64,000 bases of DNA from Candidatus Raymondbacteria bacterium RIFOXYA2_FULL_49_16. GTDB taxonomy: Bacteria; Fibrobacterota; OXYB2-FULL-49-7; XYB2-FULL-49-35. Position numbers and translations under genes: made by a program. Every line of letters starts with the position of its first letter. The first letter of the stretch is position 1. The stretch spans positions 1-64,000 of the forward strand of contig MFYT01000019.1 of assembly GCA_001789205.1 (NCBI GenBank). The letters are read 5' to 3'. This document shows positions 1-64,000 of the stretch, piece by piece. The notes under the pieces were generated by a model. The model made no database searches, had not been told where the DNA came from, and saw only the letters and a list, made by a program, of their open reading frames with translations.

Positions 1-62
1 CGTAACCCCTTGTAGTACAACCAATTGAGTGCCATGTCTGTAGAATTTATAGTAAACTCACG

Positions 63-3000
63 CTAGGGCGCTATGGTAAAGACCGCACTGTTGCCGTAGA
101 TATTCGAGTTGAATCTGCTTACGACTTTAACGTAGTAGCTGTTTCCCGGCGCAATAGTGCTTGGTATTACCCATGTGTGACTTCCGTCGTTTGGCGTATT
201 TGCAGGAATAATTGTTTCCACCACACCCGTGCTGTTGTACAGGAAAATATCCACATATCCGCCAATGGCCAGCGGGTCGGTCCAGGTAATGGTGAGCGTG
301 TTGCCGATGGTATCTATTTGGCCGACTGCAGGTGCGATAACTGCAAAGCGGTGCTGGGTTGAGTCGGAGGCAGTTACAGTTCCTGTGTAGGGTCCATAAT
401 AGGACGCGCTTGTCCGGAAATAGTAGGTTCCGGCTGCGGGGCAGTACCATACTATTGCGGCAATTGAGTCTGTACCAATCGGACTGTCAGAATTCAGCTG
501 GGTTGTACCATTTGTTGAGTATAAAATGAGCTGCTGGTAGGGCAGACCCGCAGTCTCGATTTTGTACATGAAGCCTGCCTGCGCTGAGAACGAATACCAA
601 TCCACGTCGCCATAGGTAATCGAATGGTTCTCGGCTGTTCCCAGAGAGGCCATGGCATGGGCCTGGGAAAGCGAGTCGTCGGGTTCGTAGCTATCGGGTG
701 CCATGCCGCTGATGGTAAAGTTCTGGCTAAAGCCTGCCATCTGAGACACGGTGGTATTTGCCATGCGCAACCGGTACCTGCTGCCCGTTGCCAGTCCGGC
801 GGGAATTGTCCATGCCCGTGTACCAGTGTTGGTTGTGGAGCTTATGATGGAAAGTACATAGGTGCTGTCCCGGTAGAGCTGGAGAGAGACATACTGGCTG
901 AAAAGGGCTGTGTCCGGGGTCCACTGAATGGTGTACGCAGACCCTGTTGACCAGGTGGTACTTGCCGTGGGATCAATAAAATTCACTGTGGAATTTAACG
1001 AGTGTTCCCTTACTGACAATGTATAATTCCCAGTATACGTGCCTGTTGACGATGTGTTGAGACGCAGGTAATAGGTACCGGTAGCAGGGCAGGTCCAGAC
1101 AATTTGCGGAGCAGTGCCGCTGGTATAGGTCAGGTAGCTTGTGGAAGCTGCATTGTACAGGTACATATATGTTGTGTACGATGCGTTTGAACCCCGGATG
1201 ATATACAGCGAATCAGCAATTGCCGGGAATGCTACCCAGTCGGTATCACGGTAGGTGAAGACCCTTGACTGAACCACGCCATCGACCGTTATTGCACTTG
1301 CAGCGGTTTTGGCATCGTCAGGCTCGTAGCCGTCGGGTGTGAGACCGCTGATGGAGAACGGTTCGCTGAAGCTATACAAGGCTGTATTGTTGTAATCGAC
1401 GATTTTAATACGGTACTGCGCTCCTGTGGCAAGACCCGTGGGAACAGAAAAGGACTGCACGCCGTCATTGGCAGTGCCCGAAGCAATTGCCGCAACCAGG
1501 AAGGTGTCGTTGTACAGGGAAAGATTAACATAGGTGCTCAGCAGGGCCGAGTCGCTGGTCCACTGGATGCTGTACGACGATCCGGAGGACCAGACCGTGG
1601 AAACCGTTGGGCTGGAAAAGGTGGCAAGGTGGAGGGAATCCGCATCGACCACGGAAATGGTGTAGTTGCCATAGTAGCTTGAAGAATAGACAGCCACGTT
1701 AATGTAGTATGTCGCGGTGCTATCGCATGCGAAAAAGATATACGGCGAGGAACTGTACGAACCGCCATAGAGATAGGTGTCATACGAAGTACTGGCCCCC
1801 AGATACACGTAGAGGCGCGTGTAATGGTCTCCGTCGTTTGAGATCAGATATGTTTTTCCGCTCTGGCCGTTGAATGTGACCCAGTCTGTGTCGTTCAGGG
1901 AATGGGAATGTGCTTGGGCAGGCGCACCGATAATGATGGGGGTGGCCGTACCCCGGCTGTTGTCCGGTTCGTAGGCATCGGGAGCCTGTCCGCTAATGGC
2001 GAAATAGTTGCTGAATCCATAGATGCTGGCATTGCTCTGGTCAACAATCCTGATCCGATAATTACTACCGGTGGCTAATCCCGCGGGTATTGACCAAGAA
2101 TACGTACCATTGTTGTTAAGGTATGACGAATAGATCGTGGTCACGTATGAGGTGTCCTTGTATAGATAGAGGTATACATAGTCGCTGAACATAACGCTAT
2201 CAGTGGTCCACTGGAGGTCGTAGGTTGAACTGGTTGCCCAGACTGTCATTGTATCGGGTGCCGCGAACGAGGCCAGATCAAGGGAATCGGCGTCCACGAT
2301 GGATAAGGTATAGCTGCCGTAGTATCCGGAAGAATAAGGCAATATACGAATAGTGTAAATTATCGTGCTGTCACAGGTCCAGATGAGATAGGGGGTGGCA
2401 TCATAGGTGCCGCCGTAAAATGAATATGATGCCGAGGCGCTTGTTCCGCGGTAGAGGCTTACCCATGTCTGGAAGGTACCCTCGTTTCTGATATAGTATG
2501 TTCTTCCCTTAGTGGGATAAAAGGAAACCCAGTCGGTATCCGCGTACGTCAGCGTATGGCTTTGCACCATGCCATCGGTGGAGAGCGAACTTGCCGAGGT
2601 ACGGCTGTTGTCGTTCTCATAGACATCGGGATCCAGGCCGCTCAGATAAAGGGTGTCGCTGAAGGCGAATAAGCCTGCATCATAGTAACTTTCAATTTTG
2701 ATGCGGTATTTTCCCGAGGCAAAATACGAGGGAATGGTCCATGTCTGGATATTGTCGTTGGAGGTTCCAGAAGCAATGGTATATACCTGAGAGTCTGCGC
2801 TGGTGAACAGGTAGATATTGATATATACGCCGGGTGAACCAAGCGATGTCCATTGGATCGAATCATAGACCCCTGCGGTCAGGGTGTCGCTGGAATCGGG
2901 AGAGGTTATAGCAAAAGCGCCCGAATACTGGGAACTAATGGTAAAGGCTGGGCTGGTCCCGGAAATGCCGGGATCGTAGTAGCTTTGCACCACAATGTGA

Positions 3001-3647
3001 TAGTCGTTGCCCGATCCCTGAGGTGTTGTCACGGTCCATGAATATGATCCGGTGTTTGAGCTGTAATATGTTGATGATGAGATACGATAGAGGGAGTCCT
3101 GGCCTTTATAAAGGAATAGACGCACATAGGAACCCACGGAATCGGTGGCGGTCCACTGGATGGAAAGGGAGGAGCCAATGGTGACATTAGTTGCAACCGT
3201 GGGAGATGTTACCGAGATGATGCCGAAATAGCGTGAGTAAATTCTAAAATTGGGACTGAAATCATATTTTGTTGTATCGTAGTAATTAGTGATTTTTATC
3301 TGGTAGAGCGAGCTTGAACTGACAGAGGGAAGATACCAAAGATACAACCCGTCATTCAATGTACCGTTGATAATGGTTGTCACAAGTGAATCATTCCGAT
3401 AGAGCGAAAGCGTCACATATGTTGACGTGTCCTGCGCAACCCAGGTGAGTGTCAGGGAACTGTCGTTTCGCACAGAGGTGTAATATCGCGGATTGGAAAA
3501 GGCAGCCACTCCATTTGTCGTATTACCATGGTCTGTGGTATCAATACTATTTGGTCCGGTTGGCGAAGCGCTGTCTTTAACGCACTGGGTCAGGAACAAA
3601 GCGCAGAAAAGAGCCAGACACAAACAAAATAGGCGGAACAATTTCAT
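63..3647 (-). CDS. Large repeat-built surface lipoprotein (Kre9/KNH-like and PPC-like modules)
   Basis: The 1194-residue product begins with a lipoprotein signal (hydrophobic stretch, then LTQC, lipidated Cys at 22), so it should sit in the outer membrane or on the surface. The rest is repeats rich in Ser, Thr and Tyr. I count about seven copies of a Kre9/KNH-type Ig-like unit (core IQWT...LYL...NDG...IPxxLxxGxxYRIKI...FSxxFxISG). The first three run in a row (about residues 45-337); later copies alternate with four pre-peptidase C-terminal-like units marked by PDxYEPDNS and DTDWVxF. The last Kre9-like copy ends the protein. I see no enzyme domain. Such modules usually mediate adhesion or carbohydrate binding, so an adhesin or scaffold role is inferred. 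The gene stands alone; the opposite-facing sequence to the left is too short to interpret. Confidence 0.85.
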   Translation of the reverse strand: MKLFRLFCLCLALFCALFLTQCVKDSASPTGPNSIDTTDHGNTTNGVAAFSNPRYYTSVRNDSSLTLTWVAQDTSTYVTLSLYRNDSLVTTIINGTLNDGLYLWYLPSVSSSSLYQIKITNYYDTTKYDFSPNFRIYSRYFGIISVTSPTVATNVTIGSSLSIQWTATDSVGSYVRLFLYKGQDSLYRISSSTYYSSNTGSYSWTVTTPQGSGNDYHIVVQSYYDPGISGTSPAFTISSQYSGAFAITSPDSSDTLTAGVYDSIQWTSLGSPGVYINIYLFTSADSQVYTIASGTSNDNIQTWTIPSYFASGKYRIKIESYYDAGLFAFSDTLYLSGLDPDVYENDNSRTSASSLSTDGMVQSHTLTYADTDWVSFYPTKGRTYYIRNEGTFQTWVSLYRGTSASASYSFYGGTYDATPYLIWTCDSTIIYTIRILPYSSGYYGSYTLSIVDADSLDLASFAAPDTMTVWATSSTYDLQWTTDSVMFSDYVYLYLYKDTSYVTTIYSSYLNNNGTYSWSIPAGLATGSNYRIRIVDQSNASIYGFSNYFAISGQAPDAYEPDNSRGTATPIIIGAPAQAHSHSLNDTDWVTFNGQSGKTYLISNDGDHYTRLYVYLGASTSYDTYLYGGSYSSSPYIFFACDSTATYYINVAVYSSSYYGNYTISVVDADSLHLATFSSPTVSTVWSSGSSYSIQWTSDSALLSTYVNLSLYNDTFLVAAIASGTANDGVQSFSVPTGLATGAQYRIKIVDYNNTALYSFSEPFSISGLTPDGYEPDDAKTAASAITVDGVVQSRVFTYRDTDWVAFPAIADSLYIIRGSNASYTTYMYLYNAASTSYLTYTSGTAPQIVWTCPATGTYYLRLNTSSTGTYTGNYTLSVREHSLNSTVNFIDPTASTTWSTGSAYTIQWTPDTALFSQYVSLQLYRDSTYVLSIISSTTNTGTRAWTIPAGLATGSRYRLRMANTTVSQMAGFSQNFTISGMAPDSYEPDDSLSQAHAMASLGTAENHSITYGDVDWYSFSAQAGFMYKIETAGLPYQQLILYSTNGTTQLNSDSPIGTDSIAAIVWYCPAAGTYYFRTSASYYGPYTGTVTASDSTQHRFAVIAPAVGQIDTIGNTLTITWTDPLAIGGYVDIFLYNSTGVVETIIPANTPNDGSHTWVIPSTIAPGNSYYVKVVSRFNSNIYGNSAVFTIAP

Positions 3648-3715
3648 ACGTCCTCCGGAAAATGATTATATACTAATATATATTCAAATCCGGAGAAAAG
3701 CCAATGGGAGTGTGC

Positions 3716-4408
3716 CTAACTTCTCCGGCCAAAAACGCCTGCGCGCATGAGGTAGTAGAGAAGCGTCAGGATTGAGCTGACCGCGGCCGCAAGATAGGTG
3801 AGAAAAGCGGCATTAAGCACTTCACCCGCACGCGCGGCCTCGCCCTGGCTTACCACGCCGTACTCGACCATGTGTTCTTTTGCCCGTTTAGTAGCGTCCC
3901 ATTCAACCGGAAGGGTCACAATGGAAAAGACCACGGCAGCGGAAAAGAGAAGCGCGCCAAAGAGAAAGAGCGAGCCTGATTGCAGAATGAGGCCCAGCAT
4001 AATGACCGCGTACGACAGGTAGGAACTGATGTTTGTGGCTGGGACCAGAGCGGTGCGCACATACATCCAGGAGTAGCCTTGCGCGTGCTGGAGCGCATGG
4101 CCGGCCTCGTGGCAGGCAACGCCGATCGCTGAAAGGCTTTTGCTGCCATAAACATCGGGCGAAAGACGCAGGACTTTTTTCGCAGGATCATAGTGGTCTG
4201 AAAGAAAACCAGTTACCTCTTCAATTTTAACATCGGTTATTCCCGCGCCTCTGAGCAGTCGGCCCGCGGCCTTTGCGCCGGAAAGACCATTTACAGCGGC
4301 AACCTGCGCGTATTTGGCAAAGGTCGCCTTGGTCTTAAACGAGGCATAGAGCGCCAGGGCGAGCCCCGGTAGGGCAAACACAAGATAGAGGGGATCGAAC
4401 ATGAACAT
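3716..4408 (-). CDS. YugP-type membrane zinc metallopeptidase
   Basis: This 230-residue protein matches the Zn_peptidase_2 (YugP) family in size and layout. It has an N-terminal membrane segment (about residues 4-22), a zinc-binding HEAGHALQHA motif near residue 100, and two or three hydrophobic segments in the C-terminal half (about 125-165 and 205-225). In the family, the two His of HExxH and a later acidic residue bind zinc, and the active site is at the membrane. Its substrate is unknown; quality control of membrane proteins is a reasonable guess. The first ATG is used; a second Met two codons later is a possible start. It is transcribed alone, with the 4409-4529 spacer separating it from the divergent chemoreceptor gene. 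Confidence 0.9.
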   Translation of the reverse strand: MFMFDPLYLVFALPGLALALYASFKTKATFAKYAQVAAVNGLSGAKAAGRLLRGAGITDVKIEEVTGFLSDHYDPAKKVLRLSPDVYGSKSLSAIGVACHEAGHALQHAQGYSWMYVRTALVPATNISSYLSYAVIMLGLILQSGSLFLFGALLFSAAVVFSIVTLPVEWDATKRAKEHMVEYGVVSQGEAARAGEVLNAAFLTYLAAAVSSILTLLYYLMRAGVFGRRS

Positions 4409-4529
4409 ACGTGTGCCTCCTCAATAGACCTATAATTTAAAAAAAAACATAGTGCAGTATCCATAGCCCATCCATTAAATTGTACACATCACTGCATATC
4501 AACTATTTTATCCTACTAAGGAGTCTTGT

Positions 4530-6092
4530 ATGAACACAAAATCAATAAAATTCAGATTATTATCGGCGTTTTTCATTATCGGATTTGTCTTTGTCCTTTT
4601 CATGATTATCGCCATCCCCAACCGCACCAAGGCCACGGCTGAAAAGGTGATGGCTGAAAACGTCGAATTTATCGTTAAATTGCTTTCCGACAATCTGGCC
4701 CTTGGCATGCAGACGCGCGTTCTCGACGAAGGCGCTTCACTCCAGCAGACCCTTGATCTGCTCAAGGGCGGCATGGTGAGGTCTGTGGCAATTCTCGACG
4801 AAAACAACGCTTTTGTGACAGGGCTCAACGCTGACAAGGCGTTATTTATAGTTGATACTGTGGTAAATACGGACACGCTGCTCATGGTGCGGCGCACCAT
4901 GAAAGACAGCGACGGCAAGGTGCAGGGGTCTGTGGAAATCCATTTTTCAAAAGATTCCTTTGTGTCGAGTATCAAGCGTTTCATGGCCTTTATCTGGATT
5001 GCTGGCATCATGACCCTGGTCCTTGTGCTGGTCGCAGGAACAGTGCTTTCAAACCGGATTATCGGGCCGCTCAACAACTCCATCAGCATGCTTCAGGACA
5101 TTGCTTCGGGCGAAGGCGACCTGACCAAGCGGCTGCGCCTGGCATCGGAAGACGAAGTCGGCGTGCAATCGCTCTGGATGAACCTCTTTATTGAAAAACT
5201 GCAGGCCATGATACGGGAGATAAAAGCCAATGCCGATGAACTCAACGTGGTGTCTCTCCAGCTTGCCTCAACGTCGTCCGAAACGAGCGGCCTGGCCCAG
5301 AACATGAAGACCAAGGCAGGGCAGAGCGCTTCCATAATGGACATGATGTCCGGGTCGCTGCGGAACATCATGCAGTCGGCGAATGATTCATCGGCCTCGG
5401 TAAAATCCATAGCCCTTTCCATAGAAACCATGTCTCAGGCAATGGACGAGGTTGCGCAAAACTGCCAGCAGGAATCAAAGATCGCCAAAAAGGCCGATGA
5501 AATGGCGCGGAACGCCCGTGAAAAGATCAAGGCGCTTGAGGAGGTCACCCGGCAAATCGGAAAAATCACCAAGTTTATCCAGGACATTGCTGACAAAACC
5601 AACCTGCTTGCGCTCAACGCGACCATTGAGGCTGCTTCCGCAGGCAAGGCGGGCCTGGGGTTCGCGGTTGTGGCCAAAGAGGTGAAGGAACTTGCCAAGC
5701 AGACTTCAAAGGCCACCAGCGACATTAATACCCAGATCCAGAACATCCGGGGAACGGTTGAATCCACCATTACCGAGATCGGCGGCATTGCCACCATTAT
5801 CAACGAAGTGAATACTATTTCCCAGACCATTGCCGCTGCCACAGAGGAGCAGTCTGCCACCACACAGGAAATTTTGCGTAATGTGCGCGACACCAGCAGC
5901 AGTACCGAGAACATGAAGGGAACCTGCAAACAGAATGTGGACACTATTTCCCAGATTTCAGCCAATATTTCAGAAGTGAACACGTCGGCTGACAAAACCG
6001 AACAGGGTGTTCAGAAGAACAGGGAAAATATCATTAGCATGACCGGTACGGTCAATAATCTGCATAAATTGGTTGGAAAATTTAAGACATGA
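4530..6092 (+). CDS. Methyl-accepting chemotaxis protein
   Basis: This 520-residue receptor has transmembrane segments at about 9-29 and 151-174, enclosing a roughly 120-residue periplasmic sensor, then a HAMP domain (about 172-225) and a long signalling coiled coil. The signalling tip is the conserved hairpin around residues 355-400 ([23 protein letters not shown]), which contacts CheA and CheW. The sensor has no family I can name; a Cache/PAS-like fold is possible from its alternating strands. The C-terminus ends shortly after the coiled coil, without the CheR-binding pentapeptide seen in some receptors. An AAGGAG ribosome site lies just before the ATG. No che genes are nearby, so it is an orphan receptor. 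Confidence 0.95.
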
Positions 6093-6105
6093 TCCCCCTT
6101 TGCAG

Positions 6106-6150
6106 GGGCGTCATTCTGCAATGCTGGCCTGCGTCTTTTGAATGACGCCC
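6106..6150. terminator. Long inverted repeat between two convergent genes
   Basis: An 11-bp perfect stem, GGGCGTCATTC at 6106-6116 and GAATGACGCCC at 6140-6150, flanks a 23-base loop. It sits between the 3' end of the chemoreceptor gene and the 3' end of the TonB-receptor gene that comes from the other side. There is no good T-tract on either strand, so it may act as a bidirectional terminator or RNA-stabilising hairpin rather than a classic intrinsic terminator. Confidence 0.5.
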
Positions 6151-6171
6151 GTACATCAGGATTTATGCATT

Positions 6172-8247
6172 TTACAATCCCAAATCATACGATAATTTCA
6201 GGGTGAATTCGCGCGAGGGACCAGGATGCGGTGGCAGGTCACTGTCCACTACATAATATGGCTGAAGATAATCGTATTTTTGCCCCAGAATGTTATACAC
6301 GCCGATACCCGCAGTCAAATTGTTCGTCAGCAGGTTTTTATACTGCACGAAGATATTCGTTATTAATGACGGTTTTTCTTTGTCAATAATTCCGTTGCCA
6401 AACGAGCCGAACCTTTGTGAAATGTATATAAGCGAAGGGTTAATGGAGAGGGAGCCTCGGAGCCAGCATCCATTGAGCGTCAATTTGTGCTGTGGTAATC
6501 CAAGGACCATGTTTTCCTTTCCCGGTACTTCATATGAGGGCACCTTGTTTTTATCAAAAAAATCGAATTTATCTGTAATATGCGGGTTGGCGTAAGAATA
6601 TGTCACGTTTCCATATCCCCAACCGTATTTAATCCTGTATTCCAACTCAAAACCCGTACTCCCAGATCTTTCCTGATTTTCGTACCATTCAACGTCGTTC
6701 CCGTCGTTGTCAGAATAGTAGAAATAAATAATGGGATCGGTGATCGTAATGTCAAATACATTCAAAGTAAGGAACATATTGTCTGTTGGACGCGCACCGA
6801 GTTCCACTTCGAAAACAGTGGTGCGTTCTGGCGTAATCTCTGTGCCGTCGGGCGAAGGCAGGTTCATGTTTTCGATGCCCGGCGCCCTGAATGCCCTGCT
6901 GAAAATGGCCTTGTAGTGCCATTTTTCAAAGGGGCCGGTAATGCCCAGGCGGGGTGAAAAGGCAGTGCCAAAGGCACTGTGGCCGTCGATGCGGCCGCCG
7001 GCGACCAGGTTTGTGTGCGGTAGCTTGAGCAGGCCCTGGGCAAAACCCGACACATTGTAATATGAGATGTTCTTCTCATCGTTGCCAAAGACCGATTCTG
7101 GATCATCGAGCCGGTCTGTGGCGTAATCATAATAACCTTCGGCGCCCGCCACAATGTTCAGCTTTTCCGAATAATCATAGTTGGCAATGGTATTTCCTGA
7201 AAAGCGCAATGCGGACCGGTCGTAGGGATAGCGTTCGTCAAGAAAGTTGTATGGAATCTGGTATTTAATATTTACCTTGGGCGTGACGGTGAGGTTGGAA
7301 AGGGCCGCAATATCGTACTTTACCTCTCCATAATAGCCATCGAACGAGTTGTAGACAGGTGTTTCACCGTCAAAGTAGTCGGACGTGCGTGTGGCATAGC
7401 GGTCATAGATGAGACGGAGGCTCAGGTCTTTGATATTCACGTTGGCATTGACATTGCTAAAGGTCTCTTTTGCCGCGTCGCTTTCCGGACCATAGTAATA
7501 ATCCGAAGCATCGATATAAGGGCGGTCGCTCCGGTTTGCCATGCCTGCTGTGCCGGTAACGGAGAAATCAACATTGGTAAAGAATTTTCCAACACCAAAA
7601 TTGACAGCAGTACGTCCAAAGTCGTTGGCCATGGTGCTTGCGGATACGCTTGCTGAGACTCCGTTCAGGTCGTCTGATTTTTTCGTGATAATGTTGATGA
7701 CACCAAGTTCGGCAAAACCGCCATACACGCACGAGCCGGGACCGCGGAGAATTTCAATGCGTTTGATGTTGGCCACGCCGTAATGGTTGCCGAATTGCAG
7801 GGTTGAATAGAGGAGTTCGTTCATCTCCTGGCCATCAATGAGAAGCAGGACTTTGCCTTCGTGGCCCCAGATGCCGCGCATGCCCGGCCCTATGGCGCCG
7901 TCGATATCGTATCCGAACTCAAAACCGGGAACCAGCCGCAGGACGTCCATAAGCGTTCGCGCGCCGGAATTCCGTATTTCTTCTTCGGTAATAAGGGAGA
8001 TGATGCCCGGCGATTCGCGTGTGTTCATGGCTTTTTTCGACGACACGGAAATTTTCATGTTCAGCAGGTCGTCGACCGAGACGCCCAGTTTGTCCGCAAG
8101 CACCATGAGGTCTTCGAGGGGCATTTCCATAAGCTGGGCATAGGTGAGTTTGGCAATGTCTTTTTCGGTCATGGTTGCTACGTCGAGCGCCTCTCCGGCA
8201 AAAACAAGACAGGCTGCCACGGCTGCGAATGCGAGTATTTTTTTCAT
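6172..8247 (-). CDS. TonB-dependent outer-membrane receptor
   Basis: The 691-residue product has a signal peptide (cleaved near residue 19), an N-terminal stretch with DLLNMKISVSSKK, then a plug domain (about 70-185) with typical motifs: SVITEEEI-like region, LLLIDGQ and IEILRGPGSCVYG. A beta-barrel follows, ending in an aromatic-rich C-terminal strand. It would be an outer-membrane gated channel powered by TonB/ExbBD. The ligand cannot be read from sequence. It starts 20 bp after the YfiR-like gene, so the two are almost certainly co-transcribed. In other Gram-negative bacteria, receptors with this short 'LxxLxxM.ISVSSKK' lead are often paired with YfiR/HmsC-like proteins. No siderophore or vitamin genes are adjacent. 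Confidence 0.93.
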   Translation of the reverse strand: MKKILAFAAVAACLVFAGEALDVATMTEKDIAKLTYAQLMEMPLEDLMVLADKLGVSVDDLLNMKISVSSKKAMNTRESPGIISLITEEEIRNSGARTLMDVLRLVPGFEFGYDIDGAIGPGMRGIWGHEGKVLLLIDGQEMNELLYSTLQFGNHYGVANIKRIEILRGPGSCVYGGFAELGVINIITKKSDDLNGVSASVSASTMANDFGRTAVNFGVGKFFTNVDFSVTGTAGMANRSDRPYIDASDYYYGPESDAAKETFSNVNANVNIKDLSLRLIYDRYATRTSDYFDGETPVYNSFDGYYGEVKYDIAALSNLTVTPKVNIKYQIPYNFLDERYPYDRSALRFSGNTIANYDYSEKLNIVAGAEGYYDYATDRLDDPESVFGNDEKNISYYNVSGFAQGLLKLPHTNLVAGGRIDGHSAFGTAFSPRLGITGPFEKWHYKAIFSRAFRAPGIENMNLPSPDGTEITPERTTVFEVELGARPTDNMFLTLNVFDITITDPIIYFYYSDNDGNDVEWYENQERSGSTGFELEYRIKYGWGYGNVTYSYANPHITDKFDFFDKNKVPSYEVPGKENMVLGLPQHKLTLNGCWLRGSLSINPSLIYISQRFGSFGNGIIDKEKPSLITNIFVQYKNLLTNNLTAGIGVYNILGQKYDYLQPYYVVDSDLPPHPGPSREFTLKLSYDLGL

Positions 8248-8267
8248 GGTGTATGTCCTATACGAGG

Positions 8268-8768
8268 TTAGGATTCAATGGTTTTGCCCAGCTTAAAGAG
8301 CGCTGGTTTTGCCTTGAGACCGCTGGTTTTCAGACTTCCGGGATTTATCTCGAACCGGAGTTTACCGTCGACTTGTATCAGGTTGATGGCAGAACCTGCC
8401 TTGCCAAGACCGTCCTTGTTGGTTACAATTAAGGTATTGCTCGGAAATTTTTGTATTGCCGCGCCCAACTGGTTGCTTTTGTCCGGGGAGATAAAGAGAA
8501 GGTCGCACTGACCGACCTGGTCGAGTGAGGCGACTTTTTTAATGGTTATCTTGACGTCAGCTGATTTTTCCGCGATGATCTTGAGCTCATCGGTAATGGG
8601 GTCGTCGCCCAGGATAGTGATGGCGAATGCCGAGGGGGCTCCGGCCCATTCCACGTATTTAGTAAAATTGTACACCAGAAGAGCGCTGAATTTGGTGTCC
8701 TGCGCCAAGGTGTAATCTGGCACAGTGAGTGCCAGAAAAACAGCGATCAGAAACATGCTTTTTTTCAT
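8268..8768 (-). CDS. YfiR/HmsC-like (DUF4154) periplasmic protein
   Basis: This 166-residue secreted protein has a signal peptide (about residues 1-22) and a single YfiR-like domain: KFSALLVYNFTKYVEW near the start, then an alternating strand/helix pattern with ITILGDDP, CDLLFIS, NTLIVTN and INLIQVDGKLRFEIN. In Pseudomonas, YfiR is a periplasmic repressor of a diguanylate cyclase; many homologues lack that partner and are instead linked to TonB receptors, as here (receptor gene 20 bp downstream). The cysteines that stabilise Pseudomonas YfiR are not conserved; only one Cys remains in the mature part. A role as periplasmic partner or sensor for the receptor is inference. The family call is good, the function open. 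Confidence 0.85.
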   Translation of the reverse strand: MKKSMFLIAVFLALTVPDYTLAQDTKFSALLVYNFTKYVEWAGAPSAFAITILGDDPITDELKIIAEKSADVKITIKKVASLDQVGQCDLLFISPDKSNQLGAAIQKFPSNTLIVTNKDGLGKAGSAINLIQVDGKLRFEINPGSLKTSGLKAKPALFKLGKTIES

Positions 8769-9005
8769 GAAAGGTCCTTTGCGATGGGAAACAGGATAAG
8801 CCGTGAAAAGAATATATATTCAGAAAAAGAGTGAAAGCAAATGACAAAAAAGAAGGGGCATGCGCCGCGACGACAATGCGCTGATCCTAGAACCTGGCCA
8901 GTTTAAGACCATTGACTGAAAAGCAATGTACGCTTCTTGTTGCGCGCTGCGTGGATATAAAATATTTTATCAACAATCGTATGGAATGTTTCTCCACGCT
9001 CAAAC

Positions 9006-9611
9006 ATGTCTCCGTTTTTCCCGGCGCGCTCAGCCTCATGGTTGGTCCTGTGCGGGGGCCTGTTTTTTCCCTGTATGGCGCAACTCGACCTTACCAGCGC
9101 GAACGTACTCGAGAGCATCCGTGTCAGCGGCCCAATGTTCCCTGACTGCGGACCGTGCACGACCAAGGTGATTTTCACCTTCAAGACCCCCTCGGTATCA
9201 TTCCAGCATGTGAAAGGGTTCGGCTATGTGAATGTCGATTTTCCCAATGCGGTGACCGCGGAAAAGATGACGCCCATTCTCTATGCTTCGCCTGTTGAAG
9301 ATATCGTGGTCTCGGTGAAAAAGGAGAGCCCCCAGCCCTTGGTGGTAAAAGAACACGATGTGATCAGCGTTGATGTGAAACTCGCTTCCGGCGTCCCAGC
9401 TGATTATACGATTTTCAGGACACTGAACCAGGTGGCGCTTGTGCTTTCATGGGACGGCAACGAGTCCGTGTCGCAGGAAGAGAAGAAGCTACGGTCGTCC
9501 ATCATCACGTATGGCATTGTCGGTGTTGTGACCATCGGTGTTGTCATTGTCGTTGCCATGCTTTTAAAGTGGTCCCAGGACAATACAGGCGATGATATCC
9601 ATATCAAATGA
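9006..9611 (+). CDS. Secreted, C-terminally membrane-anchored protein with AMIN-like domain
   Basis: I do not recognise this 201-residue protein with certainty. It has a signal peptide (hydrophobic about 11-24, cleavage after CMAQ), a roughly 110-residue beta-rich domain and one strong transmembrane helix near the C-terminus (about 167-188), then a short charged tail. The domain pattern (FVYV-type strands, a gap, then DVISVDVKL and LNQVALVLSW) resembles AMIN domains, which bind peptidoglycan or target proteins to the envelope. It would be a bitopic inner-membrane protein facing the periplasm. It lies just upstream of the giant vWA-like protein on the same strand, so they may work together, although 112 bp separates them. 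A 19-bp tandem duplication marks its 3' end. Confidence 0.6.
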   Translation: MSPFFPARSASWLVLCGGLFFPCMAQLDLTSANVLESIRVSGPMFPDCGPCTTKVIFTFKTPSVSFQHVKGFGYVNVDFPNAVTAEKMTPILYASPVEDIVVSVKKESPQPLVVKEHDVISVDVKLASGVPADYTIFRTLNQVALVLSWDGNESVSQEEKKLRSSIITYGIVGVVTIGVVIVVAMLLKWSQDNTGDDIHIK

Positions 9612-9631
9612 CGATACCCATATCAAATTAT
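9594..9631 (+). repeat. Imperfect 19-bp tandem duplication at a gene end
   Basis: GATATCCATATCAAATGAC (9594-9612) is followed directly by GATACCCATATCAAATTAT (9613-9631), four mismatches apart. The first copy contains the stop codon of the AMIN-like gene, so the duplication extended only non-coding sequence. Confidence 0.6.
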
Positions 9632-9723
9632 AGGTAATCTTTTTATAAGTAATCTTTCACTCGTCAAGCGCTTGCATTCCTACGGTTTTGAGGTTATATT
9701 ATTATTATATAAATTATATTAGT

Positions 9724-12700
9724 ATGAATTGCCGTATTGTTTTCTCTTTATTATCCGTTCTTTCTGCAGTACTGCTATTGCCCCTGTCTGCCTCTGCGCA
9801 GAGCTCAACAGCCCAGGTATGGGTGCGGCGCACCGTGGTGCCGTCGAGCATCAATTACGAAGGAGCGCCCGCGAACACGCAGGCGACCGTGAACTTGTGG
9901 TCGTGGGCAAGCGGCGATTCCGTGGCAGTGGGCAAACCCATTGACGTCATTTTTCTCACGGACAATGGTCCGAAGATCCAGTCGCGGCTCCCGGGCGACC
10001 CCCACAACTGGATCAGCCCGAACCGGATTGAGGGCGCCTACAACGCAAGCGTCAATTTTATCGATTCATTTTTTACGTCGAGTGAGAGGTGCGCCCTGCT
10101 GCGGTTCGCCTCAAACGTGGACACAGCGTTTTACTATACCACGAATTATCCCTATGCAAAAGGGCAGCTCGATTCCTCCCTGACCGGCGACGCGACCGAA
10201 CAGGGCAATGCCATGTGGAAGGGCATCCTTGCATCGGCCCAGTACGCGGTCGCCAACCTCCGGCCGAATGTCACGCCGGTCATCATTGCCCTGACCACGG
10301 GCAACGACAGGAATTCCTATCAGCAGGGCCTGCCGCCCGGTGCCCTGGGCAACACTGAAGCGGAGGCGGTCGATTCAGTGCTTTCGTATCTTGAATCGGC
10401 CCGGGTCGCGGGTATTCCGATAAAGGTTTTTATTGTTGGCGTTGGCAGCGGCGTCAATGACAACGACGGCCTGATGACCATGATGGCAGATTCAGTCGGC
10501 GGCATGTACATTCATACCGAAGACGGCATTGGTATTGATTCGGTGTTCCAGGACATCGGACAAAGACTGGTGGACATTGTCGGCATACGGGTTTCGCCGA
10601 CCAAGCCCATGTTCGTCGATGTGCTTGGACCGGGCATCCACTATGTGCCGGGGTCGTTTCTGCAGGTCGGCTCTCAAGGCGACCTCACGCCCGCATTCTC
10701 CGTTGACACGGTCAACGGCCTTACCCGGATAACCCTTGCGCTCGATACCATCAAACTTGGGCAGCTCTTCCTGGTTAGGTATAACATCACGGCAGCAGTC
10801 ACTATTCTCGATACCACCCATGCGGTTCTCACCCGGACCAACAATACGCAGCTCAATGACAGCGTCAATTACTCCCGCATCCAATATATGGACATCTTTG
10901 GAAGGGTCACTGAAAAACCTATCCCTCAGAATTTTGTCCTGGTAAAAAGTGGTGTGTCGGCCATTCGGCTCTCCCTGAGTCCTGACACGCTTATACCGCC
11001 GTCATTGACCAAGGTGGTGCCTCTTGAATATACATCAACCGCTCCTGCGGTCTTTCCCGACACCACGCTCTATGCCTTGCTTGAGCTTGATATGACCGGT
11101 GAGGTTTTATATACGCCTGCCACTGTTACGTGGAACTTTACCCCTTTATCAGGCTGGACCGCTCCATTGCTCTATAATGTGCAGGACGACCAGCAGGGGA
11201 TGGGCATTACCGTACCTTTCGATAATGCGGGATTGTGCACATTAACCATTGAACTCACTATGCAGGGACTTATCTACCGCGACTATCTCATATTTTCAGC
11301 GTATGGTGAGGGCAGCGTGGAAAAGATTATAGGTGTTGCTATCGACGATGACACGCTAACCAGGCAATTTATCGACCCGCCGCGTCTTCTTATTGCGGGA
11401 AACAGGGCGGAATTGAACGCATATTCGCAACCGCTTTTTGCACGGGCAATTACTAATCATGGAAACATTCTGCCCCTTTCCGCATCGTGGTCTGCATCGG
11501 GTTTTTCAATCTATCAATCGCAACTTGGGGCCGCGTTCACGGGTACGCACCAGCAGCGGACGTTCGGCATTTCCGTGGCAACAACCGAAACAGCCCAGTC
11601 CGATTCCGGTCTCATCACCATTGATTCGGGCGGCCTCTCCTTCTCGTTCACGCTGGCGATATTAGACACCTCGCATTATGATGTAGTCAATACCATAGCT
11701 ATCTACGACAATTATTATGCTGGAAACACTGATAGCATTGAGGCGCATTATTCGGGCCAGCAGTCTCAAGAGGTCTATTCTCCGGGATTGGGCGATTCCC
11801 TTACTTTCTGGCCATTGCTTTTTGACGCTAGCGGCACCCCGGTGCAATACATGGACGTGGCCACGGCGGTCTGGCAGCGCAACAACAATCCGCCCGTGAC
11901 CGCCTCCTACTATGTTGTCCGCGGCGGCGTTCCCATGCTTGAGGAACGGCTTACCGTCACTTTTGTGGGTCAGTCTGGCGATACCCTCACTGATACGGTG
12001 ACCATACGCTGGGGTTATGGGAGTATCCGGCATATTTCCTTGGAAAGCAGACCGGGCCATATTGGCGATACGGTTTCGGCGCCGCTTACCGCACTGGTCA
12101 TCCCGGCGAACGCGGACACTATGCGGGGCATTTATGCCGTGGTGCGTGACGAATACGGGTATTGCGTGTACGATGGGAGCGATAACAATTTCACCGCATA
12201 CGCAGCGTGGAGTGTGAGCGTGCCAGGTGTACTTACCTATATTGATATCCCGGCTGACACTACCAGTCTTGGTTGGATCCACCGGAAGGGGACCCCTGGA
12301 TCCCAGACCACCGCATATCTCGTTGCATCGGGGGTCAATCTTGTGGGGCTGTATAATCAGAAAGACAGCATTGCCTTGACACTACTCACTTATTCGTTTG
12401 ATTCCCTGGTCATTCAGGCCTGCGCCTCACCCTCGCCCCTTATCGATACCACCGGGCATGTCTATGCGGTTGGCGAAGACATTCCTAAAAGCGCGCTGCT
12501 ATTTCTTACCGCGGGTCAAGACACCTCGGTGGTGCGCGCAAGAATACGGCGGGACGATACCAATGCCTGGGTTTCCTGGCCGGTTTCCTGGCGTTTAACG
12601 GACATGTACTTTGTCGATGTTTCCGGCTTTCCTATTGATTCGCAGATGACCATTATTCCCATGCGTAATGTCACGCGTACCGGTATTATCGCTTACCTCG

Positions 12701-15150
12701 ATTTTGGCGGGGGTATTATTGTGACAGACACGGTTTACTGTATGGTCGATATTTCATTTATCGATTCTTTTATTATGGTGTTCCCCGACTACCCGATAAT
12801 CGCGGGCGACACCTTTTCTTTCACTATCATTGCCATAGACCAGAACGGGGACACGGTGAGGAACCCGGTGCGTCTGCCCAATGGCTATACGCTCTCCCTC
12901 AATACCCTGCTATTGCTCATGGGCGCTTCTGATACGCTGCTTTTAAACGACACCACAGCGGGCATCACAGACCCGTTCCTGAACGGTATTTCCATCAACA
13001 ACGGTGTGTTGTATTTTGCCGGAGACAACCTGCTTGTCATCAGCTTCACCTATCCGACCAAGACCGGGACAGCCACTTATACCGATACTATCCGCATTTC
13101 GGTGCGGGCCGGTCCGCCCGACTCTATTGCTGTTATTCGTGAAAAGGACAGCACTCTTGCTGTGAGCGATACGCTCAGTTCGGTGCATACGGAAACATCC
13201 GATTCTGTGCTGTTTTATCAGATTGTGCTCTACGACCGTTTTGGCAATGCCATTCCCGCTTCCAGCGGTTTTTACGACAGCCTTGTGGTCACCGTGTCCG
13301 GCACGCTCGATACAGCGGGTATTATTCGCGACGGCAATCGGATTGGTTATTCCGCGGCAAACGCTCTTGATGGCGCAAGCGGGACCATTACCGTGCGCTA
13401 CACCGGGCCTTCGGCTGATATTGCCTACGCGTTCGATTTGCTGATTGTTCCTGTTGCACAGGTGCTTTTAATTGAGACGCACGAGTGGGTTCCTGACACA
13501 GTATCGGGCATTGCTTTTATCCGCACGGTGCTCGATTCGGTTCTGGGCATTGATCCTGATTCCCTGTGGATTGCTTTACAGGCCAGAGGGTCTTCGCAGA
13601 ACCAGGTATATCTTGCTGCTTTGCAGGCCAATGGATACATGCCCTTCAGAGACGGGTATCTCGACTATTTGGATATTACCCTGAGCATGCCTTTTGCGTT
13701 TAAGAATACATATATCAGCGCAATCAGATTCGACGCGCAAACCTATGATGGTCCTGACAGCGTAGTATGGCGGGTCTCTGATTTGGGCCGCACCATTCGC
13801 CTTCTTCCGCGCGGACCGGGCAATACACTCTGGCGGCTGTGGCTTATTACCAACGCGGGCCAAAGCGTGCATGCTCCTTTTGAGACAGGCTTGCTGCCTT
13901 CGGTCTCATTCGACAACAATGCCATACGGCAGGCGAACAGTCATACTAATTTTCCAGTACTCATCGGCACTGATGGTGATATCTATTCCACGGACATGGC
14001 GATTACCGTTGATTCAACACCGCCGGTCATTGCTGGGTTCAGATTCCAGAACAACGCCTGCAAGATCGGGGAGCCTGAGAACAGGATTTTCATATCTTTC
14101 AGCGAACCTGTTGCCACTGGTGCTATCTCGATTTTTTCCTCTATTACCGCGTTTACCATCGATTACCGGACGCGGACTGACAGCGGGTTCATGAGCACCG
14201 CGATTTTAGAGGCCAGCCCTTCGGGCAGGGTATACGACACGCTTGAAGCGTGGAGCTATGATGGCGACGCTGCATACACCATGACGTATGAAGCGGTTGT
14301 TAACAAGGACTCAAACGCGGTCTTTATTCCGGGCATGACCAAGATCCGTTTTTCGGTCAAACCGGTCAATACCCAGTTTGCCGATGCCACGGGAAACCGC
14401 GGGTGTGTGTCCGCGAACCGGAAAGCGGTCCTTGTTTCTGACGGGCAGACAGACGCATATGTCTGTTCGCTTATCGGTACAACGATTATCTCGCGGTACG
14501 ATGCCATGACCTTTGCGTGGGGCGGCAGTACCGAGGGAGGCACGCCACAGGCTGTTCCGCTTTTCCATTTCTTCGGGTTTACGGTCAACATGCTGCAGAT
14601 TGTTGCGGACAACCCGCGTACCTTTGTAATCATTGATGACGCGGTAATCAGCGGTAGGCACTTTGTGGTGTGCGATTTTGACACTACCACACCGCTTATC
14701 GAGACCATGGTCAAGATCTACGATGTGTACGGTAACCTTGTGGCCTCGCCTGCCACAAACGCCGCCCTGAGCGCCTCGTTCACCGTGGGTTCTCTGCGCG
14801 AGTTTATGGGCTTTGGCGCCATTGAGAACGATCTGGCTACCCTTACCATAAGCGATATCGAGAAGTCCTATTCGATAACCGAGGCTGTTTCGCCTTCAGA
14901 TCCTGACACTTTACGGCCCATATATCCCACAACCCTTTCGCTGGGCTACGATTATCTTTCAGGGCGCTGCGGTCCAAGCACAGGGCGTGATTTGTGCATG
15001 CCTGCGTGGAACTGTTTAAACGCCAAGGGCAGGCTTGTGGCTCCTGGCGGATATGTGGGAGCGCAGGACATCAGGACCGGCCGTATTGTAACCGAGGCAG
15101 TCAAAAAGATCCTGGTTACCAGCGGCTCTACCCGCAAATCAAGCTACTAA
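9724..15150 (+). CDS. Giant secreted protein with N-terminal vWA-like domain and FlgD-like C-terminus
   Basis: The reading frame is open from a TTG at 9688, but the ATG at 9724 begins a clean signal peptide ending ASA-QSS, so I place the start there (1808 residues). About residues 72-300 form a von Willebrand A-like fold (PIDVIFLTD first strand, VTPVIIALTTG, IPIKVFIVGVG). The metal site is degenerate: the usual DxSxS is DNGPK at 80-84. A very long stretch of Ig-like/beta-sandwich repeats follows. The last 130 residues resemble the FlgD-like/type-IX C-terminal module (VKIYDVYGNLV, then a WN.LNAKGRLVAPGGY pattern). A surface-attached adhesive or fibrous protein is likely; no catalytic domain is visible. 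The leader has almost no ribosome-binding site and is very A/T rich. Confidence 0.8.
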   Translation: MNCRIVFSLLSVLSAVLLLPLSASAQSSTAQVWVRRTVVPSSINYEGAPANTQATVNLWSWASGDSVAVGKPIDVIFLTDNGPKIQSRLPGDPHNWISPNRIEGAYNASVNFIDSFFTSSERCALLRFASNVDTAFYYTTNYPYAKGQLDSSLTGDATEQGNAMWKGILASAQYAVANLRPNVTPVIIALTTGNDRNSYQQGLPPGALGNTEAEAVDSVLSYLESARVAGIPIKVFIVGVGSGVNDNDGLMTMMADSVGGMYIHTEDGIGIDSVFQDIGQRLVDIVGIRVSPTKPMFVDVLGPGIHYVPGSFLQVGSQGDLTPAFSVDTVNGLTRITLALDTIKLGQLFLVRYNITAAVTILDTTHAVLTRTNNTQLNDSVNYSRIQYMDIFGRVTEKPIPQNFVLVKSGVSAIRLSLSPDTLIPPSLTKVVPLEYTSTAPAVFPDTTLYALLELDMTGEVLYTPATVTWNFTPLSGWTAPLLYNVQDDQQGMGITVPFDNAGLCTLTIELTMQGLIYRDYLIFSAYGEGSVEKIIGVAIDDDTLTRQFIDPPRLLIAGNRAELNAYSQPLFARAITNHGNILPLSASWSASGFSIYQSQLGAAFTGTHQQRTFGISVATTETAQSDSGLITIDSGGLSFSFTLAILDTSHYDVVNTIAIYDNYYAGNTDSIEAHYSGQQSQEVYSPGLGDSLTFWPLLFDASGTPVQYMDVATAVWQRNNNPPVTASYYVVRGGVPMLEERLTVTFVGQSGDTLTDTVTIRWGYGSIRHISLESRPGHIGDTVSAPLTALVIPANADTMRGIYAVVRDEYGYCVYDGSDNNFTAYAAWSVSVPGVLTYIDIPADTTSLGWIHRKGTPGSQTTAYLVASGVNLVGLYNQKDSIALTLLTYSFDSLVIQACASPSPLIDTTGHVYAVGEDIPKSALLFLTAGQDTSVVRARIRRDDTNAWVSWPVSWRLTDMYFVDVSGFPIDSQMTIIPMRNVTRTGIIAYLDFGGGIIVTDTVYCMVDISFIDSFIMVFPDYPIIAGDTFSFTIIAIDQNGDTVRNPVRLPNGYTLSLNTLLLLMGASDTLLLNDTTAGITDPFLNGISINNGVLYFAGDNLLVISFTYPTKTGTATYTDTIRISVRAGPPDSIAVIREKDSTLAVSDTLSSVHTETSDSVLFYQIVLYDRFGNAIPASSGFYDSLVVTVSGTLDTAGIIRDGNRIGYSAANALDGASGTITVRYTGPSADIAYAFDLLIVPVAQVLLIETHEWVPDTVSGIAFIRTVLDSVLGIDPDSLWIALQARGSSQNQVYLAALQANGYMPFRDGYLDYLDITLSMPFAFKNTYISAIRFDAQTYDGPDSVVWRVSDLGRTIRLLPRGPGNTLWRLWLITNAGQSVHAPFETGLLPSVSFDNNAIRQANSHTNFPVLIGTDGDIYSTDMAITVDSTPPVIAGFRFQNNACKIGEPENRIFISFSEPVATGAISIFSSITAFTIDYRTRTDSGFMSTAILEASPSGRVYDTLEAWSYDGDAAYTMTYEAVVNKDSNAVFIPGMTKIRFSVKPVNTQFADATGNRGCVSANRKAVLVSDGQTDAYVCSLIGTTIISRYDAMTFAWGGSTEGGTPQAVPLFHFFGFTVNMLQIVADNPRTFVIIDDAVISGRHFVVCDFDTTTPLIETMVKIYDVYGNLVASPATNAALSASFTVGSLREFMGFGAIENDLATLTISDIEKSYSITEAVSPSDPDTLRPIYPTTLSLGYDYLSGRCGPSTGRDLCMPAWNCLNAKGRLVAPGGYVGAQDIRTGRIVTEAVKKILVTSGSTRKSSY

Positions 15151-15213
15151 AACCTCTATTCTGTTGGCAATACGATCAAGACCAAAGCAATAACCCTGGT
15201 CACATAACAGCGC

Positions 15214-16302
15214 CTACAGCACAGTTTTTGCCCGCAATATCTCGCTGACAATTTCAAGCTTTTGGGGGCATCTGGCCTCGCACTCTCCGCATTCCGTGCA
15301 TTTGTCAATATCGGCTCTGAATATCCAGTTGTTGTTCAGCCAGGAGCGAAGGTCTTTCTTTTCCATGCCGTAGCGCTGAAAATCGCGCATGGATTTCATA
15401 AGCTTGTGCGGCTCAAAGGTGTGCGGGCACTCTTTGCAGTATTCGCAGCTTGTGCAGAATTTGCCTTCGGTGAATTTGATTGCGTCCATCTTTTTTATCA
15501 GGTCCTGCCTGAACGCGTCATCAAGCCTGTCGGCCCTTTCAAGCGCTATCAGGTTCTCGTCCACCTGATAGGACCGTGACATGCCCGTGATGCAGGTGGT
15601 GATGTTTTGGTTGGCCACGAGGAACCTGAGCGCGCCGTACCAGGGATCGCGGCCCGCACTGGTCAGGAAATCAAAAGCCGGGTCCTTGCCCATGCCAAAG
15701 ATGCCGCCAGCCAGGGGGTTCATGATGATGACGCCCACGCCTTTTTTCGCCGCATAGGCGATCTGTTCCTCTTCCTCGCGGTTCATGAGATTGTATGATA
15801 CCGTTGCGCAGAGAAAGACCCCTGAGTCGATCGCGGCCCGAAAGACATCGGGCTTGCCATGAAAGGTGAAGCCCAGGCCGTGTTTAATCACCCCTTCTTT
15901 CATGGCCTTTTGGACCCCTTCAAGCATGCCGCCTTTCTTCAGTACATCGCGGAGTATTTCGTGGGTTTCGCAATTCCAGACCTGATAGAAGTCGAGATAG
16001 TTAAGACCGGTCTTTTTCAGCGCCTGGTCTATGGAGGCGCGCACTGCGTCGGCCGATGGAGCGCTCATCCAGTTCGCTTTTGACGAGAAATATATTTCAT
16101 TGCGTCTTTTTTTAATTGCCCGGCCCAGCCATTCTTCGCTGTGTCCATTGATGTATCCGGACGAGGTATCGACATAATTAAAACCCGCGTCAAGGCCCCG
16201 CTGTATGGTGTTGTGGCAGTCCTCCTCAGTTTCCCAGCGCATGCCGCCAAAGCTGAAGATGGAAAGCCGTATGCCGGTGTTTCCCAGCGGCCGGTATATC
16301 AT
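15214..16302 (-). CDS. Aldo/keto reductase with C-terminal 4Fe-4S cluster motifs
   Basis: The 362-residue protein has an N-terminal aldo/keto reductase TIM barrel (about 1-270: LGNTGIRLSIFSFGG, DTSSGY with the catalytic Asp and Tyr, FSSKAN with the Lys), which normally reduces carbonyls with NADPH. The C-terminal 90 residues carry two cysteine groups, CTSCEYCKECP and CTECGECEARCP, the second a typical ferredoxin 4Fe-4S motif. This combination is a known AKR subfamily, common in anaerobes, where electrons may come from ferredoxin. Its ATG overlaps the stop codon of the upstream flavoprotein gene (ATGA), making it the third gene of a ferredoxin - flavoprotein - AKR operon. The substrate is unknown. 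Confidence 0.92.
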   Translation of the reverse strand: MIYRPLGNTGIRLSIFSFGGMRWETEEDCHNTIQRGLDAGFNYVDTSSGYINGHSEEWLGRAIKKRRNEIYFSSKANWMSAPSADAVRASIDQALKKTGLNYLDFYQVWNCETHEILRDVLKKGGMLEGVQKAMKEGVIKHGLGFTFHGKPDVFRAAIDSGVFLCATVSYNLMNREEEEQIAYAAKKGVGVIIMNPLAGGIFGMGKDPAFDFLTSAGRDPWYGALRFLVANQNITTCITGMSRSYQVDENLIALERADRLDDAFRQDLIKKMDAIKFTEGKFCTSCEYCKECPHTFEPHKLMKSMRDFQRYGMEKKDLRSWLNNNWIFRADIDKCTECGECEARCPQKLEIVSEILRAKTVL

Positions 16303-17501
16303 GATTGTCTCCTGGACTGGATGTTTCTTTTTACCACAGGGGGAAGTATTTTCAGAAAAGCGAGAAAGCAGGCGCGGTAGAATTTCATCTCGTTAAACTG
16401 GTCCGCGGTTCCGAACGCGGCGTTGACCGAGGCAAAGAGCCGGTCGATCTCGTCATCGCGCAAGGAATAGAAGAGTTTTTGCGCCCTGCGCTGCCATTTG
16501 AGGATCCAGCCGTATTTTTTTGTATAGATCTGTTCGTATACATGGCATTTATGCGTCTTTCCCTCGTTGATCAGTCTCAGCAGGGTTTGCACATAGAGAT
16601 CAGCGTCCTCCATGCTGTTCATGATGCCGCCGCCGGAAAAGGGGTTTGCGTGGTGGGCCGCGTCGCCAATGAGCGTCACGTTGCCTTTGACGAATTGTTT
16701 CAGACCGCCGTCGATGGGAATACCGCCCGCGACGGTCCGCACAATACGCGCATCGGGCAGATAATCGCGCATGAACGCATCGAGATACGTTTTGGGAGAA
16801 GCAGCCGTTCCCGCGCCTGCCCGGATGAGCGCGATGCCAACATTCGCCTCGCTGTTTCCTTTGGGGAAGATCCATATGTATCCATGAGGGGCGACTGCGC
16901 TGCCTACATGGAAGCCGATAGTGTCGTCCCTGCCCGAATATTGGTTGACGCGGTATTCGACGCATGAATAGATTTCCGGAAGCTGGCAGATTGTGGGCAA
17001 ACCAGCCATGCGTCCTACCGACGATTCCGTGCCATCAGCGCCTATGACAAAATCGCACCCTATGGACCGCACCCGTGTTGCGGTTTTCACTGAAGCGTGG
17101 GTCGCCCTGCCTGTGTTGTCGAACGAGAGGCCGCAGACTTCAGCGTTTGTGATGGCCTGCGCGCCAGCGGCAGCGGCGTTTTCAAAGAGCATGCGGTCAA
17201 AGATGCTCCGATCGAGCATGATGGGCGAACGGGGCACGCTGCGGCAATAGGCAATGCGGCTCGGGCCCATGACCATGCATTTTTCAATGGTCGCGGTGAT
17301 GAACGCGGAATCGGGTGCAATGAAACGGGCGAGGTCGTCGCGGTATCCGGCAAGCTCCGCGCAGCGGACCGGCAGGCCCACGTGCGTGCGCTTCTCGCAG
17401 AGAAGCACGGACATGCCTGCCTGGGCGGCCCGCAGGGCGGCGACCGAACCAGCGGGTCCGCCGCCCGCTATCACAATATCGTATTTATCCTTGAGGTTCA
17501 A
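16299..17501 (-). CDS. Geranylgeranyl reductase family flavoprotein
   Basis: This 400-residue protein belongs to the FAD-dependent geranylgeranyl reductase (GGR) family. It has an N-terminal Rossmann motif (DIVIAGGGPAGS), a conserved PVRCAEL just after it, the family PxxYxWxFP motif as PHGYIWIFP near residue 210, and the FAD-binding LIGDAAH...NPFSGGG near 285. Members saturate isoprenoid chains of archaeal lipids, chlorophyll or menaquinone. In a bacterium the target could be a quinone or polyprenol side chain; that is inference. Translation appears to start at TTG 17501, preceded by GGAGG inside the ferredoxin gene (17-bp overlap), which implies translational coupling with a dedicated electron donor. 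Confidence 0.88.
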   Translation of the reverse strand: MNLKDKYDIVIAGGGPAGSVAALRAAQAGMSVLLCEKRTHVGLPVRCAELAGYRDDLARFIAPDSAFITATIEKCMVMGPSRIAYCRSVPRSPIMLDRSIFDRMLFENAAAAGAQAITNAEVCGLSFDNTGRATHASVKTATRVRSIGCDFVIGADGTESSVGRMAGLPTICQLPEIYSCVEYRVNQYSGRDDTIGFHVGSAVAPHGYIWIFPKGNSEANVGIALIRAGAGTAASPKTYLDAFMRDYLPDARIVRTVAGGIPIDGGLKQFVKGNVTLIGDAAHHANPFSGGGIMNSMEDADLYVQTLLRLINEGKTHKCHVYEQIYTKKYGWILKWQRRAQKLFYSLRDDEIDRLFASVNAAFGTADQFNEMKFYRACFLAFLKILPPVVKRNIQSRRQS

Positions 17502-17688
17502 GCGTCAGCGCCTCCGTGGGACAAAAGAGGATGCAGCGGCCGCATCCAGTGCATTGTTCAGGATCAATCAAAAGGGTCAGGTTGTCCATGCGCATGGCGT
17601 TTTCAGGGCAGACGGCAACGCATCCTGCGCATGAACAGCAACGCACTGCAGTGGCACGGGCGCTTTTCCCGGTACGTACGTGAATCAT
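17485..17688 (-). CDS. Small 2[4Fe-4S] ferredoxin
   Basis: The 67-residue protein carries two classical cluster motifs: CCSCAGCVAVCP around residues 17-28 and CTGCGRCILFCP around 45-56. This is the bacterial two-cluster ferredoxin layout, with a short Lys/Arg-rich N-terminal extension. It would carry low-potential electrons in the cytoplasm. It overlaps the flavoprotein gene by 17 bp and heads the operon, so the natural inference is that it donates electrons to the GGR-family enzyme, as archaeal GGRs need a reduced ferredoxin in some systems. Confidence 0.92.
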   Translation of the reverse strand: MIHVRTGKSARATAVRCCSCAGCVAVCPENAMRMDNLTLLIDPEQCTGCGRCILFCPTEALTLEPQG

Positions 17689-17722
17689 AAACGGAAAAGA
17701 TACTTTTTTTAAAGAGGCAGTG

Positions 17723-19054
17723 TCAGTATTTCAACTTGCGGTCGAACCCGAAGAAGACCTTGAACTTAAGCATGCTGAAAAAGAGGTCGGTATTTGAAAT
17801 GGTCTCAACCTGGCGTACTTCCTTGACCCGGAAGGGTATTGCATAGGCTACCAGAAACCGGAGGATCGAGGAGATCAGGAAGAGCATGAGGAACTTGTTC
17901 CCGAAAAGCGCCGGGACCTTGGTCGAGAAATAGCCGCCAAGGCTGGCGCCGAAAAAGAGAAAGACGCCGTTGAGCACGTTGAAATACGCAATGCACCGTG
18001 TGCGTTTTGCAGGCGAGCAGGCGTCAAAAATAAAATTAGAGGCGCTCAGGCTGAATCCTGACCAGGCAAACCCGCCCAGTATCTGGACGAGAACCAGCAG
18101 GACCGGGTTTTTAATGAACAGCCAGAAAAACGGGGCTGCCGCAATAAGGCCTGAAGTCCACCGGATGACCCTGATGGTGCCTATTTTATCGGCAAGCCGG
18201 CCCCATCGGGTAATCATGAGCAGGGTAATGATTGTGGGCGTTGAGACAATAATGATGTATGTCTGGTAGCTGAAATGCAGATCGTTGAGCATATAGACCG
18301 CGAAAAAGGGGCTGCAGAAACTGACCGCGAATGTCATGCTCGCGACAAAGAGGACAAAACGGGCGAAGTTGCTTACTCGCACGCGTTTGAGGAAATCGAC
18401 CAGGTTGAAATAGTCCTCGTGCGTGGGTTTGCAGGGGGGCTCGTACATTTTTCCCAGGAAATAGCGCGACACTGTCCTGAAAATAGCGGCACAGGAAAAG
18501 ATGATGGAAAATCCCAGGAGCGCCATGTCCTGCTTTTTGGCAAAACTGATGACAAAGCTGGCACCAAACATTGCCGCAATGGTGATAAAACCGAACAGGC
18601 GGGCGCGCCAGCCGAAATACTCGCCCCGTTTTTCCGGCGGCACAAGGTCTGACATGAGACTGCCCCATGCTGGCGCGGCAAATGCGCCGAACGTGCCGAA
18701 AAGGGTGACTAGCAGAATGGTAAGCGGTGTTGAAATCAGTTTTGCCCAGATGAGCAGGGGAATGCACGCAAGGGCAATGACCTGGAGCGTAATAAAGGAG
18801 GTTACTACCAGCCTGCGCGATCCCACCCGTTCCGTAACATCTGCGGAAAAAAGCTGGAGCAGGGCGGCTGCCAGGCTGGGAATGGCCGCGAGAAGCCCCA
18901 CCTCGCGCGGTCCTGCGCCCAACACCAGGATAAATGGGGTAAAGTATTCCATGGTAAACCCGGCCATGCACGAGCCGAAAATACCGTCGTATATGGAATA
19001 GATGAGGCTTCGTTCAACTACGTTCTTTGCCTTGCGCAGGCTGAGCTGGAACAT
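17723..19054 (-). CDS. Major facilitator superfamily transporter
   Basis: The 443-residue protein has about 11-12 hydrophobic segments and an MFS-like half repeat. The first loop region (around LLQLFSADVTERVGSRR) resembles the MFS loop 2-3 signature, and a matching ITRWGRLADKIG occurs in the second half. It would be an inner-membrane permease. The substrate is not evident. The start at ATG 19054 is preceded by a terminator of the lipoprotein gene, so it has its own promoter. It ends 34 bp before the ferredoxin operon, which reads in the same direction, so read-through between them is unlikely but not excluded. Confidence 0.88.
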   Translation of the reverse strand: MFQLSLRKAKNVVERSLIYSIYDGIFGSCMAGFTMEYFTPFILVLGAGPREVGLLAAIPSLAAALLQLFSADVTERVGSRRLVVTSFITLQVIALACIPLLIWAKLISTPLTILLVTLFGTFGAFAAPAWGSLMSDLVPPEKRGEYFGWRARLFGFITIAAMFGASFVISFAKKQDMALLGFSIIFSCAAIFRTVSRYFLGKMYEPPCKPTHEDYFNLVDFLKRVRVSNFARFVLFVASMTFAVSFCSPFFAVYMLNDLHFSYQTYIIIVSTPTIITLLMITRWGRLADKIGTIRVIRWTSGLIAAAPFFWLFIKNPVLLVLVQILGGFAWSGFSLSASNFIFDACSPAKRTRCIAYFNVLNGVFLFFGASLGGYFSTKVPALFGNKFLMLFLISSILRFLVAYAIPFRVKEVRQVETISNTDLFFSMLKFKVFFGFDRKLKY

Positions 19055-19076
19055 GGGTTCCCATTAAAATAATAAA

Positions 19077-19120
19077 TCCTCCATTCCCATTGCTTCAGGA
19101 AACAGCATGGGAATGGAGGA
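19077..19120 (-). terminator. Rho-independent terminator of the lipoprotein gene
   Basis: A 14-bp stem (TCCTCCATTCCCAT at 19077-19090, ATGGGAATGGAGGA at 19107-19120) with a 16-base loop follows the lipoprotein gene. On the minus strand it is followed by TTTATTATTTTAA, a fair U-tract, so it should end that transcript before the MFS gene. Confidence 0.75.
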
Positions 19121-19150
19121 TGTCTCTTGCCAACTACGCGATAGGCCGGG

Positions 19151-19765
19151 CTATTTTTTCTTTTTCGGTTTTTCGGTTTTTGCCGCTTTCGCGGGTTCTG
19201 CCATTTCTTTAATGAGCGACTCAGCCCTGCCAACGGCTGCCACTATCTGTTCCTTCACAGAAGCGATCTCGCCGTTTTCGAATGAGGCCTTCAATGATGC
19301 CAGGCCATTTTCGAGATCATTGACCGCGCTTTCTAATTTTTCAGCAGCGTCCTTCATTTTCTTGTTTTTTGACACTTTGTTCAACGCTGCCTTGGCCTCC
19401 GCGATTTTGGCTTCCTGCTTTTTAATGAGCGCCGCAACCTCGGCCTTCATCGCTTCCTTGTTTGCCGCAGCAGCAGTAAGGGCTGCCTCAGCGGACTGCA
19501 TGGCGCTGGCAAGGGATTTTTTCGCCGCTTCGTAGTTTCTTCCCAACACGAATTTCGCCTTCTGTTTTTCGATTTCCGCGAGCGCGGCCTTTATTGCGTC
19601 GCTTGCCGCGGAGAATTCCACGGGAGCGTATTTCCCGGCTTCTCCTGCCTGGGCGGTCTCAACGGCCTTTTTCGCTTTCTCGACATCCTGGTCCGGGGCC
19701 TTTGCACATCCCGACATCAGGGCTGCAGCAACGCCTGCTGCGACAATGGCGTTCGTGAATCTCAT
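19151..19765 (-). CDS. Ala/Lys-rich coiled-coil lipoprotein
   Basis: The true start is ATG 19765, preceded by a strong CCGGAGGT ribosome site; upstream in-frame codons do not encode a signal. The 204-residue product has a lipoprotein signal (ALMSGC, Cys near 20). The mature part is almost entirely helical and rich in Ala, Lys and Glu, with heptad-like spacing typical of a coiled coil or helical bundle, and ends in a Lys-rich tail (EKPKKKK). It has no recognisable enzyme domain. Related abundant Ala/Lys-rich lipoproteins act as outer-membrane or peptidoglycan-linked spacers; a structural envelope role is inferred. It is followed by an intrinsic terminator and stands alone. Confidence 0.85.
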   Translation of the reverse strand: MRFTNAIVAAGVAAALMSGCAKAPDQDVEKAKKAVETAQAGEAGKYAPVEFSAASDAIKAALAEIEKQKAKFVLGRNYEAAKKSLASAMQSAEAALTAAAANKEAMKAEVAALIKKQEAKIAEAKAALNKVSKNKKMKDAAEKLESAVNDLENGLASLKASFENGEIASVKEQIVAAVGRAESLIKEMAEPAKAAKTEKPKKKK

Positions 19766-20077
19766 ACAGAAACCTCCGGTTAATTGTGGAAATTTTGGAA
19801 AATAAAAAGGAGAACTGTCTTGTGAACAGCGTGCGGAACCAGCACAACAGTGTGCGCCCATACACGTAACTCGCTTCTTGGTGCAATAACGGGCAAGGAT
19901 CGCTATGTTGGGCAATAAATTAATATTATTTCTTGCACTGGCGCAAGGCCTCTGCGAACAAGAACCGTGAAACGAGCAAGGTTCTTCAAGATTATCAGGC
20001 GCCGAACATGCGTAAATCTGTACTTTGGGTTGATTTGTTAATTATATTTGATGTGGGTTTAACGACCCAATATACCC
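19766..20077. promoter_or_regulatory. 312-bp divergent intergenic region with inverted repeats
   Basis: No gene is visible between the lipoprotein gene (minus) and the first STAS gene (plus). It contains AAGAACC at 19960-19966 paired with GGTTCTT at 19980-19986, a motif that recurs upstream of the first spoVG gene, and a small hairpin TGGGT...ACCCA (20054-20069) just before the STAS start. The lipoprotein ribosome site lies at its left edge. I cannot assign -10/-35 boxes with confidence. Confidence 0.5.
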
Positions 20078-20425
20078 ATGGATATTACCACTTATTCCGT
20101 CGGCGGATACGCCGTCATACTTATTAGCGAATCAGTCCGCAAGTACGAGGATGTTGTTTTTATCAAAAAAAAGATCAATGAGATTGTGGACAATGGCCAG
20201 ATGTTTATCGCCATCAACCTTTCCAAAGTCGATTATATGCACAGCTTTTTCATCAAGATACTCACGTCCAGCTACAAGAAGCTGGTGAAAAGCGGCGGTG
20301 ATATTGTGCTCATCGGGCCCAATGAATTCATCAGGAACCTCATCAATCTTCTCAATATCCATAAATACATCACTGTCTTCGAGAACGACGAAAGCTTCAG
20401 GGAATTCGTCAAGACCCATACCTAG
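20078..20425 (+). CDS. Single STAS-domain protein (anti-anti-sigma-like)
   Basis: The 115-residue protein is one STAS domain. The signature is FIAINLSKVDYMHSFFIKIL, where Ser near residue 60 lies where SpoIIAA-type proteins are phosphorylated; the preceding Asp is His. In classical systems the unphosphorylated STAS protein binds an RsbW/SpoIIAB kinase and frees a sigma factor. No sigma factor is adjacent. Its 3' end faces the tandem-STAS gene across 21 bp. It probably shares control with spoVG at 21346, since both have an AAGAAC...GTTCTT repeat upstream. I am confident of the fold, not of the partner. Confidence 0.85.
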   Translation: MDITTYSVGGYAVILISESVRKYEDVVFIKKKINEIVDNGQMFIAINLSKVDYMHSFFIKILTSSYKKLVKSGGDIVLIGPNEFIRNLINLLNIHKYITVFENDESFREFVKTHT

Positions 20426-20446
20426 GCGCCCGGCATATTTTCCATG

Positions 20447-21121
20447 TCAATTCCACGACCCTAGCGCTTTTTCACGCGAGGGGTAGATGGTCACAAAAGG
20501 CGATGAAATATGTTTTTCGCACGCCTGGAGGGTCGCGGCGTCGGAACAGAAGATGCGTACGCGTCCCTTTGACTGTTCAACGATTTTCTGGAGGCGCTTC
20601 ACGATAGGTTCAGTGATTGTGCATGCGGATACAAACCTGCTGATATCTATGAGGGTTTTGAATTCGTCGTTGAGAATGGTGTCGAGTGTGGTGATGTAGG
20701 TTTCGCAGTCTGTGTTTTCAGCTGGAAAGTCGCTGAATTTGAACACGCCCACGTTCTGAAAAAGGTCAAAATCCAGCTTAAGTGAAAGGGTCTCTTTTTT
20801 TTGACGCTCGGGCTGCTTATACGGTATCGAGGGCGCGTGCACTGTGAAGAAATTGACCAGACTGGTAGTTTCAAGCACCTTCAGATTGTCTTCGGACACA
20901 TTATCGAGAATTATGGCCCTGCCGTTTTCTTCGGCCATGTTGTGCAACTTAATGAGCGCGCCAATGGTCATACTATTCAGGAGAATAAGGTCCGCAAGAT
21001 CTATCCGCATGTTGCCGCTTTTCGATGAAGTCAGAAACTGAACGCCCATTTCGATTAATTCATTAGAATTGTAAAAGGTTATTTCCGCGGGCAGTTTGTA
21101 ACTGAATTCGTTATCTGGCAT
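20447..21121 (-). CDS. Tandem STAS-like regulatory protein
   Basis: I read this 224-residue protein as two STAS-like domains in a row. The first (about 1-105) has MRIDLADLILLNSMTIGAL, with Ser at the usual phosphosite, then a helix and AIILDNVSEDNLKVL. The second (about 115-224) has LIDISRFVSACTITEP, where Thr takes the Ser position, then VRIFCSDAATLQAC. It resembles the many STAS proteins around it, but two-domain forms are uncommon. It is divergent from spoVG and convergent with the single STAS gene. A role as a two-site switch or scaffold in the same pathway is inference. Confidence 0.65.
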   Translation of the reverse strand: MPDNEFSYKLPAEITFYNSNELIEMGVQFLTSSKSGNMRIDLADLILLNSMTIGALIKLHNMAEENGRAIILDNVSEDNLKVLETTSLVNFFTVHAPSIPYKQPERQKKETLSLKLDFDLFQNVGVFKFSDFPAENTDCETYITTLDTILNDEFKTLIDISRFVSACTITEPIVKRLQKIVEQSKGRVRIFCSDAATLQACEKHISSPFVTIYPSREKALGSWN

Positions 21122-21189
21122 GGAGTTATCCTTTATTAAACAGATTATTAATTTAGTTAATACCCGTGTTTTATGTCAAAATATTTGCA

Positions 21190-21212
21190 GATGTGACAGG
21201 TTTTGTCATATC
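21190..21212. promoter_or_regulatory. Near-perfect palindrome in the tandem-STAS/spoVG divergent spacer
   Basis: GATGTGACA (21190-21198), a 5-base centre GGTTT, then TGTCATATC (21204-21212) form a 9-bp inverted repeat with one mismatch. It lies between two divergent regulatory genes and has the size of a dimeric regulator's operator. No T-tract follows, so a terminator is unlikely. Confidence 0.5.
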
Positions 21213-21254
21213 TGGGTGTTATATTTTTAGTGCGATCTTCGAAACGATGAGCGC

Positions 21255-21272
21255 AAGAACAAACAAGTTCTT
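21255..21272. promoter_or_regulatory. AAGAAC-N6-GTTCTT inverted repeat upstream of spoVG
   Basis: AAGAAC (21255-21260) and GTTCTT (21267-21272) form a 6-bp inverted repeat ending 74 bp before the spoVG start. A longer-spaced version (7 bp, 13-base loop) occurs 92 bp before the STAS gene at 20078, with similar following sequence (TTGATATTCCAG versus AAGATTATCAGG). The pair suggests shared control of the two genes. Confidence 0.45.
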
Positions 21273-21345
21273 TGATATTCCAGTCCGGTCCGTCCCATAA
21301 GCAAAACAATTGTATTACGTATATACCAAACTTAGGAGTTTTATT

Positions 21346-21621
21346 ATGAAGACGAACATCGAACTTACCGCCATTAAAGTGTATCCTTTCAAACAAGCAA
21401 AGGGAAAGATCAAAGGGTTTGTGCAGGTTGTGCTGAACAACGCGCTCAAGCTCAACGGTCTTAAAATCGTGGAAGGGGAAAACGGCCTCTTCCTGAGTTA
21501 TCCGTCTGAAAAGGGAAAGGATGGCAACTACTACAGCATCTACAATCCCATAACACGGGAGAGCAGAACCGAGATCCAGGACGCTGTCCTGGCGAATTAC
21601 GAGGCAGCGGTTTCGGCCTAA
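21346..21621 (+). CDS. spoVG: SpoVG family RNA/DNA-binding regulator, copy 1
   Basis: The start is ATG 21346 with TAGGAG nine bases upstream; the open frame extends to a TTG at 21310 that has no ribosome site. The 91-residue product is a full SpoVG domain: IKVYPF, IKGFVQVVLNNAL, then GLKIVEGENGLFLSYPSE and NPITRESRTEIQDAVL, which match the conserved family core. SpoVG binds nucleic acid and controls late or stress functions in Firmicutes and spirochaetes; in Gram-negative FCB-type bacteria its targets are unknown. It is followed 102 bp later by a second, diverged SpoVG, and both lie in a STAS-rich regulatory island. Confidence 0.9.
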   Translation: MKTNIELTAIKVYPFKQAKGKIKGFVQVVLNNALKLNGLKIVEGENGLFLSYPSEKGKDGNYYSIYNPITRESRTEIQDAVLANYEAAVSA

Positions 21622-21636
21622 AAGCGCACGCTTTTA
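21619..21636. promoter_or_regulatory. Short hairpin between the two spoVG genes
   Basis: TAAAAGCG and CGCTTTTA (21619-21626 and 21629-21636) are perfectly complementary around CA, and the stem begins within the first spoVG stop codon. With no downstream T-tract it is more likely a processing or partial-attenuation hairpin than a strong terminator. Confidence 0.4.
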
Positions 21637-21723
21637 TCGGAAACCAGTGAAAAGCGGGACGGGCCGGGTTGGAACCAAAGAACCAATGAAAAAACCATAT
21701 GTAACGACCAAGGAGACGATATC

Positions 21724-22014
21724 ATGGAAAACGCAGTACTCGATATTACCGAACTCAGGATTTATCCAACAAAAAAAGAATCCGCTGTCAGGGCATTCTG
21801 CACAGCCACCTTCAACCACGCGCTATGCGTATCAGGCATCAGGATCAAGGAGGGAAAAAAGGGCGTCTATGTCGCCTTTCCCCTTTCCACAGGCGCAAAT
21901 GGCAAACGGCATCCGATTGTGTTTCCCGTGACCGGCGAAGCCAGGCGCGAGATTTCCAACAGGATTTTGGCCACGTACGTCATCAACCACTGTGTTGATG
22001 ATTATACGCTGTGA
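21724..22014 (+). CDS. SpoVG family regulator, diverged copy 2
   Basis: This 96-residue protein has the same layout as its neighbour (ITELRIYPT, then VRAFCTATFNHALCVSGIRI, GKKGVYVAFPLS and FPVTGEARREISNRIL), but differs at many positions: the GENGLF turn is GKKGVY and NPIT is FPVT. It retains the basic residues in the last helix. It has a good AAGGAG site and lies just before the STAS/ATPase/activator operon (31 bp to the next start). A tandem duplicate that has diverged, perhaps binding different nucleic-acid targets or forming heterodimers, is the simplest reading. Confidence 0.85.
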   Translation: MENAVLDITELRIYPTKKESAVRAFCTATFNHALCVSGIRIKEGKKGVYVAFPLSTGANGKRHPIVFPVTGEARREISNRILATYVINHCVDDYTL

Positions 22015-22044
22015 AATATATCTTATACCTTAGGAGGGCATGCC

Positions 22045-22407
22045 ATGTCAAACCTGAGGATTGTCGAACATAAGACCGGGCCAGCGGGTAATCTGATTGT
22101 CCTGCGAATAGAGGGGAGCATTGATCAGGCAAACATCGACCAGCTTCAAAAAACCATTGCACGGGTGGTGGCCGGGGGGTGCGCCAGGATCATCGCCAAC
22201 TGTGAAAAGCTCTCCTTTATCTCCAGCTCGGGCATTGGGGTCTTTATCGACCTGAAGGAGGTTTTGGGAGAGAAAAATGGCGAACTGGCCTTTGCCGCGG
22301 TCACGTCCAAATTCCTGAACATCTTTCATAAGGTCGGCGTGGACGAGCTCTTTACCATGTTTCCCGGAGAAAAAGAGGCCCTCAGCCATTTTAACCAGGG
22401 CGCTTAG
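22045..22407 (+). CDS. STAS-domain anti-anti-sigma factor-like protein
   Basis: This 120-residue single STAS domain is the most canonical of the group: LIVLRIEGSIDQANIDQL at the start and IIANCEKLSFISSSGIGVFI, with Ser at the site phosphorylated by RsbW-type kinases. It has a strong TAGGAGG site. The downstream ATPase-like gene starts 6 bp after its stop, the standard spoIIAA-spoIIAB or rsbV-rsbW order, followed 9 bp later by a sigma-54 activator. It is therefore probably the switch subunit of this operon, binding the ATPase-like protein. Confidence 0.93.
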   Translation: MSNLRIVEHKTGPAGNLIVLRIEGSIDQANIDQLQKTIARVVAGGCARIIANCEKLSFISSSGIGVFIDLKEVLGEKNGELAFAAVTSKFLNIFHKVGVDELFTMFPGEKEALSHFNQGA

Positions 22408-22413
22408 CGTTTC

Positions 22414-22812
22414 ATGAAGCGGTCATTTCCCTATTCACTCGAATCCCTTGCGGCGGTGCGTCAGCTTGCCGCTGATTTCTGCTCCAACAGCGCCATCAAC
22501 GAATTGGTGTGCGGTGAAATGGAGCTTGCGCTCAACGAGGCATGCACCCATATCATCAGCCACCGCGGCAGCAGCACCCAGCCGGACGAAACCTTCCACG
22601 TGACTCTTGCCACTGTGGGCGCCATGCTGGTCGCGTCTGTATCATTTCCCGGCAAACGATACAATTTTATGCAACCAACCAATACGGCGCGCGCCAAAGG
22701 ACCGGCCATGAGTCTCTTTGCCGCCTATGTGACCCGGAAAATGGTGGATATGGTCATGTATAATTATCTTCCCGGCAATATTAACGAGCTCCGGCTCATC
22801 AAGAACCTGTAA
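22414..22812 (+). CDS. RsbW-like ATPase-fold protein with degenerate nucleotide site
   Basis: The 132-residue protein follows a STAS gene and shows the RsbW/SpoIIAB fold: an N-terminal helix/strand region, then CGEMELALNEACTHIISH, which matches the N-box helix of HATPase_c_2 proteins. However, the key Asn of the usual NEACxN motif is His, and I see no DxGxG loop where it should follow (the region reads SVSFPGKRYNF). If so, it may not bind or hydrolyse ATP and may act as a binding scaffold, not a kinase. The operon order and domain match support the call; the loss of activity is inference. Confidence 0.75.
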   Translation: MKRSFPYSLESLAAVRQLAADFCSNSAINELVCGEMELALNEACTHIISHRGSSTQPDETFHVTLATVGAMLVASVSFPGKRYNFMQPTNTARAKGPAMSLFAAYVTRKMVDMVMYNYLPGNINELRLIKNL

Positions 22813-22821
22813 GGAGCGCGC

Positions 22822-24315
22822 GTGCCTGTTACTGAAAAAAAACAGCTCGAAAGCCTGTTGCAGGCAAGCGCGGCGCTCCATTCATCCATAGATCTGCCTG
22901 AACTTTTACGTAAAATGATCGACCTCATTTCCGGGGTTCTCGAATGTTCTGGCAGTTCCATCTATGTTTTTGACCAGGCAAAGGGCGAACTAGTGCTTGA
23001 GGCTGATACCGCGGGCAAGGACCTCAATCTCAAGATCGAGGCTGGACCCCGGGTATACGCCGCAGGCGTAGGCGTGCCGGTCCATGTGCGCGATTCCCGG
23101 ACCGACAAGCGGTGGGAGGCGTTGGCCCAGGGCGATGAAGGACCGCAGAGCGTGCTCTGTGTTCCCATGCAGTTCAACGGCCAGTCCGTAGGGGTCATTG
23201 AGGCCACGGATAAAAAGGATGGCGGGCAGTTCGACTACGATGATCTGCAGCTCTTCCAGGGTTTCGCTAATATCTGCGGGGCGGCCATTATAAATGCGCG
23301 GCGTTTTTCCGCGGTCTCGTCCGAAAACAGGAAGCTCAAGGAGACACTCGCGGGCAGCGTGGTCAACCTGATCGGCAATTCAACGGCCGTGCAGAAAATA
23401 ACCAGTGTTATCAAAAAAGTGGCGCATGTCGATTCCATTGTGCTCATTACCGGCGAGAGCGGCACGGGCAAGGAGATCATTGCCCGGAGCATCCATGCGC
23501 TTTCGGACCGCAAAGACAAGCCCTTTATTCCGGTCAACTGCGGTGCTGTGCCAGAGAACCTCCTTGAGAGCGAGCTCTTTGGCCACGAAAAAGGCGCTTT
23601 TACAGGCGCAGACCGCCAGCGCGCGGGCATTTTCGAGGAGGCCGAGGGCGGCACAGTGTTTCTCGACGAGATCGGCGAGACCTCGCTCACTACCCAGGTG
23701 AAGCTGCTCAGGGTGCTCCAGGAGGGCGCCTTCAAACGCGTGGGCTCTAACCGGGAAATAAAGTCGAATGTGCGTGTCATCTCAGCCACCAACCGGAAGC
23801 TTGAAGAGCTGGTCGCTGAAAAAAAATTCAGGGAAGACCTCTATTACCGGATCAATGTTGTGGCCATTCCTGTGCCACCCCTGCGCGAGCGCATGGACGA
23901 TCTGCCGGTGCTGGCCGGGTATTTTTTAAAGAAATCGTGCGAAAAGCTCAAAAAGAACAGTGCGGGCATTTCACCAGCGGTCATGCGCCTCTTTTTTTCC
24001 TATGAATGGAAGGGAAACGTGCGCGAATTGGAAAATACCATTGAATCCGCGGTTGCCATGAGTGAAGGTTCCTTCCTTGAACCCGGCGACCTTCCCGTCC
24101 GCTTTTCAAGCGCACTGAGCTCTGCGCCTGGATTCATGTCGCTTGCCCATCTCACGTACGACGAGGCAAAGGACGAGTTTGAAAAGCAGTATTTTTCAGG
24201 CCTGCTCCAGCTCCACAATGGCGATGTGCACAAGGCCGCTGAACAGTCGAAGGTGAGTGAGAAATCGATTGTACGCAGACGCCAGAGATTTGATATTTCC
24301 AAGAACAAAGAGTGA
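22822..24315 (+). CDS. GAF-domain sigma-54-dependent transcriptional activator
   Basis: The 497-residue protein starts at GTG after AAGGAG. An N-terminal GAF domain (about 20-165) probably senses a small molecule or protein. A sigma-54 AAA+ domain follows (about 184-405) with Walker A GESGTGKE, the sigma-54-contact loop ELFGHEKGAFTGA, Walker B GTVFLDEIGE, sensor RVISATNR and the arginine-finger FREDLYYR region. The C-terminus (about 445-497) has a Fis-like helix-turn-helix (NGDVHKAAEQSKVSEKS), though less typical than usual. It is the last gene of the STAS - RsbW-like operon. I infer that the upstream pair controls this activator in place of a sigma factor. Confidence 0.93.
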   Translation: MPVTEKKQLESLLQASAALHSSIDLPELLRKMIDLISGVLECSGSSIYVFDQAKGELVLEADTAGKDLNLKIEAGPRVYAAGVGVPVHVRDSRTDKRWEALAQGDEGPQSVLCVPMQFNGQSVGVIEATDKKDGGQFDYDDLQLFQGFANICGAAIINARRFSAVSSENRKLKETLAGSVVNLIGNSTAVQKITSVIKKVAHVDSIVLITGESGTGKEIIARSIHALSDRKDKPFIPVNCGAVPENLLESELFGHEKGAFTGADRQRAGIFEEAEGGTVFLDEIGETSLTTQVKLLRVLQEGAFKRVGSNREIKSNVRVISATNRKLEELVAEKKFREDLYYRINVVAIPVPPLRERMDDLPVLAGYFLKKSCEKLKKNSAGISPAVMRLFFSYEWKGNVRELENTIESAVAMSEGSFLEPGDLPVRFSSALSSAPGFMSLAHLTYDEAKDEFEKQYFSGLLQLHNGDVHKAAEQSKVSEKSIVRRRQRFDISKNKE

Positions 24316-24351
24316 CAAAAAAAGGTGGCATGGGGATTGTTACATGCCACC
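24316..24351 (-). terminator. Intrinsic terminator of the matrixin operon
   Basis: On the minus strand a 9-bp perfect stem (GGTGGCATG/CATGCCACC, plus-strand 24324-24332 and 24343-24351, 10-base loop) is followed by seven T residues (complement of 24317-24323). This is a textbook Rho-independent terminator for the matrixin gene. On the plus strand only A residues precede the stem, so the sigma-54 activator is not clearly terminated by it. Confidence 0.85.
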
Positions 24352-24373
24352 CGGATGCGCGCGGTCTTCTCCG

Positions 24374-26863
24374 TTATTTCATCAGATAGAGTTTGCCGAT
24401 CGCCGTTGTTGCGTCCGCAGCATACCGCACCAGATAGATACCCGATGCAACGGCTCTTCCCTGCGCGTCTTTTCCATTCCACATCGCACGGTACGCGCCC
24501 GCGCTGGCCAATGTCTTTGCCAGCGTTGTGATATGCCTGCCGTGCAGGTCAAAGATCGCTATTTCAATGTTCTGTTTTTTCTCCACTTCATACGCAATGG
24601 TCACCATGGGGTTAAAGGGGTTGGGCGAGAGCGAGGTAATGGCCGTGGTCATGGCGCGTGCGGGTGTTGGCGACCGTTTTTCAATGGCAATTACGCTGTT
24701 CTCCAGTTCATTGAACTTTGCCAGTAATAGGGACGATCCGATGTCCGGGGTCGCTGTTGAGGCCGGGTTTTTCGGCGCAAGTGTAATGGCAAAAAGGCCA
24801 GCGGACCCGTCAATAGGTTCTGTGCCTGCAAAGGCCATGCGAATGGACGTGTTCCGGGTGTTATAGGCGCAGGTAAAGCCAATGAGCGCGGCAAGAGGCT
24901 CCACAGAGACCAGATTGTATTGGGCCGCGTCAAACGCCATTGTCAGTTCACCGGAATAGACCCCCGCCATGTTTTCAGCCGCAATAGAGGTCGTAAAAAC
25001 ATTCTGCAGGTCAATGGCGGTCTCCGTGGTACGGGAGAAGGAATCGAGCACAACCTTGGCAACCGATCCGGCAAAGCGTTTTGACGGCGCAGGGTCATTG
25101 CTGTTTTGCCGGTTACCGCTTACATCGCCGATCAGAAGCGCCTGTATCTGCACATTGTGGATGGGCGCGGTCAGGGACTGGATGATGGTTGTTTCCGGGG
25201 TAACTATCCAACGGCCCAGCAGCGTATTGTCGTCAACGCCCACCAAGTACCTGAGTACCAGGGCAGCGTCAAAGGCGGTGATCATTTTATTGCCATTGAC
25301 GTCAGCGGCCGTGGTTTGTCCGGCAAAGTCATTCAGGGTCTTGAGCCCCACCAGAGACCTGAGAATGAGCGAAGCGTCATAGGCTGATATGCCATTTGCT
25401 ATATCACCAGAGTCCTTGGCGGCAATGAGCCTGAAGGGATCGGTCACTGTCCGGGGGAGGCTGGGGAAAACAAAGGAGCCAGCATTGTCCGAAATGGCCT
25501 TTGCAAGCGTATCGCCATTGGAGCGCAGCACAACCAGGCGCGCATTATCCACGCCTTTGCCGTTTGCCTTGTAGGTCACAGTACCGTCCACGCTGTAGTC
25601 AGGACTGGGTGCGCATTCCATGGAAATGGTCCCGGCCTTTGTTCCGGCAACAGGATCACCGTCGTTGAATACCGCCTTGGTAATCCTGAATACGATGTCT
25701 TTGCCGCATGCGCTTCCAGGAATGACTGTGCGGATGGTGAAAAGCGGCCCTGTGCCTTCGAGCGGCTGCGTCTGGGCAAAGGCGATCTTGATGGATCCGG
25801 ACGTGAGATTTTTCGCAATGGTAGCGCTGGCAATGATCGATCCGGCGGTATCGATGCCGATCACCGTTGCTTCGCTTGCGGTATACGTCAGTTCAATGTT
25901 GCCAGAAACAATCGCATAGCCGTCGGTAGGGGTCACGCTGACCGGATAGTCGAGTGTGTCATTGGCCGAGACATTCGTATCGTTCGTGAATACGACAAGG
26001 TCAGTAACCGTGATCTGCCAGGCCTGACGCGCATAGGCGCCGTATCTGTCATACGCGTCAGCCACAACTGTATGCGTCCCAATGTCGAGGAATTTTGGAT
26101 ACCAGGTAATAAGCCCGGTAAGCGAATCAATCTGCATGTTCAGGGGTTTTGTTGGCAAACGGTATTTAATAGTGTCATTGTCAGCATCTGTTGCAGTGAT
26201 ACGGTATTCATATTTGAGTCCCGCAATGGCTTCTTTTATAGGCGCAGAGGAAATCTGCGGGGCATGGTTGTTGGACCCTGTTCTCGGATAGAGCGCGGTA
26301 ATGCCAAGGCTGTCGTCAGTCGCAAGATGGCGGTGCGACGTGTCGCCTTTTGACGCATAGGCATACATGACCGCTTTGGTCACGCTGGTGTGGCCAAGAC
26401 CAAGCGCATGGCCTATTTCATGCGTGGCAATGTGGCCCACGTCCATTTTTCCGGATTCCGCGCTGGTCGACCACTGGAAATCACGGCCGTTGAAGATAAT
26501 ATCAAAATCAGAAAGGGCTGAGCTGCTATACCAGTAATAGCACACGGCAATCACGTTGCCGTCAAAGGGAAAACCGCTGCCTTCTTCCCATTTGAGTATA
26601 TTTGCTTTGTCGGGCGCCACGCTCTTGGAAGCTGTTGTTCCCACGTATTGCGTGCGGATGGCTGTTCCGGGCGCTTCGCTCCAAACCGAAAAACCCCGGT
26701 GAATCGCGTCGAATTCATTGGTCACATCAGGCGTGCCTTCTTCGTTTATGCAGTATTTCACCTCAGGGTTTGTTCCCTGCCATTTGGGGCCAAGGAACAC
26801 ATAGGAAAAGCACCAGGTGCACAAGAAAAGAACTGAAAGAATCAGAGTATGAATGGTTTTCAT
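24374..26863 (-). CDS. Secreted matrixin-type metalloprotease with cohesin-like and dockerin-like modules
   Basis: The 829-residue protein has a signal peptide (about 1-20) and a matrixin/metzincin catalytic domain (about 21-195) with HEIGHALGLGH (His148, Glu149, His152, His158) and a VMYAY Met-turn. A cadherin/He_PIG-like domain (about 200-288) follows, then a cohesin-like beta sandwich (about 289-415), a carboxypeptidase-regulatory-like unit leading into a dockerin-like segment (about 420-585, with ISAYDASLILRSLVG and DVNGNKMITAFDAALVLRYLVG), and a second cohesin-like domain (about 605-725). It ends in a type-IX/FlgD-like sorting module (LSPNPFNP..., WNGKDAQGR, GIY). Cohesin and dockerin are the interacting pair of cellulosomes; having both in one protease is unusual. 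It is last of a three-gene operon and would be a surface or secreted protease. Confidence 0.85.
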   Translation of the reverse strand: MKTIHTLILSVLFLCTWCFSYVFLGPKWQGTNPEVKYCINEEGTPDVTNEFDAIHRGFSVWSEAPGTAIRTQYVGTTASKSVAPDKANILKWEEGSGFPFDGNVIAVCYYWYSSSALSDFDIIFNGRDFQWSTSAESGKMDVGHIATHEIGHALGLGHTSVTKAVMYAYASKGDTSHRHLATDDSLGITALYPRTGSNNHAPQISSAPIKEAIAGLKYEYRITATDADNDTIKYRLPTKPLNMQIDSLTGLITWYPKFLDIGTHTVVADAYDRYGAYARQAWQITVTDLVVFTNDTNVSANDTLDYPVSVTPTDGYAIVSGNIELTYTASEATVIGIDTAGSIIASATIAKNLTSGSIKIAFAQTQPLEGTGPLFTIRTVIPGSACGKDIVFRITKAVFNDGDPVAGTKAGTISMECAPSPDYSVDGTVTYKANGKGVDNARLVVLRSNGDTLAKAISDNAGSFVFPSLPRTVTDPFRLIAAKDSGDIANGISAYDASLILRSLVGLKTLNDFAGQTTAADVNGNKMITAFDAALVLRYLVGVDDNTLLGRWIVTPETTIIQSLTAPIHNVQIQALLIGDVSGNRQNSNDPAPSKRFAGSVAKVVLDSFSRTTETAIDLQNVFTTSIAAENMAGVYSGELTMAFDAAQYNLVSVEPLAALIGFTCAYNTRNTSIRMAFAGTEPIDGSAGLFAITLAPKNPASTATPDIGSSLLLAKFNELENSVIAIEKRSPTPARAMTTAITSLSPNPFNPMVTIAYEVEKKQNIEIAIFDLHGRHITTLAKTLASAGAYRAMWNGKDAQGRAVASGIYLVRYAADATTAIGKLYLMK

Positions 26864-26875
26864 ATGTTCCTCCTT

Positions 26876-27427
26876 TTACCGTGAGGCCCTGTATTCGAGC
26901 ACTTTTACCTTGAACTGGTCGAGTGGCAGGTTGTTTCCGGTCTCGACTGGCGTGGTGTCAGCGGTACGTTTGTAGAGGACCACCTTGCCGTCAATTTCCT
27001 GGGCGACCCGCTGAACACCCGAGGCGTCTTTGTATATCTTGTATTTTCCCTGGTAAAGGCCGATGGTCTGCCAGGTTCCCGGCATGGAGGGGTCTTTACG
27101 CAGGAAAAGGATATTGTCGTCACCAACTTTGTACGTCGTGGTCCCTTCAATCTCCATGGTAACAACACCGACCTTGCCGCCGGGCTGGGCCAGGATAATT
27201 TCATTGTCTTCCTTGTCGCTGATCAGGTCATCGACAATGTTCGCCCGTATGTAGGTGACAATCTGGGTGTTGTCCTTTGTCCACTGGGTCACTGTGCTGG
27301 TCACTTTGGCCTGCACAATCATTTCCGACTCTGTTGACAATTCATCGAGTCCGGCAATGAACATGCTGGTGGCATGGATCCAGGGAACGCAGGCGATCGC
27401 GAGCAGCGCGCATAGTATGGTCTTCAT
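26876..27427 (-). CDS. Small secreted protein upstream of matrixin
   Basis: The 183-residue product has a signal peptide (cleaved near HA-TSM, about residue 19) and one compact domain, with the pattern LSTESEMIVQAKV near the start, then a strand-rich part and GDDNILFLRKD. I do not know its name, but I recall similar proteins encoded beside matrixin proteases in other bacteria, which fits the 12-bp spacing here. It could be an inhibitor, chaperone or partner of the protease. It overlaps the upstream small membrane gene by 4 bp, so all three genes are one operon. The functional claim is inference from position only. Confidence 0.7.
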   Translation of the reverse strand: MKTILCALLAIACVPWIHATSMFIAGLDELSTESEMIVQAKVTSTVTQWTKDNTQIVTYIRANIVDDLISDKEDNEIILAQPGGKVGVVTMEIEGTTTYKVGDDNILFLRKDPSMPGTWQTIGLYQGKYKIYKDASGVQRVAQEIDGKVVLYKRTADTTPVETGNNLPLDQFKVKVLEYRASR

Positions 27428-27618
27428 AATAGCCCCTTTTTTGAATGGGTACCTGATTTTATATGATATACATAAAGAAAATAGGCTGAACTGGTAATAA
27501 AAATGGTTATAAAGAGCATGGAAGCCTGAAAAATTTCAGTGCTGGCATGCATTTTAAGCGCAATGCCAAGAGTAAGAGCTGCGATACAATTCAGGGCGAA
27601 CATTGTTTGTATAAACAT
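27424..27618 (-). CDS. Small two-helix membrane protein heading the matrixin operon
   Basis: The likely start is ATG 27618 with a perfect AGGAGG site (27623-27628); the open frame continues upstream but has no ribosome site there. The 64-residue product is two hydrophobic helices (about 6-23 and 30-50) with a short basic tail (KSGTHSKKGLL). Its stop overlaps the start of the next gene (ATGA). No family is recognised. A partner or assembly factor in the inner membrane for the two secreted proteins is a guess based only on operon position. Confidence 0.6.
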   Translation of the reverse strand: MFIQTMFALNCIAALTLGIALKMHASTEIFQASMLFITIFITSSAYFLYVYHIKSGTHSKKGLL

Positions 27619-27742
27619 TCCAGGCCTCCTTCGTGCGAGTCGTGTATAGCAAGCCAAATGCCTATTGGAAACCTTCCCCTGGTTTTTTTTGAAAATCATA
27701 TGAATAGCTGTTCTCTGGTTTTTGCACGCGGCTATTTATAAA

Positions 27743-27787
27743 GACAGACCTGTCCTTTGGCCAAAGAAAGGAAGGACAAATTTGTCC
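27743..27787. promoter_or_regulatory. Cluster of three palindromes in a divergent spacer
   Basis: Three palindromic motifs lie close together: GACAGACCTGTC (27743-27754, arms GACAG/CTGTC), CTTTGGCCAAAG (27755-27766) and GGACAAATTTGTCC (27774-27787). They lie between the divergent matrixin operon and a STAS gene. The first and third share the GACA/TGTC theme. This looks like an operator cluster rather than a terminator. Confidence 0.5.
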
Positions 27788-27876
27788 CAGGATTATTGTG
27801 CTATCGGCATAACCAACTGATTTTCAATGCCATATGATGCGGCATTGTGTTTGCGAAACCAGTGGTGGAGGCACAC

Positions 27877-28254
27877 ATGACAATGAACTATGAGACAATG
27901 ACAGTGACCATGCGTGAAATCGGGTATCTTTCGGTAGTGGAATTCATCGGAAAACTCGACAACAGGAACCTGAATAGTGTCAATCGTCTTTGCATCCACC
28001 TGATGACAAAACAGGTCAGTGAATTTGTTTTTGATCTTTCAAAGGTCCTGGATATCTCAAACGCGGTCATGACAATGTTTGTCAATTTCGGCAGGAAAAT
28101 CCGTGAAGCCGGAGGCAGGTTCTTCATTATGAAACTGAATCCGCACATTGCTGATAAAATCGCCAGGGTAAAGGAACACGAGGACAAAATCGGCTATTTT
28201 GCCGACGAAGAAGAGGCGGAGGATTTTATCCTTCACGACAACAAGTATCTGTAA
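27877..28254 (+). CDS. STAS-domain protein lacking the usual phosphosite Ser
   Basis: The ATG at 27877 follows GGTGGAGG, while an upstream GTG at 27847 has no ribosome site, so I start at 27877 (125 residues). It is a single STAS domain: LSVVEFIGKLDNRNLNSVN and FVFDLSKVLDISNAVMTMF. Aligned with the DLSGVTFMDSSGL-type core, Asn falls at the phosphorylated Ser position, so it may not be phosphorylated and could act as a constitutive binder or decoy. It lies next to a receiver-domain remnant and divergent from the matrixin operon, with a palindrome cluster between. Confidence 0.75.
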   Translation: MTMNYETMTVTMREIGYLSVVEFIGKLDNRNLNSVNRLCIHLMTKQVSEFVFDLSKVLDISNAVMTMFVNFGRKIREAGGRFFIMKLNPHIADKIARVKEHEDKIGYFADEEEAEDFILHDNKYL

Positions 28255-28277
28255 CAGGACAATCAGGAGCAGACGCG

Positions 28278-28385
28278 ATGGAATACACCAGTTTCCCCAA
28301 TGTGCTGATTGTTGACCAGTACTTTCTCATGCGCAAGACCGTGTGCAGTTACCTGCATGGACGTTTCGCCTGTCATGAAAAATGA
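28278..28385 (+). pseudogene. Truncated response-regulator receiver domain
   Basis: Directly after the STAS gene (ATG 28278) a 35-codon frame reads NVLIVDQYFLMRKTVCSYLHG, the first strand and helix of a CheY-like receiver (normally LIVDDxxLMR), then stops at TGA 28385. One of the two acidic residues is Gln. The rest of the domain, including the phosphorylated Asp, is absent. The following 100 bp hold only a 37-codon frame (28388-28501) with no recognisable fold. It is best read as a decaying regulator gene. Confidence 0.6.
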
Positions 28386-28509
28386 CCATGAACGATACAC
28401 TGCGCGCCATTCCCCTGTATATCGATGAAGATGCATTCAGGGCCCGCGCATGTAAAGGCGCTGGGCTAGGCATGTTTTATCCGAATCTCAGAAGTGTCTA
28501 GACACGCGT

Positions 28510-29484
28510 CTATTGTTTGTACCTGGAAAAATCACCGAATACCCGCACTCCCAGCGTATCATCCACGGTCATCGCGGCTTCCACAAGACCTGCCAATTCA
28601 TTTCTGATGAATATCGCTGTTGAAAAGGCGTCGGCCCGTATTGGGTCTTTGCATATGACCGTGGCGCTGATTGTTCCCTGTGCAGGGTATCCTGTGGCAA
28701 TGTCAAAAATGTGGTGATAGCGGGTTTTTCCATCAAGAAAGAAACGTTCATAGTCGCCTGATGTGACAATGGAGGTGTTGGAGAGGCGCACTGTTGCTAT
28801 GACCGAATCCTGGTTGCGGGGATGGCGGATGCCAATGACCCACTCTTCGTTGCCGGGTTTCGGGTCTCCGCAGACAATGTCGCCGCCCGCATTGATCATG
28901 AATGAAGAGATCCCTTGCGCCTTGGCGATTTCCGCCATTTTTTTCAGGGCATATCCTTTGGCAATGCCTCCAAGATCAATACGTATGGCCGTATCGGCGA
29001 AAAAGAGGGTGTCTTTGCGTACTGATACATTGCGAAAATTGACATGCGTAAGCGCTTGGTTAATCAAGGGATCAGCAGGGCGGGCAGGAGTAAGGTCAGC
29101 GCCAAAGCCCCAGAGCCATTTTACCGGTCCAATGGTACAGTCAAATATTCCTTTTGTTTCAGAGCCGATGTCCAGGGCTTGCTGCACGAGCGCAACGACT
29201 TCAGGGAGCGTCTGGATCCACTGTTTGTTTGTCCGGTGGTTTATCTGCCAGACCGCGCTTCCTGCAACGTGTGCGCCAAAGAGCTGTTCAATTCGCTTTG
29301 CCTCCTGGGCAAGCGCGTCCATGGCATGGTTTGCCGCCTTTGTCGAGGGTGCGTAAAGAACAACCTCCACCATGGTATCCATGGCGAAAAAGTGCTGTTT
29401 GTGCCGTTTTAGACCCTGAGAACAGGAAAAAAGGAGAAGACCGAGACAGAAGATCATGGTCCAACGTCCGGCAAGGAGGCGCAT
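28510..29484 (-). CDS. apbE: FAD:protein FMN transferase (ApbE-like)
   Basis: The 324-residue protein is a lipoprotein (LLFSC near residue 20) of the ApbE family, with the conserved MDTMVEVVLY start, RIDLGGIAKGYAL, SSFMINAGGDIVCG and a C-terminal DALATAIFI-like region (here DAFSTAIFI). ApbE attaches FMN to a Thr of periplasm-facing subunits of the Rnf or Na+-NQR complexes using FAD. No rnf or nqr genes are in the window. It is divergent from the riboflavin operon with only 65 bp between them, which links FMN use with FMN production. The family call is firm. Confidence 0.93.
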   Translation of the reverse strand: MRLLAGRWTMIFCLGLLLFSCSQGLKRHKQHFFAMDTMVEVVLYAPSTKAANHAMDALAQEAKRIEQLFGAHVAGSAVWQINHRTNKQWIQTLPEVVALVQQALDIGSETKGIFDCTIGPVKWLWGFGADLTPARPADPLINQALTHVNFRNVSVRKDTLFFADTAIRIDLGGIAKGYALKKMAEIAKAQGISSFMINAGGDIVCGDPKPGNEEWVIGIRHPRNQDSVIATVRLSNTSIVTSGDYERFFLDGKTRYHHIFDIATGYPAQGTISATVICKDPIRADAFSTAIFIRNELAGLVEAAMTVDDTLGVRVFGDFSRYKQ

Positions 29485-29549
29485 ATTAAATAAACATACT
29501 ATTTTTCACCTTTGACTATAAATAATAGAATAACGTATCTTTTCCCACT

Positions 29550-30641
29550 GTGAAAAGCCCTGTCTTTGACCTCTACGACCGCCAGGCCATGGCCAAAGCC
29601 CTCGATCTTGCTCGTTCGGTAAAAGGGGCGACCGGGGACAATCCTGCCGTGGGAGCGGTTGTGTATAAAAAAGGCGCTATTCTGGGCATGGGCCGCACCC
29701 ATATGCCCGGCCAGGATCATGCTGAAGCTGAAGCGCTCTGGCGTGCTGGAAAGAGCGCGCGTGGAGCAAGCCTTGCGGTTACCCTTGAACCCTGCTGCAT
29801 CCATGGCCGCACTTCGCCCTGCACACATGCCATTATTGCCTCTGGCATCAAACGGGTTGTTGCAGCGCTCAAAGACCCCAACCCCCTTATTCATGGCCGG
29901 GGCTTGCTCGCCCTTGCACGCGCGGGTGTTCGCATCGAATGCGGCTTAGGTGAAAGCGAAGCAATGGTGATAAACGAGGATTTTTTCAAATATATTACCA
30001 CAGGAATCCCCTTTGTCGTTGTCAAGGCCGGCCTTACGTTAAACGGGCTCATTGCGGCTGATTCTCGCCATTCACGCTGGATCACTTCTGAAGAGGCCCG
30101 GCAACTGGTGCACGAGTTGCGTGCGCGTACCAACGCCGTGCTTGTAGGGCTTTCCACGGTTTTAGAGGACAATCCCAAGCTCACAGTACGGCATGTGGAA
30201 GGCCGCAACCCAATCCGTGTGGTGCTCTCGCATGGGCCGGACATTCCTAAAACATCGTATCTGGCTAAAACCGCCTCTGACATACGAACCATAGTTGTTA
30301 CCCCGCGCGCATTGCGCACGCGTTGTTCCAACGCTATTCAATACATAGATCTTGGCGCGCGCACGTCACGGCTTCCCATTCGCCAGGTTTTGCGCAGGCT
30401 TGGCGTTGCGGGCATCAAGAGCGTTCTGGTCGAGGGCGGCAGTGAAATATACACATCGTTCCTTGAACAGCGATGCATTGACATGTTCCAGCTTTTTTTT
30501 GCACCCCGGGTGCTGTCAAGCGGCATTCCCTTTGTTCACGGGCAGCGGACCCTTTCTGTACGTGAATCCCTGAATCTAAGGGATGTGACAATCAGGCAGC
30601 TTCAAAACGGGTTTATGGTAACCGCACGGCCGGAGAGATAA
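29550..30641 (+). CDS. ribD: Bifunctional riboflavin biosynthesis deaminase/reductase
   Basis: The 363-residue protein starts at GTG. The N-terminal deaminase (about 1-145) has the zinc site HAE (QDHAEAEAL) and the paired cysteines LEPCCIHGRTSPC. The C-terminal reductase (about 146-363) has VVKAGLTLNGLIA, SRWITSEEA, RTNAVLVG and SVLVEGGSEI. Together they perform the second and third steps of riboflavin synthesis from the GTP-derived pyrimidine. It is first in the rib operon; ribE starts 2 bp after its stop. There is no room for an FMN riboswitch in the 65-bp leader, and I see none. Confidence 0.96.
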   Translation: MKSPVFDLYDRQAMAKALDLARSVKGATGDNPAVGAVVYKKGAILGMGRTHMPGQDHAEAEALWRAGKSARGASLAVTLEPCCIHGRTSPCTHAIIASGIKRVVAALKDPNPLIHGRGLLALARAGVRIECGLGESEAMVINEDFFKYITTGIPFVVVKAGLTLNGLIAADSRHSRWITSEEARQLVHELRARTNAVLVGLSTVLEDNPKLTVRHVEGRNPIRVVLSHGPDIPKTSYLAKTASDIRTIVVTPRALRTRCSNAIQYIDLGARTSRLPIRQVLRRLGVAGIKSVLVEGGSEIYTSFLEQRCIDMFQLFFAPRVLSSGIPFVHGQRTLSVRESLNLRDVTIRQLQNGFMVTARPER

Positions 30642-30643
30642 GC

Positions 30644-31276
30644 ATGTTTACCGGAATAATCGAGGAAACCGGCAGCATACGCGGGATAACCAGGAGCGGT
30701 TCTGGCGCGCGTATCGATGTGGCGTGTTCCACGATTCTTGCAGGACTCAAACAGGGCGATTCAATCGCTGTTGACGGGGTCTGTCTGACCGCCGATAGCC
30801 TCTCTAGCGCGGGTTTTTCAGCCATGGCCAGCCGCGAAACCCTTGAACGAAGCACGTTCAAGACCGCCCGACCCCAGGCTGCGGTCAATCTTGAAAGGGC
30901 CATGGCAGCCACAGGGAGATTTGGCGGCCATTTTGTACAGGGCCATGTTGATGCAACAGGAACCATTGTCCGCGACTCACGCGATGGCGGCGCACTCTAC
31001 CGGACCATACGAATAGACCAGGCGCTGGAAAAATACTGCATAGAGAAAGGGTCCATTGCCATTGACGGTATCAGCCTTACCATTGCCATGAAGAAAAACA
31101 ACGAGATGACCCTGGTGCTTATTCCCGAAACCCTGCGGCAGACCACCCAGGGATCCAAGGGCATTGGCAGTGCGGTCAATATTGAGATTGACTGTATCGC
31201 AAAATACGTGGAAAGCCTGCTGGAAGCGCGGCAGGGACCGCTCACAGAACACAAACTCCGGGAGCATGGCTTTTGA
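30644..31276 (+). CDS. ribE: Riboflavin synthase, alpha-type
   Basis: The 210-residue protein starts MFTGIIEETG and contains the duplicated lumazine-binding halves of RibE: DSIAVDGVCLTA and ASRETL in the first, HFVQGHVDATGTI and GSIAIDGISLTI in the second. It dismutates two 6,7-dimethyl-8-ribityllumazine molecules into riboflavin. It is 2 bp after ribD and its stop overlaps the start of ribBA by 4 bp, so it is clearly part of the operon. Confidence 0.96.
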   Translation: MFTGIIEETGSIRGITRSGSGARIDVACSTILAGLKQGDSIAVDGVCLTADSLSSAGFSAMASRETLERSTFKTARPQAAVNLERAMAATGRFGGHFVQGHVDATGTIVRDSRDGGALYRTIRIDQALEKYCIEKGSIAIDGISLTIAMKKNNEMTLVLIPETLRQTTQGSKGIGSAVNIEIDCIAKYVESLLEARQGPLTEHKLREHGF

Positions 31277-32469
31277 AAAACCCTTTTTCGCCGGTTGAAC
31301 TGGCGCTCCGCGAATATCGCAGAGGAAACATTATCGTCATTACTGACGACGAAGACCGCGAAAACGAGGGCGACCTTGCCTGTGCCGCTGACGCCATTAC
31401 CCCGGCAAAAATAAACTTCATGGCAAAATACGGCAGGGGCCTCATTTGCACGGCCATGGCTGGAGACCTGCTCGACCGGCTCAACTTGCCCATGATGACA
31501 TCCAATAACCAATCGACCTTTGGGACCGGATTCACCATTACCGTTGATGCGCGTACTGGCGTATCCACCGGCATATCGGCAAAGGACCGTGCGCATACAA
31601 TTAAAGTCCTTATAGATCCCAAGTCCCGCGCGGCTGATATTGTGAGTCCGGGCCATACCTTTCCGCTGCGCGCGCGCGACGGCGGCGTGCTCATCAGAGC
31701 TGGCCAGACCGAGGCGAGCGTTGATCTTGCCCGCATGGCCGGCCAGACGCCTGCCGGGGTCATCTGTGAAATTATGAACGCTGACGGTTCCATGGCACGT
31801 TTGCCCGATCTTGCTAAATTTGTCAAAACGCACCGGCTTGCCATGATCAGCATCAAGAGCCTCATAGAATACCGTTTGCGGAATGAGAAAATCGTCAAAC
31901 GCATTGCCGAACCGGATCTTCCCACGAAATGGGGTGATTTCAAGCTTTGCGCCTACGAGGAGATCATTACGGGCGCATGCCATTTTGCCCTGGTCAAGGG
32001 AGATATAGATCCCCGCAGGCCAGTGCTGGTGCGGGTCCATTCAGAGTGCCTTACGGGCGATATTCTCGGGTCTCTTAGGTGCGATTGCGGCCCGCAGCTC
32101 GATCTGGCGCTGCAGCAGATCGGCCGGCAGGGCGGTGTGCTTGTGTATCTGAGGCAGGAGGGACGGGGCATTGGTTTCGCGAACAAGATGCGGGCCTATG
32201 CGCTTCAGGACAAAGGACTCGACACGGTCGAGGCCAATGTCGAACTGGGCTTTCCACCCGACAAAAGGGACTATGGTATTGGCGCGCAGATACTGGCTGA
32301 CCTGGGCGTCTGTAAAATCCGGCTGCTCACCAACAACCCAAAGAAAATCTACGGTCTCGAAGGATACAATATTGAAATAGTCGAACGCCTGTCCATAAGG
32401 GTTACGCCGAACAAGTCGAATAAAAAATACCTGAAAACGAAAAAAGAAAAACTGGGTCATTTGTTTTAA
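31273..32469 (+). CDS. ribBA: Bifunctional DHBP synthase / GTP cyclohydrolase II
   Basis: The 398-residue protein starts at TTG 31273, overlapping the ribE stop. Residues 1-205 are 3,4-dihydroxy-2-butanone 4-phosphate synthase (DDEDRENEGDL, STGISAKDRAHTI, GHTFPLRARDGG). Residues 206-398 are GTP cyclohydrolase II (HSECLTGDILGSLRCDCG zinc-binding region, LRQEGRGIG, LLTNNPKK). The two halves make both precursors of lumazine. All catalytic signatures are present. It sits between ribE and ribH, completing the pathway from GTP and ribulose 5-phosphate together with the other three enzymes. Confidence 0.97.
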   Translation: MKNPFSPVELALREYRRGNIIVITDDEDRENEGDLACAADAITPAKINFMAKYGRGLICTAMAGDLLDRLNLPMMTSNNQSTFGTGFTITVDARTGVSTGISAKDRAHTIKVLIDPKSRAADIVSPGHTFPLRARDGGVLIRAGQTEASVDLARMAGQTPAGVICEIMNADGSMARLPDLAKFVKTHRLAMISIKSLIEYRLRNEKIVKRIAEPDLPTKWGDFKLCAYEEIITGACHFALVKGDIDPRRPVLVRVHSECLTGDILGSLRCDCGPQLDLALQQIGRQGGVLVYLRQEGRGIGFANKMRAYALQDKGLDTVEANVELGFPPDKRDYGIGAQILADLGVCKIRLLTNNPKKIYGLEGYNIEIVERLSIRVTPNKSNKKYLKTKKEKLGHLF

Positions 32470-32478
32470 GGAGGAGCT

Positions 32479-32946
32479 ATGTCAGTAAAGATCGAAGGGA
32501 ACATTACCGCGAAGAATGTGCGCATTGCGCTGGTAATCAGCCGGTTCAACGACCTGATCTCCCGTAAATTGCTTGAGGGCGCCCGAGACTGCGTTCTGCG
32601 GCACGACGGCGAGGAGAAAAACCTGACCGAGGTGTATGTGCCTGGCTCATTTGAGATCCCCCTGGCGGCGAAAACACTCGCCGCGAGTGGAAAGTACGAT
32701 GCGGTCGTCTGCCTGGGCGCGGTCATCCGCGGGGCAACCCCCCATTTTGACATGGTCGCCCAGCAGGTCAGCCGGGGTATTGCCACCGCGTCGCTCGAGA
32801 CCGGTATGCCGGTCATTTTTGGCGTGATTACCGCCGACACCATTGAACAGGCCATTGAACGCGCGGGCACAAAGGCGGGCAACAGGGGATGGGACGCTGC
32901 CCTTGCCGCACTTGAAATGGCCGACGTCATGAAGAAACTGAAATGA
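32479..32946 (+). CDS. ribH: Lumazine synthase
   Basis: The 155-residue protein has the RibH pattern: [53 protein letters not shown], then [20 protein letters not shown]. It condenses the butanone phosphate and aminopyrimidine to lumazine, usually as an icosahedral or pentameric assembly. It has a strong AAGGAGG site and its stop overlaps the nusB start by 4 bp, a common ribH-nusB arrangement. Confidence 0.97.
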
Positions 32947-33383
32947 AACGCAGACGTTTGGCACGGGAACTTTCACTTCAGGCCCTGTACAGCATCGATA
33001 TAGCGCATGAGGGCCTGGAAAAGATCCTTCTGGACATTAAGGCGGACAAGGACCTCGACGCTGAGACGTGGGAGTACATGCAGCGCCTGTCCGCCGTGGT
33101 TGTTTCGCGGCGACAGGAACTCGACGACCTCATCCAGAAGCAGTGCGACAACTGGGAATTGGACCGCGTCGCGGTCCTGGACAAGAACATTCTGCGCATG
33201 GCCATTGCGGAAATACTTTTTTTTGAGGACATTCCGCCCAAGGTTTCAATAGACGAGGCCATTGAACTGGCGAAGAAATTCAGCACGGACAAATCGGGGC
33301 AGTTTGTAAATGGCATACTCGACCCCATTGCGTTTAAAGATACAAAAAAGGAAACAACAGCAGGAGAAAGTCATGGTGTATAA
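32943..33383 (+). CDS. nusB: Transcription antitermination factor NusB
   Basis: The 146-residue protein begins [16 protein letters not shown] and ends with the typical [16 protein letters not shown] and [10 protein letters not shown] motifs. NusB binds boxA RNA with NusE (S10) to allow rRNA transcription past terminators. It overlaps ribH by 4 bp and the next gene by 11 bp, so it is translated as part of the rib operon. Confidence 0.96.
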
Positions 33384-36372
33384 CGAGAAAAAAGTCATCG
33401 GGATATTCGGGGCGCTGGTCTTCGTGTTTGCCCTCATTCCCTATTTGCTCACGGTCCAGCCCACGGTCCCCTTCTGGGATTGCGGTGAGTTTGTGGCGTG
33501 CGGTAATTCTATGGGAGTGCCCCATCCTCCGGGAAGCCCATTGTTTGTCATCCTGGGACGGGTGGTCATCATGGCCCTCTCCTTTATCAAGGAGATCAGC
33601 CTGCGCATGAATCTCATCTCGGTTTTTTCCGGCGCCCTGACCGCGCTCCTCATCTACCTTTCAGTCATCCGGATTTTCAAGATGTGGTTTAAGCCCGGGG
33701 ACAACGCGACCCTGTGGGAACGGCTCATTCCGGTCATCGGCGGCTTTGCCTCGGGTCTTCTCTGCACCTATTCCTACACACCATGGTTCAGCTGCGTTGA
33801 ATCGGAAAGTTACGCGTTTACCATGCTCATCATTTTCCTCGAAGTGTGGCTGGCGCTCAAATGGTTTGATTTCAAGGGCACGGCTGATGGTGATAAAATG
33901 CTCATTTTTATCACGTTTCTCGCCTATCTGGGCATTGGCTCCAGCCTGTACACCATGATCCCGGTGCCCTTTGTTTTCCTGTTTGTCGTCATGAACGAGC
34001 CGCAGAAATTGAAGCATTACCAGCTCTGGCTCGTCGGTTTCTGCATTCTTTCGATCATGTATTCCATCGCGAGCTTTCTCATCATTGCGCCAGTGCTTCT
34101 TGTCTACTGCCTGCTCTGGATATTCCTTGACAAGGAGAGCGCGAAATACATTAACGGCGTATTTATCGGCTTTTTCGGCCTGTGGCAGCTGAAGAACGCC
34201 CTTCCCCAGCAAAACGACGGGTTCGACGGCCTTGATTTTATCATGGGCCTTACCTATCTGGCGCTTGCCATTTTGCCTTTTATGGTGCAGGTCCAATCTA
34301 AAGTCCAGGAACGGTCCAAATGGTATCTATGTTTCTGGCTCATATTTGCGGCAACGCTTGGATATTCAGTCAATTTTGTGATGCCGATCCGTTCATTCCT
34401 CGACCCCATGATCGACGAAAACAACCCCGAAGTCGTCATTAAAGAACCCGGAGATATATTTAAAAAAGAAACGTGGAACCAGTTGTTCTATTTTCTTGAG
34501 CGCAAACAATACGGCGATGAGAGCATGGTCATGCGCATGTTTCACCGCCGCGGCACGCTATTTCACCAGTTTATCAACCATCGGAACATGGGTTTTGGCG
34601 GTTATCTGGTAGCGCAGCTCTATAATTTTGGCGACCTGAAGGAAGGATCAATTGAGCTGGGCGACAATGCGGGAAAGAGGGCCATTAAGCTTCTTCTGTA
34701 TCTGGCGCCGCTTTTTCTGGTCATCTGGGCCGTTGCCTATATATACAAAAGAGAGCGTAAAGGGGCGGTGTTCCTTGGAGCGCTCCTTTTGGCAAATACT
34801 CTTGGACTTATTTTTTACATGAATTTTGCCGATGGGACCCAGCCCGAAAACCGCGACCTTGTCCAATGGGAGCGGAATGGCCGTATGGGACCGCAACCCG
34901 AACCGGTCCAGCTTGAAGTGAGGGAGCGCGACTATTTTTATTCAGCGGGATATTTATTGTATAGCATGTGGGTGGGTATTGGCCTTGCGTGCCTGCTCCA
35001 TTCCTTTGCCCAGAAATATCGTGGACGGAAGATGTTCTCTACGCTGGGGCCGCTCATTGCCGTACTTGTCATGGCGACACCCGCAATCCCGCTGTCCATC
35101 AACATGGGCTTGCGCACCAGGGCTGATAACTGGGTGGCCTACGATTATGCCTACAATCTGCTCCAGTCATGCGAACGCGATGGCATCCTTTTTACCAATG
35201 GCGACAACGACACCTTTCCCCTCTGGGCACTGCAGGAGGGGTATGGCATACGCCGCGATGTACGGATTGTCAACTTGAGTCTTCTGAACACTGATTGGTA
35301 TATAGCTCAGCTGTTCGACCACAAGCCGGTCATTACGATTCCCACAGTAGTGTTTGACGAATATTTCAGGCCGCAGCTCCTTTCAAAGGAGAATTTCGTC
35401 ACAACCATCAATCATCACAGAAACATGCTCCAGAAGCCCCAAAAGGTGGTGCTTTCCTCTTGGAAGCTTGAGGTGGAGGTCCCGGACATTAAAAAGAAGA
35501 ATTTTTTCCGGATACAGGACTACATGGTCATGAATATTGTCCATGGAAACGCGGGAAAAAGGCCCATCTATTTTGCGGTCACTGTTTCCGAGGGTAATAT
35601 GATGGGGCTCGAATCCTATCTTTCCATGGAAGGACTTGTGTACCGCCTTACCCAGGAACACCAGACATCGCGCATGAACATTGAGAGGACCTTATTCAAC
35701 CTGGACAAGGTATACCGGTATACCTTCCTTGGCCGCAAGGGACTCTATCTTGGTCCGGACAACGAACGGTTACTTTCCAATTACGCGGCTTCTTTTATCG
35801 GCTATGTATACGAGGAGCGCAGCAACCTGATGCGCCTCCGGCAGCAGGAAAAAGACCTGGAAAGCGGCATCAACGGGCTCAAGGCGGCCAAGAAGGTCGA
35901 TGCGGCTGCTGTTGCGGCCAAGGAAAGCGAGCTTGCCGCAGTCCGTATACAAGCCGACAGCTTGTTCGCGAACATGCAGCGCGAGCTCGAACGGTGTATT
36001 TCAATCCTGCCCATGGATTGGCGTTCGCGTGTGCTCGCGGCGCAGATCTATGCCCAGGACAACAAGTACGACCTTGCCGAGGCAAAGCTCAAGGAAGGAC
36101 TCAATCTTAATCCTGATGAATTTGTCTATGTTTCGAACATGGGGCTCTTCCTGCGCGACATAGGCAAGGAAAAAGAGGCAATGCCCTATTTCGAGAAAGC
36201 GGTGAATGTACTCGACAATGATCTTGCTAATGTCAAGCACCGTGAGACGCTTGGCATGGCCCAGGCTTTGGTTGATATGTATAAAAAAGAAGGCCAGAAA
36301 GAAAAGGCCGAAAACCTGGAGCAGAAACTGAACGCGGTGCGTTCCATGTATCAGCGGATGAGGTCGAATTGA
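33373..36372 (+). CDS. DUF2723/TMEM260-like multi-pass membrane glycosyltransferase with C-terminal TPR
   Basis: I place the start at ATG 33373, which has AGGAGA nearby and begins just before the membrane domain; an earlier in-frame ATG (33310) lies well inside nusB. The 999-residue protein has about 12 membrane segments. The first extracytoplasmic loop holds FWDCGEF, the conserved DCGEF motif of the DUF2723 family, whose animal member TMEM260 is a protein O-mannosyltransferase of the GT-C fold. A large soluble part (about 560-830) and a C-terminal TPR-like region (MDWRSRVLAAQIYAQDNKYD, LNLNPDEFVY, AMPYFEKAVNVL) follow. Protein or envelope glycosylation is likely. It overlaps nusB by 11 bp and precedes a glycosyltransferase gene. 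Confidence 0.85.
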   Translation: MVYNEKKVIGIFGALVFVFALIPYLLTVQPTVPFWDCGEFVACGNSMGVPHPPGSPLFVILGRVVIMALSFIKEISLRMNLISVFSGALTALLIYLSVIRIFKMWFKPGDNATLWERLIPVIGGFASGLLCTYSYTPWFSCVESESYAFTMLIIFLEVWLALKWFDFKGTADGDKMLIFITFLAYLGIGSSLYTMIPVPFVFLFVVMNEPQKLKHYQLWLVGFCILSIMYSIASFLIIAPVLLVYCLLWIFLDKESAKYINGVFIGFFGLWQLKNALPQQNDGFDGLDFIMGLTYLALAILPFMVQVQSKVQERSKWYLCFWLIFAATLGYSVNFVMPIRSFLDPMIDENNPEVVIKEPGDIFKKETWNQLFYFLERKQYGDESMVMRMFHRRGTLFHQFINHRNMGFGGYLVAQLYNFGDLKEGSIELGDNAGKRAIKLLLYLAPLFLVIWAVAYIYKRERKGAVFLGALLLANTLGLIFYMNFADGTQPENRDLVQWERNGRMGPQPEPVQLEVRERDYFYSAGYLLYSMWVGIGLACLLHSFAQKYRGRKMFSTLGPLIAVLVMATPAIPLSINMGLRTRADNWVAYDYAYNLLQSCERDGILFTNGDNDTFPLWALQEGYGIRRDVRIVNLSLLNTDWYIAQLFDHKPVITIPTVVFDEYFRPQLLSKENFVTTINHHRNMLQKPQKVVLSSWKLEVEVPDIKKKNFFRIQDYMVMNIVHGNAGKRPIYFAVTVSEGNMMGLESYLSMEGLVYRLTQEHQTSRMNIERTLFNLDKVYRYTFLGRKGLYLGPDNERLLSNYAASFIGYVYEERSNLMRLRQQEKDLESGINGLKAAKKVDAAAVAAKESELAAVRIQADSLFANMQRELERCISILPMDWRSRVLAAQIYAQDNKYDLAEAKLKEGLNLNPDEFVYVSNMGLFLRDIGKEKEAMPYFEKAVNVLDNDLANVKHRETLGMAQALVDMYKKEGQKEKAENLEQKLNAVRSMYQRMRSN

Positions 36373-36380
36373 CCTCACCC

Positions 36381-36402
36381 TGTCAGCCTTTTCAGGCTGA
36401 CA
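36381..36402. repeat. REP-like hairpin downstream of the DUF2723 gene
   Basis: TGTCAGCCT and AGGCTGACA (36381-36389, 36394-36402) make a perfect 9-bp stem with a TTTC loop. A second, weaker hairpin (CCCTTTCC...GGAGAGGG, about 36404-36424) follows directly. Flanked by CCTCACCC, this resembles the small palindromic repeats scattered in many bacterial genomes. A terminator role is also possible but no T-tract is evident. Confidence 0.5.
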
Positions 36403-36447
36403 TCCCTTTCCTAAGAGGAGAGGGAAAACAAAGGGATTCCATATTGT

Positions 36448-37200
36448 ATGCAGCCATTTTTATCCATCGTTATTCCCGCATACAACGAAGAACGCCGCAT
36501 TGGCGCCTCTTTGGAAGCGATCAAGGCGTATCTAGCGTCAAAGGCCTGGAGGTATGAGATTGTCATAGCTGATGACGGATGCAGCGACAACACGGAACAG
36601 GTGGTCCGGTCAATCCTTGGCGCCAATGGCCCGCTCATTTACCTGAAGGGCGGGCAGAACCAAGGAAAGGGAAATGCGGTAAAAAGAGGCATGCTGGCCA
36701 GTACCGGTGAGTTTTCCCTGCTTACGGACGCCGACCTTTCAACTCCCATCGAAGAATTCGACAAATTCCTGGTGCACCTGACTTCCGCTGATTCTGTTGT
36801 TACCGGCACAAGAAAAACGATTGGCGCCAATGTAACCAAACACCAGGCATTTATCCGCGAGAACATGGGCAAATGTTTTACCCTATTCACCAATGTCATT
36901 CTGTCGCTTGGTCAGAGCGACTATACCTGCGGATTCAAGGTTTTTGGCCAGGCCGCGCGGCAGCGGATTTTTTCCGCAGCACGCATTGACCGCTGGGGGT
37001 ATGACTCGGAGATATTTTTTCTTGCCAAGCTTTTTGGTTTCACGGTCACCGAAGTTCCCGTGGTATGGGCCAATTCGGAGGCGACCAGGGTGAACCTGCT
37101 CCTCGATTCCGCGCGGTCGTTCAAGGAACTATTCGAGATACGGTGGAATCAGGCAGGTGGGAAATACAAAGTAGGGCCGATCAGAAAGAATCTATGTTGA
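36448..37200 (+). CDS. Family 2 glycosyltransferase, dolichyl-phosphate glucosyltransferase-like
   Basis: The 250-residue protein has the GT2 signature of the DPG/ALG5 type: SIVIPAYNEERRI, VIADDGCSDNTE, GKGNAVKRGML and LLTDADLSTPIEE with the DxD-like DAD. The C-terminal part (YTCGFKVFGQAARQRIF, GYDSEIFF) matches the same class. Such enzymes transfer glucose or similar sugars to a polyprenyl phosphate carrier, giving a lipid-linked donor for periplasmic GT-C enzymes. The DUF2723 protein just upstream could be the user of this donor. It lacks membrane helices of its own. Confidence 0.9.
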   Translation: MQPFLSIVIPAYNEERRIGASLEAIKAYLASKAWRYEIVIADDGCSDNTEQVVRSILGANGPLIYLKGGQNQGKGNAVKRGMLASTGEFSLLTDADLSTPIEEFDKFLVHLTSADSVVTGTRKTIGANVTKHQAFIRENMGKCFTLFTNVILSLGQSDYTCGFKVFGQAARQRIFSAARIDRWGYDSEIFFLAKLFGFTVTEVPVVWANSEATRVNLLLDSARSFKELFEIRWNQAGGKYKVGPIRKNLC

Positions 37201-37447
37201 CCACATATACCAATCCGTTCAACCTCTCTACGGCCATCACCGTGAACCTTGAAATGGCGTCGAATGTTAATATCGGAATTTTCAGTGTTAACGGGAGATT
37301 GGTCACCGAGGTTGCGAACAGGATATTATCATTGGGAACTCATACCCTCGTATGAAATGCAAAAGGTCTTTTCTAGCGCTTGCTATATCATCCGTACTCA
37401 GATTGGAAGGGGGAACTTTTTTCAATAGGGCTGTGCTTCTTCGCTGA
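37194..37447 (+). pseudogene. Remnant of a type-IX/FlgD-like C-terminal sorting domain
   Basis: After an ATG at 37194 (overlapping the end of the glycosyltransferase gene), the frame reads YTNPFNLSTAITVNL and GIFSVNGRLVTEV, the typical start of the C-terminal sorting module found in the matrixin and giant proteins. The expected Trp of the WNAKG motif is TGA (37353). After a one-base shift near 37372 the sequence reads SSACYIIRTQIGRGNFF, and after another in the T-run at 37417-37422 it reads FNRAVLLR then TGA at 37445. This is a broken tail of a larger secreted protein gene, with the rest missing. Confidence 0.7.
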
Positions 37448-37477
37448 CGTATCGACCTGTCGCATGCAGGGTATTCA

Positions 37478-38217
37478 TCATGGCTTTTTAAAGTGAAAGT
37501 TTGCCGTACAGGGCAGAACTTTCTGCAGTATAGCGGATTTTGAAAGAATGTAATAATAGATTGTTTTCAGTGGCACTCTCTTTGTCAATTTCTGGTTGAA
37601 GCGGATGGTGGCCTGGAGGCCCGATTCCCTGGCGATTCCGAGCAGCTTCTTATAGACAATGACATCTTCGGGAACCATGGACCTTTTCCTGTTCACGCGC
37701 GTGTAGGCAAGCTTATAGAACAATTGCGTCGTGGAGGGCTCGTGTAAGAAAAAGCAATGGCCGCCGCTACGTAAAACACGGGATATTTCTGCCATTGCTT
37801 TGCCAGCTCGGCAAAGTGATGGGCGGCTGCAAAACAGAAAACAACATCCATTGACGATGAGGCCTCCGGGATCTTGTATGATGTGCATGCATACGCATTG
37901 TCCAATGAGACATTGAACACGTGCTCCCATTTCGGCTTCGATGCTATTGCGTATTCGCTGATGTTGGTCAATATGACCTTGAGATGCGGGAACACCTTCT
38001 TGCGCTCGCAGGATGCCCATCCCTGTCCGCCGCCAAGTTCCAGAACGGTTTCCTGCCGATTTGAAGTATTCCTTGTATCCGTCCAGGATGCTTCAAATAC
38101 CCCGCAGTCCGTCATTTTATTTATTAAATTGTCAATAGGACCCGATTCCGGGCGTTCACTCGTCGAGTCTCTCCAGTAGGTGATCTCGGATAGCTCCCGT
38201 TCTTCCTGTGATTCCAT
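37478..38217 (-). pseudogene. SAM-dependent methyltransferase with a frameshift
   Basis: Two frames together encode one methyltransferase of about 246 residues. From 38217 to about 37800 one frame has motif I VLELGGGQGWASC and MDVVFCFAAAHHFAELAK. From about 37800 to 37478 a shifted frame continues with AMAEISRVLRSGGHCFFLHE and a C-terminal half without stops. The break lies in a short A-run (plus-strand T-run 37799-37801), consistent with loss of one A. Either the gene is inactive or this is a sequencing error. It lies in a polysaccharide locus, where methyltransferases often modify sugars. Confidence 0.75.
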
Positions 38218-38243
38218 TGGGGTGGTCTCTCCTGTGGTTTATT

Positions 38244-39149
38244 TCAGAAACATGAATAGCGGAATATTTCCCACGCTGCTCTGACTGATGAACGCAGGCT
38301 CCTTTTTGTATGGCCGGAAGAAACCAGTGTTTGTGCAATCAAGTTCTGCAACCGGCGGCATTCCTGCTGCTCTTCGGCGGTTAGCCCCAGCCTTTGGATG
38401 TTTTCAAGCACACAATGATACAAAGGCGCTCTGAGGTCCGGACGAAGTTTGGCGCTTATCCAGTCCGGGTTTCCCGTCAATACCTGCCATGCCTGAGAAA
38501 CGGTTCCGCCGCGCGCATCATTGTTCCCGAAAAGGTTTCCTCCATGCTGCCGGTATCGTGTCAATGTTTCCGGAACATAGGTGATACCGGTTGTTTTCTC
38601 GGCGACCAGGGCAAGCCACCAGTCGTGGACCGGAAGCCCTTCGGGAAAAGGAAGGGCACGGTCCAGCAGCTCCCTGCGGAACATTGATGTGCAGCCGGTA
38701 ACGGAATTTCTGAAAAGAAGTTTTTTAAACTCGGTCCGGGTCTGCTTATGGATCTGCCGACTGAAGGATGGGGCCACGATTGCGCCTTGATGATCAATGA
38801 CGGATGCGTCACTGTGAACAAGGCTTGCGTGTTTAATTCCCTGCAGAAGCCGTTCGACCTTGCCGGGTTCCCAGATGTCGTCCTGATCGCAGAGCGCAAC
38901 ATATTCACCATGGCAGGACCTCAACGCGTTTTCGAAGTTCCAGGTCGCGCCCTTTTTTCCAGGATTCCTGATCACCGTGAGCGGTAGCCTGCCAGCATAT
39001 TCGGCCAGAATGTCCAGGGTCTTGTCTGTGGAACCGTCGTCCGAGGCTATGACCTCTGTCACTGGTTTTGTCTGCAGTACAAGGCTGTCGAGCAATTCCC
39101 GGATGAATCCGGCACCGTTGTAAAGGGCCAGGGCAATGGTAACGTTCAA
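38244..39149 (-). CDS. Family 2 glycosyltransferase (polysaccharide locus)
   Basis: The 301-residue protein is a GT-A fold GT2 enzyme: VTIALALYNGAGFIREL at the start, VIASDDGSTDKTLD, then ALCDQDDIWEPGKVE with the DQDD metal/sugar site. It resembles the gene at 41099 and probably adds a sugar to the lipid-linked repeat unit. It directly follows the GT2-GT4 fusion gene (adjacent by 1 bp), in one minus-strand operon with the polymerase and chain-length genes. The sugar specificity cannot be read from sequence. Confidence 0.9.
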   Translation of the reverse strand: MNVTIALALYNGAGFIRELLDSLVLQTKPVTEVIASDDGSTDKTLDILAEYAGRLPLTVIRNPGKKGATWNFENALRSCHGEYVALCDQDDIWEPGKVERLLQGIKHASLVHSDASVIDHQGAIVAPSFSRQIHKQTRTEFKKLLFRNSVTGCTSMFRRELLDRALPFPEGLPVHDWWLALVAEKTTGITYVPETLTRYRQHGGNLFGNNDARGGTVSQAWQVLTGNPDWISAKLRPDLRAPLYHCVLENIQRLGLTAEEQQECRRLQNLIAQTLVSSGHTKRSLRSSVRAAWEIFRYSCF

Positions 39150-41102
39150 TTACGCCTCCGTGGAGCAGGCAATGCTGCGGTACAATTTCCGGTGATTCTC
39201 AGCCATATCCTCCATATCAAACAATCCTTGGATCCGGTCCCGGCCTGCACGCCCTATCTTGGCCGCTTTCTCGGGATTCTGAAGCACTTCTTCCAGATTT
39301 GCTACAAGGCCGTCAAGATCTCCTGATTTGAACAAATAGCCGCTCACCCTGTCTTCGACCAGGTCAAGGACGCCATTGACTCTACTGGCAATGACCGGAA
39401 CACCGTACCGCATGGCATCGACCAAGGAAAAGGGCAGTCCTTCCCAACGGGACGTGATGACCTCCACCGTTGCTGTTGTTAACTTTTCATGGACGTTCGT
39501 TACATGGCCAGAGAATGTAATATGGTTTTCAAGCCCCATCGTATTCACGTCCGATTCCAATGCGCCCCGCAGCGGCCCATTGCCAATGAATTCAATCTGG
39601 AATTTGAATTTTTTTTCCCGCAGCCTGTTCGCGGCTTTGACAAGCAGTTCCGGGGCTTTTTGATATGACAGCTGGCCGACGTGGATGATTCTGGGTATTG
39701 GCGGTACAACACGCAGGCAGTCGCCTTTGGTGTCTGGTTTCCGTACTCCAAGATAAATTGTCAGGCAGTTCCGGGCAGTACAGATTCCTCTCGATATCAG
39801 TGTTTGTCTGTCCGTATTGCTTACAAGGACGGTCATCCGGACGCGCTGTGCCAGGATTTTCCATGCCATCCTGAAAAGCCTGAACAGCGCCTGGTTTTTC
39901 ATGTCGATGGTATGGGGAGTGTGTATAAGGGGAAGCCTGAGCAGCGCCGATAGCGCGGAACCCCAGACCAATCCCTCAAACCCGTGCAGGTGCATGCAGC
40001 CGGAACGGAGGGGCTTTGCCCAGCGCCATGCTTTCCATAGGGAAAAATTCAATGTTTTTGATATGGGCACGGCAAGCACCGAGTCTACCCGGCCCTGCAG
40101 CCGTTCCCTGAGGCCGCTGTTCGATTTCTGGCAGATAAGGTCGAACCGGAAGCCGTTTCCTGCGTTTTCCACGATATCGCATACGGCCCTGCCCTGCCCG
40201 GAAAAACGGGGTTCGAAGACTACTAACAGGATTCTTACCGGATTGGTCATTGAACCCTGTCCGGATATGGCTCCTGTCTGTCCGCGAAGAAAAGCCATGG
40301 CGCCTTTTGCCATGTTTTTAAGCTTTGCAGCTTTTTCCCGCTCGAAACAGAGTATCTTCAGCGCTTCTTTGCATAGTACTAACAGCTGGTCAATGGAAAA
40401 GGCGGGAAACTGTTTCCACCATTCGCGGATCAGTTGCAATCTGTTGCGTGTCTGGTAGTACCTTCGCACTGGCGAATGATGCGTGGTCACCGCACCCATC
40501 CACGTACGCTCCTGCATACCGAGCGAATGATGCAAAAACGCATGATTGTTTCGGATCACAGAGTATCCATGGTTGTTTAGACGCAGGCAATATTCGTGAT
40601 CAACCATATCAATAAAAAAATCATCACGGAACCGCCCAACTTTCCGGTACGCTTCCGTATTCAGGAGATTTCCGGAGGTCATGACCGTGAGCAGGCGCTC
40701 ATAGTACCTCGTCCGATCGTACGCAATCCCCATGGTTAATTGTAATGGAGCGCAGATTCCTACCGTGCAATAATCGGTGAGAACTTCACTGGCAGCCAGT
40801 TCCTCGATTCCGCCTTTCGGAAACCGGCTGTCCTGATCCATGGTCAGGACCCAGTAATATCCACCAGCATGCGCCATGTCCATGCCCTGGTTCAAGGCTG
40901 CGGCAAACCCGATATTTTTTCCAAGCCAGACATATTGAAGCTTGGGGCCAAGCGTCCGTACCGATGATGCAAACGCTGTGTTCTGGATTTCAGAATTATC
41001 AATAGCAAAGAGAGCTTCTGCCCAGTGAAGGTAGCTTTTTATATTATCGAGGACCTGGGCATCCGGGTGATAAAGAACCACGATGGCGGCTCCGGTAATC
41101 AT
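39150..41102 (-). CDS. Fused GT2 (rhamnosyltransferase-like) and GT4 glycosyltransferase
   Basis: The 650-residue protein has two complete domains. Residues 1-280 are a rhamnosyltransferase-like GT2 (VVLYHPDAQVLDNI, LFAIDNSE, NIGFAAALNQG, TMDQDSRF). Residues 286-650 are a GT-B type GT4 (ILLVVFEPRFSGQG, IIHVGQLSYQKAPELL, IGNGPLRGALE and the donor-site EGLPFSLVDAM, where the second usual Glu is Asp). The junction falls near residue 285, where an internal Met could start a separate GT4 protein. Two sequential sugar transfers in one polypeptide are implied. It overlaps the next GT2 gene by 4 bp. Confidence 0.88.
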   Translation of the reverse strand: MITGAAIVVLYHPDAQVLDNIKSYLHWAEALFAIDNSEIQNTAFASSVRTLGPKLQYVWLGKNIGFAAALNQGMDMAHAGGYYWVLTMDQDSRFPKGGIEELAASEVLTDYCTVGICAPLQLTMGIAYDRTRYYERLLTVMTSGNLLNTEAYRKVGRFRDDFFIDMVDHEYCLRLNNHGYSVIRNNHAFLHHSLGMQERTWMGAVTTHHSPVRRYYQTRNRLQLIREWWKQFPAFSIDQLLVLCKEALKILCFEREKAAKLKNMAKGAMAFLRGQTGAISGQGSMTNPVRILLVVFEPRFSGQGRAVCDIVENAGNGFRFDLICQKSNSGLRERLQGRVDSVLAVPISKTLNFSLWKAWRWAKPLRSGCMHLHGFEGLVWGSALSALLRLPLIHTPHTIDMKNQALFRLFRMAWKILAQRVRMTVLVSNTDRQTLISRGICTARNCLTIYLGVRKPDTKGDCLRVVPPIPRIIHVGQLSYQKAPELLVKAANRLREKKFKFQIEFIGNGPLRGALESDVNTMGLENHITFSGHVTNVHEKLTTATVEVITSRWEGLPFSLVDAMRYGVPVIASRVNGVLDLVEDRVSGYLFKSGDLDGLVANLEEVLQNPEKAAKIGRAGRDRIQGLFDMEDMAENHRKLYRSIACSTEA

Positions 41103-42016
41103 TCGACAATCCTTTGCATGATCATGCCAAGAGCATAGCGCAGCCGGTGGATCAAAGGAAAGAAAGGATGTGCGAGAAATAAGTGGAGCTTTTGCAGCAC
41201 CTGCACATCCGGTGAAACCATTTTCATGAAATCATCGATGAGTTTTCTGTCGCCCGCATTCAGAGACGCGCCAAAATGTTCATGAAAAGCTCGGACGTCT
41301 GAAATATTTTCATTGGTTATGGTCAATTTCCGGTACAGCTTATGTATGATTCCCCGGAGTAAGACTGCTCCCATTTGATTACGGGCATGCAACCTGTAGT
41401 ACATGAGCGGTCGTGACACGTAGCGCCTGACGCCGAATGCCTCATTCACCAGCGCTAAATAATAATCGTGCATGTGAATGCCACTTGGAAACGGCACAGC
41501 CCGTTCAACCAGCATTCTGTTGAAAAGCATGTTTGATCCCTGAACATACCCGGAACAAAGCATTGTCGCCAATCCTGTTTTGCACGGCCGGCTGCCGACA
41601 AATGTGGTGCGTAAAACATTCAATCGCTCATCAGCGAGCATTGCATCGCCATGCACAATTACCGGAGTCCTTTTCCAGTCCGGTACCTTTTCTAGGGCCG
41701 TCTTTAACACCAGTATCTTATAAGGAAACCAGACATCATCCTGGTCGCTGAACAGAAGAAGGTCGGCCGAAGAGCGAAGGACCAGTTCCTCGAAATTCCG
41801 GACGCTGCCCAGGCGTCCCTTGTTGTCCGATATCAATCGAATGCGGTCGTCCTGCGCGGCATATTCTTCAAGTATGGTAGGGGTTTCATCAATGGAACAA
41901 TCATCGCGGACAAGCAGTCGCCAATTCGTGAACGTCTGCCGGATAATCGAGTTCAGTTGGTCGTGTATATATGCTTCCCCGTTGCAGGTTGCCAGCAGAA
42001 TATCAATATCAACCAA
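41099..42016 (-). CDS. Family 2 glycosyltransferase (polysaccharide locus)
   Basis: A GT2 enzyme with IDILLATCNGEAYIHDQL, LVRDDCSIDETPT and LLLFSDQDDVWFPYK (DQDD site). I prefer the TTG start at 42016, which follows GGAG by five bases and gives the usual length before the first strand (305 residues); an ATG at 42037 without a ribosome site is the alternative. It overlaps the polymerase gene by 8 bp (or 29 bp with the ATG) and the fusion gene by 4 bp. It is a paralogue of the gene at 38244. Confidence 0.88.
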   Translation of the reverse strand: MVDIDILLATCNGEAYIHDQLNSIIRQTFTNWRLLVRDDCSIDETPTILEEYAAQDDRIRLISDNKGRLGSVRNFEELVLRSSADLLLFSDQDDVWFPYKILVLKTALEKVPDWKRTPVIVHGDAMLADERLNVLRTTFVGSRPCKTGLATMLCSGYVQGSNMLFNRMLVERAVPFPSGIHMHDYYLALVNEAFGVRRYVSRPLMYYRLHARNQMGAVLLRGIIHKLYRKLTITNENISDVRAFHEHFGASLNAGDRKLIDDFMKMVSPDVQVLQKLHLFLAHPFFPLIHRLRYALGMIMQRIVE

Positions 42017-43382
42017 CAGCGCTCCTTTTTTTCGCATATCGAGAAAAGACCACTAATGCCGCAAGGGTATATCCCAGAAAAAGGCAGCTGCTGAAACGGT
42101 TAAAAAATCCTGATGTTATGGAAATCATAAGGGTGTTGATAAAGGACAGAAAAATGAATTTGCCCCAGAATGCCCGGTTGGAATTTGGATCTTTGGATAA
42201 ACGGTATGCGGAGACAAGGTACAATCCTGCAAATATGAAAAATAAAATGAGGCCGACGACCCCAGTATTATACAGGATATCCAAGTATTGATCATGGATT
42301 CCGTACCAATCGTCGGTTTTGTTGAAAAAAGGCAGATAAAGATGCAATGGGGCTTTAAATCCATGACCGAATACGGACGTTTGTTGCAAAACCATTAAAG
42401 ATTCGTAAACGCGATATCCCATAGACGTGAATGGATTTATTAGTTCTGTTGGCTGGAGGTCCCCAAATCGTTGGGTTATGATACCCAAAACATCAATCCC
42501 AATTGTCACCTTGGCAATGAATACCGCACAGACAAGCATGGGAAGCAGCCAGGCAGCCTTCCGTATCAGTTTTAATTTGTTCGACGTCATCATGCTGATG
42601 TAGACGAGAAGGGCGACAGCAGTACCAATCCACATACCACGAGTTTGGTCTATGAGCATGGAGAGGCCAAGCATTGCTCCTGAAATTCCAAGGAAAATAC
42701 GAACCTTTTTATTTTTAAAATAGGTTAACCCGATAATGCAAATAAGGAAACATTGGGAAAAGAAAAACGAGAGGTGAATCAATTGCCTGGATTCAATGCG
42801 TGTGAGCCCCAGGATGAGATGCCGGTAATAGAACCCAGCGGAATTGAGTGCGCCGCCTATACTTGCCAATACAATAATGAAAAACAGGATCTGGATCATG
42901 CGTTTGTGGCGTATATTCGAGCGCAGGATAATAAAGAAAGTCAATAGGGCATAGGCATATTCTCGCAGTTCAAAGATTCCGTATAGACGTCCCATGTGGG
43001 TTGGCGCCTTGAAAAACAGCAGGAATTGGTAACCAAGAAAGACCATGAAGGCGATTAAAGCAGGGAAAACGGACAGATGGAATTCAAAGGGAGATTTTTT
43101 AAAGTTGAAAAAATAAACAATGATAAATAGAAGAACGATTGGGTCAATGACATGAACGATTGCCCAATAGAGGAAAACAGCGGGTAACTTCTCTATGGGC
43201 ATTAAAAGTATGAACGAGGCAAAAATATAGAGCAAGAACTTAAAAGGATCATTTAAAAAGAGCAGGCCTGCAATTGTTGCACATATGAAGACAGCGAGGC
43301 TGGGCGCCTGTAAATATCCCAAGAATCCCGCTACGATAGCGCTTATTACGCCCCAGAATCCAGGGGTGAGATGGTATAGCAT
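42009..43382 (-). CDS. O-antigen polymerase/ligase-like (Wzy/WaaL) membrane protein
   Basis: The 457-residue protein has about 12 membrane segments, a large periplasmic loop and the motif HDQYLDILYNTGVVGL before the last helices, typical of the O-antigen ligase/polymerase superfamily. It would join repeat units in the periplasm on a lipid carrier or transfer the chain onto lipid A. Within this cluster with Wzz and Wzx, a polymerase is the more likely role, but Wzy and WaaL cannot be told apart from sequence alone here. Confidence 0.85.
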   Translation of the reverse strand: MLYHLTPGFWGVISAIVAGFLGYLQAPSLAVFICATIAGLLFLNDPFKFLLYIFASFILLMPIEKLPAVFLYWAIVHVIDPIVLLFIIVYFFNFKKSPFEFHLSVFPALIAFMVFLGYQFLLFFKAPTHMGRLYGIFELREYAYALLTFFIILRSNIRHKRMIQILFFIIVLASIGGALNSAGFYYRHLILGLTRIESRQLIHLSFFFSQCFLICIIGLTYFKNKKVRIFLGISGAMLGLSMLIDQTRGMWIGTAVALLVYISMMTSNKLKLIRKAAWLLPMLVCAVFIAKVTIGIDVLGIITQRFGDLQPTELINPFTSMGYRVYESLMVLQQTSVFGHGFKAPLHLYLPFFNKTDDWYGIHDQYLDILYNTGVVGLILFFIFAGLYLVSAYRLSKDPNSNRAFWGKFIFLSFINTLMISITSGFFNRFSSCLFLGYTLAALVVFSRYAKKRSAVG

Positions 43383-43400
43383 GGATACCCGCTGGTGGAT

Positions 43401-44603
43401 TTAAAAGTTTTGGGGCAGGCGCAGGATGCCGAATGACATTTCGCGCAATAGGACCGACATCCGTTTGTATTCATCAGGATTTACTGCCCTGTAGTTTACC
43501 ATGAATGCGATGAGAAGGATATAGCCGCAGGTCAGGAGTTCAACGACCAGTACCGAGACTGCGACTATTTTACGGCGTATGGGGCTTGCTTTTTTCTGCG
43601 GCACATAGGCTGTATGAAGAAGCTTGATCTGGGGCACGTTATTTGCCTCATTGTATTTTGCTTCTTCGTACATTTTGCATAAAAATAAAAACACTTCTTC
43701 CTGAATTTTTACATTGCGTTTTAATTCAGCATATTCTTTCAGAATATTTGGAGCCTTTGCCATGGGGAACATGAATTCATTGTTGTCGGCCGAATGTATC
43801 TGATTAAGCTGCGATTTGATCTCTTCAATCTTGCTCTGCAGTTGCAGGATTGTCGAGTGGCCCGGAGGATATGTTTTACGGGCAAGGTTCAATTCAATCT
43901 CGGCCGCATATTGTGTCTTTACCAGGGAGGCAATGTTGTCTATGGTCCCGCCGATTTGTGATTCGGGAAGCAAGGCTTTGTTCTGTGCCATGTAGATACT
44001 GAATTGAGTAGCCAGACTGTCCAGCCTGCTTTTTTCAATGGAAATCCGGGACTCAAGAAAAGTTTTCATCTCCCGGGCATGCCACGAATTCATCTGGCTG
44101 TTGATCTCGTTCATTTTTTTGAGCGCATAGTTTACCACGGCTGCTGCACGCTGAGGGTCCTTGTCAACAAAACCGACTTTCAGGGCTTTATTGTCAGTTT
44201 CTTCAATACCGTAAGACTTCAGAAACACTTTAATAACATCTTCGATTTTATAGTTTTTTGCTTTGTCGAATCCATAGACGTGAACCAGATTGAGCGTATC
44301 AATAGTTGAGCGTATGAGGGGCTGACTGAGAAGGATTTCTTTGACATCGCGAGCATCGCTGCTCAGGAGTGAACCGCTGCCTGAGAGGAGCTCCATTGCC
44401 TTGTCACCGCCTATAATATTCTCAAATAAACTACCGGATTTAGCATTTGGAAGAATGACCCCGAAGGCGTAATATTTTTTAGGAAGAATGAATGTGATGA
44501 CAGAGGAAATAAGAAATGAAATAATGAACATCCGGACCAGGAGCCATTTACGCTTAATAACCAGTTCAAGGATGTCTAAGATATTGATTTTAAATTCTTT
44601 CAC
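43401..44603 (-). CDS. Wzz-type chain-length determinant
   Basis: The 400-residue protein has an N-terminal transmembrane helix (about 24-44), a long periplasmic coiled coil and a second helix near the C-terminus (about 348-372). This is the Wzz/PCP layout without the cytoplasmic tyrosine-kinase domain of PCP-2a proteins. It contains DVKEILLSQPLIRSTI near 86 and a predicted coiled coil over about 180-310. It sets chain length with the Wzy-like gene 18 bp downstream. No separate BY-kinase is visible in the window. Confidence 0.88.
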   Translation of the reverse strand: MKEFKINILDILELVIKRKWLLVRMFIISFLISSVITFILPKKYYAFGVILPNAKSGSLFENIIGGDKAMELLSGSGSLLSSDARDVKEILLSQPLIRSTIDTLNLVHVYGFDKAKNYKIEDVIKVFLKSYGIEETDNKALKVGFVDKDPQRAAAVVNYALKKMNEINSQMNSWHAREMKTFLESRISIEKSRLDSLATQFSIYMAQNKALLPESQIGGTIDNIASLVKTQYAAEIELNLARKTYPPGHSTILQLQSKIEEIKSQLNQIHSADNNEFMFPMAKAPNILKEYAELKRNVKIQEEVFLFLCKMYEEAKYNEANNVPQIKLLHTAYVPQKKASPIRRKIVAVSVLVVELLTCGYILLIAFMVNYRAVNPDEYKRMSVLLREMSFGILRLPQNF

Positions 44604-44659
44604 GGGTTCTTATAAAATAGTAATAGTACGGATAAAAGACAAGATTCATAACAATATTT

Positions 44660-45844
44660 TTATTCAGCGTCAGCAGTCGGTGCGGTCAGGATGGAAAATA
44701 GTCTTTTGGCAAGTGCAGACCCGGTATATACATTCTCAATCTGTCTGCGGTTACGCATACGGATTGATTCGGCCAGGATTTGATCGGTAAAAAGGGCGTT
44801 CAGGTGGTCCCGGTACTCTTTTTTTGATTCTGCTTTTAGAATCATCAGGTCTTCCAGTCCTTCGGCACCGAGCGGAGTGGATATTATGGGTCTTCCGAAC
44901 GCAGCAGCCTCAATGAGTTTCGTCCGGAGCCCACGCCTGCTAACGATTGGATTAACAAAAACTGTAATAGACCGGTAAAAATCGGCAATATCGGGAAAAT
45001 CTTCTATGCACTCAATTTTGCCTTTGGAGGGGTTGTGATTGCGTATGGCATCAGGTATGTTTTTACCCCCAATAATTAATTCCAAGTCCGGCATTGATTC
45101 TGCAAGGAACGGAAAAATAGCGCCCAGGAAGTGGTGCATGGCATCAGCGTTGGGGGCATGCAGGAAATTGCCGATGAAGCCGATTCGCTTCGCGGCAGGA
45201 GACAGGGGAAGAAGGGGATATTCCTCCAGATCAACGCCGTATTTTAGAACGCTGACCGTGGCTGCAGGAAAATATGATTTGATGATTTCTTGTTCCTGCG
45301 ACGAAATTGCGATCCATGCGGTAATGTGTTTCAGCGCTTTCCTGTAGAATCTAAATGTCTGCCAGTACCGGATTTTTTTCAGGAATTTTAATACTATGGA
45401 TCGTTGTCCAGAGGCGGTGTTTCTCAGGGTCTCCAGTATTAAATCGTCTTCGAGATAAACAGCCCTGTTGATCGCCTGTATCTGGGGAATGCACAAAAAA
45501 CTGAGGGCAAGCGGATATGCGAGCAGCACGGCATCGAACGGACGATTGTTGAGGAACCTGTCAATTGATAGCCGGTTTTTTCTGACCAGCTGCTGAAAGT
45601 CGATGGGGGAATAAAAAAACTTGTACGGCGCGGGAAGTGGCGGGTGGCACTGGGGAAGGAAAAGAAAGTTCTGCAGGCATTCTCCGCTTTTTTCAAAATC
45701 AGGTGCTTCCCCGGAGGCGTCGAGACAGATTGTATGCACATCGGCGAAACGGGAGAGTTCGTACACGAAAGAATAGAGCCTCTTTGCCCCGCCATATCGT
45801 GTTTCTTTGAACAGCAATAATGAAGAGATAACCAGAATTCGCAT
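44660..45844 (-). CDS. Family 4 glycosyltransferase
   Basis: The 394-residue GT-B enzyme has an N-terminal acceptor domain (ILVISSLLLFKETRYGGAK, the GGA turn) and a C-terminal donor domain with RIGFIGNFLHAPNADAM, LIIGG and RTKLIEAAAFGRPIISTPLGAEGL (the GT1/GT4 donor loop). It probably adds one sugar of the repeat unit. It heads the minus-strand half of the locus; a 166-bp divergent spacer separates it from the methyltransferase gene at 46011. Confidence 0.9.
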   Translation of the reverse strand: MRILVISSLLLFKETRYGGAKRLYSFVYELSRFADVHTICLDASGEAPDFEKSGECLQNFLFLPQCHPPLPAPYKFFYSPIDFQQLVRKNRLSIDRFLNNRPFDAVLLAYPLALSFLCIPQIQAINRAVYLEDDLILETLRNTASGQRSIVLKFLKKIRYWQTFRFYRKALKHITAWIAISSQEQEIIKSYFPAATVSVLKYGVDLEEYPLLPLSPAAKRIGFIGNFLHAPNADAMHHFLGAIFPFLAESMPDLELIIGGKNIPDAIRNHNPSKGKIECIEDFPDIADFYRSITVFVNPIVSRRGLRTKLIEAAAFGRPIISTPLGAEGLEDLMILKAESKKEYRDHLNALFTDQILAESIRMRNRRQIENVYTGSALAKRLFSILTAPTADAE

Positions 45845-46010
45845 GGAGCCCCATCAGAAAAACATGTTCCGACAGTGATGAATAATTTATTAAAATAGTT
45901 AACCTCCTGCAAATATTTCAATGTTCCCGGCAGTTGGCGCTGTTCATTGACTTTGAATTTGAGAGCAATATATCTTTTTACGTGCAAAACCACCTGTTTA
46001 GGACAATTCA

Positions 46011-46667
46011 GTGACGTCTTACCATGAGCGAACCATACGGCGATTGAAGGCCCTGTACCGGAGCATGCGAAATATTGGTTTGTATGGGCGTTGGCGGCTG
46101 ACGCGTCCCCCAGTCCCAGCCAATTCGGACGGTACAGTGCGGATCCATGTCGGGTGTGGTGACATAGATAGCCCCGGATTCATTAATGTTGACGCGCGTC
46201 CGTTGCGACATGTGCATTATGTAAAAAGTGATCTCTCTGATTTTCATGAATTTAGGGATGGGATTGTCGATTTTATATACATGAGCCATATCCTTGAACA
46301 CGTCAGGCATGCTCAGCTGCTCAATGTGGTGTGTGAAATCCATCGCATACTCAAGCCCAAGGGCGTGTTCCGCATTTCTGTTCCAGACTTCGATCTGTTG
46401 AACGACATTTACGGGAAAAACGGCCGCGATATCAGCGTCATCATGCAGCCGCTCATGGGAGGCCAGGATTATCCTGACAATGTTCACTACGCTGTCTTCA
46501 ATCGTGTGTTTCTTGAACAGTTGCTGACGGCCGCCCGTTTTTCATCCGTGCGTTCGTGGGATCCCCTGGCGTGCAAAAACCATGATTTCACCGATTGCGC
46601 CACCTTCACCCTGTCCATTGGCGGAATAGCGTATCCCGTAAGTCTCAACATTGAAGCTGAAAAATAA
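46011..46667 (+). CDS. Small SAM-dependent methyltransferase
   Basis: The 218-residue protein starts at GTG. Its core (about 40-165) has the class I SAM pattern (IRIHVGCGDIDSPGFINVDA, YMSHILEHVRHAQL, LKPKGVFRISVPDFD), typical of the methyltransferases in LPS and capsule clusters that methylate sugars or act at the chain end. It is first in a plus-strand operon with a GT2, the flippase and an acetyltransferase. The acceptor is unknown. Confidence 0.85.
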   Translation: MTSYHERTIRRLKALYRSMRNIGLYGRWRLTRPPVPANSDGTVRIHVGCGDIDSPGFINVDARPLRHVHYVKSDLSDFHEFRDGIVDFIYMSHILEHVRHAQLLNVVCEIHRILKPKGVFRISVPDFDLLNDIYGKNGRDISVIMQPLMGGQDYPDNVHYAVFNRVFLEQLLTAARFSSVRSWDPLACKNHDFTDCATFTLSIGGIAYPVSLNIEAEK

Positions 46668-46671
46668 AACC

Positions 46672-47445
46672 ATGAATGGCGCGCAACCGTTGGTAAGCAT
46701 AATAACCGCATGCTTCAACGCACGTCCTACTATTGGACAGGCAATTGACAGCGTACGGTCGCAGACCTATCAGAACATAGAATATATTATCATTGACGGC
46801 GGCTCCTCCGATGGCACGGTGGAAATAATAAAGGGCAACGCTAATGCTGTTTCCTTTTTTATCAGCGAACCGGACAATGGCATAGCCGATGCCTGGAACA
46901 AAGGCCTTGCCAGGGCAAAAGGGTCGATAGTGGGTCTTTTAAACGCTGACGATGCGCTTGATCCACGGGCTGTTGAGACAATCGTTGCGGGAATCGGGAC
47001 AGATGAAAGGGTCGTCACATACGGAATTACAAAAATGTTTGAACATGCAATGACTGACGTTGTTTTTGAAATGAAACCGCAGTACAACAAGGAACGGCTG
47101 GAGTACGGGTTTGGTTTTATGCACACCAGCTGTTTCACCACCCGTATTGTCTACGATATTGTGGGCGGTTTTGACACTAGGTACAGGATTGCCATAGACA
47201 CTGATTTCCTGCTGCGCTGCATCAGAGCCGGGATACCGTTCAAGCCCCTTTGCAATGTAGTGTATATGCGTTCCGGAGGCCTGAGCGACCACAGGGTCAT
47301 AGCGGCGCGCATTGAGTATTATGGGCAATTATTGCGGTATGGATATCCGCCCCTGCGGATCGGGATTGCGGCCGTACGTTTTGCCTATTTCGAGCTCCGC
47401 CGCCGGGTTGTACGGTTTCTCAAGCACGCCATTGGAAAAGCCTGA
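46672..47445 (+). CDS. Family 2 glycosyltransferase
   Basis: I use ATG 46672, just after the methyltransferase stop; an in-frame TTG at 46651 is possible but lies inside that gene. The 257-residue product has VSIITACFNARPTIGQAI, YIIIDGGSSDGTVEII and GLLNADDALDP with a DD metal site, the layout of GT2 enzymes that resemble WcaA. It adds a sugar to the growing repeat unit. It lies between the methyltransferase and the flippase. Confidence 0.9.
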   Translation: MNGAQPLVSIITACFNARPTIGQAIDSVRSQTYQNIEYIIIDGGSSDGTVEIIKGNANAVSFFISEPDNGIADAWNKGLARAKGSIVGLLNADDALDPRAVETIVAGIGTDERVVTYGITKMFEHAMTDVVFEMKPQYNKERLEYGFGFMHTSCFTTRIVYDIVGGFDTRYRIAIDTDFLLRCIRAGIPFKPLCNVVYMRSGGLSDHRVIAARIEYYGQLLRYGYPPLRIGIAAVRFAYFELRRRVVRFLKHAIGKA

Positions 47446-47452
47446 TATTACT

Positions 47453-48991
47453 ATGGAACCACTCAAGTCAAAGAGCGTTGTCACAAATATCAGCTACGCT
47501 GTCCTTGAAAAAACCCTGTACTCTGTTTCAACATTAATTCTGGTACCGATAGCCGTTAAACAGCTCGGGATGGATGTGTACGGGATCTGGGTGTTGTACT
47601 GTTCTCTCGCAGCCTTTTTTCTTCTGGCTCAATTCGGGCTGAGCACTTCGTTTGAACGGTTTATTGCCGCATATCGCGCATCAAACGACCATGAGAAACT
47701 GATGCGGGTGGTTGCAACCTCATTCTACTCCCTGTGTGTGATAGCGATAGTTATTTTTGCGGTATCGGCCTTATGTGCAGAACACGTCATTTCATGGTTT
47801 GCCGGAACGCAGGTATCGCGGTATCAGGAATTGCTGTTCATCTGGTTTATGGGGATCAACGCAGTCATGCTTGTGAATCAGATATTTATGGCAGTGCCGC
47901 GCGGCTATCTCAGGTACGATATATCGAGCTTCATAGGCATTGCCGCACGACTTGTGGAGACTGGATTGTCCATAGCGTTTTTACTGACCGGATCAGGGCT
48001 TGCCGCGTTTATCTGGGGATTGGGTGCTTCGTGCGTTATTTCTACCTGTGCAGGGTTCTGGGTCACCAGCCGCACATTGGGAAAGTGGCCCATTGCGCCA
48101 CGTATGTTCTCGGGGAGCATGTTACTTGAGCTGTACCGGTTCGGCATTTATACTCAGGCGTCATTTTTCGCCATGTGGGCGTCAGCAAATATGGATAAGC
48201 TGATCATCAGCAGGCTTTTTGGTTCATATTATGTCGGATTGTACGATATCGGCACGCGTATTCCTCTGCTGGTCAGGAATACATTCAGCCTGATATTCGC
48301 TGTTTTGGTTCCGCGCGCGTCCGAACTGTTTGCAACCGGCGCCAGGAATACTCTGCAGCGCATCTATCGGCACGGGTCGCGGTATCTGGCGATCCTCTCT
48401 TCGGCCGCGGCTGCGCTGCTCATTCCAACAGCGGGCAGTATACTCGAACTCTGGCTCCGGAAACCGGCTGACCGCCTGGAAATATTCGTGTTTCAAGCGA
48501 TCATGGTCGGGGTTGCGGTCCAATTGACAGCAGGGATAGGCAGTTCGGTCATCCGCGGAGTCAATAAGCCTTATTTTGAAACGATCGCCAACACTGGCAT
48601 GGCCTTAGTGAACGTTGTCTTTTCATTGTCCTTGTGCCTGCTCTATGGCATGAACGGTGTTGCGTGGGGAACCGTGTTGTCTCTTGTGGCAGGAACCATT
48701 TTCTTTGAGGTCCTCGTGAATCGTGAACTTCAGGTCGACCAAAGCTCTTTTTTTCTGACCGATATTGCGGTGCCGTTCTTGTGGAGCCTGGCGTGTACTG
48801 TCGCGGGTGTGTTTGTCTTTCCCCTCCTTTGCAGCCGATTCTTCATGGACGTGTCTCCGGTCATGGCTTTGGCAGCATCCGTCTGCGTGTATGGAGCGGC
48901 ATTGTGCGGCCTGACAGCGGTTTTTTACCGGGTGATCGGATATGTCTCATTGGGCGAAATAATCGGGGTATTCCGGAAAAAAATATTATAA
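47453..48991 (+). CDS. Wzx-type polysaccharide flippase
   Basis: The 512-residue protein from ATG 47453 (8 bp after the upstream stop) has about 12-14 membrane segments and the MATE/MOP-type features of Wzx: VVTNISYAVLEKTLYSVS at the start and IAVKQLGMDVYGIWV in the first helices. An earlier in-frame start would overlap the glycosyltransferase gene and add 47 non-hydrophobic residues, so I exclude it. It would flip lipid-linked repeat units to the periplasm for the Wzy-like protein. Confidence 0.9.
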   Translation: MEPLKSKSVVTNISYAVLEKTLYSVSTLILVPIAVKQLGMDVYGIWVLYCSLAAFFLLAQFGLSTSFERFIAAYRASNDHEKLMRVVATSFYSLCVIAIVIFAVSALCAEHVISWFAGTQVSRYQELLFIWFMGINAVMLVNQIFMAVPRGYLRYDISSFIGIAARLVETGLSIAFLLTGSGLAAFIWGLGASCVISTCAGFWVTSRTLGKWPIAPRMFSGSMLLELYRFGIYTQASFFAMWASANMDKLIISRLFGSYYVGLYDIGTRIPLLVRNTFSLIFAVLVPRASELFATGARNTLQRIYRHGSRYLAILSSAAAALLIPTAGSILELWLRKPADRLEIFVFQAIMVGVAVQLTAGIGSSVIRGVNKPYFETIANTGMALVNVVFSLSLCLLYGMNGVAWGTVLSLVAGTIFFEVLVNRELQVDQSSFFLTDIAVPFLWSLACTVAGVFVFPLLCSRFFMDVSPVMALAASVCVYGAALCGLTAVFYRVIGYVSLGEIIGVFRKKIL

Positions 48992-49006
48992 TTTAGCGAG
49001 GCATTA

Positions 49007-49561
49007 ATGGAATCAGTCCTGAAAAGAATAGCAAAATCGGCCTGTTTTTATTTTGGAAATCATGTCATTGCCCATGTTCCTTTTTATTGGATCCGGCACT
49101 GTTATTACAGGAATATTCTGCGTATGCGGATAGGGCGCGGTTCTGCCGTGCATATGGGCGCCTTTTTCGTCTGGAACCATATAACCATTGGCGAAAATTC
49201 CATCATCAACCGGCAGTGTTATCTTGACGGTCGCGTTGGCGTGGAGATCGGTAATAACGTGAGCATTTCACCTCAAGTCATGGTCCTTTCCCTCACACAC
49301 GACAAAAATTCTCCATATTTTGCCACAATACCAGGCAAGGTTACCATAGAAGATTATACATGGATCGGGTCACGCGCGATAATTTTACAGGGGGTGACAT
49401 TGGGGAGGGGGTGCGTTGTAGCGGCCGGCGCAGTGGTTACCAAGGATGTGGCGCCATTTTGTGTTATTGGCGGGATCCCGGCAAAACCTATTGGCACCAG
49501 AAACCCCAACCTGGAATATACACTTAACTACCAACCCTGGTTTGATTCGGATATTTCCTGA
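49007..49561 (+). CDS. Left-handed beta-helix acetyltransferase
   Basis: The 184-residue protein is a hexapeptide-repeat acyltransferase (WcaF/WbbJ type): repeated [LIV]-G-x4 motifs in IGRGSAVHMGA, ITIGENSIIN, VGVEIGNNVSISP and YTWIGSRAIILQGVTLG, then a GAVVTKDV loop and a GGIPAKPIG end. It transfers an acetyl or other acyl group to a sugar hydroxyl using CoA. It is last in the plus-strand operon with the methyltransferase, glycosyltransferase and flippase; the Wza-like gene converges on it 11 bp away. Confidence 0.92.
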   Translation: MESVLKRIAKSACFYFGNHVIAHVPFYWIRHCYYRNILRMRIGRGSAVHMGAFFVWNHITIGENSIINRQCYLDGRVGVEIGNNVSISPQVMVLSLTHDKNSPYFATIPGKVTIEDYTWIGSRAIILQGVTLGRGCVVAAGAVVTKDVAPFCVIGGIPAKPIGTRNPNLEYTLNYQPWFDSDIS

Positions 49562-49572
49562 GATTACGGACG

Positions 49573-51129
49573 CTAATTCCTGAGCGTGGAGTAGAAGAGA
49601 ACAGCTGTGGTGAGCACACCAGTCGTAAGCGTTAGAACATCCTTGAACCGGTTCCACGCATAGTTCGGCGGCATTTCGGGAGCGAAGATAATGTCTCCAG
49701 CGTTTATTCCCCCTGTTTTTTCACCTGCAACCCATGCGCCTTTTGATGCCCGGTAGATCCGTATGTGGGACTTGAACGCCTCGTTAGAAAATCCGCCTGC
49801 AGTATTGATATAGTATGGATATTGTTTGCCCTCTTTAAATTTGACAAGGCCGGGATTGGCCACACACCCGATAACACTCACATCGTTTGTCTTCCACGGT
49901 ATATACACAACATCCTGATGAACAGCTGCCAGGGCATATTCGCCGCTGGTTTTGAAGAAAACATTATTGAAATCAGCATTGATTTTTTTTGCATTCATCA
50001 GGAACCAGTCTGTCAATTCTGCCTTGTAGCCTTTGTCGACTTCGAGCGAGAGGTTGGTGAATCGGTCCCTGCGTATATAGGCGATATTCACATCTCCATC
50101 CTCAAGAATACCTCCTGCCATTTCAATGCATTTGGCAATGGATGTGCCTTTTTCAACAAGATATTGGCCGGGGTTTCGCACTCTGCCAGCCAGAGTGACT
50201 GTGATCTGTTCTTGCCAGTATGGAATACCGCCGACAACAATAGCATCCGCTGGTTGCATCTGATAGGCCTTGCATTCTTCCGGGTATGTGAGGGTCTGCG
50301 ATTGCAGTTTCATACCATCGGCTGAATAGCTTGTAACGCGCATGTTTGATGAGTCAGCATCGGGTCTCAGGCCGCCGCAAAATCGGATAAAATCGAACAG
50401 AGATTCCCTGCGATAATCAGGACTGCCGTACCGGACAATGGACCCGCTTATGGTCACCAATTGGATACGGGGAGGTACAACAACCCGGTAACCTGAGAAA
50501 AGATAGGGATTGTCCTGAACTACCCCATTATTAAGAAAATTCTCAAAATCGTATGATTGAGAAGCGCCATCAGGAGTGTTCACAATGATATTTCTGAAGG
50601 AACTTGACTTATAATTCAGGATATCGATCGTTTTTGAGAACGCCTGTGACAGCACATCATTGAGCCGTACTGTAGACCGGAAGGTATACGAACCAGGCTT
50701 GTCAACTTCACCGGAAACCGTGATGATCACGGATTTTACCTGGCTAAGTTCAATAATCACATCGGTATATTTTGTTTTTGATCTGATCAGGGCAACGACA
50801 TCCTTTTTTAGTGTTCTAAGGTCCTTTTGTGTTGGAACAATCCCGATCTTTGGAAGCAGGAGGTTCCCTTCAGGGTCCACGGAGACCTTGAGGTCGTTCT
50901 CCTGGACATTGCCCCACATGACAATCCGGAATTCATCGCCAGGGCCGACAATATAGGTGCTGTCGGCAATTGGTTCGTGGACCATATTCTGCTGCAGGGT
51001 CTGATTTTTCTGGAAATCGCCAAGGGAACCGGGAAAGACCATGTCTGAAGATGAGAAATCGGATGGCATCATTCCTTGACCCGCAATGCCGCCAATAGCA
51101 ATAGTGACAAACAGAACAAATAATTTCAT
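49573..51129 (-). CDS. Wza-like polysaccharide export protein with SLBB domains
   Basis: The 518-residue protein has a signal peptide (about 1-17, AGQ), a polysaccharide export domain (about 58-145: YIVGPGDEFRIVMWG, VDPEGNLLLPKIG) and several SLBB-type repeats (VSGEVDKPGSYTF, ISGSIVRYG, LAGRVRNPGQYLVEKG, VIGCVANPG), with a hydrophobic helix at the very C-terminus. It would form the outer-membrane exit channel. Unlike Wza there is no lipobox Cys after the signal peptide, so it is anchored differently, perhaps by its C-terminal helix. It is transcribed alone, convergent with the acetyltransferase. Confidence 0.9.
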   Translation of the reverse strand: MKLFVLFVTIAIGGIAGQGMMPSDFSSSDMVFPGSLGDFQKNQTLQQNMVHEPIADSTYIVGPGDEFRIVMWGNVQENDLKVSVDPEGNLLLPKIGIVPTQKDLRTLKKDVVALIRSKTKYTDVIIELSQVKSVIITVSGEVDKPGSYTFRSTVRLNDVLSQAFSKTIDILNYKSSSFRNIIVNTPDGASQSYDFENFLNNGVVQDNPYLFSGYRVVVPPRIQLVTISGSIVRYGSPDYRRESLFDFIRFCGGLRPDADSSNMRVTSYSADGMKLQSQTLTYPEECKAYQMQPADAIVVGGIPYWQEQITVTLAGRVRNPGQYLVEKGTSIAKCIEMAGGILEDGDVNIAYIRRDRFTNLSLEVDKGYKAELTDWFLMNAKKINADFNNVFFKTSGEYALAAVHQDVVYIPWKTNDVSVIGCVANPGLVKFKEGKQYPYYINTAGGFSNEAFKSHIRIYRASKGAWVAGEKTGGINAGDIIFAPEMPPNYAWNRFKDVLTLTTGVLTTAVLFYSTLRN

Positions 51130-51171
51130 GGTGTAAAATTTAATAAAACAGCATAACTTTATTCAATCATT

Positions 51172-52269
51172 TCAATTGCGCTTGAAAAGGGCGGCCAATT
51201 CCACATGAGGGGTCTGGGGGAACATGTCAAACCCCTGCAGGTCCTGAAGCGCGTATGCATCACTGAAAAACCGCATGTCATCGGCAAATGATTTTGGATT
51301 GCACGATACATACACGATGGACTGCGGCGCGAGTTTCAGGATTTTTTTTATGATCTTGTTTCCCATGCCCGAGCGCGGCGGATCGCAGACAAATGTGTCA
51401 AACGACTCTGTCGTTGTCGCGAGCCACTCTTTGACCGGTGAACAGACAAACGAGCAGTTGGCAACATTGTTCTCCCGTGCATTTTCGTGCGCAAACCTGA
51501 TTGACTCTGCCTCTGATTCCACGCCTGTGACATGGATACAATGGCTGGCAAGCACAAGACTGAGCGTGCCCACCCCACAGAAGAGGTCTGCCACGTTTCC
51601 GGAAACAAAGGGCGTAATATGTTCCAGTATTTTTCCAGCAACATGGGCGTTGTTCTGGAAAAAGGTGTTGGGCCCGGCCCGGTATAAAAGGCCCCCTATT
51701 TTTTCCGTAAAATACCCTTTTCCCATGGATTGTACTATGCGTCCAAAACTTGTTTCAGACAAGGTGTCGTTTACCAGCCAATTGACGGAAGTGGCAATAC
51801 TGCAGGTCTTTTCCATGATCGGTACAATGTGCGGCTCTTCATTTGCCGTGACAAAACTGATCATAAGATCGTCTGTGAATTGGGTGACCCTGCAGACAAT
51901 ATAGCGCAAATAGCCCATGTGTTTGAGATAATCATGGTCTTTTATATCGCCTTGCCTGAGCCATTCCCGGATTGCGCGCAATGCCTCAGAGACCTTTGGG
52001 TGCACCAGATGGCAGTGTTCTATATCCACAACTTTATAGAACTTGCCGCGCTCTCGAAGCCCGATTTTCCCAAAGGCGCAGACAAAATCCATGCGGTTCC
52101 GGTACTCAAAGGCAATAGGCGAGTCTGCCACAGGCACGCTAAAGCCGAAGAGACGCTTTAGAACCTCCTCTTTTTGGCCAATCTGGCCTTGGGGATAGGG
52201 CAGGTCCTGGTATGCGCATCCGCCGCACAGGGGAAAATGGGAGCAGCGGGCTGGGATTGTGGTGTCCAT
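51172..52269 (-). CDS. TrmA/RlmD-family RNA uracil-5-methyltransferase
   Basis: The 365-residue protein has an N-terminal iron-sulfur cysteine group (CSHFPLCGGC), no TRAM domain, and a C-terminal class I SAM domain with VADLFCGVGTLSLVLA, the FVCDPPRSGMG motif and the catalytic YVSCNPKSF. These methylate C5 of uracil in 23S rRNA or tRNA. Without a TRAM domain it resembles the RumA/RlmC-type branch, but the exact target is uncertain. It stands alone, divergent from a GT2 gene. Confidence 0.88.
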   Translation of the reverse strand: MDTTIPARCSHFPLCGGCAYQDLPYPQGQIGQKEEVLKRLFGFSVPVADSPIAFEYRNRMDFVCAFGKIGLRERGKFYKVVDIEHCHLVHPKVSEALRAIREWLRQGDIKDHDYLKHMGYLRYIVCRVTQFTDDLMISFVTANEEPHIVPIMEKTCSIATSVNWLVNDTLSETSFGRIVQSMGKGYFTEKIGGLLYRAGPNTFFQNNAHVAGKILEHITPFVSGNVADLFCGVGTLSLVLASHCIHVTGVESEAESIRFAHENARENNVANCSFVCSPVKEWLATTTESFDTFVCDPPRSGMGNKIIKKILKLAPQSIVYVSCNPKSFADDMRFFSDAYALQDLQGFDMFPQTPHVELAALFKRN

Positions 52270-52329
52270 CTTGGCAAAAAAAGATAATTTATTGAACCTT
52301 TCCAGGACAGATTAATATATTTATTGCAC

Positions 52330-53262
52330 ATGAAAAGCGTTTCCATTGTTATCCCCTTCCTTAACGAGTCTGAAAGTCTGCGCGAACTGTACCAGCGGAT
52401 TACCGTTGTGGTCCGCGATAACAGCATCAACGAGTACGAGATCATTTTTGTTAATGACGGCAGTACTGATAATTCCCTCGATATTGTCCGCGCTCTTGCA
52501 AAGGACGACGCACAGGTAAAATGCATTGGCTTCAGGAAAAATTACGGCAAGGCGGCGGCGCTCTCCGAAGGATTCAAGGCTGCGCGGTACGGCTATGTTG
52601 TTACCATGGATGCGGACCTGCAGGACGATCCCGCTGAAATTCCCGGGCTTATCGCGGAGATCGATACAGGGTTTGACCTTGTCTCGGGCTGGAAACGAAC
52701 ACGGCACGATCCCGTGCTTACCAAAAACCTGCCGTCAAAGCTTTTCAACTGGGCCACATCGGTCACCAGCGGCGTCCGGCTGCACGATTTCAACTGCGGG
52801 CTCAAAATCTATCGCAAGGAAGTGGTAAAGTCCCTCGAGTTTTACGGGGAAATGCACCGGTATCTTCCGGTCTTGGCGCATTGGAACGGGTTCCGCATTG
52901 GCGAGAAGGAAGTGCAGCACCATCCACGCAAATACGGGGTGACAAAATACGGACTAAACCGGTTTGTCAATGGATTTCTCGACTTACTCACCATCACCTT
53001 CCTGCGGCGGTACACGAAAAACCCCATGCACCTCTTTGGCCTGTTCGGCATTCTTTTTTCTCTCGTGGGGTTCTCCATTATCGGCTACTTTGGCGTCCAA
53101 TGGATCGTTGAACGGGAACTCCATATCCGGCCCCTTTTACTTTTAGGCGTTGGCGCCATACTCATGGGCATACAACTTTTTTCCATTGGCCTTGTCGGCG
53201 AAATGATCACCCACACTGGCAAGCGCGAAGAGTATCAGGTTGCGGAAAAGATAAATCTCTAA
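52330..53262 (+). CDS. DPM1/GtrB-like polyprenyl-phosphate glycosyltransferase
   Basis: The 310-residue protein (start ATG 52330; a TTG at 52324 is also possible) has SIVIPFLNESESLREL, IIFVNDGSTDNSLDIV, MDADLQDDPAEI with the DAD site, and RGDRVxxxR-like positions replaced by SGWKRTRHD. It ends in two membrane helices (about 228-248 and 263-288), as in GtrB/DPM1 type I enzymes. It makes a polyprenyl-phosphate-linked sugar for periplasmic glycosyltransferases. It is followed 5 bp later by the GT9 gene. Confidence 0.9.
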   Translation: MKSVSIVIPFLNESESLRELYQRITVVVRDNSINEYEIIFVNDGSTDNSLDIVRALAKDDAQVKCIGFRKNYGKAAALSEGFKAARYGYVVTMDADLQDDPAEIPGLIAEIDTGFDLVSGWKRTRHDPVLTKNLPSKLFNWATSVTSGVRLHDFNCGLKIYRKEVVKSLEFYGEMHRYLPVLAHWNGFRIGEKEVQHHPRKYGVTKYGLNRFVNGFLDLLTITFLRRYTKNPMHLFGLFGILFSLVGFSIIGYFGVQWIVERELHIRPLLLLGVGAILMGIQLFSIGLVGEMITHTGKREEYQVAEKINL

Positions 53263-53267
53263 AACGC

Positions 53268-54332
53268 ATGCCTGCCTCCACCCGGATCCTCGCCATTTGC
53301 CCTGTGGGAATTGGTAATTTCCTGTTACTTACCCCTGCATTGCAGCACCTCAAGGCGTGTCTGCCCCAGTCGCGCATCACCCTTTTATCTCTCAAGGCCG
53401 GAATCTCACAGATTGCCGGACGATACGCGTTTGTCGATGATATTGTCACGCTTACTGTTGCCAAAAGCAGGTCACCGGTCTATGTCCTGGGTTTCCTGAA
53501 GAAGCTTTTCAGGGCATATGATATCTCCCTGGCATTTTTCCCGGCGAACAGGGCTGAATACAATCTGGTGCCCTGGCTGGCACGCATTAAAAAACGCATT
53601 GGGTTTCGCTATGCGATAAAGGCAACTAAATCATTGGCCTTTTTAAATACAGATCTTGTGGTTCCGGATGAGAAGAAGCACGATGTACTTCAGAATTTCA
53701 GGCTCTTTTCCTGTCTGGGGTTGTCTGAGCCGGAAACCGTATCGCTTGTTCCTGTTCCCCTGACGCCCACTGAGGAGACATTTGGCATTACTTATGTTCG
53801 TTCGTGCGTTCCCAGCGGCAGTACACTCATTGGCATGCATCCGGGATCGAGCAGCGAACACGATATGGAGAAGAAACGGTGGCCGGTGGAGAGATTCGCC
53901 GCGCTCGCGGGTTTGATTTCAAAAGACCGGAACTCATTATATCTCATATTTGGCGGGCCCGAAGAGGAGGGGCTAAAACAAAGGCTGGCTGCGTTGATTG
54001 GAAAGAACGCACACGTTGTCACGAGCCAATCGCTTTTTGAAACAGCGGCTGTGATTAAACAGTGCACGGCCTTTATCAGCAACGATTCGGGCCTCATGCA
54101 CATTGCAGCCTCATATGGGGTAAAGACCGCGGGTATTTTCGGACCAACCGATGATACCCGTACCGCGCCATTTGGGCCGAATCATCTGGTCATCAGGGGA
54201 AGGTATGATTGTTCCCCATGCTGGACCATTGCGAATGCGGGCAAACGGGAGCAGTGCAGGTTCGGCGATTTCCGGTGTCTTCAGCGCCTGTCAGCGGAAG
54301 AAGTGTTCATGAAGATCGGGCAGTGGCTTTAG
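53268..54332 (+). CDS. Family 9 glycosyltransferase (heptosyltransferase-like)
   Basis: The 354-residue GT-B protein has the GT9 pattern: ILAICPVGIGNFLLLTPAL at the start, the donor-side IGMHPGSSSEHDMEKKRWPVERFA and a C-terminal FISNDSGLMHIAASYGVKTAGIFGPTD, the conserved nucleotide-sugar loop. It would add heptose or a similar sugar to the LPS core. It follows the GtrB-like gene by 5 bp, and its 3' end overlaps the opposite-strand NAD kinase gene by 26 bp. Confidence 0.92.
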   Translation: MPASTRILAICPVGIGNFLLLTPALQHLKACLPQSRITLLSLKAGISQIAGRYAFVDDIVTLTVAKSRSPVYVLGFLKKLFRAYDISLAFFPANRAEYNLVPWLARIKKRIGFRYAIKATKSLAFLNTDLVVPDEKKHDVLQNFRLFSCLGLSEPETVSLVPVPLTPTEETFGITYVRSCVPSGSTLIGMHPGSSSEHDMEKKRWPVERFAALAGLISKDRNSLYLIFGGPEEEGLKQRLAALIGKNAHVVTSQSLFETAAVIKQCTAFISNDSGLMHIAASYGVKTAGIFGPTDDTRTAPFGPNHLVIRGRYDCSPCWTIANAGKREQCRFGDFRCLQRLSAEEVFMKIGQWL

Positions 54333-55200
54333 GATTGGGCGCTTTTCCCCACAGGAGTTTTTCACGCAAGACTTGGAAATACGTCACATTCTTTGGCGCG
54401 AGCAGCGTGGTATCGTGACGTGAACGGGTAATCCGCACCTCATCGCCGCAGCGCAGCGGCAGTCTCTTTTTTCCATCGATATTCAGATGCATGGCTGTTT
54501 TCTCGTCGTGCATCTTCACGGTCACCGGTTTCACGATCGAACAGACAATAGGTTTTTGCGTAAGGGAATGGGAGCAGATGGGCGTGATTATGACACTGTT
54601 GAGGCTTGGATAGACAATGGGGCCGCCCGAGGCCATGGAGTAGGCCGTGCTGCCCGTGGGTGTTGCTACGATAAGGCCGTCACTGTTGTAGAATGACACC
54701 AGCTCTCTGCCGTAAAATACGGAAAGATTCAGGAGCTTGCCCAAGCCTTTGATCACCACGTCGTTGAGACAGATATCGCGGGCAGCCACGCGGCCTGAAC
54801 GGACCAGTGACACGTCGAACATTATCCGCTTCTCGCTCCGGTAACGCCCTTTCAGAATGTCCGAGAGCTGCTCCACGGCGCTGGCAGCGGCGATATCGGT
54901 CAAAAACCCGAGCCGTCCCATATTGATGCCGATGAGCGGTATCCGCGAGGTTGCCACAAGCCGGGCTGCGGAGAGAAAGGTGCCGTCTCCTCCCACGGAA
55001 ACAAGCACGTCTATTTTTTTCAGGAATTCTTTTACTTCGGCGGTTTTTACCCGGGGGCCTGCAGGCAGGCTGAATATGCCCCGGTTGAAATAAAACGTAT
55101 GGCTGTTGAAGGCGCTGTATGAGACAATCTCAGCAATAAGCTTTCGTACCTCTTTTGACCGTTCAAAGGCAATGATGCCGATGTTCGAGAGCTTCTTCAT
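54307..55200 (-). CDS. nadK: NAD kinase
   Basis: The 297-residue protein has the signatures of NadK: VSVGGDGTFLSAARLV, IGINMGRLGFL and the TPTGSTAYSMASGGPIV nucleotide loop. It phosphorylates NAD to NADP. It is the last gene of the lepA operon; its start overlaps the EPSP-synthase-like gene by 4 bp and its end runs 26 bp into the opposite-strand glycosyltransferase gene. Confidence 0.95.
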   Translation of the reverse strand: MKKLSNIGIIAFERSKEVRKLIAEIVSYSAFNSHTFYFNRGIFSLPAGPRVKTAEVKEFLKKIDVLVSVGGDGTFLSAARLVATSRIPLIGINMGRLGFLTDIAAASAVEQLSDILKGRYRSEKRIMFDVSLVRSGRVAARDICLNDVVIKGLGKLLNLSVFYGRELVSFYNSDGLIVATPTGSTAYSMASGGPIVYPSLNSVIITPICSHSLTQKPIVCSIVKPVTVKMHDEKTAMHLNIDGKKRLPLRCGDEVRITRSRHDTTLLAPKNVTYFQVLREKLLWGKAPNPKATARSS

Positions 55201-56591
55201 TCCACGTTCCTGACAAGGTTTTCAAACTGAAAGTAAAAATCGGGCCAGTATTGGTCAACGGCCTCGGCATTGACAAGCGTGCTCTCGCCCTGGTTTTTGA
55301 TCGCCGCGACGGAAAAGGCCATGGCAATGGCAGGGTGGCCGCAGGCGTCGAATTCCGCGCCGTCGTATTCGCGCGCGCCTTCGATGACTATGCCATCTTC
55401 GATTTCACCGGTTTTGACGCCCATGGTCCTGAGGTTTTTCAGGGTCCCAGTAAAGAGATCCATGGGCCCCTGCCGCAGGAAATCAGCGTCGCGGATAATG
55501 GTTTGTCCCGTGGCATAGGCCGCGGCCACGCATACGAAGGGGAAGAGTTCGCCTATGCCTGCCATGAGTTCTCCGGAAAAGCGGCGGCCCGCCAAGGGCG
55601 CTGAACTTACCTGGCAATCAAAGCGATCGCTGTCTTTGTGCTTTTCAGTTTGCAGCCGGCCGCCCATGCGCCGCAGAACGTGGATGAAAGGCGCGCAACC
55701 GCTGCTAATACCTTTTACCGTGACCGTGCTATGACCGCACAGCGTAGCGGCAAGGAGAAATGGGGCAGCGCACACTGCTCCGCCCGTAAGGGTAAAATGG
55801 GCGGCAGTGAGTACAGGCTGTTCGCGCACGGTGATGATGCGCATGGACTTTTCGTCTGATTCCGCGGCCTTTTGTTTCTGAATGCGCCTGATGCGGCGTT
55901 CAAGTTCGTTGCCGTGGTCCTGCTCGTGCTCCTGTTCGGACTCTTCGTATGAGGCGCCCTGTTTTTGCACGGTGATTATTGCGCCGAATTTCTGCGCGAT
56001 CGCTTCAGTCTCTCCGGGAAGGGGTGTGGTTTCAATAATCCGGTTTTGGCCGGACGCGGCGGCCATGGCGGCAAAGAGGCAGATGGTTTTCATTGTTTCA
56101 TCGGGATGGTCGATCGCGCATTCCAGCGATTCGGGAGAGGAAGGGATGATTTCCAGTTGAAATGCGTTGTCCTGTTCCTTGAACTCAAAGGAAAATCCCG
56201 ATGCCGACAGTTTTTTCAGGGCGTTGCGGAAGCGGCCGGTAATGGATGACGCGTTTCCCGAGATGCGCACGCCTTTCCGAAAAAAGAGGGGTGCAATCAG
56301 CTCGAGCGTTTCAGCGGAGGGGATGTTCTCGATCGCGGCCGGCAAAGAAGGGTCGCTGAAGCCGCCGGACCCCTGGACAATACAGGAACCGCCCTGGCGC
56401 GTGATGGCGCCGAACGAACGTTGGACAAAGGAAAAAAGCTCCTCAGCGGCCCCGCATTTGGGCGTGTTTTCAATGGTTGTTTCTCCCTTGGCAAAGAGGG
56501 AGAGCAGAGTGGCCTTCAAGAGCGCGGAGACCGACGCGGGCGGCTGGATCTCTCCGGATATGCCTTTTGCCTGATGGAAGGTGCGGTTCAC
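55197..56591 (-). CDS. EPSP synthase homologue lacking catalytic residues
   Basis: The 464-residue protein has the overall EPSP-synthase/MurA fold and ends with recognisable late motifs (GQTIIRDADFLRQGPMDLF, GVKTGEIEDGIVIEG, HPAIAMAFSVAA), but the residues that bind substrates seem replaced. The PGSKS...R motif is PASVSALLKA (catalytic Lys is Val, Arg is Lys); the GNAGTAxR region is PSAETLELIAPL; the VKETDR motif is RQGPMD; the AKTFPD motif is VDQYWPD. It also has a highly charged insertion around residues 213-247, rich in Glu, Gln, Arg and Lys. It lies between chorismate mutase and nadK, overlapping each by 4 bp. Whether it is inactive is inference; a working AroA may be elsewhere. Confidence 0.85.
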   Translation of the reverse strand: MNRTFHQAKGISGEIQPPASVSALLKATLLSLFAKGETTIENTPKCGAAEELFSFVQRSFGAITRQGGSCIVQGSGGFSDPSLPAAIENIPSAETLELIAPLFFRKGVRISGNASSITGRFRNALKKLSASGFSFEFKEQDNAFQLEIIPSSPESLECAIDHPDETMKTICLFAAMAAASGQNRIIETTPLPGETEAIAQKFGAIITVQKQGASYEESEQEHEQDHGNELERRIRRIQKQKAAESDEKSMRIITVREQPVLTAAHFTLTGGAVCAAPFLLAATLCGHSTVTVKGISSGCAPFIHVLRRMGGRLQTEKHKDSDRFDCQVSSAPLAGRRFSGELMAGIGELFPFVCVAAAYATGQTIIRDADFLRQGPMDLFTGTLKNLRTMGVKTGEIEDGIVIEGAREYDGAEFDACGHPAIAMAFSVAAIKNQGESTLVNAEAVDQYWPDFYFQFENLVRNVE

Positions 56592-56869
56592 GCTACGGTC
56601 CTTTTCTCGAGCCGTTTGGTCTCGGCGATGATGACTGAAAAAACGCGGTTCACCGCGGCGCTGTCGAGCGGTCCCTTGTTGAGCGCGCGCATTGCCGTGA
56701 GTATGGCTTTCTCCCGTTTTTCATCTGATACGGCAAGACCGGTCTTCTTTTTTATTGCGCCGATGCGGCGGGCAATGCGTACGCGCGCGTTCAGCTGGGC
56801 AAGCAGGACCCGGTTAATGGCGTTGATTTTTCCACGCCATTTTTCGATTGAGTGTTGTGCGGTGCTCAT
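56588..56869 (-). CDS. AroQ-type chorismate mutase
   Basis: The 93-residue protein from ATG 56869 is an all-helical chorismate mutase: KWRGKINAINRVLLAQLNARVRI, IGAIKKKTGLAVSDEKREKAIL and VNRVFSVIIAETKRLEKR, with Arg and Lys at positions expected for the active site. It converts chorismate to prephenate. The frame is open further upstream, but that part lies in the spacer after signal peptidase and is not protein-like. It starts 30 bp after the signal peptidase homologue and its stop overlaps the EPSP-synthase-like gene. Confidence 0.88.
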   Translation of the reverse strand: MSTAQHSIEKWRGKINAINRVLLAQLNARVRIARRIGAIKKKTGLAVSDEKREKAILTAMRALNKGPLDSAAVNRVFSVIIAETKRLEKRTVA

Positions 56870-56898
56870 GGTTTTTTGTCCATTAGAAAATACATAAA

Positions 56899-57870
56899 TT
56901 AAATGAACCGCAGCACCCTTTTCCAGTGGATAGCGTTGGTATCGGCTGACCAATAGACACAAGAGACCCTGCCCAGGATCCTGCGGCCGCTGATAGGGCC
57001 GAAGTAGCGGCTGTCGGGCCCTTGGTCCCAATTGTCGCTGATCAGGAAATAGCAATCGGATGTGACCGTGTATTCCCTGACCGGATGGCCGTCCATATAG
57101 AGCGCGCGCCTGAACCTATAGCTGGATGAATCATTCCGCGCCACCAGGAAGTTGCGGACATTGCGCAGTTCAATCCAGGTCATGGTATCAAAATTGAGAC
57201 TGGCGTTTGTCCGGCGATACGAAGCCATGAGCTCAGCGAGCATGAGATTATCGCAGACCGCGCCGTTTACCAGGAGGTCGGTGGTGGTCGAAACGCGTAC
57301 ATCGGGGTTTTCCTGCCTGATGAGTGAGACCAGGCAGTCAAAGCCGTATAGTGAAAGGCTATCGGTACGCACCACGTCGTCTTTGGCGGGCACCGCGACC
57401 TTTTCAAGGTTGTCGCGCGGGGAATACCGGGCGTCGATCTGGAATTCGTCGCCAGCCAGGGCTGACGCGGGGAAGAGGTATTCAGCGCCGTTTATCCTGC
57501 ATTTTTTCTTCGCGATTTCGACCATGTCCCCGGGTCCGGCAACACAGCGGAGCACGGAAAAGCGGCTGTTGTCATCGAGGCTCCTGAAGGCCACCACATC
57601 GCCCGGGGAGGGGTTTTTAATGGTGAAGGCGCGATGGCCGGTGCAGGGGACCAGAGGGCCATAGATGAATTTATTGACAAAGATGCGGTCGCCGGGCAGC
57701 AGTGTGTTGTCCATGACCGTGCCGGAAATGGAGAAAGACTGGAAAAGGAAGATCCGGAAAAGCGCCGCGACAACAACGACGCCGATGATGAATTCGGCAA
57801 GCTCGAGGGCCATGACCTTGAAGTCGCGGGGGGAGCGGGTGTCCTGGCCTGCCTCGTGAAAAGCGCTCAT
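56899..57870 (-). CDS. Signal peptidase I homologue lacking the Ser-Lys dyad
   Basis: The 323-residue protein has the type I signal peptidase layout: an N-terminal membrane helix (about 25-45), the box B region FQSFSISGTVMDNTLLPGDRIFV, the box D-like VVAFRSL...VLRCVAGPGDMVEI, and box E SDNWDQGPDSRYFGPI. At the Ser nucleophile (usually SM) the residue is Val, and at the general-base Lys (usually IKR) it is Leu. This suggests an inactive, perhaps regulatory or chaperone-like paralogue; a working LepB may lie elsewhere. It follows lepA by 1 bp. Confidence 0.85.
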   Translation of the reverse strand: MSAFHEAGQDTRSPRDFKVMALELAEFIIGVVVVAALFRIFLFQSFSISGTVMDNTLLPGDRIFVNKFIYGPLVPCTGHRAFTIKNPSPGDVVAFRSLDDNSRFSVLRCVAGPGDMVEIAKKKCRINGAEYLFPASALAGDEFQIDARYSPRDNLEKVAVPAKDDVVRTDSLSLYGFDCLVSLIRQENPDVRVSTTTDLLVNGAVCDNLMLAELMASYRRTNASLNFDTMTWIELRNVRNFLVARNDSSSYRFRRALYMDGHPVREYTVTSDCYFLISDNWDQGPDSRYFGPISGRRILGRVSCVYWSADTNAIHWKRVLRFI

Positions 57871-57871
57871 G

Positions 57872-59677
57872 CTATTCCTGTTCCCCTTTCATATTGAGCA
57901 CCGCGAAAAAGGCCTCCTGGGGAATGTCCACGCTGCCCACCTGTTTCATGCGTTTTTTTCCTTCTTTCTGTTTTTCGAGCAGTTTCCGTTTCCGGGAAAT
58001 GTCGCCGCCGTAGCATTTCGCGGTCACGTTTTTCCGGAGCGCCTTGACCGTTGTGCGGGCAATGATCTTTCCGCCGATTGCCGCCTGGATGGCCACCTCG
58101 AACATTTGGCGCGGAATAAGGTCTTTGAGCTTTATGCAGAGGGACTGTCCCCATGTGTACGATTTCTCCCTGTGGATGATCACGGAGAAGGCGTCTATGG
58201 GATCACCGTTGATAAGAATGTCGAGTTTGACCAGGTCGGATTCGCGATACTCGATGAACTCATAATCGAGCGATGCGTAGCCGCGGGACATGGATTTGAG
58301 CCGGTCGTAAAAATCGAATATGATTTCAGCAAGAGGGAACTCATAACTCATGCTGACCCTGGTTTTATCCAGGTATTCCATGGTGACATACTTGCCGCGC
58401 TTTTCCTCTCCCAGCTTCATGATGTTGCCCAAATATTCTGCGGGCACGATTATCTGCGCCGCGACAAACGGTTCTTCTATGTGGTCGATGACCGTGGGCT
58501 CCGGAAGCCTGCTGGGATTTTCAAGGAATTCGGGTTCTCCGGAGGTGCGGATCACCTTGTATTTGACGTTGGGGACCGTGGTTATGATGTCAACATCGAA
58601 TTCGCGGTCCAGGCGTTCCTGTACAATTTCCATGTGCAGCAAGCCCAAAAAACCAGCGCGGAAACCAAAACCAAGGGCATTGGACGTTTCCGGCTCCCAT
58701 GAAAGGGAGGAATCGTTCAATTTCAGCTTTTCCAGGGAGGCGCGCAGGTTTTTATAGTCGTCGGGATTTACAGGGTAAATACCCGCATAGACCATTGGTT
58801 TTATGTCTTTGTATCCGGGCAATGGTCCGTCTGCCCTGCGTTCCGCATGGGTCGCGGTGTCGCCTATTTTGATGTCCTGCACGTTTTTGATGTTACAAAT
58901 GAGGTAGCCTGCTTCACCTGCTGCCAAACGGTCCTTTTTTATCCGTTTCATTCTGACGATGCCGAGTTCGTCGGCCCGAAACGCCTGGTCCTGGGCAAAG
59001 AAGTAGAGGTTGTCGCCCGTGTTCAGTGTCCCTTGGAAGACCCGTACAAACGCGACCGCGCCGCGGTATGCGTCAAAAACAGAATCAAAGATCAATGCCT
59101 TTAGCGGAGCGTCCGGATCGCCCAAAGGCGGAGGAACGCGTTCGATGACGGCCGCAAGCAGACCGGCCACGCCAGTGCCCTCTTTTGCGCTTATACGAAA
59201 GGGCTCGTGCGCATCGCCGAGAAGGTCTTTTATCTCACGGGCCACTTCGTCGGGCTGTGCGCCGGGCAAATCGATTTTGTTGATCGCGGGAATGATCGTC
59301 AGGTTGTGTTCCAGGGCAAGATACAGGTTTGAGAGTGTCTGGGCCTGAATTCCCTGCGCTGCGTCAACCACAAGAATGGCGCCTTCACATGCGGCCAGCG
59401 ATCTGCTGACTTCATAGGTGAAGTCCACGTGTCCAGGCGTATCAATAAGGTTGAGAATGTATTGATTGCCGTCCTGGGCCGTATAGTCCATGCGGATATA
59501 ATGCGCTTTAATGGTGATGCCGCGTTCCCGTTCCAAGTCCATGCTATCAAGGACCTGTTCCTTCATTTCGTATTTTGAAAGGGTGCCGGTTATTTCGAGC
59601 AAGCGGTCCGCAAGCGTTGATTTGCCATGGTCAATGTGCGCAATGATGCAGAAATTTCTGATGTTTGACTGGTGCAT
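57872..59677 (-). CDS. lepA: Elongation factor 4 (LepA) GTPase
   Basis: The 601-residue protein has the G domain motifs [31 protein letters not shown] and NKIDLPGA, then the LepA-specific C-terminal domain ([14 protein letters not shown] near the end). LepA binds ribosomes and can back-translocate or stabilise initiation complexes. It is the first gene of a five-gene minus-strand operon and adjoins the signal peptidase I homologue by 1 bp, the usual lepA-lepB order. Confidence 0.97.
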
Positions 59678-59725
59678 AGAGAGGAAAAAATAATTAAATG
59701 CAGGGCCTGAAGTATAACACCATCG

Positions 59726-60832
59726 TCAGGAAGTCCATGGTGGCGCGGGTTTTTCGTGAAAGACCAGATATTTCAGTGGCCAGAATGAGCACACAAGAGC
59801 CAATCCGCCTGCAAGCAGGCGCGCGGGCACTGCGTCAAAGCCGTGGTTTTGCAGCAGGAGCGTTAGGTGGTGGCTTGCAAGGCAGCATAGGGCAAGTATG
59901 ATCAATGCAAGGGCTGATGTTATGGGGGTGTTCCATTGGGCATTACGCCGGAAAATGACCGCGGACGCAATGCCATAGAGGAGAACGGCTGATCCGGCAA
60001 AGGCAATGGGGGCTGCCCAGGAAAGCTGGGCGCCCAAACCTGAAAGACCAAGGAAAAGAGCGCAATTGACCAGCGCCGCCAGGCACGAAACAGTGACAAA
60101 GGCCGCAAGCTGCAAAACAAACGGCGCAGTGGGAAGATTGTATTTCAAAATACAATATACTGCCCTGAAACCGTCTTTTAAGCCGATCTTTTTTCCCTGT
60201 GCATAGGTACGGCCGTGGTAGGAGACGCCGATTTCGTACACGCGCAACCGTTTGTGCGCCACTTTTGCCACAATTTCAGGTTCGAACCCGAACCGGTTTT
60301 CGCTTAGGGTTATGCTTTGGATCACTTCGCGTTTAAAGACCTTGTAGCAGGTCTCCATGTCGGAAAGGTTGAGATCGGTAAGCATGTTGCTCAGAAACGT
60401 GAGGAGGCGGTTGCCCAAAGAGTGCCAGAAATAGAGCACGCGGTGGGCATCGCCCGAAAGAAAGCGCGAGCCAATGACCACTTCGGCTTGGTTGTTTCGC
60501 AGAGGCTCGATCAACCGGACAAGGTCGCGGGGATCGTATTCGAGGTCCGCGTCGTGGACCGCCACAAAGTCGCCCGTGGCATGAGTAAAGCCGGTACGAA
60601 GGGCAGCCCCTTTTCCCGAATTTATTTCATGGCGTATCACGCGGATGTTATTGAAGGTCTGAGACAGGCTGGATGCTATGGCAAAACTATTGTCTGTTGA
60701 TGCGTCGTCGACAATGATAATTTCCAACTGTAAGTCTTGCGATGAGATGGTTTGAATACCTTTTGCGCAAGCCTCCAATGTTTTTTCTTCGTTGTAACAT
60801 GGAATAATGATACTCAGAAGCACGGATTTCAT
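59726..60832 (-). CDS. GT2 glycosyltransferase fused to a GtrA-like membrane domain
   Basis: The 368-residue protein from ATG 60832 (overlapping the upstream stop as ATGA) has a soluble GT2 domain (about 1-235: SIIIPCYNEEKTLEACA, IIIVDDASTDNS, VHDADLEYDPRDL) and a C-terminal membrane region of four helices (about 245-360) resembling GtrA/DPMS-2 flippase subunits. It would make a polyprenyl-phosphate sugar and possibly flip it. An earlier Met at 60865 adds 11 residues but lies inside the upstream gene. It pairs with the GT39-like gene. Confidence 0.9.
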   Translation of the reverse strand: MKSVLLSIIIPCYNEEKTLEACAKGIQTISSQDLQLEIIIVDDASTDNSFAIASSLSQTFNNIRVIRHEINSGKGAALRTGFTHATGDFVAVHDADLEYDPRDLVRLIEPLRNNQAEVVIGSRFLSGDAHRVLYFWHSLGNRLLTFLSNMLTDLNLSDMETCYKVFKREVIQSITLSENRFGFEPEIVAKVAHKRLRVYEIGVSYHGRTYAQGKKIGLKDGFRAVYCILKYNLPTAPFVLQLAAFVTVSCLAALVNCALFLGLSGLGAQLSWAAPIAFAGSAVLLYGIASAVIFRRNAQWNTPITSALALIILALCCLASHHLTLLLQNHGFDAVPARLLAGGLALVCSFWPLKYLVFHEKPAPPWTS

Positions 60833-62484
60833 TGAGCGCCTCCATTGTTGGAAATCTGGCGGCATCCATCAGTCTGGCGAATGAATTTGCGGAGGATTAC
60901 GGCATTGAACTTTTTGGCTTCAGGTTCGACCATCACTTCGCACAATCCCGGTATGGTATTATTAAAGGTATTGATGATTATACGCCGACTGCTATCCGCC
61001 ACTGTTATGCCGATACGTGGGATGACAAGATAGAACGTGTCATTGGGGGATGATTGGATGAAGGAATCTATTTTTGCCGGGGTAGCATACAGACCCCATG
61101 CCTCAGCGAGGATGTTGGGAGCGCCATTGGAAAGACATAAAATTTGTGTTCCAACACCCCAATCAGCCGTAATGAATGTCGTTCCTTTCGCATGTCTGCC
61201 CGCGAATTTTCCTAATTGCGTCAGGCTTGGATCCCAGCGAGGATCGGTTTTTCCATTTTTCAGTGCGAGATGCATGGAAGCAATTACTGGAATACGGAAA
61301 AGCAGCAGGGCGCATAGAAGGGTCAAAAAAAGAAGCGCGGCAAAGCGCATCCGGTGTATTTGTTTCAATGCTCCTTGGGCCAGAATAGCGATTCCCGCGT
61401 ATTGATAGGGTGTAATAAGAATCCAGTGATGATATGAGGTTGTACGGGGCAACAGATAGAGACCTATGCCGGTCAGTATGAAGGAAATAAGGAAAAGCAA
61501 GGCGTCCTTTGAATATTGTTCCTCTTTTACCGTACACAGGCAGAGGTATGCACCTGCGATAAGCGTGCCAAAGAGCAATACCGATTCCACACACCGCGGA
61601 ATTGGTGAGGGATTTGAACCAAAAATGAAAGTGGCGGTAAAGGAACCGTTCCCTAAGCCGAGAAGTTCCGTGATGTAGCGTATGATGCCGGGTTTTATCA
61701 TGAGTATTGGATCTTTTATGTTGTGCAGAGAGATCAAGTATCCCTTTAAAATCAGGGATCCCGCATTGAGTAAGATGAGCGAACCACTTCCGAGAAACAG
61801 TCCTCCCATAAAGACAAGAAGATACTTTCGATTACGAAACTTTTTTTCAAAAATTAGCAGGAACCCAAGCGGTAGAAGTAAAACACAGGAGGTCAGTTTT
61901 TCTACAATGGCGATGCCGCAGAAGAATGCGATAAAAAAGGTATAGTACGGCTTAATGGTCTTCTGCCGAATCGCCCGGATGGTCAGACCAATGATAATGA
62001 ATCTCAAGGAGAGCGCCAAGGCTACGGGACCCCAGTCGTGTCTTGTGGAAAGAAGGACCATCGTGTCAGTCAGAACCAATGTGAAAAACACCAGTAACTC
62101 AAAGATGGAAAGATAGTTTGCGGTGAGCAAAGAGAACGCCAAAATCCCGGCCGCCACCATGGCGATACCTGTCAGCCGCCAGCTTCTGACCGAAAAAAGA
62201 CCGTCGTTGAATTTTAAGTATAAACCATAGAGCGCTGTCTTGAAGGCGGCATTGTAAGACATGTTCAGGGCCGGAAAATTGCCGGGGCCCAATGAAAAAA
62301 GAGTCTGGGGCTTTCCCACATACCAGAAGCTTGCCGTTGCTTGGAAGAGTTCGTCGTAGTACAGACCTTGACGTTCAATATGATGAGCAGATACAAAGCA
62401 GTATGCTATCGCACACATGATTCCCACGATAATGGCATTTTTCAGTCCGGCAGGTTTTTCAACAACCGTAGAGAGCATGGCCAA
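60829..62484 (-). CDS. GT39/ArnT-like membrane glycosyltransferase
   Basis: The 551-residue protein has about 10-12 membrane segments and the first-loop motif YYDELFQAT, the acidic DE pair of GT39-type GT-C enzymes, after the first helix. It ends in a soluble periplasmic domain (about 430-551). It should transfer a sugar from a polyprenyl-phosphate donor, presumably made by the adjacent GT2-GtrA protein, to a lipid or protein in the periplasm. Its stop overlaps that gene's start. Confidence 0.85.
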   Translation of the reverse strand: MAMLSTVVEKPAGLKNAIIVGIMCAIAYCFVSAHHIERQGLYYDELFQATASFWYVGKPQTLFSLGPGNFPALNMSYNAAFKTALYGLYLKFNDGLFSVRSWRLTGIAMVAAGILAFSLLTANYLSIFELLVFFTLVLTDTMVLLSTRHDWGPVALALSLRFIIIGLTIRAIRQKTIKPYYTFFIAFFCGIAIVEKLTSCVLLLPLGFLLIFEKKFRNRKYLLVFMGGLFLGSGSLILLNAGSLILKGYLISLHNIKDPILMIKPGIIRYITELLGLGNGSFTATFIFGSNPSPIPRCVESVLLFGTLIAGAYLCLCTVKEEQYSKDALLFLISFILTGIGLYLLPRTTSYHHWILITPYQYAGIAILAQGALKQIHRMRFAALLFLTLLCALLLFRIPVIASMHLALKNGKTDPRWDPSLTQLGKFAGRHAKGTTFITADWGVGTQILCLSNGAPNILAEAWGLYATPAKIDSFIQSSPNDTFYLVIPRIGITVADSSRRIIINTFNNTIPGLCEVMVEPEAKKFNAVILRKFIRQTDGCRQISNNGGAQ

Positions 62485-62494
62485 CTCGATACAA

Positions 62495-63040
62495 TTAACG
62501 TTTCTTAATCAGATGCAGGAATTCGTCCCTGGTGGGATGATCGTCGTGGAAGCTGCCCAGCATGGCTGAGGTGAGCATGCGTGAGTTCTGTTTTTCCACG
62601 CCCCGCATCATCATGCACAGGTGCTGGGCCTCGATGACCACGCCCACGCCCTCCGCGCCAATGGTGTCCATGAGAATACGGGCGACTTGCTGGGTCATGC
62701 GCTCCTGGACCTGGAGCCTGCGGGAAAAACACTCGACCACGCGTACGATCTTGCTGACACCGTATATCTTATTTTTCGAGATATAGCCGATGTGGCATTT
62801 GCCGAAAAAGGGGAGCATATGGTGTTCGCACATGCTGTAAAACTCAATGTCGTCAACAATGATCATATGGTTGCATTGTTCGTGGAAAATGGCGCCCGAT
62901 AAAATCGCCTTTGGGTCTTCCTGGTATCCCTTGGTGAGGAATTCATAGGTTTTTTTCACCCGTGCCGGTGTTTTCAAAAGGCCTTCGCGGTCCGGGTCTT
63001 CACCTATTTTTACCAGCAATTCCCGTATTATTTTTTCCAT
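62495..63040 (-). CDS. folE: GTP cyclohydrolase I
   Basis: The 181-residue protein has the FolE signatures: DPDREGLLKTPARV near the start, FYSMCEHHMLPFFGKCHIGYI with the zinc Cys and His residues, RLQVQERMTQQVAR and AQHLCMMMRGV with the third zinc Cys. It converts GTP to dihydroneopterin triphosphate, the first step of folate and pterin synthesis. It begins the pterin cluster continuing with folB and a FolM-like reductase upstream; the spacer is 60 bp. Confidence 0.97.
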   Translation of the reverse strand: MEKIIRELLVKIGEDPDREGLLKTPARVKKTYEFLTKGYQEDPKAILSGAIFHEQCNHMIIVDDIEFYSMCEHHMLPFFGKCHIGYISKNKIYGVSKIVRVVECFSRRLQVQERMTQQVARILMDTIGAEGVGVVIEAQHLCMMMRGVEKQNSRMLTSAMLGSFHDDHPTRDEFLHLIKKR

Positions 63041-63100
63041 CGCATACCTTCTTTCAGCGCTGAATTGGTCTTTTTATCCGGGCAGATAATATACGAATTT

Positions 63101-63457
63101 TCATCCATGGCGTGCGCGCTCAATCGTGACTGCCACGCTTCTGGCAAAACGGAGCGCGCCTGGCTTGTCAACTGTTACCACGGCCTTTTTCACCCGGCGG
63201 TCTGCCAGGCAGATTCGCGCTATCCGGTCGGCGCAGTGTTCCACAAGGTTAAAACGCGTTGATTCCACCATGGTGATTATTTCGCGTTTTAATTTTTTAT
63301 AATCCACGGTATCGTCGATGTTGTCTGTCTTCCCCGGTTTGCGTAAATCGACTGACAGCGCGATGTTTATTACAATGCTCTGTTTTTTTCGTTGTTCTTC
63401 GGGGTAGATGCCGATAAAGGCACGCAGCGCAAGATCACGGATGATTATAGCGTCCAT
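63101..63457 (-). CDS. folB: Dihydroneopterin aldolase
   Basis: The 118-residue protein starts MDAIIIRDLALRAFIGIYPEEQRKK-like, the FolB N-terminal motif, with the conserved VVESTRFNLVEHCADRIA-type acceptor segment (here MVESTRFNLVEHCADR) and the C-terminal KKAVVTVDKPGAL. It converts dihydroneopterin to 6-hydroxymethyl-dihydropterin or epimerises it. It overlaps the reductase gene by 13 bp and precedes folE. Confidence 0.93.
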   Translation of the reverse strand: MDAIIIRDLALRAFIGIYPEEQRKKQSIVINIALSVDLRKPGKTDNIDDTVDYKKLKREIITMVESTRFNLVEHCADRIARICLADRRVKKAVVTVDKPGALRFARSVAVTIERARHG

Positions 63458-64000
63458 GGTGTTCCTTGTTTAAAAAGGCGCAGCCCCTGATCGCAATACA
63501 TGATCTGGCCGGTTGCCTCGGATTCAACAAGATACCGGAACGCCTTGAGCAGGCCGGCTATAGTACCCCAGGTTTGTCCCGGCCTTTTATTGAAGCGTGA
63601 GGGCAGGATTGCTCCGGGCGCAATAGCGTTTACCCTGACCTTTGGGGCAAAAAGCGCAGCGCATTCGACAGTAAACTCGCGCAGCAGGCGCTTGCTTATG
63701 CGATAGAGCTGGAAATTCCGGTTGAAACCATCGATGTTGGCGTCGAGAAGATTAATGATAAAGGAACGAGGCGCGAGGCGCGAGGCTGGAGACTGTTTGA
63801 AAAAACTGGTCGAGAGGATAAGCGGGGCAAAGGCATTTACTTGGAACATCTGCCAGAAGCCAGCCTCGCGCCTCGTTCCTCGCGCCTCGTTCCTCTGCAA
63901 TAGATCTCCCTTCTCAAACACTGACGCATTGTTTACCAACCCAATCAACCGTACCGGCAGTTTCACGCATGCGCGGATGAGTTTGTCCGGGTTTTTTGAC
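63445..64000 (-). CDS. FolM-like short-chain reductase, truncated by the window edge
   Basis: The frame is still open at the right edge, so the N-terminal NADP-binding part lies outside the window. Seen here are IGLVNNASVFEKGD (the NNAG-like motif), a middle part with YRISKRLLREF (the YxxxK catalytic pair) and a C-terminal VNAIAPGAI (PG motif). With folE and folB next to it, a dihydropteridine/dihydrofolate reductase of the FolM/PTR1 type is likely. A GTG at 63966 could be a start, but the frame runs on. The segments EARGTRREAG and SPASRLAPRS come from an inverted repeat inside the gene and probably are insertions. Confidence 0.8.
   Translation of the reverse strand, partial: SKNPDKLIRACVKLPVRLIGLVNNASVFEKGDLLQRNEARGTRREAGFWQMFQVNAFAPLILSTSFFKQSPASRLAPRSFIINLLDANIDGFNRNFQLYRISKRLLREFTVECAALFAPKVRVNAIAPGAILPSRFNKRPGQTWGTIAGLLKAFRYLVESEATGQIMYCDQGLRLFKQGTPWTL
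63762..63894. repeat. GC-rich inverted repeat inserted inside the FolM-like gene
   Basis: The left arm at 63762-63789 (AGGAACGAGGCGCGAGGC followed by GCGAGGCTGG) and the right arm at 63860-63894 (CCAGCCTCGCGCCTCG followed by TTCCTCGCGCCTCGTTCCT) are nearly reverse complements and contain short tandem repeats of the unit GAGGCGC/GCGCCTC. The region between is about 70 bp. The element keeps the reading frame open, like the palindromic elements that insert in-frame within genes of some bacteria. Confidence 0.7.

Follow-up and report, generated by a model that had tools for sequence, protein, structure and literature searches.

The genome of Candidatus Raymondbacteria RIFOXYA2_FULL_49_16 (Fibrobacterota) carries, at 22045-24315 on the plus strand of contig MFYT01000019.1, three adjacent genes that encode a STAS protein, an RsbW-like protein and a sigma-54 activator. 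The best single reading of this trio, which we advance tentatively, is that of an anti-activator switch built from duplicated partner-switch parts, in which the RsbW-like protein would act by binding. The genes of the trio and the two directly upstream are listed below, with coordinates given for the window, by which we mean the whole 64,000-nucleotide stretch of the contig that was analyzed.

21343..21621, plus strand: second SpoVG-like gene, about 100 bp further upstream than the next (PF04026, 9.7e-23)
21724..22014, plus strand: SpoVG-like gene, 30 bp 5' of the STAS gene (PF04026, 1.1e-18)
22045..22407, plus strand: single-domain STAS protein, RsbV/SpoIIAA-like, 120 aa; start ATG, stop TAG (PF01740, 6.2e-19)
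22414..22812, plus strand: RsbW/SpoIIAB-fold protein with a degenerate ATP site, 132 aa; start ATG, stop TAA (PF13581, HATPase_c_2, 6.1e-9)
22822..24315, plus strand: GAF - AAA+ sigma-54 activator - Fis HTH protein, 497 aa; start GTG (Sigma54_activat, 1.3e-73)

The three ORFs of the trio are co-directional and share one reading frame, with gaps of 6 bp between the STAS and RsbW-like genes and 9 bp between the RsbW-like and activator genes, and AAGGAG precedes the GTG start of the latter. The initial annotation had described a compact operon with a sigma-54 activator rather than a sigma factor as its third gene, and both descriptions are borne out: the spacing is as stated, the activator is complete as judged by its Pfam domains and intact motifs, and the operon contains no sigma factor gene, the activator gene taking the third place. 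Also absent from the operon are an intact kinase gene and a PP2C/SpoIIE phosphatase gene, with SpoIIE-family proteins being encoded elsewhere in the genome. The two SpoVG-like genes had gone unmentioned in the initial annotation. Because the nearer SpoVG-like gene ends only 30 bp before the STAS gene, the two are possibly on one transcript, and the transcript of the switch would then extend beyond the three genes. Near the operon, sigma-54 promoter-like sites were matched at chance level only, no repeats or dyads were found as candidate activator sites, and a search for phage origin gave no PHROG match.

Three other STAS genes lie less than 4 kb from the trio, at 20078-20425 (plus strand), 20447-21121 (minus strand) and 27874-28254 (plus strand). 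One of these, at 224 aa, has roughly double the usual length, and the canonical SSG loop is found in none of the three. A gene at 24374-26863 (minus strand) encodes a secreted matrixin-type metalloprotease with cohesin-like, dockerin and Por/FlgD-like sorting domains. On the same contig, just past the right end of the window, lies a SpoIIE-family phosphatase gene (G000:C19:64636-65208).

The RsbW-like protein appears to have kept the fold of its family and lost the ATP site. Its match to PF13581 is over the Pfam cut-off, and its AlphaFold2 model (pLDDT 86, pTM 0.81) has as best Foldseek matches the anti-SigF factor UsfX (top), SpoIIAB and RsbW, with E of about 1e-6; a single-sequence PDB search gave no match, a limit that profile searches overcame. 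We read the ATP-site motifs from a pairwise alignment with a paralogue in the same genome and from a 16-sequence alignment of relatives from the phylum. In the N-box, N46 is replaced by His (NEACTH), while the Glu of the same box, E42, is kept and is invariant across the 16 sequences. The Asp of G1 is replaced by Phe (SFPGKRY), and G2 lacks its GxG (AMSLFAA). In each of the 15 aligned relatives, the Asn of the N-box and the glycines of G2 are kept. The earlier observation that the protein lacks an N-box Asn and a visible DxGxG loop therefore holds by profile alignment, with all three ATP motifs substituted, and this loss lends support to the accompanying view of a non-catalytic protein. As the model matches UsfX, SpoIIAB and RsbW and the motifs are lost, we regard the protein as having an anti-sigma family fold without that family's ATP site. 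On these residues, it almost certainly does not function as an ATP-dependent kinase, and we infer that it does not bind ATP.

When the STAS protein is aligned to SpoIIAA structures, its FISSSGIG segment falls on FMDSSGLG of SpoIIAA, so that the phospho-acceptor Ser62 (in FISSSG) is retained, and its Asp27 aligns with the Asp of the SpoIIAA GELD motif (D23). Against TIGR00377, it scores 53.2 bits, with the cut-off at 53.45. The RsbW-like protein has an Arg, R16, at the position that we take to match R20 of SpoIIAB. With the phospho-Ser and the Asp corresponding to SpoIIAA D23 kept on one side and R16 present on the other, docking of the STAS protein on the RsbW-like protein is plausible.

The same genome encodes, on another contig (L004:5566-7924), a canonical module consisting of an sCache-HAMP-SpoIIE phosphatase, a STAS protein in which the phospho-acceptor Ser is also kept, and an RsbW with intact motifs. 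The paralogous STAS and RsbW genes are 3 bp apart, and their products are 38% and 40% identical, respectively, to those of the window pair. Directly after this module comes a FapA-like gene and not a sigma factor gene. Given the intact paralogous module, the sequences indicate that the window pair arose as a duplicate of an ordinary partner switch and has since diverged; it has no phosphatase, and its kinase is degenerate. Since the window STAS protein keeps its phospho-Ser, it is conceivable that the intact paralogous RsbW phosphorylates it in trans.

The presence of this paralogue also bears on the foremost alternative, in which the STAS/RsbW-like pair serves other partners, either through heterodimer formation or competition with the paralogous RsbW or through binding of a sigma factor, with the activator being simply co-transcribed. 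A precedent is found in Mycobacterium smegmatis, where RsbW3 is inactive as a kinase on the STAS protein RsfB and binds RsbW1, thereby activating SigF (PMC7693655), and the intact, 40% identical RsbW would offer a comparable target. The genome also encodes several sigma-70-family factors related to SigB/F/G, but none reaches the SigB/F/G cut-off, and the gene that lies 9 bp downstream is that of an activator and not of a sigma factor. We consider this alternative somewhat unlikely.

The activator itself has intact Walker A (GESGTGKE), Walker B (VFLDEIGE) and GAFTGA motifs. In addition to the strong Sigma54_activat match, it has a GAF domain (about 1e-13) and a weak Fis HTH_8 match (0.077), and its best NCBIfam model is NifA, at 384.3 bits and thus below the cut-off of 528.85. 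Because these motifs are intact and RpoN is encoded in the genome, the protein should, judging from its sequence, function as a sigma-54 activator. Among the 27 full-length sigma-54 activator matches in the genome, it is the only one with STAS and RsbW-like neighbors. For a genome assumed to have 4,500 genes, with roughly 27 activators and some five free-standing genes of the RsbW-like type, we estimate that a same-strand activator would be the downstream neighbor of such a gene by chance in about 2-3% of such genomes; for this reason, the adjacency of the RsbW-like and activator genes is by itself not strong and, taken alone, is suggestive.

The initial annotation had named in advance a lack of gene-order conservation in relatives as evidence against its proposal, and such conservation was not found: the trio was seen in a single genome only, in a comparison that covered genomes of Fibrobacterota and, beyond that phylum, two contig scans. 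A profile search across 168 genomes of the phylum recovered no close relative of the RsbW-like protein besides the paralogue in the same genome, and a contig scan by exact short peptides, a method of limited recall, recovered no orthologues. Among the RsbW-like and STAS loci fetched from the phylum, an adjoining activator was seen at the window locus alone. When the coordinates of HATPase_c_2 matches and activators were compared in five genomes from other families within the phylum, no trio was found. The sole close pair there with a strong HATPase_c_2 match (L172:1591-4857) proved to be an NtrYX-like two-component pair, after which comes a PAS-SpoIIE-HATPase_c_2 fusion protein; it is not the trio and is a separate case of an RsbW-type domain near a sigma-54 activator.

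One orthologue of the activator was found, in a genome of the same taxonomic order (JAEUSG010000297.1; 53% identity over its length). The gene before it is an AAA_14/DUF4143 gene, and neither a STAS nor an RsbW gene adjoins it; the activator thus appears able to exist without these partners. This observation is in line with a second alternative, in which ligand binding to the GAF domain governs the activator, as in NifA or NorR, and the STAS/RsbW-like pair is a remnant that came to lie next to it and is now decaying under relaxed selection. The GAF domain is well preserved and every ATP motif is gone from the RsbW-like protein, a loss that could equally arise under relaxed selection. Against decay, however, the RsbW-like ORF is full length and free of internal stops, its third-position GC (0.67) is like that of the STAS (0.67) and activator (0.65) genes, and its product is over the Pfam cut-off and gives a confident fold model. 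Nor would a decaying gene usually retain gaps of 6 and 9 bp on its two sides, and we therefore judge a remnant to be unlikely.

In the anti-activator switch that we favor tentatively, the RsbW-like protein would act by binding alone: by engaging the GAF or AAA+ domain of the neighboring activator, it would keep that protein inactive in the way that NifL inhibits NifA. The unphosphorylated STAS protein would draw the RsbW-like protein off and thereby free the activator. Phosphorylation of the STAS protein is probably beyond the RsbW-like protein, so that a kinase/phosphatase pair, such as the paralogous RsbW and SpoIIE phosphatase on the other contig, would provide the input in trans, along with a ligand bound by the GAF domain of the activator. 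In this full form, with an RsbW-fold pseudokinase as the anti-activator, a STAS antagonist and phosphorylation in trans from the intact module, we regard the scheme as possible rather than probable. Supporting an anti-activator are the tight co-directional spacing, the loss of ATP motifs from a retained fold, the intact paralogous module, the intact activator motifs together with RpoN, the unique STAS/RsbW-like neighborhood among the 27 activators, and the precedents of NifL-NifA (PMC12998174) and of kinase-inactive RsbW homologues in M. smegmatis (PMC7693655). It is weakened by the orthologue without partners, the occurrence in one genome, the lack of an operon phosphatase or intact kinase, and promoter matches at chance level. 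The mechanism is thus a tentative one: we infer binding from the gene adjacency in a single genome, the lost motifs and the analogy to known systems. That the RsbW-like protein is instead a positive partner, freed by the STAS protein to stimulate the activator as RsbT does RsbU, is very unlikely: RsbT freed from sequestration does activate RsbU by binding (PMC12143880), and the gene arrangement does not give the sign of the effect, but the target of RsbT is a phosphatase, the closest folds to the RsbW-like protein are anti-sigma factors, and in NifL-NifA, the nearest precedent with an activator, the effect is inhibition.

Should the binding prove real, partner switching would extend from the release of sigma factors to the release of a sigma-54 activator, and the RsbW fold could persist purely as a binding module. 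Anti-activation of the NifL-NifA kind could likewise arise from a different GHKL lineage, and the trio would provide a simple three-gene system for studying pseudokinase rewiring after duplication. In the open-access literature, to which our search was confined, we found no described case of an RsbW-type protein controlling a sigma-54 activator or of sigma-54 activators under partner switching. The arrangement may thus be a new wiring of known parts in a single genome. The initial annotation knew of no described system of this form; within the literature searched, this stands for the combination of an RsbW-type protein with a sigma-54 activator but not for the underlying logic, as in NifL-NifA a non-kinase GHKL protein inhibits an activator by binding. 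Its premise that the output of known partner switches is a sigma factor does not hold, as STAS switches whose output is something else than a known sigma factor have been reviewed (PMC8256260) and discussed (PMC10120452), with SypA, HmpV and RbaV as examples.

When compared with the RsbU-RsbV-RsbW and SpoIIE-SpoIIAA-SpoIIAB systems, the trio is alike in that one operon encodes a phospho-Ser STAS protein and, after it, a protein of the RsbW/SpoIIAB fold, whereas it differs in lacking the ATP-site motifs, an operon phosphatase and a sigma factor, with a sigma-54 activator as the third gene. The SypA/SypE/SypG system of Vibrio fischeri (PMC10120452) likewise brings together, within a single gene system, a STAS protein, a kinase of the RsbW type and an activator of transcription, but SypE is an active kinase/phosphatase, and the target of SypA is a separate one that is not reached through SypG. 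Also comparable are mycobacterial RsbW1/UsfX and RsbW3 (PMC7693655; 8jzt, 8ih8), which have the RsbW fold and no kinase activity towards RsfB and act by binding alone, RsbW3 probably working on RsbW1 as a heterodimer; their targets, however, are SigF or another RsbW and not a sigma-54 activator. In NifL-NifA of Azotobacter vinelandii (PMC12998174), the GHKL/DHp domains of NifL bind the AAA+ domain of NifA and block this GAF/AAA+/HTH activator without kinase activity. NifL differs in being a histidine-kinase-related protein with PAS, DHp and GHKL domains and in having no STAS antagonist, whereas the protein described here is a single RsbW-type HATPase_c_2 domain of 132 aa, and its activator is below the NifA cut-off. 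The two systems nevertheless share a non-kinase GHKL-fold protein paired with a GAF/AAA+/Fis activator and, as proposed here, control by binding, and on the best reading, the Raymondbacteria switch would be NifL-NifA-like in its logic and made of RsbV/RsbW parts.

Follow-up and report, generated by a model that had tools for sequence, protein, structure and literature searches.

A gene of Candidatus Raymondbacteria bacterium RIFOXYA2_FULL_49_16, located in a 64,000-nucleotide stretch of DNA (the window), encodes a member of the EPSP synthase (AroA) family that appears to have lost its active site. Since its catalytic residues are missing, yet the gene is conserved beside a working-looking EPSP synthase, it probably has a non-catalytic job, and we incline to regard the protein as a pseudoenzyme kept as a scaffold or an allosteric subunit. 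The family is given the name AroX here.

An AroA homologue between chorismate mutase and nadK

The AroX gene of the window (55197..56591, minus strand) has a GTG start and encodes 464 residues, annotated here as a non-catalytic class II AroA (EPSP synthase) homologue. It lies downstream of a gene for an AroQ-type chorismate mutase (CM; 56588..56869 from its ATG, minus strand; PF01817, 8.5e-20) and upstream of nadK, encoding NAD kinase (54307..55200, minus strand), in the order lepA-lepB-CM-AroX-nadK. The open reading frame coordinates confirm the 4-bp overlaps with both CM and nadK that the initial annotation had described. In the profile comparison with AroA and MurA that the same annotation had proposed, AroX matched the Pfam family EPSP_synthase (PF00275) over most of its length (E=1.1e-32) and missed both equivalog cut-offs, scoring 117 bits on TIGR01356 (aroA; curated cut-off, 287) and 26.6 bits on the MurA profile (cut-off, 392.7).

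The window genome (G000; 5.43 Mb, estimated to be 100% complete) holds three genes of the family, i.e., the window AroX, a murA (contig C70; L006), and a canonical aroA (contig C12). MurA belongs to the same enolpyruvyl transferase superfamily as AroX, with weak similarity. The second, normal aroA that had been suggested as a check is thus present, separate and intact: its product keeps 16 of the 19 active-site positions, including K22, R27, R124, D313, KE..R, and H385-R386, and reaches 410 bits on TIGR01356.

Loss of the active site

Aligned to E. coli AroA, the window AroX retains a single active-site position out of 19, namely, S23. The substitutions are K22 to V, R27 to K, N94 to P, R124 to G, S169-Q171 to DET, D313 to E, K340 to G, E341 to P, R344 to L, H385 to P, R386 to A, and K411 to Q. 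On the minus strand, PGSKSxxxR is replaced by PPASVSALLK (residues 17 to 26; 56514..56543), (R)VKETDR by RQGPMDL (residues 373 to 379; 55455..55475), GDHR by GHPA (residues 418 to 421; 55329..55340), and the K411/KTFPDF motif by VDQYWPDF (residues 445 to 452; 55236..55259). The loss of the catalytic Lys and Arg and the changes in four motifs (PGSKS, GNAGTAxR, VKETDR, and AKTFPD) reported in the initial annotation are therefore confirmed, and further changes affect the SSQ, D313, and GDHR positions. This alignment supports the view that the window AroX is a homologue of AroA and probably not an EPSP synthase. Across the Fibrobacterota, AroX proteins have 0 to 4 of the 19 positions left, versus 15 to 19 in the canonical AroA copies, all states being read from one MAFFT alignment in which the N-terminal positions are uncertain for the most divergent AroX.

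The two-domain EPSP synthase (EPT) fold is nevertheless predicted to be kept and to be nearest to class II. The AlphaFold2 model of the window AroX (pLDDT, 79; pTM, 0.80; residues 88 to 146 unreliable) found AroA as its best PDB matches with Foldseek (TM, 0.70; E, 1.8e-30). The model of AroX from Fibrobacter intestinalis (pLDDT, 91; pTM, 0.89) matched the class II CP4 EPSP synthase best, with a TM of 0.83, and E. coli AroA with a TM of 0.70.

A charged insertion at the domain hinge

A charged insertion (approximately residues 211 to 250; 55842..55961, minus strand) lies at the hinge between the N- and C-terminal domains. From residue 196 to residue 262, the window AroX has 67 residues compared to 26 to 33 in insertion-free AroA, i.e., about 35 to 40 extra residues, in line with the highly charged segment of about 35 residues noted previously. 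Within it, the AlphaFold2 model predicts a helix (residues 229 to 244, ELERRIRRIQKQK; 55860..55907, minus strand) containing R233, which is invariant in 49 family members. Conservation in AroX falls mostly on Gly, Ala, Leu, Met, and Pro, plus a few charged residues (R233, D271, R336, R367, and D399). The conserved positions are largely structural and common to intact class II AroA; the exception is the RR pair of the insertion, which is without a counterpart in ordinary AroA. Catalytically intact relatives in the Zixiibacteriota and Latescibacterota carry an insertion at the same site. In three Latescibacterota proteins (L199 to L201), an intact active site coexists with an RR-type motif, e.g., EELDRRLRR, and the Zixiibacteriota insertion is often of another form, DPxDPRKK. 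Since intact relatives already have the insertion, it does not accompany the degeneration.

Distribution and selection in the Fibrobacterota

With a 24-member alignment as the query, 157 of 168 Fibrobacterota genomes gave AroX matches (about 1e-46 or better), the remaining 11 giving no match or a weak score typical of canonical AroA. AroX is present in 85 of the 89 good genomes (completeness of 90% or more and contamination of 5% or less); these classes were read from the E-value table, and a tally at E 0.001 (88/89) includes canonical AroA matches. The four good genomes without AroX (G003, G005, G015, and G056) all belong to family f4. The gene is present in cultivated F. intestinalis (ATCC 43854), and the only other genome of the window organism's order (G001) carries an orthologue that is 45% identical, with more distant ones elsewhere. 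The orthologues share with the window AroX both the active-site loss and the location of the insertion, a recurrence across the phylum that is not due to chance. Of 41 relatives, 40 have a canonical aroA that exceeds the TIGR01356 cut-off.

The median dN/dS of AroX was 0.076 (0.070 for the N-terminal part and 0.073 for the C-terminal part), close to that of tyrA (0.075) and nadK (0.057). These Nei-Gojobori values come from 155 locus pairs with dS between 0.15 and 1.2, which are not independent, and the upper tail is inflated by a few pairs with L039, whose start is wrong. They indicate that AroX is under strong purifying selection, like tyrA and nadK. The copies read have open reading frames. 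A pseudogene or an assembly artefact was ruled out by the orthologues and by the purifying selection. In the g34 genomes, including G066 (L157:4362-5453), AroX is shortened to about 365 residues, part of the N-terminal domain being lost and the RR insertion kept.

Operon context

The usual order in Fibrobacterota is CM-tyrA-AroX-nadK. Among 76 loci, whose neighboring genes were identified with small HMMs built for the analysis, nadK follows AroX in 74 and is its most constant neighbor, tyrA comes before AroX in 73, and CM lies ahead of tyrA in 63; AroX and nadK most often overlap by 4 bp, as in the window. Loci of the Chitinispirillia type read trpB-trpA-CM-tyrA-AroX-nadK-recN, with a CM of the yeast/plant type (TIGR01802), whereas Fibrobacter and the window genome have a small AroQ CM instead. 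Yeast/plant-type CM genes (TIGR01802; PDB match to yeast CM, 1e-31) were located in these operons at L332:1975-2739, L326:3208-4104, and L329:3582-4343.

In the window, the operon is without tyrA, and both nadK and CM adjoin AroX. AroX without a PF02153 match also occurs in G033, G059, and G051 to G053, and CM still adjoins AroX where tyrA has been lost (the window, G001, G051 to G053, and G059). The converse is seen in family f4, which has tyrA without AroX, tyrA adjoining nadK in L322 and L323. AroX without TyrA and TyrA without AroX indicate that AroX is more than a subunit of TyrA and weaken that as its sole role. Long open frames suggesting TyrA-AroX fusions proved to overrun the neighboring tyrA in another frame and are not fusions. 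As a separate observation, prephenate dehydrogenase (PF02153) was matched only at E 6e-4 in the window genome and not at all in G001, leaving both without a convincing candidate despite the presence of CM.

Origin from class II AroA and relatives in other phyla

In a mixture-model tree of 64 proteins, class I AroA is set apart by a 100/100 branch and AroX falls outside it, with class II, although the branches are long and the exact position of AroX is unsure. Derivation from AroA, as proposed initially, is borne out by this tree together with the PF00275 match and the fold comparison, and AroX appears from sequence comparison to be a degenerate class II AroA. All tested canonical AroA proteins of the Fibrobacterota are of class I and occupy two separate places: the window type groups with Treponema and a Latescibacterota copy (100/100), and that of Fibrobacter groups with E. 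coli and Sulfurovum (100/99). Since the canonical genes are of class I and come from at least two sources, xenologous displacement is likely, and foreign class I aroA genes would have displaced the resident gene at least twice. Fibrobacterota AroX form two groups in both the FastTree and the mixture-model trees; a single clade is not rejected (p-AU 0.21), and the common synteny favors orthology.

AroX-type matches were also found in the Zixiibacteriota (L115) and Latescibacterota (L040). A Treponema candidate (L114) was ruled out, as it is a canonical AroA. In many Zixiibacteriota, AroA is intact, bears an insertion at the site seen in AroX, and is not accompanied by a second aroA. Elsewhere among the Latescibacterota, a canonical aroA coexists with a degenerate copy linked to tyrA, which in some cases consists of the C-terminal domain alone (219 to 247 residues). 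Such C-terminal halves of class II AroA lie at L040:4932-5615, L221:1465-2124, and L222:1477-2220, those of L221 and L222 adjoining tyrA and that of L040 being part of a cluster with CM, DAHP synthase, tyrA, aroE, and argS.

In pathway-bearing Zixiibacteriota, the setting is argS-(aroF)-aroA-aroE-aroK. Among 30 Zixiibacteriota genomes without a second aroA above the cut-off (MAGs whose quality is not on record), aroB is absent in 28, and aroC is not matched in full in any of the 30, G251 having a fragment at a contig end. All 30 keep the AroA/AroX gene, which follows argS in the loci read. Two of these genomes, G250 and G260, are each essentially on one contig, which argues against missing sequence. 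Some of the pathway-less proteins are only partly altered, with 3 to 13 of the 19 active-site positions kept, and in the pathway-less pair G285/G286 the dN/dS of AroX is 0.077, equal to that of the neighboring argS. Across L170 to L174, L177, L178, L181, and L278 to L297, the gene almost always comes after argS, often followed by genes for a MATE transporter, a UPF0102 protein, or Gate-domain proteins.

Possible functions of AroX

The best reading of these data is a non-catalytic scaffold or regulator whose role would depend neither on EPSP synthesis nor on TyrA. The ancestor may have been a class II AroA with an arginine-rich hinge insertion, encoded in an aromatic gene cluster. Judging from the tree, class I aroA genes gained elsewhere in the genome would have relieved it of EPSP synthesis, after which the old protein, as its sequence and model show, kept the two-domain fold and lost the site for PEP and shikimate-3-phosphate. 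Its retention would most likely be due to binding of partner proteins through the C-terminal domain and the RR helix. From the operon, candidate partners in the Fibrobacterota would be the co-transcribed CM, TyrA where present, and NAD kinase.

Operon position by itself is no proof of interaction. The operon favors a protein that scaffolds or regulates the branch leading from chorismate and/or NAD kinase. The Zixiibacteriota data favor a pathway-independent function, as a role confined to the aromatic pathway would leave unexplained why AroA/AroX is kept without aroB and aroC. The two readings can be reconciled by assuming a second, older role of AroX. The suggestion in the initial annotation of a regulatory or scaffold protein of the aromatic pathway thus stands in part: active-site loss, the intact aroA, and selection make such a role likelier than an enzymatic one, whereas a partnership with CM and a role confined to aromatic metabolism are conjectural: CM usually shares the operon, but the CM family varies by clade, and the Zixiibacteriota gene is kept by argS without aroB and aroC.

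The second function may also predate the loss of catalysis. That a role outside the shikimate pathway already existed in the catalytic ancestor and was only unmasked by this loss is a serious possibility, to which we give somewhat less than an even chance. The pathway-less Zixiibacteriota argue for it through retention of the gene after argS, its selection at the level of argS, and the essentially single-contig genomes, as does the RR insertion of still-intact relatives. However, the Zixiibacteriota insertion is often of the DPxDPRKK form, the neighbors vary by phylum (argS or nadK), and AroX has been lost in family f4. Extended to the FCB group, this would mean a class II AroA with an ancient second, non-catalytic function, possibly exerted via the RR hinge insertion; this function, rather than aromatic synthesis, would have maintained the protein once foreign aroA genes had taken over EPSP synthesis (Fibrobacterota and Latescibacterota) or the shikimate pathway had disappeared (Zixiibacteriota), a scenario that we consider plausible but tentative.

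The kept fold and the strong purifying selection would also fit an enzyme that has acquired a different substrate or reaction. We consider this unlikely, as the ligands of PEP and phosphate have been lost and the AroX conservation profile shows neither a substitute cluster of invariant polar residues nor a new conserved catalytic set. Partial (g34) or complete (Latescibacterota; L221) loss of the N-terminal domain could suggest a decaying relic, kept only for translational coupling in the operon, but this is very improbable in view of the dN/dS of Fibrobacter AroX (about 0.08 in each domain), the presence of AroX in nearly all good genomes, and the open reading frames of the copies read. That AroX still makes EPSP with displaced residues is scarcely credible, the extensive Pfam match notwithstanding, when one site residue is left and the genome also has an intact aroA of class I.

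Relation to known systems and significance

By tree and structure comparison, AroX is nearest to the class II AroA proteins (CP4, Bacillus halodurans, Coxiella, and Streptococcus pneumoniae), sharing their fold, domain order, and glycine motifs (MGxxxGExxDGxxxxG); it differs in the lost active-site residues and the charged insertion at the domain hinge. A literature search for an inactive EPSP synthase family or for EPSP synthase in Fibrobacter yielded no direct report. The TyrA-AroF fusion of Pseudomonas syringae is the nearest parallel in print: AroF (EPSP synthase) lost about 200 residues along with the gain of a foreign aroF, and the authors considered that the remnant might become a new regulatory domain (PMC1173090). 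There, a TyrA-linked EPSP synthase lost catalysis together with the gain of a foreign copy, as is likely for AroX, but the AroF remnant is fused, recently truncated, and confined to one lineage, whereas AroX is separate, usually full length, phylum-wide, and under selection. The activation of MtCM by DAHP synthase is a case of inter-enzyme allostery in the aromatic pathway (PMC7762937). The MtCM-MtDS complex resembles the role proposed for AroX in that a pathway enzyme is controlled by a non-covalent pathway partner, but that partner is an active DAHP synthase, whereas AroX would be a dead AroA.

Databases likely label many AroX proteins as EPSP synthase by Pfam similarity, and the dead copy may consequently be counted when pathways are reconstructed or glyphosate classes predicted for Fibrobacter and its relatives. 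The family provides a natural series from enzyme to pseudoenzyme, from intact AroA with the insertion through partly altered and dead forms to domain-truncated ones. AroX points to a second role of a textbook enzyme, and its presence in cultivated F. intestinalis makes this testable.
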